From assembly GCA_900498245.1 (NCBI GenBank), contig LS998015.1, positions 2,737,306 to 2,773,414 on the forward strand: a DNA stretch of 36,109 bases. Direction: 5' to 3'. The notes under the pieces were generated by a model. The model did no database searches and was not told the origin of the DNA. It saw nothing but the letters and a program-made list of their open reading frames with translations. The DNA is from Candidatus Zixiibacteriota bacterium (lineage in GTDB: Bacteria; Zixibacteria; MSB-5A5; GN15; PGXB01). The translations under genes were made by a program, and so were the position numbers. Positions 1-36,109 of the stretch are shown here, piece by piece (the stretch's first letter is position 1; each line of letters opens with the position of its first letter).

Positions 1-16
1 TAATCGATGTGAGGTG

Positions 17-53
17 AAAATAAAAAAGGGGCATCATGCAGGAATGATGCCCC
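17..53 (-). terminator. Rho-independent terminator of the pilin-like gene
   Basis: A perfect 10-bp stem (GGGGCATCAT / ATGATGCCCC at 28-37 and 44-53) with a 6-nt loop lies just past the pilin stop codon. In the minus direction it is followed at once by a T-rich tract (TTTTTTATTTT, 27 down to 17). This is a textbook intrinsic terminator for the pilin transcript. Confidence 0.9.
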
Positions 54-74
54 AAGGGAAATATAAGGAGATTT

Positions 75-497
75 TTACAGAACGGCATCGTCGGACAGGC
101 AGGTCAAGATTCCGGTATCATCGACTTGCCAGACATCGGGAGCGGGATCATCATCGATATTGCCGGAGGTGGCGGTAGCGGTGAACGAAGCGGCGTCACC
201 GACAATCGTATAAGTGTATCGCGCAGGAGGGGTAATCTCGACCCAGATGCGCGCAAAAGCCTGAGGGGCGGCGGCGCTGGCCGGACCGGCCGGAATCCAA
301 TACCCTATTCCCTGCTGGCGGTAAGTAGTTTCATTGATATATATCTGTCTTAAAATGGCTTTGGCTTCGGATTGCTTGTGTTTACTTACGGCGGTCGAAT
401 AACGCGGAATGGCCATGGCGGCCAGGATGCCAATTATTACAACAACTATCATCAACTCAATCAGGGTAAAACCGGAGTGGTTTCTATATTTGTTCAT
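75..497 (-). CDS. Type IV prepilin-like / pseudopilin protein
   Basis: A 140-residue protein with a class III (prepilin) signal. The short basic leader MNKYRNHSG is followed by FTLIELMIVVVIIGILAAMAI, so cleavage is expected after Gly9, leaving Phe as residue 1 and the conserved Glu at mature position 5. The hydrophobic alpha-1 stretch continues to about residue 35. The C-terminal half is a small globular domain with one Cys, so no disulphide loop is obvious. The family includes major type IV pilins and type II secretion pseudopilins; from length alone (131 residues mature) either is possible. A GAGGTGA ribosome site lies 3 nt before the ATG. The gene stands alone between its own sigma-54-type promoter and its own terminator, with a sigma-54 activator gene just upstream. 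That arrangement favours a regulated major pilin (PilA-like) over a minor pseudopilin of an operon, but no other pilus gene is in the window. Confidence 0.9.
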   Translation of the reverse strand: MNKYRNHSGFTLIELMIVVVIIGILAAMAIPRYSTAVSKHKQSEAKAILRQIYINETTYRQQGIGYWIPAGPASAAAPQAFARIWVEITPPARYTYTIVGDAASFTATATSGNIDDDPAPDVWQVDDTGILTCLSDDAVL

Positions 498-548
498 GAC
501 TCACCTCACTGGGATAGTCTTTTTTTTCGTTTACAAAAGGGATGATGG

Positions 549-564
549 TGCAAATCCCGTTCCC
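549..564 (-). promoter_or_regulatory. Sigma-54 (RpoN) promoter of the pilin-like gene
   Basis: On the minus strand this reads GGGAACGGGATTTGCA against the consensus TGGCACGNNNNTTGCA. The GG (-24) and GC (-12) are exactly 10 nt apart, and A, C, G and TTGCA also match. It sits 52 nt before the pilin start codon, so transcription would begin near 538. The adjacent NtrC-type regulator is the natural candidate activator. Enhancer sites were not identified. Confidence 0.75.
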
Positions 565-673
565 ACGGGAATAAATCGGAAAGGGAAAATTATTTCAAAG
601 CGAAATTGACGGGAAGGGTCCTATATTGTTCAAAAAATGCACTATCGCGCGGGGAAAACAATGATGACAGGTT

Positions 674-2038
674 TTATTTGGTTTTGTCGACCAATTTGTA
701 CCGTTCCAGTTTGCGGTAAAGGGTAGAACTGTCAATACCGAGCATCTCGGCCGCTTTCGATTTCTTTCCCTGGGCCTGATTCATAATGTAGTAAATATAT
801 GCTTTCTCTATCGACTCCAGGGTCGGAGTCTCGGGAGCATCTTTAGAGACAACCGAAACCGGACGATCCTCCGATAATTTAGCCGGAAATTCGGATAACT
901 CTATAGTTTGACTGTGAGAAAGAAGAACGGCCCGCTCGATGCAATTTTCCAGTTCGCGGACATTGCCGGGCCAATCGTATTTATGCAGAGCCTGCATCGC
1001 TTCAGGGCTTATCAATTTGGTCTCGACGCCGGTGCGACGGCAAAACAGGTCGACAAAATGGCGCGCCAGAATGGCGATATCTTCAGTCCTTTCCCGGAGG
1101 GCGGGAATATGAATAGGAATGACGTTCAGACGGTAAAATAGATCGGAGCGGAAACGGCCGCCTTTGACATCTTCCTCCAGTTCGGCGTTGGTGGCGGCAA
1201 TGAGACGGACATCGACCTCGACCGGTTTCGTATCTCCCACCGGAGTGAACGACTTATCTTCGAGGACCCGCAGTAATTTCATCTGGATAGCCGGGGAAGT
1301 ATTGCCGACCTCATCGAGGAAGAAAGTGCCGCCATCGGCGACCTTAAAGAGGCCGTCTTTATCTTTTATGGCGCCGGTGAACGAGCCTTTTTTGTATCCG
1401 AAAAGTTCCGATTCCAGAAGGGTCTCCGGCAGGGCGGCGCAATTGATGGTAACAAAGGGGCCGGCCGCCCGGTTGGAATAGGAATGGATGGCCCTGGCGA
1501 TCAGGTCCTTACCGGTACCGGATTCGCCGCGAATGAGGATGGTCGATTCGGTCCCGGAAACGCGCTGGACCAGCTTTTTGAGTTCGACAATTTCCTCGGA
1601 CTGTCCAATGAAGTTATCGAGTGAGAATTCGTGGCGAAGTTGCTTTTTGAGACTGTCATTTTCCTTTTTCAGTTTGCGCCGACTATTGGATTTTTCGATG
1701 ACCAGTTTGATTTCATCGACTTTGAACGGTTTGGTGACATAATCGAGCGCCCCCTCTTTCATCGCTTCGACAGCCGTATCGACGGAGGCGAAGGCGGTCA
1801 TAACGATGAAATCAATCTCGGGGCGGCGGCCCTTGATTTCTTTCAGGAGGTCGAGGCCGCTCATTTCGGGCATCATCAAATCGGCAATTATCAAATCATA
1901 ACTTTGGGCGGCGGCAAGTTGTACGGCTTCATACGGCGAAGTGGTCGTTTCGACTTTATATCCTTCCTTGGATAGAAATATTTCCATGAATTCGCACATC
2001 GATTGCTCGTCATCGACAACCAGGATTTTTCCGGACAT
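674..2038 (-). CDS. Sigma-54-dependent NtrC-family response regulator
   Basis: 454 residues with the complete three-domain layout. The receiver domain (1-120) has the acidic pair D9/D10, phosphoacceptor D53, T81 and K103. The AAA+ sigma-54 activation domain (about 142-375) has Walker A GESGTGKD (171-178), the sigma-54-contacting loop GSFTGA (218-223, a variant of GAFTGA) and Walker B FFLDEVG. A Fis-type helix-turn-helix at the end contains KSKAAEMLGIDSSTLYRKL. Phosphorylation of such proteins releases ATPase activity that opens RpoN promoters. The pilin-like gene downstream carries an RpoN promoter, so a PilR-like role is plausible; ZraR/AtoC-like is the alternative. No partner histidine kinase is in the window. 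GAGG lies 8 nt before the ATG. Confidence 0.93.
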   Translation of the reverse strand: MSGKILVVDDEQSMCEFMEIFLSKEGYKVETTTSPYEAVQLAAAQSYDLIIADLMMPEMSGLDLLKEIKGRRPEIDFIVMTAFASVDTAVEAMKEGALDYVTKPFKVDEIKLVIEKSNSRRKLKKENDSLKKQLRHEFSLDNFIGQSEEIVELKKLVQRVSGTESTILIRGESGTGKDLIARAIHSYSNRAAGPFVTINCAALPETLLESELFGYKKGSFTGAIKDKDGLFKVADGGTFFLDEVGNTSPAIQMKLLRVLEDKSFTPVGDTKPVEVDVRLIAATNAELEEDVKGGRFRSDLFYRLNVIPIHIPALRERTEDIAILARHFVDLFCRRTGVETKLISPEAMQALHKYDWPGNVRELENCIERAVLLSHSQTIELSEFPAKLSEDRPVSVVSKDAPETPTLESIEKAYIYYIMNQAQGKKSKAAEMLGIDSSTLYRKLERYKLVDKTK

Positions 2039-2213
2039 TAGATTTCCTCAGAGTAATAGCGGCCAGCCTTCATATCAAGAAAGATTTCGGCAGAATGAGA
2101 TGTTATCTGAAGAAATCTTCGAAATGTTGTTCAGGAATTGGTCAGGTGAATTTTGTTGAATCGCGCTGCGTATATAGGTTAATTGCCATTAATATTTTAG
2201 CAGGAGTTTGAAA

Positions 2214-2996
2214 ATGCTCAAGAAACTGGAAGAGGCGCTGAATTTATATATTCGCCCGGGCTCGTTCCCCCTGGCGGTAAGAATGGTGAAGGAAGAGGAA
2301 AGGCTTTCCGAGAGGACCAAGCGGCCGCATCGGGATCTCAATATTCAGGTGGCGATCTGCCAGACTTTTTCCATCGCCCGGCGCTACGGCTGGCAAGTGG
2401 CGGTGGGAGCGGAAGATATCAATTGTCCCCTGGCGCTGACGGCTTTCGGATTCAAAGAGGAAATCGAGACTTTTTCCTGCGGAGAAATGTGCGCCGGAAT
2501 GTTTACGGAAACGAAATCGGCCGGGGCCCGGACGGAGGCGGAAGTGCCCAAGTTTTCGTTCCGGGAATATAAGTATGTTCTGGCGGCGCCGATCGGCCGG
2601 GCCGATTTTGTGCCGCATATCTATTTGATTTATGGAAATTCCGCTCAAATCATGCGGCTTATGACGGCGGTGCTCTATAAAGACGGCGGGTATTTGACCA
2701 GCCGCTTTTCGGGCCGTCTTGACTGCGCCGATATTTGTATCGAAACGATGCGGTCCGGAAAGGCGCAAATCATACTTCCCTGCTACGGCGACCGGGTATT
2801 CGGCCAGACGCAGGACGACGAAATGGCGATGGCGATTCCGGCCGGCAAAGAAGAAGAATTAATTGCCGGGCTGGAGGGAACGCATAAAGGGGGCATCCGC
2901 TATCCGATGCCGACATTTCTCCGATATACACCGCAATATCCCAAGCATTATTATAAATTGTTCGAAGGTTGGGAAAAGGAGGCGAAGACCAAGTGA
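2214..2996 (+). CDS. DUF169 family protein (COG2043)
   Basis: A 260-residue protein that I recognise as DUF169 from the N-terminal pattern YIRPGSFPLAVRMVKEEE and the later cysteine-containing segments (NCPLALTAFGF, FSCGEMCAGMF, LDCADICIE, IILPCYGDRVFGQTQDDEM). Function is not established for the family; members are common in anaerobes and methanogens. Several conserved Cys could bind a metal, but I cannot show it. Start choice: AGGAG at 2202-2206 is well spaced (7 nt) for the ATG at 2214, whereas the upstream in-frame TTG at 2208 lies only 1 nt past it. The stop codon overlaps the GTG of the next gene (GTGA), so the two are very likely co-translated. Confidence 0.8.
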   Translation: MLKKLEEALNLYIRPGSFPLAVRMVKEEERLSERTKRPHRDLNIQVAICQTFSIARRYGWQVAVGAEDINCPLALTAFGFKEEIETFSCGEMCAGMFTETKSAGARTEAEVPKFSFREYKYVLAAPIGRADFVPHIYLIYGNSAQIMRLMTAVLYKDGGYLTSRFSGRLDCADICIETMRSGKAQIILPCYGDRVFGQTQDDEMAMAIPAGKEEELIAGLEGTHKGGIRYPMPTFLRYTPQYPKHYYKLFEGWEKEAKTK

Positions 2997-3991
2997 AAAA
3001 GGGACTATCGCATCGCGAAAGAATTGCAGCCATTATGAAAGGGGAACGGCCCGATCGGCCGGCGGTGTCACTCTGGCGGCATTTTTATCACAGGGAAGCC
3101 ACAGCGGAAGGACTGGCGGAAGCGATGCTTGCATATCAGAAAAAATACGATTGGGATTTCATGAAGATAAATCCCCGGGCCAGTTATCATGTGGAGGATT
3201 GGGGAAACAATTTGGAATGGTCGCATGATGAATTCAAGAAGCACATTAAATTAAATTTTGCGGTCAAGCGACTGGAAGATTGGGAGAGCATAGGGATTTT
3301 GAATCCGACGGCCGGAGTACTGGGGGAGCACTTGAAGGCTATCAGATTAATAAGAAAAGGAGCGGGGATCGATTTGCCGCTATTCATGACAATCTTCTCG
3401 CCGATATCTATCGCCGGGGATTTGGTTCCCGACGGCGGAATGCTCAGCAAGCATCTCGGGGCCGCGCCGGACCGGGTGCTGGAGGCAATCCAAAACATAA
3501 CAATCACTTTCGAGCGATATGCCGCCGAAATTCGGAATGCGGGAGCGGACGGGATATTTTTCGCAACGACGGAATGGGCCTCGGCAGATGCAATGACATA
3601 TGAGAGTTATGAGGAATTGGCCCGACCCTTCGATCTCCGCATTCTAAAGGCCGCCGGCGACGGACTCAATATTTTGCATGTTTGCGGAAGCAATAATTTC
3701 TTGAAAGAATTGTCCGATTACCCGGCGCCCCTGGTCAACTGGGACGGCTGCAATCCGACCAACGCTAATCTTGACAGGGGGTTGGAGATGCTGACAGGAA
3801 AAACCGTGATAGGAGGAATCGACCATACAGGGTGGCTCCTGCGGGCAACGCCGAATGAAATCAGAAATGAAATCGCCCGTTTGAAAGAGCGATATGAGGG
3901 CAGGAAGGTAATATTCGGCCCGGGGTGTACTTATGAAGCGGCTGTACCCGAGAAAAATATCGCGGCATTAAGAGAGGAATTTGGCTGCTGA
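2993..3991 (+). CDS. UroD-superfamily protein, corrinoid methyltransferase (MtaA/MtbA)-like
   Basis: A 332-residue TIM-barrel protein of the uroporphyrinogen-decarboxylase superfamily. It lacks the N-terminal RQAGRY-type substrate motif of haem-pathway HemE. It does carry the H-x-C ... C zinc pattern of methylcobamide:CoM-type methyltransferases: HVCG (H229, C231) and Cys in FGPGCTY (C312), about 80 residues apart, as in MtaA/MtbA. It is therefore more likely to move a methyl group to or from a corrinoid protein or thiol than to make coproporphyrinogen. The GTG start at 2993 overlaps the DUF169 stop (GTGA) and follows AGGAGG at 2977-2982; an upstream TTG at 2969 would lie before that site. 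The substrate is unknown. The nearest cobalamin-binding proteins in the window are the mutase subunits, which are not methyl carriers. Confidence 0.8.
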   Translation: MKKGLSHRERIAAIMKGERPDRPAVSLWRHFYHREATAEGLAEAMLAYQKKYDWDFMKINPRASYHVEDWGNNLEWSHDEFKKHIKLNFAVKRLEDWESIGILNPTAGVLGEHLKAIRLIRKGAGIDLPLFMTIFSPISIAGDLVPDGGMLSKHLGAAPDRVLEAIQNITITFERYAAEIRNAGADGIFFATTEWASADAMTYESYEELARPFDLRILKAAGDGLNILHVCGSNNFLKELSDYPAPLVNWDGCNPTNANLDRGLEMLTGKTVIGGIDHTGWLLRATPNEIRNEIARLKERYEGRKVIFGPGCTYEAAVPEKNIAALREEFGC

Positions 3992-4002
3992 CGACAATTC
4001 TC

Positions 4003-4374
4003 TTATGGTTCGGGTGAAGCATCTCTTTTCGGGGAATTTTGAACTATCAAGAGTCTATCATCAGTAATCAGCAATCTTTCATATAGAGGGCGGGTATCAA
4101 GCGGCTGGCGGATGCCGATACATCCTTTTGTTCCAGGCACACCGCCGTCAGGATGAATCAGCAGACCGAAGCGATCAGTATTGAATTGGGGTATCAAACG
4201 GGCTTTCCAGCCAAAGCCGTGAAAATCAATCATCCCTTTCTCTTCAGTTAGTACGGGTCGCTGAATGAAATAGATTCCGTCGGGCAATGATCCTCTGCCC
4301 CACGGCCCGCTAACGGCGGGCCAAGATCCTCCGCGGGGGTCGATAAGGTTATTTTCGATCAATTTCCAGGACAT
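4003..4374 (-). CDS. Small L,D-transpeptidase-like (HPDGG-PGTxGCIG motif) protein
   Basis: A 123-residue protein whose centre reads GLLIHPDGGVPGTKGCIGI (H74, C85). This His...GxxGC arrangement resembles the catalytic site of YkuD-type L,D-transpeptidases and especially the DUF2778/Tlde1 branch, where the His and Cys are also close together. Preceding segments PDGIYFI and FHGFGWKARLIP fit the beta-rich fold. No signal peptide or membrane segment is visible, so how it would reach peptidoglycan is unclear. AAAGGAGGAG directly precedes the ATG, a very strong ribosome site. It converges on the methyltransferase-like gene (11 nt between stops). Immunity or secretion partners of an effector are not evident nearby. 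Confidence 0.65.
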   Translation of the reverse strand: MSWKLIENNLIDPRGGSWPAVSGPWGRGSLPDGIYFIQRPVLTEEKGMIDFHGFGWKARLIPQFNTDRFGLLIHPDGGVPGTKGCIGIRQPLDTRPLYERLLITDDRLLIVQNSPKRDASPEP

Positions 4375-4460
4375 TCTCCTCCTTTCAAAGACAAGCCGAT
4401 TTCCAGAATAGGGCTCCTACACTCCCGAGAAAGCGAAACAACATCAAAAAGATATTTTAA

Positions 4461-4489
4461 TTGACACCAAATCAGCGCTATAGCATATT
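4461..4489 (+). promoter_or_regulatory. Sigma-70-type promoter for the small membrane protein/BlaI-like pair
   Basis: A perfect -35 TTGACA (4461-4466), a 17-nt spacer and -10 CATATT (4484-4489, 4 of 6 matches) lie 27 nt before the ATG at 4516. The spacer end holds the palindrome GCTATAGC (4477-4484). Confidence 0.65.
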
Positions 4490-4510
4490 CACAGCAACTT
4501 TACCGAGGAG

Positions 4511-4520
4511 TACATATGTT
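4511..4520 (+). promoter_or_regulatory. Possible BlaI/MecI-type operator half-palindrome
   Basis: TACATATGTT matches the TACA-N2-TGTA core described for BlaI/MecI/CopY operators at all but the last base. It overlaps the start codon of the 50-residue gene, just downstream of the promoter. A BlaI-like repressor is encoded by the second gene of this unit, so autorepression is plausible. A 10-bp near match can occur by chance. Confidence 0.3.
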
Positions 4521-4668
4521 TTGGGGAATAGCATTTCTGATTGCCGGGGCTTTGCTTTTATTGTCACGATTGAATGTCATTCCGGGTGATTTTTGGGATT
4601 ATCTGATTCCCATCGTTTTAATTGCCCTGGGCGCCAAAATGATTTTTGACCGCAAGCGCCGCTGGTGA
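4516..4668 (+). CDS. 50-residue membrane protein (LiaI/LiaF-like transmembrane unit)
   Basis: Reads MFWGIAFLIAGALLLLSRLN, then VIPGDFWDYLIPIVLIALGA, then KMIFDRKRRW. Two hydrophobic helices are separated by a PGDFWDYL turn, with a basic tail. This pattern is characteristic of the LiaI/LiaF-like (DUF5668) transmembrane unit, seen here as a stand-alone protein. GAGGAG (4505-4510) lies 5 nt before the ATG. Its stop codon TGA overlaps the ATG of the BlaI-like gene (TGATG), implying translational coupling. A membrane sensor or partner role for the repressor is only inference. Confidence 0.7.
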   Translation: MFWGIAFLIAGALLLLSRLNVIPGDFWDYLIPIVLIALGAKMIFDRKRRW

Positions 4669-5051
4669 TGGAAAGTTCGGAGAAGCCGGCGGTTATTTAT
4701 CATCCGTCGCGCCCCGGTCTCGAGAAATTCTGGGGGAAGTTGGAGGCGGAGCTTTTGGAAATTATATGGAGCAACGGCCCGATGACTGTTAAGCGGGCCC
4801 TTTTTTTTATCAGAAAAAAACGCCTTTATGCCTATACAACAATAATGACAATGATGAATCATCTGGTCAATAAAGGAATCCTTCGCCGCGAGAAGCAGGG
4901 GCATTCATTCATGTATTATCCGACGGTTTCAAAAGATGAATTTCTCAGGTCGGCGGCGGATGAGATAATTTCCGGACTGCTGGCTGATTTCCCCGAAATC
5001 GCGGAGCCGCTGATCAGCGACCGATCCAAGCGCTTGAAACGGCGCAAGTAA
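4668..5051 (+). CDS. BlaI/MecI/CopY-family transcriptional repressor
   Basis: A 127-residue protein with the penicillinase-repressor winged helix: LEAELLEIIWSNGPMTVKRA, then YAYTTIMTMMNHLVNKGILRR and the wing KQGHSFMYYPTV, followed by a short dimerisation helix region (DEFLRSAADEIISGLLADF). Family members dimerise on TACA-N2-TGTA operators and are released by proteolysis (BlaR1/MecR1) or metal (CopY). No BlaR1-like protease or Cys-rich copper motif is present here, so the inducer is unknown. The ATG at 4668 overlaps the stop of the 50-residue membrane protein; an in-frame GTG one codon upstream is less likely. Confidence 0.85.
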   Translation: MESSEKPAVIYHPSRPGLEKFWGKLEAELLEIIWSNGPMTVKRALFFIRKKRLYAYTTIMTMMNHLVNKGILRREKQGHSFMYYPTVSKDEFLRSAADEIISGLLADFPEIAEPLISDRSKRLKRRK

Positions 5052-5095
5052 TTGGTCGGCAATCAATTAAATCAATTTCAGAATTGAACTTAATC

Positions 5096-5104
5096 TGCTA
5101 ATAT
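5096..5104 (+). promoter_or_regulatory. Probable extended -10 promoter of the zinc-ribbon membrane protein
   Basis: TGCTAATAT has the TG extension plus the TAATAT hexamer. Transcription would start near 5111, which is compatible with the ATG at 5133 but not with the upstream TTG at 5106. No good -35 is visible. Confidence 0.35.
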
Positions 5105-5132
5105 TTTGAACATTTTTTCCGATATACTTACT

Positions 5133-5936
5133 ATGCGGAAAATTATCTTTATCGTTTTCCTTCTAATTACAGCGACTACGGCCATGGCCGGCGATGCCTT
5201 TATTTCCGAAAAGATGGGCTGTCTTCTGGTGATCCCCCCTGGTTGGACGATCGATACCAGTATTGCCGATGAAATAATGCTTGTTGAAGCCGAAAATACG
5301 GCCGTCTATGTCTCGGTTAAAAGGTATCCGATTTCATCGGCGAATCAGATTGGATCGGAGGATGATCTGGCCAGCGCCATTACGGGGTTGTATAGCAAAT
5401 TGGGTGTCAATCCAGTGTCCGGAGAAAAACCGAAATTCGCCATTAAGAACGGCAGGGCGGAATTTGAATCCGATTTCATGAGCCGTGACGCCGGCGGTAT
5501 CATTCGAGATCATAAATATCTGAAAGGTGTCATTACCCGCCTTAACCATGACGGGCAGGTTCTCTATCTGATAATCGCGGCCGCACCGATAGAAGATTAT
5601 ATCCAGGCGTATCCTCAGATTCAGTCAATAGTAAACTCCTTTCATATCACGGGGGACATGGCATCGGATCTTTTTGTGAAATCCGGAAGCGGTTTATATA
5701 AATATTTGCTTCTGGGGATCATTGCCGCCCTCAGTATATTTTTCTTCACCCGCAACCGCCGGGTCCAAAGATCGATAAATCCGCTGGGAGGCGACAGCGG
5801 TAATTTCTGGAGATGCGTATCCTGCGGTCGTGTCAATCATATCGACAACCGCTTCTGTCATCGCTGCGGAGAAGAGCGGCATATCATAAAGGCCGCACAT
5901 ACGACGGGGACGACAAATCCCGCCGGGGACAAGTAA
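5133..5936 (+). CDS. Exported/membrane-anchored protein with C-terminal zinc ribbon, unknown function
   Basis: 267 residues. An N-terminal signal peptide (MRKIIFIVFLLITATTAMA, cleavage before GDA) leads into an extracytoplasmic domain of about 160 residues beginning ISEKMGCLLVIPPGW. A transmembrane helix follows (about 189-205, YLLLGIIAALSIFFF), then a basic stop-transfer TRNRR and a cytoplasmic C-terminal zinc ribbon with CVSC and CHRC pairs (C228, C231, C242, C245). The outer domain resembles small stress- or detergent-type beta domains of secreted proteins, but I cannot name a family. The start is placed at the ATG that begins the signal peptide; the longer TTG start at 5106 would bury it and sits in the predicted promoter. 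It converges on the epimerase gene with 2 nt between stop codons. Confidence 0.75.
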   Translation: MRKIIFIVFLLITATTAMAGDAFISEKMGCLLVIPPGWTIDTSIADEIMLVEAENTAVYVSVKRYPISSANQIGSEDDLASAITGLYSKLGVNPVSGEKPKFAIKNGRAEFESDFMSRDAGGIIRDHKYLKGVITRLNHDGQVLYLIIAAAPIEDYIQAYPQIQSIVNSFHITGDMASDLFVKSGSGLYKYLLLGIIAALSIFFFTRNRRVQRSINPLGGDSGNFWRCVSCGRVNHIDNRFCHRCGEERHIIKAAHTTGTTNPAGDK

Positions 5937-5938
5937 AT

Positions 5939-6334
5939 TTATTCTTCTTCCAACTCAATCAGGACATTTGAAAATGACGACGGGTGCACGAAGGCAATCT
6001 TATGCCCTTCGGCGCCAATGCGAGGAATCTGGTCGACCAGACGGAACCCTTTGCTTTTAAGTTCTTCAAGTTTCCGATCGATATCGGGGACTTTTAAAGA
6101 AATATGATGTAAGCCGCCGCCCCGGTCATTGACAAATTTCTGTATGGGACTTGCGGAATCGGAGGAAGCGATGAGTTCAATATTTCCTGAAGCGGTTTTA
6201 AACAGGGCCAATTTGATTTTCTGCTCCGGCAGATCCCGGACCAGCCGGGGCGGTGCTCCGAGAAGTTCGGTATAGAGACGGATAGATTCATCCAAGTCCC
6301 GGACAGCGATGGCGGCATGGGAAAAGGCAATCAT
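5939..6334 (-). CDS. mce: Methylmalonyl-CoA epimerase
   Basis: 131 residues, the normal size for this vicinal-oxygen-chelate enzyme, which interconverts (2S)- and (2R)-methylmalonyl-CoA between propionyl-CoA carboxylase and the mutase. Two beta-alpha-beta-beta-beta modules are visible: FSHAAIAVRDLDESIRLYTELLG and GLHHISLKVPDIDRKLEELKSKG. Candidate metal ligands are H6, E53, H76/H77 and E127 (LIELE). The start is taken at the ATG giving MIAFSHAAIAV, 4 nt past the lipoprotein stop; the longer upstream reading is just the end of the lipoprotein gene in another frame. It is the last gene of the acyl-CoA block. Confidence 0.93.
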   Translation of the reverse strand: MIAFSHAAIAVRDLDESIRLYTELLGAPPRLVRDLPEQKIKLALFKTASGNIELIASSDSASPIQKFVNDRGGGLHHISLKVPDIDRKLEELKSKGFRLVDQIPRIGAEGHKIAFVHPSSFSNVLIELEEE

Positions 6335-6338
6335 ACTT

Positions 6339-6836
6339 TTATTGACCCCCGGTCGCCGAGTCATAGGCCCTTTTAGCCTGCAAATACTCTTGTTCTTGTG
6401 TCCAGTTGGAGAAGAAAGGACGAATCCATTTGCCGAGATCACGATACAGTTTCAAGTTCGCGGGTTTCTCTTTAAGAGATCCGTCGACGGATTCGATCTT
6501 AACGCGAATGTGAGCGACGGCGGAATCTCCAAATAGCGAAATACTGTCAATTTCGAGTCCGGGGACGGAATCAGCGGACATTTTTCTTACCGCATTCATT
6601 TCCAGAAAATCAGATAAGGATTTATCCATTTTATAATAGGCAAATTCATTGTCATAGATAACAGTCTTATCCCCTTCATGAAGACGCATGAAAGCCTCGG
6701 TCAGGGTTTTTCGAATGGCCGCTTTGTCGGTTTCATCGGAAGAAGCAGAAGCCGCCCCCCCCGTCTTCTTTTCCCCGGCACACCCGGACAAAACAACCAG
6801 CACAATCATAACGAGTGAAAAATATTTAATTTTCAT
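6339..6836 (-). CDS. Small lipoprotein of unknown function
   Basis: 165 residues. The signal [21 protein letters not shown] has a clean lipobox (LSGC, Cys19), so it should be lipidated and membrane-anchored. The rest is soluble and mixed alpha/beta: a helix ([20 protein letters not shown]) followed by strands ([21 protein letters not shown]). That is reminiscent of NTF2/SnoaL-like cone folds, but I cannot assign a family. GGGGAG lies 7 nt before the ATG. The start overlaps the end of the mutase gene by 11 nt and its stop is 4 nt before the epimerase, so it is co-transcribed with central CoA metabolism despite having no obvious metabolic role. Confidence 0.8.
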
Positions 6837-8394
6837 GATATTCTCCCCAGATTTGGCGAAGGGTATCGGAAATTTCGCCCACGGTGGCGTAATGCTCGAC
6901 GGCCTCAATGATCGGATATACCAGGTTGGTGCGAACAAGGGCGGCTTTATTTAATTTTTCAAGAGCTATCTTAACAGCCCCCGAGTCACGCCGCTTTCGA
7001 AGGGCACGTAATTTTTCAATCTGCATGTTTTCCAGAGTCGGATCGACCTTTAAAATATCGGGAATGGAGGCGGTCGGTGTGGAGAACCGATTGATACCGA
7101 CAATTACAGTTCGGCCGGACTCAACTTCCTTTTGAAATTTGTAGGCCGAACCGGCGATCTCATTTTTAAAGAATCCGGATTCGACGCACTTGACGGCTCC
7201 GCCGCGGCGGTCAATTTCAGCCAGCAGTGCGAGAATGTTCTTCTCCAATTGATCGGTAAGATACTCAATGAGATAGGCCCCTCCAAGAGGATCGACGGAA
7301 TCGGCCGCGCCGGATTCGAAGGCCAATATCTGTTGGGTGCGGAGCGCAATTTCGGCGGCCTTCTCGGTCGGAAGGGCCAGAGCCTCATCGAACGAATTGG
7401 TGTGCAGGGATTGAGTTCCGCCGAGGACGGCGCTCAGCGCCTGGAGAGTGGTGCGGATTATATTGTTTTCCGGTTGCTGAGCGGTGAGAGTGGAACCGCC
7501 GGTTTGAGTATGGAAACGAAGCAAGAGTGATTTTTCGGATTGCGCGCGGAATTTCTCTTTCATGATATGCGCCCAGATGCGGCGTGCGGCCCGAAACTTG
7601 GCAATTTCCTCGAATAAATTATTATGGGCCGCGAAAAAGAAAGACAGACGGGGGGCAAAATTATCGATATCCAGTCCGGCCGCCAGGGCCGAGTCGACAT
7701 AGGCAATGGCATCGGCCAGAGTAAAGGCGACTTCCTGAACGGCGGTAGCTCCGGCTTCCCTGATATGATAACCGGATATCGATATGGTGTTGAATTGGGG
7801 CAGATGCTCTTTGGCGTAAGCAAAAATGTCGGTGATGATTCGCATCGACGGTTCCGCCGGGAAAATATAGGTACCGCGAGCGATGAATTCTTTGAGAATA
7901 TCATTCTGGATGGTACCGGAAATCTTCTCGGGCGGAACGCCCTGTTTTTTGGCGGTAACGATATACATCGCCAGAAGAATCACGGCGGTCGCATTGATGG
8001 TCATGGACGTGGAGACTTCGCCGAGCGGAATCGAGTCAAAGAGCCGTTCCATATCTTCAAGAGAATCGATAGCGACGCCGGTCCGACCGACCTCGCCGCG
8101 CGCCATAGGATGATCGGAATCATAGCCGATTTGTGTGGCCAGATCAAATGCAACCGATAGGCCGGTTTGTCCCTGCGACAGAAGGTAGCGGAAGCGGCGA
8201 TTGGTCTCCTCGGCAGTCCCGAAGCCGGCATACTGGCGCATGGTCCAGAGTCTGCCCCGGTACATATCTTCATATATGCCGCGAGTATAGGGATATTGGC
8301 CGGGGTGTTCCAATGGTTCTGATACGGTCGGAGAGGAATCTAAGAAAAGAGGGATCTCGATATCGGAGGTGGTTTTCTTTTTTTGGGCCATCAT
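6826..8394 (-). CDS. mcmA: Methylmalonyl-CoA mutase, catalytic (large) subunit
   Basis: 522 residues covering only the TIM-barrel half of the enzyme; the cobalamin-binding domain is absent and must come from a separate subunit. It catalyses (2R)-methylmalonyl-CoA to succinyl-CoA. Substrate signature: RQYAGFG (Y55) and ARGTYIF (R173) match Tyr89 and Arg207 of the Propionibacterium enzyme, which bind the free carboxylate. SGYHIREAG supplies the catalytic-site His (H210). The start ATG overlaps the biotin-carrier stop (ATGA), a second ATG follows at once, and its end overlaps the lipoprotein. Neighbours (propionyl-CoA carboxylase upstream, epimerase downstream) fit this assignment. Compare the paralogue at 15168-16841, which has a different signature. 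Confidence 0.93.
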
Positions 8395-8909
8395 TCAAAT
8401 TCCAGCAATTTTTCATTTTTGTCGACGGCCCGTCCTGGCCCGACAAAAATTTCTTTGACGCGCCCGTCGGCAGAGGCCCGGATAATATTTTCCATTTTCA
8501 TCGCCTCAATAATAAGCAGGGTCTCCCCTTTCCTGACCGTATCGCCCGGCCGGACGGCAAGAGAGAGAATCAGACCCGGCATCGGCGCCCGGATGATTTT
8601 TTCTTTGACAATACCCAAGGCGAGCCCGGCCCGTTTTTTCAAATCGGCCAGATTGTACGGTTCAACGGTAACATTCACATCCTTGCCTTCCAGAAATAGA
8701 TCCAGATGGTCGCCGTTGCGGTTGATATCGACTTCGGAGGTGGTCTCATTAATTTTAAAAAGGAATTTCCGATCGGTCAATTTCTCGGCTTCAACGCGAT
8801 ATTCCACTCCATTGGAATTGACAACAAATATGGATTCCTGTTTGGATAGGGTCAGGTCGAATTCCTTGTCATCGACAGTGACAATATATCTTTCTTCGGG
8901 GTTCGACAT
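8391..8909 (-). CDS. Biotin carboxyl carrier subunit of acyl-CoA (propionyl-CoA) carboxylase
   Basis: 172 residues. The C-terminal 75 form the biotinyl domain: [18 protein letters not shown] and the biotinylation motif EAMKME with acceptor Lys138. The N-terminal ~95 residues are beta-rich ([36 protein letters not shown]) and resemble the barrel part of the BT domain, which in PccA joins biotin carboxylase to the carboxyltransferase. The protein carries CO2 as carboxybiotin between the biotin carboxylase (3 nt upstream) and the carboxyltransferase subunit. Its stop overlaps the mutase start by 4 nt. AAGG in the preceding stop region serves as ribosome site. Confidence 0.9.
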
Positions 8910-8912
8910 AAA

Positions 8913-10442
8913 CTAGCCTTTATCAATTCGTTTGAGGGCCGACTGACGATAGAAACGAACCCAGCTGTTCGGACTCTCGGACCGACGTTTCATGGTCAAA
9001 GAAACTTTTCTCCGCTCCAGATAATCGTAAACGACGGCGGCCAGCGCGGCCCGCTCGGAGGGGTCATCAAGGGGGCATTTAAAGACCCGGTTAGGAAAGG
9101 CGGAATCGATATAACCGGTGGAGTATTGCCCGAGGCGGAATCCGGAGGAACGTATGACAGAACAGGCAAAACCGATGGTGGTATGCAGACCGGAAATGCG
9201 GTATTCGGTCAGAGCCCGTTCGCACCGCTCCAGAGCCTCTTCCCGGTCCCGTCCCCAGACGACCAACTTGGCGATGATCGGGTCATAGTAGATGGCAATT
9301 TCGGAGCCGGACACGACGCCGGAATCAACCCGTATCCCTGGGCCGGCCGGTTCGCGGTATTCCGATATGGTGCCGGTAGACGGCAGGAAATCCTGATGAG
9401 GATCTTCGGCATATATACGGCACTCAATGGCATGGCCGTGCGGCCGGATACTCTCCTGACGGAATGACAGCGGGGCACCTTCGGCGACGCGAATTTGTTC
9501 GCGCACCAGATCCAGCCCGGTGACCATTTCGGTGACCGGATGCTCGACCTGCAAGCGGGTGTTGACTTCGAGAAAATAGAACTTGAGATCGGAATCAACC
9601 AGAAACTCGACCGTCCCGGCCCCGAGGTAGCCGGATTCACGGGCCAGATTGACGGCGGCTTCGCCCATTTCGCGGCGCAGTTCCGGGGTCATGATGGGCG
9701 ACGGCGATTCTTCGATAACCTTCTGGTGGCGCCGTTGAATGGAGCATTCCCGTTCGCCGAGATAGACTGCATGGCCATGACCGTCGGCAAAAATCTGAAT
9801 CTCGATATGGCGGGGATTATGGAGATATTTTTCGAAATAGACGCGGCCATCGCCAAAAGCGGCTCCGGCTTCGCGGATGGCGGAAGCGACTGATTCCTGA
9901 AGTCTTTCTTCGGATTCGACGACTCTCATCCCCTTGCCGCCGCCGCCGGCGGCCGCTTTGACCAGGATGGGAAAGCCAATGGCACGGGCCTTTTCGCTTA
10001 CATGACTCAAGTCTTTATTATCAAAATCGGTTCCCGGCACAACCGGCAAGCCTGCTTTGAGGGCAACGCGACGGGCTTCGAGTTTATCGCCTAAAAGGGC
10101 GATGGTCTCGGCGCGCGGGCCGATGAAAATGATTCCGTTGTCTTCACAGAGTCTGGCGAAAGAATCATTTTCCGCCAGGAAACCGTAGCCGGGATGAATG
10201 GCATCGACACCGGCCTTTTTGGCGACATCGATAATATTTTTCTGATTGAGATAACTGTCTTTGGCGGGAGCCGGGCCGATATAGTAGGCCTCGTCGGCGA
10301 GCCGGACGTGATAGGCGGTTTTGTCAATTTCGGAGTAGACGGCAACAGAGGTAATGCCGGCATCGCGGCAAGCTCGGATGACGCGGATGGCGATTTCGCC
10401 GCGGTTAGCAATGAGGATTTTTTTAAATTTATTTGTAGACAT
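8913..10442 (-). CDS. Biotin carboxylase subunit of acyl-CoA (propionyl-CoA) carboxylase
   Basis: 509 residues with the AccC/PccA biotin-carboxylase layout. It opens KILIANRGEIAIRVIRACRD, has the ATP-grasp glycine loop KAAAGGGGKGMR, then EIQIFADGHGHAVYLGERECS and the active-site segment FLEVNTRLQVEHPVTE. It uses ATP and bicarbonate to carboxylate biotin. It is about 60 residues longer than plain AccC; the extra C-terminus (YDYLERRKVSL...NSWVRFYRQ) looks like the helix that opens the PccA BT domain, suggesting that domain is shared with the next subunit. No clear Shine-Dalgarno precedes the ATG. An AT-rich gene separates it from the carboxyltransferase gene, and it has its own promoter candidate. 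Confidence 0.93.
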   Translation of the reverse strand: MSTNKFKKILIANRGEIAIRVIRACRDAGITSVAVYSEIDKTAYHVRLADEAYYIGPAPAKDSYLNQKNIIDVAKKAGVDAIHPGYGFLAENDSFARLCEDNGIIFIGPRAETIALLGDKLEARRVALKAGLPVVPGTDFDNKDLSHVSEKARAIGFPILVKAAAGGGGKGMRVVESEERLQESVASAIREAGAAFGDGRVYFEKYLHNPRHIEIQIFADGHGHAVYLGERECSIQRRHQKVIEESPSPIMTPELRREMGEAAVNLARESGYLGAGTVEFLVDSDLKFYFLEVNTRLQVEHPVTEMVTGLDLVREQIRVAEGAPLSFRQESIRPHGHAIECRIYAEDPHQDFLPSTGTISEYREPAGPGIRVDSGVVSGSEIAIYYDPIIAKLVVWGRDREEALERCERALTEYRISGLHTTIGFACSVIRSSGFRLGQYSTGYIDSAFPNRVFKCPLDDPSERAALAAVVYDYLERRKVSLTMKRRSESPNSWVRFYRQSALKRIDKG

Positions 10443-10447
10443 ATAAT

Positions 10448-10521
10448 ATGCTGATTTATATGGTAAAAAGTAGTCAGATTAAATCAATACTATCCATCTT
10501 TTAATATAAATTCGTCAGCAT
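10448..10521. repeat. Long interrupted inverted repeat flanking the biotin carboxylase promoter
   Basis: ATGCTGATTTATAT (10448-10461) and ATATAAATTCGTCAGCAT (10504-10521) are reverse complements apart from a 4-nt insertion (TTCG as read on plus). They lie 42 nt apart. The second arm overlaps the promoter spacer, so it could be a paired operator or the remnant of an insertion. Confidence 0.5.
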
Positions 10522-10529
10522 TTTGGCAA
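10501..10529 (-). promoter_or_regulatory. Sigma-70-type promoter candidate for biotin carboxylase
   Basis: On minus, TTGCCA (10529-10524, 5 of 6), a 17-nt spacer and TATTAA (10506-10501, 4 of 6). The predicted start near 10494 would leave a leader of about 50 nt. It lies in the AT-rich gap after the inserted small gene. Confidence 0.45.
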
Positions 10530-10540
10530 TTAATAAGGTA

Positions 10541-10927
10541 TTAAGTGCCATTTTTTTTTGCAGAATCTATGCACTTGCCACAATAAATATTACCATCGTA
10601 TTCAAATGTATCCATGAATATTGAAAATTCACGGCCGCAAAGAGCACACCTCTTTCCAATTGCTTGGCCATTTGCTGAATACGTTTTCGAGCTAGATTCA
10701 GTTAATAAATCCGCATTATTGCTTCTCATTCGTTGATCTTCGGAATTGGGCATCCCTGCACTAGCTATTAATCCAAAAATTCCAAAAAATAAACCCAACG
10801 AAAACCAGACTACTTGATCTCGTCCCTTTGCTTTTGCAACAACAGCTGACAAGATTCCACATGACGCGGCCTGTATCCCCAAGAAAATCCAAAAGGCAGT
10901 TTCGAACCATTCAGGTGAACCGAACAT
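10541..10927 (-). CDS. Small membrane protein with C-terminal zinc ribbon, unknown function
   Basis: 128 residues. Two hydrophobic helices (FWIFLGIQAASCGILSAVVA and VVWFSLGLFFGIFGLIASA) are separated by the short basic loop KAKGRDQ, a motif common in small uncharacterised membrane proteins. A Ser/Asn-rich linker follows, then a four-Cys zinc site (C94, C97, C116, C119; CALC...CGKC). Base composition is visibly AT-richer (about 40% G+C by eye) and codon use differs from the flanking carboxylase genes, suggesting later insertion into the operon. GAGGG lies just before the ATG and a TATAAA box lies 12 nt upstream of the start codon, so it may have its own promoter. I do not recognise a function. 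Confidence 0.7.
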   Translation of the reverse strand: MFGSPEWFETAFWIFLGIQAASCGILSAVVAKAKGRDQVVWFSLGLFFGIFGLIASAGMPNSEDQRMRSNNADLLTESSSKTYSANGQAIGKRCALCGREFSIFMDTFEYDGNIYCGKCIDSAKKNGT

Positions 10928-10970
10928 TTTACCCTCACACTTTATAAAATGCCTTACTCATTTGCATTTC

Positions 10971-12521
10971 TTACAGCGGAATATTGCCATGCTTCTTGGG
11001 CGGGTTGGAATCCTTCTTGGTGGCAAGCATCTCGAAGGCCCGGATCAGCCGGCCGCGCGTGGTTTTCGGCTCGATAACATCATCGACATATCCGTGCGCG
11101 GCGGCAATGAACGGATTGGCGAATTTGTCGCGATACTCCTCGGTCTTCTGAGTCAGTTCGGCTTCGGGGTCGGCGGCCTTATCGATATCTTTCTTGAAAA
11201 TGATTTCCACCGCACCTTTGGGCCCCATAACGGCGATTTCGGCGGTCGGCCAGGCGTAGTTGATGTCGCCGCGGACATGCTTGGAGTTCATAACGTCGTA
11301 CGCTCCGCCATAGGCCTTGCGCGTAATGACGGTGACTTTCGGCACGGTTGCCTCGCAATAGGCATAAAGCAATTTGGCGCCATGTTTGATTATACCGCCG
11401 TGCTCCTGATCGGTGCCGGGCAAAAAGCCGGGGACATCTTCGAAAGTCAGAATCGGGATATTGAAAGCATCACAGAAGCGGATAAACCGGGCGGCCTTGA
11501 TGGACGACGCAATGTCAAGAACCCCGGCCAGCACCGCCGGCTGATTGGCGATAATTCCAACGGAACGGCCGCCGAGACGACAGAAGCCGATGACAATATT
11601 GGCGGCGTAATCGGGCTGAATTTCCAGAAATTCGCCATGATCAACGATATGGTGAATGACATCTTTTATGTCATATGATTTATTGGGATTATCAGGGACA
11701 ATAGTGTTCAATTTGTCATCTTCACGCTCGGCGGGGTCGGTGGTTTCATGAAAAGGCGGGTCCTCGAGATTATTCTGGGGGATATAACTCAATAATTTTC
11801 TGAGAGTGCTGATGGCGTCGGCTTCGTTCTCGCAGGCAAAATGCGAGACGCCCGATTTAGAGGAATGAACAACGGCGCCGCCAAGTTCCTCTGAGGTGAC
11901 AATTTCGTGGGTCACGGTTTTGACAACATTCGGCCCGGTGACAAACATGTATGATGTATTTTTCACCATCAAAATAAAATCGGTAATGGCCGGACTATAA
12001 ACCGCGCCGCCGGCACAGGGGCCGAGGATGACCGAAATTTGCGGGATGACTCCGGAGGCCAGAGTGTTGCGGAGGAATATGTCGGCATAGCCGCCGAGAG
12101 AAACAACGCCCTCCTGAATGCGGGCCCCGCCGGAATCGTTAAGACCGATGACCGGCGCGCCGACCTTCATCGCCATATCCATGATTTTGCAGATCTTGGC
12201 GGCGTGCGCTCCGGAAAGAGAACCGCCGAAAACGGTAAAATCCTGAGAAAAGACGAAAACCTGGCGGCCATCGATGGTGCCGCAGCCGGTAACGACGCCG
12301 TCGCCCAATATTTTTTTATCGGCCAGCCCGAAATCGGAACTGCGGTGGGTGACAAACATATCGAACTCTTCGAAGGAATTTTTATCGAGAAGAAGTTCGA
12401 GCCGTTCGCGGGCAGTCAGTTTTCCTTTTTCATGCTGGGATTCGATGCGGTCGGGGCCGCCGCCGAGGCGGGCCTGATTGCGCATTTCATCAAGTTTGCG
12501 AAGTTTTTCTTCAAGAGACAT
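10971..12521 (-). CDS. pccB: Propionyl-CoA carboxylase carboxyltransferase (beta) subunit
   Basis: 516 residues, normal for acyl-CoA carboxylase beta subunits, with two crotonase-like halves. Oxyanion-hole regions are visible as [13 protein letters not shown] / [14 protein letters not shown] / [12 protein letters not shown] in the N half and [19 protein letters not shown] / [11 protein letters not shown] in the C half. Asp409 in GGAYDVM matches the residue (Asp422 in Streptomyces PccB) that favours propionyl-CoA over acetyl-CoA. It transfers the carboxyl group from carboxybiotin to propionyl-CoA, giving (2S)-methylmalonyl-CoA. No obvious ribosome site precedes the ATG. It follows the MBL hydrolase gene by 50 nt and is split from its partner subunits by the AT-rich small gene. 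Confidence 0.93.
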
Positions 12522-12571
12522 ATGGATAATCAGATATTGCGGATTTGATGAATCAAACCCCTGCTAATTTG

Positions 12572-13405
12572 TTATTCGATTTTATGTACCAGAATTTTCC
12601 CCTCTTTGTCTTCCAGGCGGCCGATTTTGATTTCGGTATCATGATCAAAAGCAATGGCCATATTGTCATGCAAGAGCCGTTCGACCAGTTTCCGTTTGAC
12701 GGCCATCGTGGTCAACGGGTCGAGATCGACCGCGGCCACATAGGGAATGCGAATATGGTATTGCGACGGAACGATATCGGCGTAATAAACCACCGTATGA
12801 TTTTCCGACGAGATTTCCACCCCCTGATGACCCGGGGTATGCCCGCCGGTGCGGACAACTTTAATGCCGGGCAGAATGTCAGTATCGCCGTCGACCAATT
12901 CCAGTTGTCCGGCATTCTGCAGGACCATCAAACGATCGACGATATAGACCGCGGCGGTCCGTTCGTTGGGGTGAACGGCGTCATCCCATTCCATCTTTTG
13001 CACAAAATATTTCGCTGTCGCGAACCGGGGGACCATCTGACCATTCTCATTTTTGACGGCACCGGCGGCGTGATCAGTATGGAGATGGGTTAAAATGACA
13101 TAATTGATGTCATTGGTACCAAGGCCGAATTGCTTCAAGGATGATTCAATAGTTGTTTCTCCGGAAGCGGCGTAGATTTTTTTCTCGCTCGGAGTAATGC
13201 AATCGCCGAGACCGGTATCGAGGAGAATATTGGTGCCATTGGCCCGGACAAGGAAGAGATTGGTTTCCATCTTGATGAGATTATTCTCATCGGACGGCAT
13301 CAATTTGCCCCAGATTTTTTTGGGGACAACACCGAACATCGACCCTCCGTCGAGCATAAATCGCTGCTCGACGAAGGGTAATATTTCAAAACGGCCAAAT
13401 TTCAT
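12572..13405 (-). CDS. Metallo-beta-lactamase-fold hydrolase
   Basis: 277 residues with the HxHxDH di-zinc motif THLHTDHAAG (H107, H109, D111, H112) and further likely ligands in GGHTPGHQG and YYADIV. The closest style is the lactonase/quorum-quenching-like MBL group (NLFLVRANGTNILLDTGLGD near the N-terminus). The substrate cannot be read from sequence. It sits 2 nt after the acyl-CoA dehydrogenase stop and before pccB, so a role as a CoA-thioester or lactone hydrolase in this pathway is possible but unproven. Confidence 0.85.
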   Translation of the reverse strand: MKFGRFEILPFVEQRFMLDGGSMFGVVPKKIWGKLMPSDENNLIKMETNLFLVRANGTNILLDTGLGDCITPSEKKIYAASGETTIESSLKQFGLGTNDINYVILTHLHTDHAAGAVKNENGQMVPRFATAKYFVQKMEWDDAVHPNERTAAVYIVDRLMVLQNAGQLELVDGDTDILPGIKVVRTGGHTPGHQGVEISSENHTVVYYADIVPSQYHIRIPYVAAVDLDPLTTMAVKRKLVERLLHDNMAIAFDHDTEIKIGRLEDKEGKILVHKIE

Positions 13406-13407
13406 TG

Positions 13408-14553
13408 TTATCTCAGGTAATTCCCGGCAATGACCAGGCGCTGGACCTCGGATGTTCCTTCATAGATTTCTGTAACCCGCTGGTCGCGGTAGAGTTTCTC
13501 GATAATCGAGAATTCGCCAATATAGCCGTACCCGCCATGAATTTGCATCGCTTTATCGACACAGAGACTGGCGGCTTCGGTAGCGAATAGTTTGGCCTGC
13601 GCCGCCTCGACGCCGAATTTTTCGCCCTTGTCCTGCAACACGGCGGCTTTGTAGGTTAAAGCGCGGGCGGCCTCGACCTGAGTGGCCATATCGGCGATCA
13701 TCCACTGAATCGCCTGCAATTTTCCGATCGGCTGACCGAAGGCGATACGGGTTTTGGCGTAGTTTATTGATTCGTCAAGGGCGCGCTGGGCCAGACCGAC
13801 ACCCTGCGCCGCGACGCCGATCCGGGCGCCGTCGAGAGTGGCCATGGCATAGCGGAAGCCCTTGCCGATTTCGCCCAACTGGTTCTTGATCGGGATGCGG
13901 TAATCTTTCAGTTCGATCCGACCGGTGGTGGCGGCCCGCATACCCATTTTGTGCTTGAGGGTGAAGCCTTTGAAACCGGGCAGATTGGCCTCGATGATGA
14001 TGGCGGAAACCTTGGGACGCTCCGTGGCCTCTTCGCCGATGCGGCAGAAAAGAACGGCGACATCGCAGGCGTCGCCATGCATGATGAAAATCTTCTCGCC
14101 GTTAATGACGAAATGGTCGCCATCTATACGGGCAATAGTCTGCTGATTGGCGGCATCGGAGCCGGCCATACGTTCGGTCAGGGCAAAGGCCGGGATCGAT
14201 TCGCCGGTGGTGCATTTCGGCAGGTATTTTTTCTTCTGTTCATCATTGGCGAAATGGATGATGGGATAGACGGCCAGTTCGGGCACGGCCGCCAGAAGAG
14301 CGGTGGCGGCATCCCAGTAGGCCAACTCTTCGATAAGGGTGATATATTCGATATTGGAGAATCCGCCGCCGCCGTATTCTTTCGGCATGGCAAAACCGAT
14401 CAAACCGGCCTTGCCGAGTTTGCGGTAATAATCAACGGGAAATTTTTCTTCTTTCCGGTCAAGGTCCTTGAAAACCGGGTTGATTTCCTTCTCGGCGAAT
14501 TCTTTTACACGGTCCCTTACAGCCTGCTGTCTTGGATCGACATTATATCTCAT
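13408..14553 (-). CDS. Acyl-CoA dehydrogenase
   Basis: 381 residues, the usual size of short/branched-chain acyl-CoA dehydrogenases. It has the FAD/substrate motif ALTERMAGSDAA (family LTEPxAGSDA), then AFGQPIGKLQAIQ, the IHGGYGYI signature and a catalytic base Glu365 in YEGTSEVQR, the position of Glu367 in short-chain enzymes. It oxidises an acyl-CoA to the 2-enoyl-CoA and hands electrons to an electron-transfer flavoprotein (not in window). Next to an isobutyryl-CoA-type mutase, butyryl-CoA or isobutyryl-CoA is the likely substrate. GGGAGGAG just before the ATG is a strong ribosome site. Confidence 0.93.
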   Translation of the reverse strand: MRYNVDPRQQAVRDRVKEFAEKEINPVFKDLDRKEEKFPVDYYRKLGKAGLIGFAMPKEYGGGGFSNIEYITLIEELAYWDAATALLAAVPELAVYPIIHFANDEQKKKYLPKCTTGESIPAFALTERMAGSDAANQQTIARIDGDHFVINGEKIFIMHGDACDVAVLFCRIGEEATERPKVSAIIIEANLPGFKGFTLKHKMGMRAATTGRIELKDYRIPIKNQLGEIGKGFRYAMATLDGARIGVAAQGVGLAQRALDESINYAKTRIAFGQPIGKLQAIQWMIADMATQVEAARALTYKAAVLQDKGEKFGVEAAQAKLFATEAASLCVDKAMQIHGGYGYIGEFSIIEKLYRDQRVTEIYEGTSEVQRLVIAGNYLR

Positions 14554-14583
14554 TTCTCCTCCCGAGATATGGGGTTGTACCTG

Positions 14584-14602
14584 CGACGGCTAAAGCCGGT
14601 CG
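14584..14602. repeat. Small hairpin in the gap before the acyl-CoA dehydrogenase
   Basis: CGACGGCTAAAGCCGGTCG folds as CGAC-GGC / GCC-GTCG with a TAAA loop and one bulged G. It lies between the cobalamin-subunit stop and the dehydrogenase ribosome site. There is no T-tract, so it is not an obvious terminator. It may be a dispersed palindrome or an mRNA processing site. Confidence 0.4.
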
Positions 14603-14610
14603 AAGGGAAG

Positions 14611-15030
14611 TTAAATTATTTTTTCGTCACGTTGGCGTTTGGCGACGGCGTTACGAAGATAGTTGACGGTTTCTTCGGTGGTGGCTCCGGGGGTAAACAG
14701 CTTATCCACTCCGATTTTCTCGAGGGCCGCCACATCTTCATCGGGGATAATTCCGCCCCCGAAAAGTATGATGTGCTCGGCTTTCTTTTCCTTGAGAAGA
14801 TTGAGGATGGCCGGGAACAGGGTCATATGGGCGCCGGACAGGATGGAGACACCGACGGCATCGACATCTTCCTGTATGGCGGCATTGACAATATTCTCGG
14901 GCGTCTGCCGCAGACCGGTATAGATGACTTCGAAGCCGGCATCGCGGAAGGCGGCGGCAATGACTTTGATTCCCCGGTCGTGGCCGTCAAGCCCCGGTTT
15001 CGCCAAAAGCACTCTGATTTTTTCGGACAT
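14611..15030 (-). CDS. Cobalamin-binding small subunit of acyl-CoA mutase (IcmB/McmB-like)
   Basis: 139 residues forming a stand-alone B12-binding Rossmann domain. It begins [14 protein letters not shown] with the DxHxxG motif (D15, H17, G20; His17 is the lower axial cobalt ligand). It continues with [11 protein letters not shown] (SxL motif) and [13 protein letters not shown] (GG motif). It is the partner that mutase large subunits without their own B12 domain require. It lies directly downstream of the isobutyryl-type mutase (137 nt gap). No other B12 domain is in the window, so it may serve both large subunits. No clear Shine-Dalgarno precedes the ATG. Confidence 0.9.
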
Positions 15031-15073
15031 AAGGTTTTTCTATTTTGGTTTTTAATTATCTCATCATACAGAT

Positions 15074-15121
15074 GTCGGGTTTCTCACTCACTCCTTGCAT
15101 TCGTTCGTATCGAGACCCGAC
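15074..15121. repeat. Imperfect inverted repeat in intergenic gap
   Basis: GTCGGGTTTCTC (15074-15085) pairs with GAGACCCGAC (15112-15121), with two bulged T. It fills the gap between the two mutase-subunit genes, with a 26-nt loop region and no T-tract. The left end ATGTCGGG is shared with the hairpin at 24051-24073, which hints at a dispersed palindromic repeat. Confidence 0.5.
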
Positions 15122-15167
15122 CTACAAACTCATTTCATTCGCCTATCTCGGAACCAGACCCATAAAT

Positions 15168-16841
15168 CTATATAATCGGCGGTTCGATGTACTCACCGAA
15201 AATCGGGCGCAGGGTATCGACAATTTCGCCCTCGGTGGCATAAACCCGAACACAATCAAGCATCGCCTTGAGCGTGTTGCCGTTTCCCTTGGCGGCGACG
15301 GCGAGATCGTCGAGGGTCCGTTTCACTTTGTCATGATCGCGACCGGCCTTTATTTTCTTGAGCGATGCGACCTGCTCGCGCTCGACGGTTTCATCGATTT
15401 TCAAAATCGGAATGGTGATGACTTCATCTTCCATGACATAGTCATTGATGCCGACGATAATCCGCTCACCGCGCTCGATTTCCTGCTGATAGCGGTAGGC
15501 GGCGCGGGCGATTTCGCGCTGGAAATAGCCCTCGTCGATACATTTTAGAACCCCGCCGCGGCGATCGATTTCCTCGAGATATTTTTCAGTGTCGGCTTCC
15601 ATCTTGTCGGTCATCGCTTCCACAAAATAGGAGCCGGCCAGGGGGTCGATAGTATTGACGACGCCGGTCTCATGGGCGATTACCTGCTGCGTGCGGAGGG
15701 CGATGAGGGCGGCTTTGTCGGAGGGAAGGGCCATGGTTTCATCCATCGAGTTGGTGTGGAGCGATTGCGTCCCGCCCATCACAGCCGCAAGGGCCTCCAG
15801 TGCAGTGCGGACGATATTATTTTCCGGCTGTTGGGCGGTCAGCGAGCATCCGGCGGTCTGGGTGTGGAACCGCAGGAGCCAGTTGCGTTCGTCCTTGGCT
15901 TTATATTTATCGCGCATGCGGCGGGCGTAAATCCGCCGGGCGGCGCGGTACTTGGCAATTTCTTCAAAGAAATCCTGATGGGCATTGAAAAAGAAGGAGA
16001 GCCGGGTGGCAAATTTGTCGATATCCTGGCCATCGGCAATGGCGGCCTCGATATAGGCGAAACCATCGGCCAGCGTGAAGGCCAATTCCTGGGCGGCGGT
16101 CGAGCCGGCTTCGCGGATATGATAGCCGGAAATGGAAATGGTGTTCCACTGCGGGACGTGATCGGTGCAGAAGGCCATCAGGTCGGTAATGAGCCGGATC
16201 GATGGCTGGGGCGGGAAAATCCATTCCTTCTGGGCGATATATTCCTTGAGAATATCGTTCTGAAGAGTGCCACGCAGTTTGGAGAACGGGATATTCTGTT
16301 TCTCGGCTACCGCCAGATACATGGCCAGCAAGATCGAAGCGGGAGCATTGATGGTCATTGAGGTGGAGACCTCACCCAGATTGATGCCATCAAAAAGGAC
16401 TTCCATATCAGCCAGAGTATCCACGGCCACCCCGCATTTGCCAACCTCGCCGAGCGAACGAACATGGTCGCTGTCGAAGCCCATCAGGGTGGGGAGGTCG
16501 AAGGCAACCGAGAGGCCGGTTTGACCGTGATTCAGAAGATAATGATAGCGTTGATTGGTCTGGCGGGGAGTGCCCATGCCGGAGAACTGGCGCATAGTCC
16601 AGAGGCGGCTTCGGTACATGGTGTGATGAATTCCCCGGGTATAGGGAAACTCGCCGGGAAGACCGAGTTTTTCATTATAATCAAAGTCTTTAAGATCTTC
16701 AGGGGTAAAGAGCTCTTTAACCTCATCGCCGGAAACCGTAATGAAGCGCGGCCGGGATTTGACCTGCCGCAGTTTCTCGGCTTTCTTCTCCCAGTTTTTC
16801 TTTTTTTCGTCCAGACTCTTCAGGACATCTTTCTCAAACAC
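15168..16841 (-). CDS. icmA: Acyl-CoA mutase large subunit, isobutyryl-CoA-mutase type
   Basis: 557 residues, homologous to the mutase at 6826-8394 but with different substrate-pocket residues: RQFSGMG (F86 instead of Tyr) and AQKEWIF (Q204 instead of Arg). These are the Phe80/Gln198 pair that distinguishes isobutyryl-CoA mutase from methylmalonyl-CoA mutase. The conserved active-site His is present (H241, SGYHIREAG). LSVAFD has Ala (A113) where 2-hydroxyisobutyryl-CoA mutase has Asp. It likely interconverts isobutyryl- and butyryl-CoA with coenzyme B12. A basic N-terminal extension of about 50 residues precedes the barrel. The start is GTG, with GGAG 7 nt upstream and a promoter behind it. 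The B12 subunit follows downstream. Confidence 0.88.
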   Translation of the reverse strand: MFEKDVLKSLDEKKKNWEKKAEKLRQVKSRPRFITVSGDEVKELFTPEDLKDFDYNEKLGLPGEFPYTRGIHHTMYRSRLWTMRQFSGMGTPRQTNQRYHYLLNHGQTGLSVAFDLPTLMGFDSDHVRSLGEVGKCGVAVDTLADMEVLFDGINLGEVSTSMTINAPASILLAMYLAVAEKQNIPFSKLRGTLQNDILKEYIAQKEWIFPPQPSIRLITDLMAFCTDHVPQWNTISISGYHIREAGSTAAQELAFTLADGFAYIEAAIADGQDIDKFATRLSFFFNAHQDFFEEIAKYRAARRIYARRMRDKYKAKDERNWLLRFHTQTAGCSLTAQQPENNIVRTALEALAAVMGGTQSLHTNSMDETMALPSDKAALIALRTQQVIAHETGVVNTIDPLAGSYFVEAMTDKMEADTEKYLEEIDRRGGVLKCIDEGYFQREIARAAYRYQQEIERGERIIVGINDYVMEDEVITIPILKIDETVEREQVASLKKIKAGRDHDKVKRTLDDLAVAAKGNGNTLKAMLDCVRVYATEGEIVDTLRPIFGEYIEPPII

Positions 16842-16870
16842 AATATTCTCCAGGATTAATTTAGAATTTT

Positions 16871-16899
16871 ATATTAATATTTTTCCGCCCAAAAATCAA
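16871..16899 (-). promoter_or_regulatory. Sigma-70-type promoter for the acyl-CoA mutase operon
   Basis: On minus, TTGATT (16899-16894), a 17-nt spacer and TAATAT (16876-16871), within an AT-rich gap. Transcription would start about 23 nt before the GTG. No cobalamin riboswitch signature was found in the 166-nt leader region. Confidence 0.55.
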
Positions 16900-17007
16900 G
16901 GCCAATCGGGGATAAAAAGAGTCCGAAAAACCCTTTTCAATCATCCCCTTACAGGTTTTCCATAAAGATATTACGCCTCAAAGAGCCGGGCCGACAGATA
17001 ATTCGGA

Positions 17008-17964
17008 TTACAGGGAACGGGAGTGAGTCGAAGAAATTTCGCGGAGCAGGTTTTCACCGACGGTGAAGGGATCGCTCTTGCCCTCGTAGATATCGGAGAT
17101 TATGCGATCCAGATCGGAAATACGATTTATCTCCTGCCGGATAAGATTATTGAAATGAAATTGCATGACGCCGAATAGTTTATTTTTTATCTGCTCGCGG
17201 CGATGTTTTTCAAATAAGCCGGACGATTTTATGTACCCCAGATGAGAATCGATTTTTTCCAGAAGCCGGTCAATATTTTTATTATTCACCGCCTCGGTCG
17301 CCACGACGGGAAGGTCCCAATCGATTTTTTTCCGTTTCATTTCCAGAACCATATTGAGTTCGGCGACGATATTTTCCGAGCCGGGACGATCGGCTTTGTT
17401 GATGGCGAAGATGTCGGCGATTTCCATCAATCCCGCCTTCAGGGCCTGTATGGCATCGCCCGATTCGGGGACCAGCACCACGACGACAGTATCACAGGTA
17501 TCGACAATGTCCAGTTCCACCTGGCCGACGCCGACGGTTTCGATGAGAATATAATCAAAGCCAAAAGCATCAAGGGCGGTGGCCACATTGCCGGTGGCGG
17601 CGGCCAAGCCGCCGGAGGAACCACGGGTAGCCATGGAGCGGATATAAACGGATCCATCGGTCGGCATATCGACCATTCTTATGCGGTCGCCCAAAAGGGC
17701 GCCGCCGGTGAAAGGTGAGGTCGGGTCAACGGCGATAATGCCGATACGGTGACCGCGGGCCAGGAGGAGACGGGCGATGTTATTGACGAGCGAGGATTTT
17801 CCGGCGCCGGGGGGGCCGGTAAAGCCGATTTTGACGGCTTTGCCGGATTTGGGGTAGAGGCGGGCTAGAACGTCGCGGTATTTATCCTGACGATCTTCGA
17901 TAATTGTAATTATCCGGGCCAGTGCGCCCTGGTCGCCGGAGAGGAATTTTTCAAGTACAGTCAT
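17008..17964 (-). CDS. meaB: Methylmalonyl-CoA mutase-associated GTPase MeaB (ArgK family)
   Basis: 318 residues of the G3E P-loop GTPase family. Walker A is GPPGAGKSS (50-58), with AVDPTSPFTGGALLGDRIRM (switch I/base region), IETVGVGQ (switch) and the NKxD guanine motif INKADRPG. MeaB loads adenosylcobalamin into, and protects, B12-dependent acyl-CoA mutases. It sits immediately upstream of the mutase genes and could serve both paralogues. It starts 8 nt after the recJ stop with only a weak AGGCGA ribosome site, so it is probably translated from a recJ-meaB message. Confidence 0.93.
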   Translation of the reverse strand: MTVLEKFLSGDQGALARIITIIEDRQDKYRDVLARLYPKSGKAVKIGFTGPPGAGKSSLVNNIARLLLARGHRIGIIAVDPTSPFTGGALLGDRIRMVDMPTDGSVYIRSMATRGSSGGLAAATGNVATALDAFGFDYILIETVGVGQVELDIVDTCDTVVVVLVPESGDAIQALKAGLMEIADIFAINKADRPGSENIVAELNMVLEMKRKKIDWDLPVVATEAVNNKNIDRLLEKIDSHLGYIKSSGLFEKHRREQIKNKLFGVMQFHFNNLIRQEINRISDLDRIISDIYEGKSDPFTVGENLLREISSTHSRSL

Positions 17965-17972
17965 CGGGTCGC

Positions 17973-19718
17973 CTAATACGTTCCGATATTTCCCGCCGCC
18001 AATTTAAGGTCCTTCAAGCGCAGTTGAATTCGAGTATGATCGTTATAGGAATTATACTCGACCACATAAACCAGATCGACCAGATTACCGCGCCCCGACA
18101 GGTTCTTAACCCAGTCGCCGAAACCGAAACCGATGACATCGAAAACGGCATCGCCCTTGCGGACTTTCATCTTGAGATGATTTTTCCCGACACAATAGGG
18201 TTGGCCGAGGATTTCGCAATTGCGGGTCAAAAAGACCGGACGCATATTCTGAGGGCCGAAAGGCGCAAAGGTTTCCAGAATGTCAAGAAGCTCGTCATTG
18301 ATACGGGAAAGTTCAATCTCGGAGTCGATAAAGAGTTTCGCCACCAGATCCTCATCGGTAAGGAGCCGTTGCGAGACATCCTTCATACGGATCCGGAATT
18401 TTTCAATATTGACGGGGTTGATGGTCAGGCCGGCGGCGTACTTATGTCCGCCGTACCGCAGAAGCAGGTCCTCGCATTCTTTGAGGGCGTTGCACAGATG
18501 AAATCCGGGAATGGAACGAGCCGAGCCTTTCCCTTCACCGTTGTCGATAGCAATCATGATGGTGGGAAGATGGAACCGTTCCACCAGGCGGCTGGCGACG
18601 ATACCGATTACGCCCTGATGCCAACCCTCGGAGGCGAGGATGATGGCGCGGTCATTTTCCAGATCGACCGAGTGGCGGATTTGCTCCAGGGCCTCATTGA
18701 GAGTTTGCTCATCGATATTTTTGCGACGTTGATTTTCTTTATCCAATTTACGGGCGATTTCGGAGGCCGACCGTTCATCTTTGGTGGTCAAGAGCCGAAT
18801 CGCCAGTTCGGCGTCACCCAGACGCCCGATAGCATTAATGCGCGGGGCGAGAATAAATACTACCTGACCGGTGCCAATTTCTTTCCCCATCAGGCCGGAA
18901 ACGAAAGTAAGCGACTTGAGACCCGGTTTAGTGGTACGGGAAATTTGACGGATGCCGAATTTGGTGAGAATCCGATTTTCGCCCACGAGCGGGACGATAT
19001 CGGCGGAGGTTCCGAGGGCCACCAGGTCGAGATGCTCCTCCAATTCAGACTGATCCTGCTGAAGGCGCATGTAGATCGCCTGCGCCAGTTTAAAGGCCAC
19101 GCCGACCCCGGAAAGCTCCCCGCCGGAATAGGTGCATCCCTTCTGCTTGGGGTTAACCAGCGCCACCGGTTCGGGGAGAATTTCCCCCGGTTCATGGTGA
19201 TCGGTCAGAATGCATTCAATTCCCAGAGACTGGGCATATTTGACTTCTTCAACAGCGGTCACGCCGGTATCAACCGAAACGATCAGGGTTACACCGTGTT
19301 CGCTCGCCTCCTGAATGCCATCGATGGACAGACCGTAACCTTCGATCAAGCGATTGGGAAGGTAGTAAATGACCTGCGCACCAAGTTTATTCAGGATTAG
19401 ATAGAGCAGTGATGCGGCGGTGATGCCATCGACATCATAGTCTCCGTATACCATTATTTTTTCATTATTGCGTAGGGCCTCTAGAATTCTCTCTACGGCT
19501 TTTTCCATACCGGCGAGAGTGAACGGATCCTGGAGGTCGTTCATGGACGGATTCAGGAATTGACGGATGCTCTCGGGAGTATCGATCTGGCGGTTGAAGA
19601 GAATCTTGACAACAGTTTTGTCGAGTCCGACTTTTGCAGCGATATCCTGGAGAATTTCAGGGTCGGGTTCAGGGGCCACGACCCATTTAAGAGGGACGGA
19701 CCTGGTTACCCAATTCAT
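17973..19718 (-). CDS. recJ: Single-stranded-DNA exonuclease RecJ
   Basis: 581 residues, the normal size. DHH-family motifs are in order: VYGDYDVDGITAAS (DYDVDG 93-98), VSVDTGVT and LTDHHEPGE (DHH 173-175). The DHHA1 part has SGRYGGHKYAAG-like RYGGHKYAAGL and a C-terminal OB-like domain. It is a 5'-3' exonuclease in recombination and mismatch repair, using Mn/Mg bound by the Asp/His cluster. AGGGA lies 8 nt before the ATG. It is only 23 nt from the 3' end of rnpB, with a small hairpin but no T-tract between. Confidence 0.93.
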   Translation of the reverse strand: MNWVTRSVPLKWVVAPEPDPEILQDIAAKVGLDKTVVKILFNRQIDTPESIRQFLNPSMNDLQDPFTLAGMEKAVERILEALRNNEKIMVYGDYDVDGITAASLLYLILNKLGAQVIYYLPNRLIEGYGLSIDGIQEASEHGVTLIVSVDTGVTAVEEVKYAQSLGIECILTDHHEPGEILPEPVALVNPKQKGCTYSGGELSGVGVAFKLAQAIYMRLQQDQSELEEHLDLVALGTSADIVPLVGENRILTKFGIRQISRTTKPGLKSLTFVSGLMGKEIGTGQVVFILAPRINAIGRLGDAELAIRLLTTKDERSASEIARKLDKENQRRKNIDEQTLNEALEQIRHSVDLENDRAIILASEGWHQGVIGIVASRLVERFHLPTIMIAIDNGEGKGSARSIPGFHLCNALKECEDLLLRYGGHKYAAGLTINPVNIEKFRIRMKDVSQRLLTDEDLVAKLFIDSEIELSRINDELLDILETFAPFGPQNMRPVFLTRNCEILGQPYCVGKNHLKMKVRKGDAVFDVIGFGFGDWVKNLSGRGNLVDLVYVVEYNSYNDHTRIQLRLKDLKLAAGNIGTY

Positions 19719-19721
19719 TTT

Positions 19722-19742
19722 GGCTTCCCTTATTTAGAAGCC
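19722..19742 (-). promoter_or_regulatory. Hairpin between rnpB and recJ, overlapping the recJ ribosome site
   Basis: GGCTTC and GAAGCC (19742-19737 and 19727-19722 on minus) form a 6-bp stem around TAAATAAGG. The right arm and loop contain the recJ AGGGA site. With no T-tract it is not a standard terminator; it may be an RNA-processing boundary or a translational control element. Confidence 0.35.
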
Positions 19743-20124
19743 AGAAAGAGAGAAATAAGCCGAGTTCTGTTTTCCGCCGGAAGCGGAATTTCGGTCATCA
19801 ATCTGGATCAGACAGTTGCCTGCCGATTCAAGCGGCCTACCCGGAAATCAGACGGGGCGAGCCAGCCCCTCTTTCCCTATTTGGCCTTGCTCCGGGTGGG
19901 GTTTACCCCCGCCTGAGTCACCCCAGACGGGCGGGGTCTCTTACACCTCGTTTTCACCATTGCCCCTGACCGGCCTTGCGGACGGGCAGGTCGGCTGTTT
20001 GTTTTCTGCGGCACTTTCCGTCGGATTGCTCCGCCCCGGCGTTACCGGGCACCCCGGCTCTTTGGAGCTCGGACTTTCCTCACCTTATGTTTTCATAAAG
20101 CGCGACCGAATTTCACTCTTCCTG
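19742..20124 (-). ncRNA. rnpB: RNase P RNA, bacterial type A
   Basis: The minus strand carries all conserved blocks in order: GAGGAAAGTCCGAGCTCC (P3-P4 region), GGTAACGCC, AGTGCCGCAGAAA, GTGAAAACGAGGTGTAAGAG, GGTAAACCCC (the L15 GGU that pairs with the tRNA CCA end), CACCCGGAGCAAGGCCAAATAGGG, GGGTAGGCCGCTTGA and GACAGAACTCGGCTTA-type AGAACTCGGCTTA. Ends were set by the P1 helix: CAGGAAGAGTGAAAT at the 5' end pairs with ATTTCTCTCTTTCTG at the 3' end (one mismatch, one wobble over 15 pairs). The length of about 383 nt fits type A. It matures tRNA 5' ends, including the two tRNAs nearby. Confidence 0.96.
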
Positions 20125-20132
20125 TACTTACG

Positions 20133-20138
20133 TTTATA
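20133..20138 (-). promoter_or_regulatory. -10 box of the rnpB promoter
   Basis: TATAAA on minus, 8 nt before the P1-defined 5' end of rnpB at 20124, is the right distance for a -10 element. The upstream tract is T-rich (eight T in a row) with TTGGAT 19 nt before it as a poor -35. Confidence 0.5.
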
Positions 20139-20164
20139 TCTATCGTTAACAAAAAAAATCCAAG

Positions 20165-21637
<1,473 letters not shown>

Positions 21638-22354
21638 TTATTCGCTTTCTCCGTTTTGCCAGATGAGCATCCGGCCGCAATTATCGCAGGTTATAATATG
21701 ATCGCCGCGTTTAATTTCCTGGATGCGATGAGGCGGCAGGGCCTTGTAACAGGCGCCGCAGGCTCGTTTCCGAACCGGCACGACAACCGTCCCGCCGCGG
21801 CTCTTGCGAACCATTTCGTAGACCGACATGGTTCGTTTGGGGACGCGGACCGTAATATTGCTGCGTTCTTCTTCCTTGACCTTGATTTTGCTTCCCACAG
21901 AATCCATTTTTTCCTGGAGACTTTTCAGTTCCCGGGAATTCCGGTCCTGAATTTCCTTGCCTTTGACCTCGAAATCTTTGACGTCACTTTCAAGTTTTTC
22001 CAGGCGCTCAACGATTTCAAATAACTGGGTTTCTTTTTCATTAATGGCCCCCTTAACATTGTCGATCTGGCTGACAAGGGCGTCATATTCTTTATTGGTT
22101 TTTATGGCCATCATCTGATCCTGGAGTTTTTTCAAGTCCGCCTGGCGGGAGGCAATTTCGAGTTCCAGTTCTTTCTGCATAACTTTAGAATCGGATATTT
22201 CCTTTTGAGTGTTTTGGAAGAGGGTCTCCGCCTCATCAATTTCGTGACGGAGATTTTCCATCATGTCGGGAAGATATTCTTTTGAGCGCTCCAGTTCTCC
22301 GAGATCATAATCAATTACCTGCAATTTTAAAAGCATCTCGAGATCGCTCTGCAT
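21638..22354 (-). CDS. Coiled-coil zinc-ribbon protein (COG1579/CT398-like)
   Basis: 238 residues. A long charged antiparallel coiled coil (about 1-165, with the hallmark AIKTNKEYDALVSQI) is followed by a basic patch (VRVPKRTMSVYEMVRKSRGG) and a C4 zinc ribbon (C199, C202, C223, C226: CGACYKAL...CDNCGRM). Function is not settled; a nucleic-acid-binding or assembly role is commonly inferred. The gene family is often found near rnpB, as here. Start: ATG 22354 has AGGAG 8 nt upstream, while the longer ATG at 22384 lacks a ribosome site and abuts the tRNA terminator. Confidence 0.85.
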   Translation of the reverse strand: MQSDLEMLLKLQVIDYDLGELERSKEYLPDMMENLRHEIDEAETLFQNTQKEISDSKVMQKELELEIASRQADLKKLQDQMMAIKTNKEYDALVSQIDNVKGAINEKETQLFEIVERLEKLESDVKDFEVKGKEIQDRNSRELKSLQEKMDSVGSKIKVKEEERSNITVRVPKRTMSVYEMVRKSRGGTVVVPVRKRACGACYKALPPHRIQEIKRGDHIITCDNCGRMLIWQNGESE

Positions 22355-22385
22355 CGGCCGCTCCTTGTTTAATTCGGTACTCATA

Positions 22386-22425
22386 ATAAAAAAAGCGCAG
22401 TCCCTGTTTGGCGTCAGGACTGCGC
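22386..22425 (-). terminator. Rho-independent terminator after the tRNA genes
   Basis: A perfect 9-bp stem (GCGCAGTCC at 22395-22403 with GGACTGCGC at 22417-22425), a 13-nt loop, then on minus a run of seven T with TATT after it. The plus side also has TATTTTT, so it could act in both directions. Confidence 0.85.
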
Positions 22426-22521
22426 CGTATTTTTCCCTTCATTTTCGGCTGTCTCGCCTTTGATCAAATCCTTCATTCGGTAAGACAACTTCATATAATA
22501 TTTATCGACTGCTCGCAACAT
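22414..22521 (-). CDS. Possible 35-residue small ORF between tRNA-Val and terminator
   Basis: An open frame reading MLRAVDKYYMKLSYRMKDLI, then KGETAENEGKNTAQS. It starts 8 nt after the tRNA-Val 3' end, and its stop codon falls in the terminator loop. It is basic then acidic, with no membrane segment. No convincing ribosome site is present, so this may be just the tRNA 3' trailer. Confidence 0.2.
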   Translation of the reverse strand: MLRAVDKYYMKLSYRMKDLIKGETAENEGKNTAQS

Positions 22522-22529
22522 CTTTTTAC

Positions 22530-22603
22530 TGGGCAATACTGGACTCGAACCAGTGACCTCTCGGATGTGAACCGAACGCTCTAACCAACTGAGCTAATTG
22601 CCC
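22530..22603 (-). tRNA. tRNA-Val (anticodon CAC)
   Basis: 74 nt. Acceptor GGGCAAT/ATTGCCC, D arm GCTC-AGTTGGTTA-GAGC, anticodon loop TTCACAT (CAC), T arm ACTGG-TTCGAGT-CCAGT and discriminator A. CCA is not encoded. It is second in a two-tRNA transcript. Confidence 0.95.
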
Positions 22604-22634
22604 GAAAAATCTATACATATATCAAACATCATCC

Positions 22635-22708
22635 TGGGCCCACCAGGACTTGAACCTGGGACCCGCTGATTATGAGTCAGCTGCTCTAACCAACTGAGCT
22701 ATGGGCCC
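22635..22708 (-). tRNA. tRNA with CAT anticodon (Ile2 or elongator Met)
   Basis: 74 nt. Acceptor GGGCCCA/TGGGCCC, D arm GCTC/GAGC, anticodon stem GCTGA/TCAGC around CTCATAA (anticodon CAT), T arm CCAGG-TTCAAGT-CCTGG and discriminator A. CCA is not encoded. The arm sequences resemble E. coli ileX (lysidine-modified Ile2), but elongator Met cannot be excluded by eye. It is not initiator-type. Confidence 0.93.
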
Positions 22709-22725
22709 GATAGTTAAAGCCATAT

Positions 22726-22754
22726 AATATATAGGCCCTTTTTAAGGCCGTCAA
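22726..22754 (-). promoter_or_regulatory. Strong sigma-70 promoter of the tRNA pair
   Basis: On minus, TTGACG (22754-22749), exactly 17 nt, then TATATT (22731-22726): 5 of 6 at both boxes. Transcription would begin about 10 nt before the first tRNA. Confidence 0.8.
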
Positions 22755-22796
22755 GTTCTTTATTAATAAACCCCGCCGGGAGCGTCCGGTTCCGGA

Positions 22797-23792
22797 TTAA
22801 ATATGAAATTCAACGATATCGCCGTCGGCTAAGACAAAGGTGCGGCTAACCTTATATCCTTCGAAGTGCCCCTCGCGCCAAATCTTGGCGAATTGGAGTT
22901 GCCGGGCGAAATCTTTATGAATAGTCAATGCGGCTTGTTCGATGGTTCCGCCGACGGGAAGAACGATGGGGTCGGCTATGGCCGCCGCTTGGCCGATCTT
23001 CTTGGTATAAGCCCGGATAATGCGGAGGGAAGCAAAAATGGCCCGGCGGAGGGCGCCGAGGGAGTCATCGTCAAGGATTGACGACCATATCAGGGGAAAA
23101 GAGGAATAGGTTTTTTTAAGAAAATCCATCCCCTGCGCGCTATTGTCTTCAAGCATCTTATGACCGACTATCAGAGTTCTTTTGCAGGAAAAGAGAGGGT
23201 CATCGGGAACGAGCGGGATTTCGGCGCAGAGCCGAATTCTTTTTTCCTGCAAGAGGTTGAAGATGTGGGCTATTTCTTTTTCAAGGTCCGTTGAGGTCAA
23301 ATCAACGACCAGTAAAACGGAATCTGCCTGGCGAATCAGGTTTATCAAGTAATTTTCGAAATGTTCAGGGGCGATGGACGGGGTATCAATCAATTGAATC
23401 TGAACGGTTTCAAAAGCCATCATACCGGTAAGCGGCTCACGGGTAGCGAGAGGATAATCGGTTATGAGGGGGTGAGCATGAGTCAAAGACGCCAACAGCG
23501 ATGATTTACCGGAGTTGGGCGGGCCGATAAGAATGGCCTGCCCGGCGCCTTCGCGGTCGATGTGGTCGTGTGTTTCGAGATGGCGAGCGCCGTGAATTTT
23601 TTGTCCCGATTCGAGTTGTTCTTTGAGTTTGGAGATTTTGGCCTTGAGTTCGGCCTGCAGTTTGTCAGTGCCCTTGTGTTTGGGCATCATCGCGAGAAGT
23701 TCCTGAGCCAGACGGAGTTTTTCCCGCGGATCCTGTTCTTTTTTGTATTCCCGCTCCAGTTCGTAGTATTGGGGCGGTAGATTGGCCGGCAT
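22797..23792 (-). CDS. DRG/Obg-like GTPase with TGS domain
   Basis: 331 residues. A helical N-terminus (YYELEREYKKEQDPREKLRLAQELLAMM, KAKISKLKEQLESG) precedes a TRAFAC-class G domain with P-loop GPPNSGKSS (90-98), TTRE-like switch ATREPLTGMM and IDTPSI (G3), and the protein ends in a TGS domain (LPVGGTIEQAALTIHKDF...VLADGDIVEFHI). This is the layout of DRG/Rbg proteins (COG1163), usually ribosome-associated. The G4 motif is unusual: LIVGHKMLE has His where NKxD has Asn. The G3 Gly is replaced by Ser (DTPS). The start at 23792 has GGAGGT 5 nt upstream; an upstream in-frame start at 23831 lacks one. Confidence 0.82.
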   Translation of the reverse strand: MPANLPPQYYELEREYKKEQDPREKLRLAQELLAMMPKHKGTDKLQAELKAKISKLKEQLESGQKIHGARHLETHDHIDREGAGQAILIGPPNSGKSSLLASLTHAHPLITDYPLATREPLTGMMAFETVQIQLIDTPSIAPEHFENYLINLIRQADSVLLVVDLTSTDLEKEIAHIFNLLQEKRIRLCAEIPLVPDDPLFSCKRTLIVGHKMLEDNSAQGMDFLKKTYSSFPLIWSSILDDDSLGALRRAIFASLRIIRAYTKKIGQAAAIADPIVLPVGGTIEQAALTIHKDFARQLQFAKIWREGHFEGYKVSRTFVLADGDIVEFHI

Positions 23793-24129
23793 AATTGACC
23801 TCCGGCCTAAATTTAAAAAAGTATAGCGCAATTTTCAACCGAAAAGGGGGAGTAAGGGATTTTTTGGGAAGAATTTGCCTTCCCAAGTAAGAAATATCGG
23901 CATCGCCAAATATGGGTAGAGGGAAGGAGTTCTGGATTTTGCAGCTGCTCATTCCGGGAGTTCTTCTGGTTTTGGGATATTGCCAGCACCAAGCAATTTA
24001 AATCGAGTAACGTGGGAAGGCCCCATGTCTTTAATTTTGAGCACGAACAATGTCGGGCGTCCGCCGCCTGACAGAAATGCACTGTACCGTTTAATTCAAT
24101 TAATACAAATATTATAGGAGGATGGAAAG
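23793..24129. other. Divergent intergenic region with two hairpins
   Basis: A 337-nt gap between the GTPase (minus) and the exported protein (plus). I see a TATACT -10-like box for the GTPase (23820-23825 on minus), an 8-bp stem TTGGGAAG/CTTCCCAA (23864-23886) and a 9-bp stem TGTCGGGCG/CGCCTGACA with a TCCGC loop (24051-24073). AGGAGG at 24116-24121 serves the plus-strand gene. Short open frames here have no ribosome sites. Confidence 0.5.
24051..24073. repeat. Palindromic hairpin, possible dispersed repeat
   Basis: A 9-bp stem with one G-T pair and a 5-nt loop. No T-tract follows on either strand, so it is not a terminator. It shares ATGTCGGG at its left edge with the inverted repeat at 15074-15121. 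Confidence 0.45.
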
Positions 24130-26538
24130 ATGAAATTTGGAAATTTAAAGATAAGTGTTGCGGTATTTTTCCTAATATTTTTGCTGTGTGTGGCCCTGGT
24201 TCATTCGGATCCAATGGATTTATCCACATACTCCGGACTCTGGTTCACCCTTACGAGCACTTCGGTAATGATTCCGGGGACGGTCACGGATCCGGCTCGT
24301 ACCGTAGCCAGAGTTGATCTTAAAATCATGGAAGGGTATACCGTCGATCCGGTGCCGCAGTTGACAGGGGTCGTGGCAAGATTTACCTATGACGGTGACA
24401 AGTTTACTCTTCTCAAGGACCAGTGCGTCCATGGGGATTATTGGCCGGAGGGTTATTTCTTTGATGTCTCCGATTATCCCGCGACTCCCGGCGGGCTTCA
24501 CACCGTTACGGTCACCTTATCCGACGTTGTAGGCGTACCGTTGCCGTTTCCGCCTCATAATAAGATTTTTGCCATTTTATATTTTCAGGCCCTGCCGGTC
24601 TGTCAGGCATACCCAAGTCCATCGATGCTTGATCTTCTAACGGCGACGCAAGAGTGCACCGTAGAAATCGATAATCAGACCTGGGTTCCGAGTAATCCTG
24701 ATGACGGCTATATTTACATTGGATCATACGAATCGACGACGACAATCGGAAGTGAATCGCTGTTTCGTCTGATTGACGAGACTCCGACGGTTGAACTTCC
24801 GGTGTCCGTTGAGACCAATTTCGCATTTCGCGGATTCGAGAATTCAATCAATTATGATCCCGACAAGTTGGAATTCCTGGGAGCGACCCTGGAAGATATT
24901 CCCAATTTGGTTTGGGATGGCGATCCGCCGGAGCCCGGAGCGTTACCGATAAATATAAAAGTGACGAATTCTTCGGGAGACTTTGCGGAGCAGAGCGAGC
25001 AGACATTTTATAAACTTCATTTCCGCCTGAAACAGTGGTGGGAAGGAATCGGAACGGATATAACGTTCGCACCAACCGGCAACATCTATCATATATTTGT
25101 CAATGGTAGTGAATGCCCGGAATTAAATACCACATTATATTCCGCCAGGATGAAGGGGACAATCACATCCGAAGCATATCACGCCCAATTGAGTGCCGCG
25201 CGGGATATTTTGCATGGCGGGGAAATCCTGGCCAAAAACGGCAATCATAATACCGTGGTGGCAGTTGCCATGAGCGACAATTTCCCGGCCGGCATTATGA
25301 ATGATGCAATTGAACCCCAGGGCGGGGTCATGCGTATTAATTTAAACAGGAAGAATGCCAGCGGCCAGCAGGTCTGGACAATCGGGAGCGGCGGTTCATA
25401 TATTGTCGGCTGCGATCCGGATTTCAATTTCAACAATCAGACTTTTGCACAGAATGACGACGCCATTTCAATTTTTCATGAGGCGGCGGTCTATCATCAA
25501 TATGGTTGGACAAGCCCACAGCTCGAGGCGAAATCATTGGTGTGGTTCAATCTTCAGTTTAACCCGGATTATTTCACGCCGGCAGACTTTAATAATCGCT
25601 TCGTGCCTCTTGAATTCCTCGCAAATTATGGAACATCTCCCGCGCAGGTGAGAGATATAACCGGGCACGTATATGCTCAAAACGGCACCGTTCCCAGCAG
25701 ATTGGATTGGACCAATGGGACAATTGAAGTGGTCATGGGGGAATTTTACGGCACGAACGGATCGACGGAAGCAACCAGCATTTCAAGGCCGATCTACCTC
25801 AAAAATAATTTCCCCACCGATAAGCCGATTACGTCATTCACAGCTACGGTGACGGTGAACAATAGTTTTACGATCGGATCGGTGGTTCCGAATACGGTCG
25901 GCGGAACCTACAATATAACCTACACCAAACCGAATAGTTACACGGCCGTTCTCAATTTCACTGCCAACCCGACCGCCATTCCCGTGGATCCCGACCTAGG
26001 GTTCAAAATTGCCACCATAACGTTCAATGTTGGGGGGTGCCCCGTAGCCAAGGTGTCGTCACAGACTCCCGGTCCCGGACCGACGTACAGGTCGGCGACG
26101 GTTTCGATCGCGACGGCCAATTGCAATGTTGCCAATGTCGACGGTGAGCAGTATAAAAAGGGCAAGAACTTCACGATTACGTGCAAATGCGGCAGTATTA
26201 TAATCTCAGATCCTATCGTCAATCCGCCGGAGTGGAAATTGGGAGGCAACGCTCTGCCGACAGAGTTCGCACTGCATCAGAACTATCCCAATCCTTTCAA
26301 CCCGGAGACCATTATCTCCTATGATGTCCCCAAAAATGCCCATGTGACGGTGCGGATATTCAATATTCTCGGGCAGCAGGTGGCCACCCTGGTTGATGAG
26401 ACCAAGAATGCCGGGAGGTACCGAGTAACCTGGCAGGGAATCGACAACAGCGGTCAGCATCTGTCATCAGGAGTTTATCTCTGCGTTATGAAAGCCGGGG
26501 AATATTCCGGAACGATTAAGATGTCGCTATTGAAGTGA
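24130..26538 (+). CDS. Large exported protein with type IX-like C-terminal sorting domain
   Basis: 802 residues. A signal peptide (ISVAVFFLIFLLCVALVHS, cleavage about residue 26) precedes several beta-sandwich repeats. Segments such as ATVEL-type ETPTVELPVSVETNFAFRGFENSINYDPDKLEFLGA look like cohesin-type carbohydrate/dockerin-fold domains, but this is a fold-level guess. The last 91 residues (712-802) are a FlgD-Ig-like Por/type IX secretion domain: HQNYPNPFNPETIISYDV, FNILGQQVATLVD, LSSGVYLCVMKAGEYSGTIKM. Such domains direct export across the outer membrane and anchoring to the surface. A short Cys patch (TCKCG) lies just before it. AGGAGG lies 8 nt before the ATG; the gene is monocistronic with a strong terminator. 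The partner Por/Spr machinery is not in the window. Confidence 0.88.
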   Translation: MKFGNLKISVAVFFLIFLLCVALVHSDPMDLSTYSGLWFTLTSTSVMIPGTVTDPARTVARVDLKIMEGYTVDPVPQLTGVVARFTYDGDKFTLLKDQCVHGDYWPEGYFFDVSDYPATPGGLHTVTVTLSDVVGVPLPFPPHNKIFAILYFQALPVCQAYPSPSMLDLLTATQECTVEIDNQTWVPSNPDDGYIYIGSYESTTTIGSESLFRLIDETPTVELPVSVETNFAFRGFENSINYDPDKLEFLGATLEDIPNLVWDGDPPEPGALPINIKVTNSSGDFAEQSEQTFYKLHFRLKQWWEGIGTDITFAPTGNIYHIFVNGSECPELNTTLYSARMKGTITSEAYHAQLSAARDILHGGEILAKNGNHNTVVAVAMSDNFPAGIMNDAIEPQGGVMRINLNRKNASGQQVWTIGSGGSYIVGCDPDFNFNNQTFAQNDDAISIFHEAAVYHQYGWTSPQLEAKSLVWFNLQFNPDYFTPADFNNRFVPLEFLANYGTSPAQVRDITGHVYAQNGTVPSRLDWTNGTIEVVMGEFYGTNGSTEATSISRPIYLKNNFPTDKPITSFTATVTVNNSFTIGSVVPNTVGGTYNITYTKPNSYTAVLNFTANPTAIPVDPDLGFKIATITFNVGGCPVAKVSSQTPGPGPTYRSATVSIATANCNVANVDGEQYKKGKNFTITCKCGSIIISDPIVNPPEWKLGGNALPTEFALHQNYPNPFNPETIISYDVPKNAHVTVRIFNILGQQVATLVDETKNAGRYRVTWQGIDNSGQHLSSGVYLCVMKAGEYSGTIKMSLLK

Positions 26539-26561
26539 CGCCATATTGGCGCCTCCTCAGG

Positions 26562-26600
26562 AAACCGTTCGCTCTCAAAGCGGACGGTTTTTTTATTATT
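26562..26600 (+). terminator. Rho-independent terminator of the exported-protein gene
   Basis: A 12-bp stem (AAACCGTTCGCT at 26562-26573 with AGCGGACGGTTT at 26579-26590, one G-T pair), a CTCAA loop, then TTTTATTATTT. It lies 24 nt after the stop codon. Confidence 0.92.
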
Positions 26601-26607
26601 TGGATTT

Positions 26608-27759
26608 TTAGCGACCGAATTTTTTTGCCAGATCGGTCAGGGAGCGGCAGACATAAGCGACTTCGGACTTTTTCAGATCGGGATAAAAGGGAAGCGAAAT
26701 AACCCGGCGAAAGGCCTGAGACGATTCGGGATAGTCCGAGGGCCGAAGATTCAATTGTTTTCGAAAATATGAAAAATGAGAAATGGGAATGAAGTGGACG
26801 CCGCAGCCGATCCCCTTCTTCTCCAACTCCTCAATCAGCCGATCCCGTGAAATTTTCCATTTTTCCGGATGCAGTTTTATTATAAAAAGATGCCAGGTAT
26901 GAGAGGAATCTTTATCGAAATACGGGAGTTCAATATAATCCAGCAGAGGAGAAAGTCCTTCAAAGTAAGAAGCAGCCAAAGTGGATCTCTTCTTTTGGAA
27001 TTCTCCGAGACGTTTCAACTGTCCTAGTCCCAGGGCGGCGGAAAGATCGGAGAGATTGTACTTAAATCCGAGTTCGGTAATGTCATAGCGCCAACCGCCG
27101 CCCGAATACCGTTTCCATCCCGAAGAAGTCATACCGTGGAGGGATAAATGTCGAATTCTATCCGCCAGGACCTTTTTATCGGAAACGACCATCCCTCCTT
27201 CTCCGGTCGTGATGTTCTTGGTGGAATAAAAGGAAAAGACGGTTAAATCGGCATGGGTGCCAACGGGACGATTCCGGTAGGCCGCCCCGAAAGAATGAGC
27301 GGCATCCTGGACAAGAGGAATCTTATTCCGTCGTGAAATCCTTTGCAAATGATCGTAATCGCAGGGCCACCCGGCAATATCGACCGGGATTATCGCTTTG
27401 GTTTTCCGTGAAATCCTCGCTTCTATTTTTCCGGCATCGATATTGAGCGTTTCCGGATCTATATCAACGAAAATCGGCCTGGCGCCGGTATATATTATCG
27501 CTTCGACGGTTGCGGCCATAGTGTACGGAGTGGTTATCACTTCATCACCGGTGCCGATATCAAGAGTCGCCAGGGCCAGATGCAGTCCGGCGGTCGCGGA
27601 CGAGACGGCGACAGCATACCTGACCCCGGTAATTTCGGAGATTGCTGCCTCGAATTGGCGGGCTTTCGGCCCAGTGGTCACCCAACCGCTATTGACAACA
27701 TCGAGAACTTCCTTTTTCTCCGCCGATGTGAGTCTTAATCTAAAGAACGGAACTTCCAT
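26608..27759 (-). CDS. DegT/DnrJ/EryC1/StrS-family sugar aminotransferase
   Basis: 383 residues of fold-type I PLP enzymes. PLP-binding Lys181 lies in FSFYSTKNITTGEGG and Asp152 in VQDAAHSFGA; ITTPYTMAAT and the C-terminal IGCGVHFIPIS substrate loop are as in ArnB/PseC-like enzymes. It aminates a keto-sugar nucleotide, probably a 4-keto-hexose, for the polysaccharide repeat unit. The exact position and sugar cannot be read. The start overlaps the end of the glycosyltransferase gene by 20 nt, with AGGGA upstream. It is the last gene of the polysaccharide operon and converges on the exported-protein terminator. Confidence 0.9.
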   Translation of the reverse strand: MEVPFFRLRLTSAEKKEVLDVVNSGWVTTGPKARQFEAAISEITGVRYAVAVSSATAGLHLALATLDIGTGDEVITTPYTMAATVEAIIYTGARPIFVDIDPETLNIDAGKIEARISRKTKAIIPVDIAGWPCDYDHLQRISRRNKIPLVQDAAHSFGAAYRNRPVGTHADLTVFSFYSTKNITTGEGGMVVSDKKVLADRIRHLSLHGMTSSGWKRYSGGGWRYDITELGFKYNLSDLSAALGLGQLKRLGEFQKKRSTLAASYFEGLSPLLDYIELPYFDKDSSHTWHLFIIKLHPEKWKISRDRLIEELEKKGIGCGVHFIPISHFSYFRKQLNLRPSDYPESSQAFRRVISLPFYPDLKKSEVAYVCRSLTDLAKKFGR

Positions 27760-28831
27760 TTTTCATTTCCCTTTCGACAAGCAATCTGTCATAGATATGG
27801 AGCATCAGACGGAGACTCTCGTCCCAATGAAATTTTTCGGTCACGAACTTTCGGCCGGCCTGTCCCATACGGTACCTCAATTTGGAATCGCGGGCCAGAG
27901 TCATAATGGCCTCGGCCAGGGCTTCGGAGTTTTCCGGTTCAACCAAAATACCGGTTTGACCGTCGATGATGATTTCCGGAATGCCACCGATACGGGAGCC
28001 GATCACGGGAAGGCCCGATGCCAGGGCTTCCACGGCGGCCACGCCGAAAGATTCCGAACGGGACGGCATGACCATAATATCATAATCACGATAAGCACCG
28101 GCCACCATTTTCGGTTCGAGCCAACCCCGGAACATAACTGATTCGGCAATATTCAGGTCGGCGGCCATTGTTTTCAATTTAGCCTCTTCCCTGCCGGTAC
28201 CATACATATCGAGCTGAACAGATAAACCACTTTTTTTGACAATTGCCAGGGCCTTAAGAAGAATGTCAGGGCCGTAAACCGGGAGCAGATATTTCATATA
28301 AACGAGTCGAATTGCATCAGTGCCGTTGGAGTATGATTTGAATTCCTCCGGAATTTCGACGCCGAAAGGCACAACGGAGACTCTTTCGATGGCTTTGGCA
28401 GAAGCCGATTCCACCTGTTCTTTGAGGTAACGGCTGGAGGCAGTCAGGCGGTCGTAACGACGAATAATCGATTGGACATATGATTTATGAAGCAAAGATT
28501 TTCGGGCGGTTATGATAATATCGGAGCCCATAGCGGTCAGGACCTTGGGAAAGGCGGAAGAAAACGCCCCCCAATGACCGTAGCCGGTGACTTGAAAGGC
28601 ATGCAATATGGCGGGATTTATTTTTCTGATTTCGTGCCGCACCTGGGTCAAATATCGAAAATAATTGAACGGACCGCTTTTTTCGCCAAAAATAATGGTC
28701 CGGATGCCATCGATTTCTTTCCCGCCGCAGGATAAGACGGTGACATCGTATCCGGAACGGGATAATCCTTCGGCCCATTTTGTCACATGCACCGAGGCGG
28801 AATATCCGAGGATGACAAGTTTTCTAGGCAT
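27740..28831 (-). CDS. Glycosyltransferase family 4
   Basis: 363 residues, GT-B fold. The N-terminal half begins VILGYSASVHVTKWAEGLSRSGYDV and the C-terminal half has the retaining E-x7-E signature ESFGVAAVEALASGLPVIGSRIGG. The Glu and phosphate-binding residues of the GT4 family are present. It should transfer a sugar from a nucleotide donor to a lipid-linked oligosaccharide at the cytoplasmic face. Donor and acceptor are unknown. It overlaps the upstream O-antigen ligase gene by 8 nt and the downstream aminotransferase by 20 nt; AGGAAA lies before the ATG. Confidence 0.92.
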   Translation of the reverse strand: MPRKLVILGYSASVHVTKWAEGLSRSGYDVTVLSCGGKEIDGIRTIIFGEKSGPFNYFRYLTQVRHEIRKINPAILHAFQVTGYGHWGAFSSAFPKVLTAMGSDIIITARKSLLHKSYVQSIIRRYDRLTASSRYLKEQVESASAKAIERVSVVPFGVEIPEEFKSYSNGTDAIRLVYMKYLLPVYGPDILLKALAIVKKSGLSVQLDMYGTGREEAKLKTMAADLNIAESVMFRGWLEPKMVAGAYRDYDIMVMPSRSESFGVAAVEALASGLPVIGSRIGGIPEIIIDGQTGILVEPENSEALAEAIMTLARDSKLRYRMGQAGRKFVTEKFHWDESLRLMLHIYDRLLVEREMKNGSSVL

Positions 28832-30197
28832 ATCGAGATTTCCTGTAATAGGCGGCGGTCAGGGCCATAAAAAACGGTGCGGCAAAAGCATTCAGTCCCC
28901 ACATCCAGCCGTCGAGATAAAAGATGGTGGCGAATATGGTCAGGGCAACACCGAACAAGGAAAAAGGGACTTCACAATCGGCCGTCATCAGGTTTGATTT
29001 CAAGGCCGAGAGAGCCATCCTGAAATTTTTGAAATAGAATGAGGCCAGGGCCAGGGCGCCGATCAAGCCGGTCTCGGCGAGGTAGTGCAAGAAAAGATTA
29101 TGCGCGGAAAGCCCGATAACATAGGAATGAGCGATATCGAATTTCAGGAAGGGAAAGAGTTCATCGATAAAACGATAACTGCCCAGCCCGATACCGGTAA
29201 AGGGATTGCTTAAGAAGGCGATAAGGCTGGCGCGCCAGAGCGAGAAGCGAAGCCAAATGGTTCCGGTATTAAGCTGCGAAAGACTCTCGAACCGACCCCC
29301 GACTTCTTTGAAAATTCCGGAAAAAGCAAATAAGACCAATCCAATTCCGAGGGCGCCCAAAACAACCATGTTTATGCGCCGCCGGAGATTAATATCTGAT
29401 GTATGATATCTGCGTCTGTAAGCAATATAAAGAATAATGGCGCTGACCCATACGGCGGTAAGAAGGGGGCCGCGCGATTGCGTGGCTATCAAAGCAAAGA
29501 ATATTAGTACGGTTGCCAAACCGTACAGGTATGACCGCTGTCGCGAAGGCGACCAAAGGTAAAAGGACAGGCCGATCGGCAGAGCCAGCATCCCAAGATC
29601 GTCGAAATAGATATTGGGCAGGCCGAAGACACGATAGGCGCCGCCCAAGGCCAGGAAGGAAGCCACATTATAAAGCGAGTGGGCGGTCATGACCCAGAAG
29701 TAGAATTTCAGGTAGCGGGAAACTGATGCACCCGATATTAAATTGTATATCACGATAATAATTACGATTTGGGCGATGGTCCGCGCCAGAGGTGTCGCCG
29801 CATATGCCGGATAGCGGGCGAAAAGGGCGGACAGGAGCTGTGCTATTAAAAGCAAAATCCCAAAAATGGCTATCCCCGGAATTGTAAAATTGTTTTTGTC
29901 GGCAAGCAAGAATGTGGCAACGAAGGAAAGAATCAGGAGAACGGAGAACAGGTCCCCCAAAAGGAGATGGGAACCGTTTCCAAGAGACATATAAATGAAA
30001 ATCGCAAATATATATGAATAAAGGGCGGCCCGGGGATAGGAAATCAGCAGCAGGGCCAGCGGGACGCCAAGGAGTGCCATAGCAAACGGATATTTGCTTT
30101 TAACAAGAAGGGCGGCCGCGCCGGCCATGATAATAATGATGGTGCCGAGCGCACCCATTTCAATGAGTTTTTGCTCTCTTTTTTCCGCCGCAATCAT
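28824..30197 (-). CDS. O-antigen ligase / Wzy-type polymerase family membrane protein
   Basis: About 457 residues with 10-12 hydrophobic helices and the Wzy_C/O-antigen-ligase signature in a large loop: ATQSRGPLL, NPFTGIGLGSYRF and HNLFLHYLAETGLIG. It either polymerises repeat units or attaches the chain to an acceptor on the periplasmic side; sequence alone does not decide. Start: the ATG at 30197 overlaps the flippase stop (ATGA). An in-frame ATG at 30212 adds five residues and is possible. Confidence 0.88.
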   Translation of the reverse strand: MIAAEKREQKLIEMGALGTIIIIMAGAAALLVKSKYPFAMALLGVPLALLLISYPRAALYSYIFAIFIYMSLGNGSHLLLGDLFSVLLILSFVATFLLADKNNFTIPGIAIFGILLLIAQLLSALFARYPAYAATPLARTIAQIVIIIVIYNLISGASVSRYLKFYFWVMTAHSLYNVASFLALGGAYRVFGLPNIYFDDLGMLALPIGLSFYLWSPSRQRSYLYGLATVLIFFALIATQSRGPLLTAVWVSAIILYIAYRRRYHTSDINLRRRINMVVLGALGIGLVLFAFSGIFKEVGGRFESLSQLNTGTIWLRFSLWRASLIAFLSNPFTGIGLGSYRFIDELFPFLKFDIAHSYVIGLSAHNLFLHYLAETGLIGALALASFYFKNFRMALSALKSNLMTADCEVPFSLFGVALTIFATIFYLDGWMWGLNAFAAPFFMALTAAYYRKSRYA

Positions 30198-31765
30198 GGC
30201 CGTGTACCCCATTTGCCTTTCATAAGATAGCCCAGGGCCTCCCGGACTTCCTGTAATTTAATTATATATCCTATGGCCAGAAACAAAACAAACGAAATCG
30301 CGATGGCCGGCACCACCCGAAAACGAACAAGAAGACTCATTCCTTTTTCGAACTCCGGCAGACGACTGTAGAAATATCCCAGTGCGGCAATCGGCAACGA
30401 CGCCGCAGAAATTTTGACTACGGCCGAAAACAGGTCCCCTATTTCGGTGAGTCGCCGACTGCGGGACAATATCAGCATGGTTAGGGCCACTGTCATTATA
30501 CCTGTGATAGTAGTAGAAAGCGCAATTCCGGGGTAATCGAAATATTTCGACAAAATAGCGGTGGAAAAAAATTTGACAACGATGGCCAAGACTGCGACAA
30601 TCAGCACGGCGACCTGTTTCCCCGCCGCGTAGCAGGCCTGTATGAGTATGGTGCTAATAAACAAGCAGGTAAGAAGCGGGGCCAGGAGTATTACGATTTT
30701 GGAGGTCACAGCCAGCGAGGTGGTATCGAAGGCGCCGCGCAGGAAAACGGCGGCCGTCAGGTCGCGGGCAAAGAGGAGATAGAAGATACCGCAGGGGATG
30801 CCGATGACAAGCGAGGCCCGAAGAGTTTTATGCAGCAAATAACCGAATTCCGCCGTTTGTTTTTCGCCGGCCCGGTCACTCAGATAAGGGAAAGTAACCG
30901 CCGAGATGGCAAAAGCGGCGACGCTGACGGGAAGAAGAATCAGGAGATTTCCATAATTAAGGGCGGAGACTACCCCTGACGCCATCCCCGAGGCAAAATA
31001 ACGATCAATCATGAAATAAGTACGGGATAAAAATTCCACAAGAACAATGATCCCGGCGGCGGCAAAGGCATGACGAATATCGTTTGGGAAAAACTGCGCA
31101 TGAAAATAACGGAGAATATTAAATCCCAGGAGCCGCAGAAACAGGTAGATATCCTGAAATAGAGTTCCGGCAATCAGCCCCAATAGAATTGACATGACCG
31201 AGAATTCGCGCGAAAATATATAAATGGCTGCGATGGCCGTGATGTTGAGGATGATAATGCCGGTAGCAGGATAGATAAATTCCTTTTTTACATTTAGAGC
31301 CGAACGGAGAAAAGACTCCAGAAAACCAAGAAGCACCAGGACTGAAATGAGCCGGCAATAAAAGACGCCGCGGCTGAAATCTTCTAGCTGAAGAGATGGC
31401 CCGACCAGTCTCACCAGATACGGGGCGGCGATGATAACGCCTATCATGATAAGAATGACGATGGAAAGAAGGGAATTGAAGAGAGCCCAGAAGTGACGCC
31501 AGCCATCGGCTTCATCGCCGGAAGCCATCCGCCGTGATAGAAGCGGCACCATCAGCAAATTGGTGGCATTAACCAGAACCATATTGAAAAAGACGGGAGC
31601 CGCAATTCCGATCAGAAGGACATCGTAATAATGGGATGTCCCGAATCTCTCGGCGATCACCATTTCGCGCAAAAAACCGAGCAGTTTGGAAAAAAGAATG
31701 ACGCCCGATACTCCCAGAATGCTCCGCTTGATGCCGACCGCCGCCGTCAATTTAATCATCTCCAA
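30194..31765 (-). CDS. MurJ/MviN-family lipid-linked glycan flippase
   Basis: Up to 523 residues with about 14 membrane helices. The family opening ILGVSGVILFSKLLGFLREMVIAERFG is followed by ASGMASGVVSALNYGNLLILLPVSVAAFAISAVTFPYLS, typical of MurJ rather than Wzx/RfbX. It moves undecaprenyl-linked intermediates across the inner membrane. Inside an exopolysaccharide locus it probably acts as the repeat-unit flippase, although it could be the cell's lipid II flippase. The start is uncertain: TTG 31765, ATG 31759 or TTG 31750 (GGAG spacing fits the last best). All overlap or abut the epimerase stop. Confidence 0.88.
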   Translation of the reverse strand: MEMIKLTAAVGIKRSILGVSGVILFSKLLGFLREMVIAERFGTSHYYDVLLIGIAAPVFFNMVLVNATNLLMVPLLSRRMASGDEADGWRHFWALFNSLLSIVILIMIGVIIAAPYLVRLVGPSLQLEDFSRGVFYCRLISVLVLLGFLESFLRSALNVKKEFIYPATGIIILNITAIAAIYIFSREFSVMSILLGLIAGTLFQDIYLFLRLLGFNILRYFHAQFFPNDIRHAFAAAGIIVLVEFLSRTYFMIDRYFASGMASGVVSALNYGNLLILLPVSVAAFAISAVTFPYLSDRAGEKQTAEFGYLLHKTLRASLVIGIPCGIFYLLFARDLTAAVFLRGAFDTTSLAVTSKIVILLAPLLTCLFISTILIQACYAAGKQVAVLIVAVLAIVVKFFSTAILSKYFDYPGIALSTTITGIMTVALTMLILSRSRRLTEIGDLFSAVVKISAASLPIAALGYFYSRLPEFEKGMSLLVRFRVVPAIAISFVLFLAIGYIIKLQEVREALGYLMKGKWGTRP

Positions 31766-32846
31766 AGAAATCAGAGAGGGCGGAAATAATTAAATCCGAA
31801 GGTCTTTTCCCTTTTATCCGATAGGGTCGGGGTCCGACCGCGGCCGAAGGGCGAGAAAGGGCCCGATTAATTTTTGTCCGGGACAGTCCCACGAGAGTAT
31901 TTCCCTGATTCAATGTCTCCACCCACTCGGTTTCCTCGCGGAGTGTCAGGCAGGGGGTTCCCAGAAAGACCGCTTCCTTCTGAACGCCGCCGGAATCGGT
32001 CAGGACGGCGCGAGCGTTATATATCAGCGATAAATTATTCAGATATGATTGAGGCGGCGTGATAATAATTTTCCGGCTAGCGGTCATTTTACCGTAAAGG
32101 CGATATCGCCGCAGATTCTTAAGGGTTCGCGGATGGATAGGGAAAATAATGGCATATTTCAAATCGTTAATTATATCCACAATCTGCCGGAATCGCGATA
32201 AGTCATCGACATTTCCCGCGCGATGCATGGTAAGAAGCAGGTACTCTCCGGGAGCGAGATTATATTGACTCAAAATTTTTCTATTTTCATAAATAAGAGG
32301 GAGGTTTTCTTCAAGAAGTTGGTACATCAAATCGCCGCAATGGATAATGCCTTCGGTTATGCCCTCATTTTTAAGATTCACAATTGATTGAGGCGTAGGG
32401 CAAAAAAGCAGTTTTGAAACATGGTCGGTCAGTCGGCGGTTGACTTCTTCGGGCATGTCGAGCCGGAAAGACCGCATCCCGGCCTCGATATGGCCAATCG
32501 GGATATGGAGTTTGGCGGCCGTAATAGCACCCGCCAGAGTGCTGTTGGTATCGCCATATACAAGGAGCATATCGGGGCGGATCTTGAGGAGCAATTTTTC
32601 CAGGCGGGTCATCATGGCGGCGGTCATCTGACCGTGGAGCCCGGAACCGACGGAAAGATTGTATTTAAAATGCGGTATCGACAAATCATTAAAGAAAATT
32701 TCAGACATTAATTTGTCGTAATGTTGGCCGGAATGAACGATAATGTGCCGAAATTTCGACCGAAGGTTATGAGCCAGGGGTGCAATTTTAATAAATTGCG
32801 GGCGGGCCCCGACAAAAGAAACAAGGAGCGGTTTAATTTTGGACAT
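31752..32846 (-). CDS. wecB: UDP-N-acetylglucosamine 2-epimerase family (WecB/WbpI-like)
   Basis: 364 residues, GT-B-like fold. It begins VGARPQFIKIAPL and carries VYGDTNSTLAG, HIEAGMRSF, MPEEVNRRL, LTMHRAGNVD and TDSGGVQKEA, the catalytic Asp/Glu/Glu/His set of WecB. Family members epimerise C2 of UDP-GlcNAc or, in WbpI, of UDP-2,3-diacetamido-glucuronate. Because WbpE- and WbpD-like genes lie directly upstream, the WbpI-type substrate is a serious alternative to plain UDP-GlcNAc. Confidence 0.9.
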   Translation of the reverse strand: MSKIKPLLVSFVGARPQFIKIAPLAHNLRSKFRHIIVHSGQHYDKLMSEIFFNDLSIPHFKYNLSVGSGLHGQMTAAMMTRLEKLLLKIRPDMLLVYGDTNSTLAGAITAAKLHIPIGHIEAGMRSFRLDMPEEVNRRLTDHVSKLLFCPTPQSIVNLKNEGITEGIIHCGDLMYQLLEENLPLIYENRKILSQYNLAPGEYLLLTMHRAGNVDDLSRFRQIVDIINDLKYAIIFPIHPRTLKNLRRYRLYGKMTASRKIIITPPQSYLNNLSLIYNARAVLTDSGGVQKEAVFLGTPCLTLREETEWVETLNQGNTLVGLSRTKINRALSRPSAAVGPRPYRIKGKRPSDLIISALSDFFGDD

Positions 32847-32886
32847 AATATGCGTCCCGGAAGAAGACCGGTCTATTATAAATCCC

Positions 32887-33987
32887 TCATGCGGATACCG
32901 ATTTCACGGCTTCTATTACCTCTTCCTGTTCGGCGGGGGTCAATTCCGGGTAAATCGGGATTGAGACCACCTGCGCCGCGGCTTTTTCCGATACGGGAAA
33001 ATCACCGGGTTTGTACCCGAGGTTTCGGAAGCATTCCTGCCGATTGAACGGGACGGGATAATATATTTCGTGACCGATACCTTTTTCTTTGAGAACCGCC
33101 ATGAGGTCTTCCCTGTTTTCTACCGCAATAGTGTACTGGTTGTAAATGTGATAGGAGTAGTCTTTGGCAACGGGGGTCTTGACGGCCGTTCCCCGAAAAG
33201 CGGCGTCATAGACCTTGGCGTGCATTCTTCGTTTCTCAGTCCAGGCGTCGAGAAAGTCCAATTTGACCAGCAGGATGGCGGCCTGTATGGTCGACAGGCG
33301 GGAATTGTATCCGATTACCTTATGGAAATATTTAGGATGGGCGCCATGGACGCGAAGAATTTCTGTGAAATCAAAGCGGGCCTTGTCGTCGGTAACAATC
33401 ATGCCGCCGTCGCCGGCCCCGCCGAGATTTTTCGAAGGATAGAAAGAAAAACAGCCGAATTCACCGAATGACCCGGCCCTTTTTCCCTTATATTCCGCGC
33501 CTATGGCCTGCGCGGCATCTTCGATTATCGACAATTTACTATCCCGTGCAATCTGAATAATCGGATCCATATCGGCTAATTGCCCGAAAAGATGCACCGG
33601 CATGATCGCGCGGGTTTTTTTGGTGATGGCACGTTTAATCAAGGCAGGATCGATATTATAGGTATCGGATTCGATATCGACGAAAACCGGGCGGGCCCCA
33701 AGTCGGGAAACGACACCAGCCGAAGCGAAAAAGGAAAAATTGGAAGTAATGACCTCATCGCCGGGGCCGATGCCGGCGGCATGTAGCGCCAGGAGAAGGG
33801 CGTCCGTCCCGGAGGCGACACCGATCCCATATTTAACGCCTGATAGAGCGGCTATTTTTTCTTCAAGTTCCTTGACCTCCGGCCCAAGAATAAACTTACA
33901 GTGCTCAAGGACCTTCAGAACCGCGGCATCGGTCTGATCTTTTATAGAAGCATATTGTCTTTTCAAATCCAATAATGGGACAGCCAT
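32887..33987 (-). CDS. DegT/DnrJ/EryC1/StrS aminotransferase, WbpE-like
   Basis: 366 residues. PLP Lys186 in FSFYPSKNLGGAGDGG, Asp157 in IEDAAQAIGA, opening PLLDLKRQYASI and HEIYYPVPFN near the C-terminus. This set (PLLDL start, PSKNLGG..GDGG) is characteristic of the WbpE/WlbC branch that aminates C3 of UDP-3-keto-GlcNAcA. An N-acetyltransferase gene lies 12 nt upstream, as in the WbpD-WbpE pairing. GGAG lies 8 nt before the ATG. Confidence 0.88.
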   Translation of the reverse strand: MAVPLLDLKRQYASIKDQTDAAVLKVLEHCKFILGPEVKELEEKIAALSGVKYGIGVASGTDALLLALHAAGIGPGDEVITSNFSFFASAGVVSRLGARPVFVDIESDTYNIDPALIKRAITKKTRAIMPVHLFGQLADMDPIIQIARDSKLSIIEDAAQAIGAEYKGKRAGSFGEFGCFSFYPSKNLGGAGDGGMIVTDDKARFDFTEILRVHGAHPKYFHKVIGYNSRLSTIQAAILLVKLDFLDAWTEKRRMHAKVYDAAFRGTAVKTPVAKDYSYHIYNQYTIAVENREDLMAVLKEKGIGHEIYYPVPFNRQECFRNLGYKPGDFPVSEKAAAQVVSIPIYPELTPAEQEEVIEAVKSVSA

Positions 33988-33999
33988 ATCAACACTCCT

Positions 34000-34758
34000 T
34001 CACTCTTTCCACCCTTGTTTTTCCAGCAATTGCTCCGGAGGAACATCGCGGAAGACTTTGGCCGGAACACCGGCCATAATTTTCTTATCGGGGCAATCGG
34101 CCGTCAGAAGGGCTCCGGCTGCGATTAGACTATCGCGTCCGACAGTCTTTCCCGGCAAGATAGTTGCGTTGACCCCGATTCTCCCCCCCTTTTTAACGGT
34201 GACACCCTTAAAATGCTTGAAGCGCTCCTCGGTGCGTCCGATGTAATTATCATTGGAGGTAGCCACACAGGGGGCCACGAAAACCCGGTCCTCAAGTTCG
34301 GAATAGGCAGTGATATAGACATTGGTTTCCAGTTTGCAGTACCGTCCGATCTTGCAGAAGTTCTCGATAGCGACACCCCGTCCCACAATGGTGAAATCAC
34401 CAATATTTACATTTTCCCGAACCGTGGAGAGGTCGGCAATAAGGACTTTTTGACCGATTTCGCAACCGCGATAAATCACGACGTTCGTACCGATAATACA
34501 ATCGGATCCGACGACCGCGGGGGGCAGTTCCTGTTCCCTGGTTACGGCCGAATTGGCCGCTTTCATCGGTAATTTTCCAATTACGGTGCCGTCATCGATA
34601 CGGACGTTGTCACCTATGCGGACGTCATCATGAATGATGACGTGGTGCCCGATGATGCAACCAGCGCCGATAGAAACATGGGAACCGACATGGCAAAAAT
34701 CCCCCAAATGGGTGTTCTCGCCCAATTGGGCCGACTTATTGATAATCGATTGAGACAT
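34000..34758 (-). CDS. Left-handed beta-helix acyltransferase, WbpD-like
   Basis: 252 residues made mostly of hexapeptide repeats (IGAGCIIGHHVIIHDDVRIGDNVRI, VGSDCIIGTNVVIYRGCEIG), interrupted by a loop, then an N-acetyltransferase-type end (VFVAPCVATSNDNYIGRTEE, IMAGVPAKVFRDVP). It probably acetylates the 3-amino group made by the adjacent aminotransferase, using acetyl-CoA, as a trimer. It is somewhat longer than classical WbpD (~190). GAGGAA lies before the ATG. Confidence 0.85.
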   Translation of the reverse strand: MSQSIINKSAQLGENTHLGDFCHVGSHVSIGAGCIIGHHVIIHDDVRIGDNVRIDDGTVIGKLPMKAANSAVTREQELPPAVVGSDCIIGTNVVIYRGCEIGQKVLIADLSTVRENVNIGDFTIVGRGVAIENFCKIGRYCKLETNVYITAYSELEDRVFVAPCVATSNDNYIGRTEERFKHFKGVTVKKGGRIGVNATILPGKTVGRDSLIAAGALLTADCPDKKIMAGVPAKVFRDVPPEQLLEKQGWKE

Positions 34759-34794
34759 AAATTCCTCGATTTGATAAATTTCGGGGTAACCGCT

Positions 34795-36000
34795 TCAGCT
34801 CGCCGAATTCTTCCTGCTTATACCCGGAAGCCACCCCAAAAAGACATTAAAAAAGGTTTTGGCACGATTGTAATCATCCGGCGAATTCTTTTTCAAATTC
34901 GACAGATAGTTCAGAAAAAGTGCCAAGAAAATGGCCAGAAAGACCGCCCCGGCGGTAGATGCCAGAACAATCCTGGTCTTCTGCGGTCGATACGGCAGAT
35001 CGGGCGGATAGGCCATGTCAAGGACCGATATGGTTGGGGTATCCATTTTCTCCTGAATTTTCACATTTTCAAGCTGCTGTGAAAGAGTCTGATACAAGGC
35101 TTCGGCCTCCTTAACGCGGCCGGTCAATTCGGCCAATTTTATTCTCAGAGCCGGGACACTGGCGACAGGAAGACTTAGTATGGAACCATCACCGGTACCA
35201 TTCTCCAGAGCCAAGATCTGGCCCTTTATTTCTTCAATTTTGCGCCGCAGGGCGATGACATCGGGGTGATTGGGCGATAGGGATTTTTCTTTGACTTTCA
35301 AGTCAATTTCGGATTCAGCCAGGGCGACTTTCAGACCGACCGCCGACTGAATGGCTAATTGCGTCTGCTGATCCAGATCGATGGCCTTATACTTATCCTG
35401 AAAGTCCTTGAGGGCCAGGCGCGCCGAATCAAGATCGCGGGAAACTTCGGCCAGCCGCCCGGATATGAAATCCCGGGCGGTTCTGGCCCGGGAAGTGGAA
35501 ACTTCGCGGTTAAGTTTATCCAACTCATCGGCGTAGGAATTGGCGATTTGTGCGGCCATCGCCGGATTCCTGTCTGAGTAGGTTATCTGAAGCAGACCTT
35601 CATCGGTGACACGGAATTCCGATTGATTTTCCAATCTCTTAAAGAGATCGAGGTCGGATTGAAGATGATAATAATCTTTGAGTTTATTGGCGGCCATAAC
35701 TTTTTCGGCCACAGCCCGGCTTCGGAGAATCCGGGCATAGACGTCGGACGGCGTAGCGCGGATAGGCAGAACCAGGCCCGATGTTATTGAAACAAGGTCC
35801 TCTATTCCGGTCGACTGCCCCAATTTCATCGATTCTTCCTTGGGAGGAAGAAGCAGGGTACTGGCTCGGTACCATCGGGGGAGCAATAACGAAATAATCG
35901 CAGAAATTACCGCCACGGTGATGACGAAAATAATTATGAATTTTATTCTGAGGGCGATAACCTCAAGAATTTTCCAGAGATTGAATTCCTTATCGTCCAT
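34795..36000 (-). CDS. Wzz-type polysaccharide chain-length / co-polymerase protein
   Basis: 401 residues. Transmembrane helix 1 (about 20-40), a periplasmic domain with a long coiled coil (DFISGRLAEVSRDLDSARLA..., LRIKLAELTGRVKEAEALY), the proline-rich motif YPPDLPYRPQKTRIV, then helix 2 (ASTAGAVFLAIFLALFL) and a short cytoplasmic tail. This is the PCP-1/Wzz layout without a BY-kinase domain. It sets polymer length together with Wzy. It heads the visible part of the operon and starts 4 nt after the stop of the truncated upstream gene. Confidence 0.9.
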   Translation of the reverse strand: MDDKEFNLWKILEVIALRIKFIIIFVITVAVISAIISLLLPRWYRASTLLLPPKEESMKLGQSTGIEDLVSITSGLVLPIRATPSDVYARILRSRAVAEKVMAANKLKDYYHLQSDLDLFKRLENQSEFRVTDEGLLQITYSDRNPAMAAQIANSYADELDKLNREVSTSRARTARDFISGRLAEVSRDLDSARLALKDFQDKYKAIDLDQQTQLAIQSAVGLKVALAESEIDLKVKEKSLSPNHPDVIALRRKIEEIKGQILALENGTGDGSILSLPVASVPALRIKLAELTGRVKEAEALYQTLSQQLENVKIQEKMDTPTISVLDMAYPPDLPYRPQKTRIVLASTAGAVFLAIFLALFLNYLSNLKKNSPDDYNRAKTFFNVFLGWLPGISRKNSAS

Positions 36001-36004
36001 ATTA

Positions 36005-36109
36005 TCAGTCGCTCATGTTATCAATAGCCAAATAGGCGACCCCGGCGGCTCCGAGGACCAAAGAGATATCCTTCAACTTGTCCCAGAAACCATGCCCTTT
36101 TTCTTTCAG
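36005..36109 (-). CDS. C-terminal end of an unidentified gene (cut by window edge)
   Basis: Only the last 34 codons are visible: GHGFWDKLKDISLVLGAAGV then AYLAIDNMSD. They include a short hydrophobic helix next to the C-terminus. A polysaccharide-export (Wza/SLBB) protein is common in this position before a Wzz gene and often ends in a helix, but the fragment is too short to decide. Confidence 0.6.
   Translation of the reverse strand: MKEKGHGFWDKLKDISLVLGAAGVAYLAIDNMSD

Follow-up and report, generated by a model that had tools for sequence, protein, structure and literature searches.

The UroD-superfamily protein encoded together with a DUF169 protein in the genome studied here carries a predicted MtaA-type zinc site, and its subfamily is uncharacterised. 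We tentatively propose that this protein, hereafter termed UroD, is a zinc-dependent, thiol-directed methyl or small-alkyl transferase, that homocysteine is its likely acceptor, that it acts beside a protein resembling type II fRMsr and that DUF169 serves as an accessory. The pairing of the DUF169 and UroD genes is real and old, yet not obligatory. If the role in homocysteine metabolism holds true, it would constitute an undescribed zinc route for methionine recovery in a phylum known mostly from metagenomes, and members of the UroD subfamily, at present likely annotated as uroporphyrinogen decarboxylases, would need a new name.

Organization of the DUF169-UroD gene pair

The window, i.e. the whole stretch of 36,109 nucleotides analysed, stems from a 3.5 Mb genome of Candidatus Zixiibacteriota (Zixibacteria; G000) that is available as a single contig and is 98.9% complete. 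The gene for the 260-aa DUF169 protein (PF02596/COG2043; positions 2214-2996, plus strand) is followed on the same strand by that for the 332-aa predicted MtaA-like zinc protein UroD (2993-3991). Just as the original prediction had it, stop and start codons overlap: the GTG start of the UroD gene (2993-2995) and the TGA stop of the DUF169 gene (2994-2996) share the tetranucleotide GTGA (2993-2996), and a ribosome-binding motif for UroD, AAGGAGG, can be read from the sequence at positions 2976-2982, where the DUF169 gene has not yet ended. An ATGA overlap is found at the same junction in three relatives (L043, L053 and L054).

A gene for a sigma-54 response regulator of the NtrC type (674-2038, minus strand) is oriented divergently from the pair. 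Most loci of families f1 and f2 show the same arrangement, so the regulator may share a promoter region with DUF169 and UroD. On the other side, an open reading frame for 123 aa (4003-4374, minus strand) contains a YkuD-like HPDGGVPGTKGCIGI motif and is without a Pfam match; the sister genome (L043) also has such a reading frame directly 3' of UroD.

UroD resembles MtaA and differs from HemE

URO-D (PF01208) is the sole Pfam match of UroD at E ≤ 0.001 (103 bits, cut-off 23.9, E = 2e-29) and places the protein in the UroD superfamily; PF01717, the family of MetE and core methionine synthase, gave no match. The nearest NCBIfam models are those for MtaA, MtbA and CmuA, but with 72, 55, 53 and 43 bits against curated cut-offs of 244, 400, 235 and 600 UroD falls outside these families, and its identity to MtaA/MtbA is only about 20%. 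When aligned with MtaA (PDB 4ay7) by phmmer, LHVCG of UroD pairs with LHICG and GPGC with APGC, and the aligned HxC and Cys positions are those that bind zinc in Methanosarcina MtaA. The corresponding residues of UroD, His229-Val-Cys231 (codons at 3677-3685, plus strand) and Cys312 (3926-3928, plus strand), are predicted zinc ligands: His229, Cys231 and Cys312 are 100% conserved among 55 orthologues, and alignment and conservation together thus point to a His-x-Cys ... Cys site of the MtaA type.

The fold agrees with this assignment. An AlphaFold2 model of UroD (pLDDT 92) retrieved MtaA 4ay7 as the best match in the PDB (TM 0.81, E = 9e-18), a TIM barrel like UroD, followed by HemE (TM about 0.8) and then MetE. 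In the model, the HxC motif begins within strand 227-230 and extends just beyond it, and Cys312 directly follows strand 306-310, as would be expected for the active site of the barrel. Despite the similar fold, UroD is clearly set apart from uroporphyrinogen decarboxylase. Alignment with the organism's own HemE revealed that UroD lacks the MRQAGRYLPEY segment and that HemE has Y, K and H where UroD has His, Cys and Cys; the NCBIfam hemE model did not match UroD at E up to 1. HemE is encoded separately at position 2956169 of the genome, and this clear HemE is the only other URO-D protein of the organism. The earlier view that the partner of DUF169 possesses MtaA/MtbA zinc ligands rather than HemE features is therefore upheld.

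Within the UroD superfamily, His-Cys-Cys zinc sites are directed at sulfur or selenium, while O-demethylases substitute carboxylates (PMC10418091), and this disfavors O-demethylation by UroD. The Mlp proteins of type 1 MGCs likewise belong to the UroD superfamily, have a His-Cys-Cys zinc site and are proposed to perform methyl chemistry on sulfur or selenium (Kountz and Balskus, PMC10418091). Since zinc-site type and fold are the same as in SCMTs and Mlps, and genes for B12-dependent methylmalonyl-CoA mutase exist in the organism, UroD might be conceived as a Mlp-like, corrinoid-dependent S- or Se-demethylase whose corrinoid protein is encoded elsewhere. We regard this as rather improbable. 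Type 1 MGCs encode both a corrinoid protein and a RACE activase (PMC10418091), whereas neither was recognised beside UroD in any of the loci laid out. The methyl-corrinoid cap domain PF02607, present in 83 of 132 Zixibacteria genomes, is undetected in the complete genome G000, which speaks against a corrinoid methyltransferase system as judged by this partner, and the scores of UroD far below the MtaA/MtbA/CmuA cut-offs point in the same direction. The locus also differs from those of MtaA/MtbA, the methylcobamide:coenzyme M methyltransferases, in the absence of methanogenesis genes and in its bacterial host. That the module comes without a corrinoid protein of its own, as originally suggested, thus holds for the vicinity and, as far as PF02607 is concerned, for the entire genome.

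An fRMsr-like GAF protein is the steadier neighbour of UroD

Directly 3' of UroD, 40 of 57 loci, spread over most of the phylum, encode a GAF protein of 150-165 aa, often with an overlap of 1-4 bp (-4 or -1). It matches the type II fRMsr Ta0848 from Thermoplasma (phmmer E = 2.5e-27), and both fRMsr cysteines are invariant with a spacing of 24, the same as between Cys60 and Cys84. Type II fRMsr requires two catalytic cysteines, the roles of which we adopt from the literature (PMC6211008). Judged by GAF fold and cysteine spacing, the usual neighbour of UroD in the relatives would therefore be a type II fRMsr that keeps both catalytic residues, and it is a steadier partner of UroD than DUF169. 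Linkage of UroD and GAF genes was not found outside Zixibacteria.

The family to which the window belongs differs in that the GAF gene is missing at the UroD site, the nearest such gene being unlinked; a relative of this kind is present in 12 of 15 genomes and could be a paralogue. The unlinked copy in G000 encodes both cysteines and is located near genes for a thiol peroxidase-like protein (Tpx), ferritin, CMD, a flavin reductase, Rrf2 and a CysK-like protein.

This oxidant-defence neighbourhood bears on a further explanation, namely that UroD is a zinc-thiol transferase acting on a non-methyl electrophile in detoxification or thiol alkylation. Epoxyalkane:CoM transferase, a MetE-like enzyme, sets a precedent for such a substrate, the His-Cys-Cys site could serve any thiol alkylation, and a methyl donor is not evident in G000, where neither MTHFR nor PF02607 is detected. 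We nevertheless deem it unlikely, because in other families the genes directly upstream of UroD belong to methionine and one-carbon metabolism: a bifunctional homocysteine S-methyltransferase/MTHFR at seven loci and what is presumably SHMT, recognised as such from its sequence, at two, all of them in deeper families. In one genome (G010), two PF01717 MetE-like genes reside in the same run as UroD. As the UroD genes of relatives adjoin genes for methionine repair and synthesis, UroD may handle methionine sulfur in a manner not described so far, instead of being one half of a dedicated two-protein enzyme. The defined set of DUF169, UroD and fRMsr-like GAF genes together with upstream homocysteine methyltransferase/MTHFR narrows the search for a substrate to methyl-sulfur chemistry.

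A possible role of UroD in homocysteine methylation

PF02574 (MetH/HMT/BHMT), PF01717 (MetE) and PF02219 (MTHFR) gave no match in the complete genome G000, and a search with PF01053 yielded weak generic PLP matches only, i.e. no detectable homocysteine-forming PLP enzyme. S-adenosylhomocysteine hydrolase (AhcY), on the other hand, is present, so homocysteine should arise in an organism without a known enzyme for its remethylation; PALP enzymes of the cystathionine beta-synthase type are possible. UroD is the obvious zinc-thiolate candidate for this remethylation, and we infer a homocysteine methyltransferase function from the combination of genomic context and gene absences. UroD is not a simple replacement for methionine synthase, however, as it is not enriched where the known synthases are missing (11 of 18 such genomes versus 79 of 114 others, p = 0.59). 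Nor did DUF169 mark genomes without methionine synthases (4 of 19 versus 7 of 71, p = 0.24).

In the reaction that we propose, the TIM barrel of UroD would hold Zn(II) through His229, Cys231 and Cys312, and the metal would bind and deprotonate a thiol, most likely homocysteine or else another thiol related to methionine, which would then attack the methyl donor. UroD would thus act in methionine recovery beside the type II fRMsr-like protein. DUF169, co-translated with UroD in Zixibacteria and losable, would be an accessory; most likely it is of a cysteine-rich, metal- or redox-binding kind and either provides or shields the donor or the zinc thiolates.

A much bolder version would have UroD found a family of folate- and corrinoid-independent methionine synthases that remethylate homocysteine where known synthases and MTHFR are lacking, with DUF169 as the methyl-donor partner, on which UroD would rely as MesD does on DUF1852. 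It draws on an analogy, for which no homology is claimed, with the core methionine synthase formed by MesD and DUF1852 (MesX), in which a zinc methyltransferase works without folate or B12 partners beside a DUF protein (PMC7857596). MesD is an aerobic enzyme of the MetE type (PF01717), and DUF1852 and DUF169 are different families. We give this version very little credence; were it true, it would provide the first function for DUF169.

On the minus strand of the window, a methylmalonyl-CoA/propionyl-CoA cluster extends from 5939 to 17964 and comprises genes for a glyoxalase-family (epimerase-like) protein, two methylmalonyl-CoA mutase large subunits, biotin carboxylase, carboxyltransferase, acyl-CoA dehydrogenase and MeaB. 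The cluster implies that adenosylcobalamin is used.

DUF169 is an old but dispensable companion of UroD

The DUF169 protein is a safe member of its family (PF02596, 173.8 bits versus a cut-off of 27, E = 5.6e-51). Several cysteines had been noted as conserved-looking, and four are indeed invariant in 62 sequences of the subfamily from several phyla: Cys49, Cys71, Cys171 and Cys190, with codons on the plus strand at 2358-2360, 2424-2426, 2724-2726 and 2781-2783, respectively. In the AlphaFold2 model (pLDDT 93) each of them is located at or next to the N-terminus of a helix. Sequence comparison with the PDB gave no match, a fold search with the model gave none at E up to 0.001 and no clear relative in the PDB, and the best Z score of a VIA search, 5.3, falls within the background described for the tool, so that it reveals no relative and does not establish a new fold either. 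A second DUF169 protein encoded in G000 is about 20% identical to that of the window. The subfamily is widespread, with orthologues also in Acidobacteria, Chloroflexi, Planctomycetes, Bacilli and in MAGs of Deltaproteobacteria/Desulfobacterales. In the literature consulted, DUF169 is mentioned no more than incidentally, and a description of the pair with UroD was not found. The pairing offers a testable entry into a family that is without known function and that occurs, for example, in relatives of Bacillus and in methanogens.

Among 132 Zixibacteria genomes, 90 contain a UroD orthologue and 20 an orthologue of DUF169. All but one of the latter also have UroD (p = 0.004, relatedness not corrected), and in 16 of the 19 genomes with both genes the two are adjacent, often overlapping; of the 16 spacings measured in relatives, 13 fall between -11 and +45 bp. 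In two further genomes the genes are separated by a few hundred to about 1,100 bp, and in one they are on different contigs. The adjacency is older than one genus. These figures are what would be expected if DUF169 and UroD formed one dedicated two-component enzyme for methyl transfer or demethylation, the model originally put forward. This model appears quite unlikely, though, given that 71 of the 90 UroD-bearing genomes do without a DUF169 orthologue, that the DUF169 subfamily mostly occurs without UroD and that in one genome (G003) DUF169 directly precedes the GAF gene in the absence of UroD. Conservation of the gene order, proposed as a check at the outset, was seen within Zixibacteria; UroD was not found next to DUF169 in any of the neighbourhoods outside the phylum that could be laid out.

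Of 50 DUF169-bearing genomes outside Zixibacteria, 13 possess a UroD relative, and none of the ten loci inspected had it beside DUF169. The neighbourhoods laid out there gave no constant neighbour and no coherent pattern, and feature Lgt-like, NUDIX-like, SAM methyltransferase-like and sugar-isomerase-like genes; for 16 to 20 of 80 DUF169 loci, neighbours were judged solely from UroD/GAF profile matches, among the matches listed. Incoherence of this kind would suit the notion that descent alone keeps DUF169 and UroD side by side without a shared function, DUF169 simply riding in the operon, and so would a single origin of Zixibacterial DUF169, which is not rejected (p-AU 0.59). We consider this notion improbable because the two genes stay together even at 41-50% UroD identity, where their surroundings are entirely different, ranging from response regulator and pilin genes in families f1 and f2 to Nuo-like and RimP-like genes in f7 and Mla-like genes in f19. 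On the UroD tree the presence of DUF169 changes at least eight times. Although gains are not told apart from losses, an old DUF169-UroD order that was lost repeatedly would account for this pattern. We retain DUF169 as a putative accessory of UroD.

Three loci outside the phylum, two of them from Desulfobacterales (L139 and L192, bin239) and one from Anaerolineae (L193), encode UroD relatives (profile E = 1e-121 or better) without GAF or DUF169 neighbours. Within Zixibacteria, one UroD orthologue (G074, L068) is interrupted by a single in-frame TAA, indicating a pseudogene or a sequencing error. In another genome (G114), the UroD gene is split into two parts that are about 1.5 Mb from each other on a single contig (L101 and L102), the N-terminal part adjoining a homocysteine methyltransferase gene and the C-terminal part a GAF gene; the split marks either a join made in assembly or the breakpoint of an inversion.
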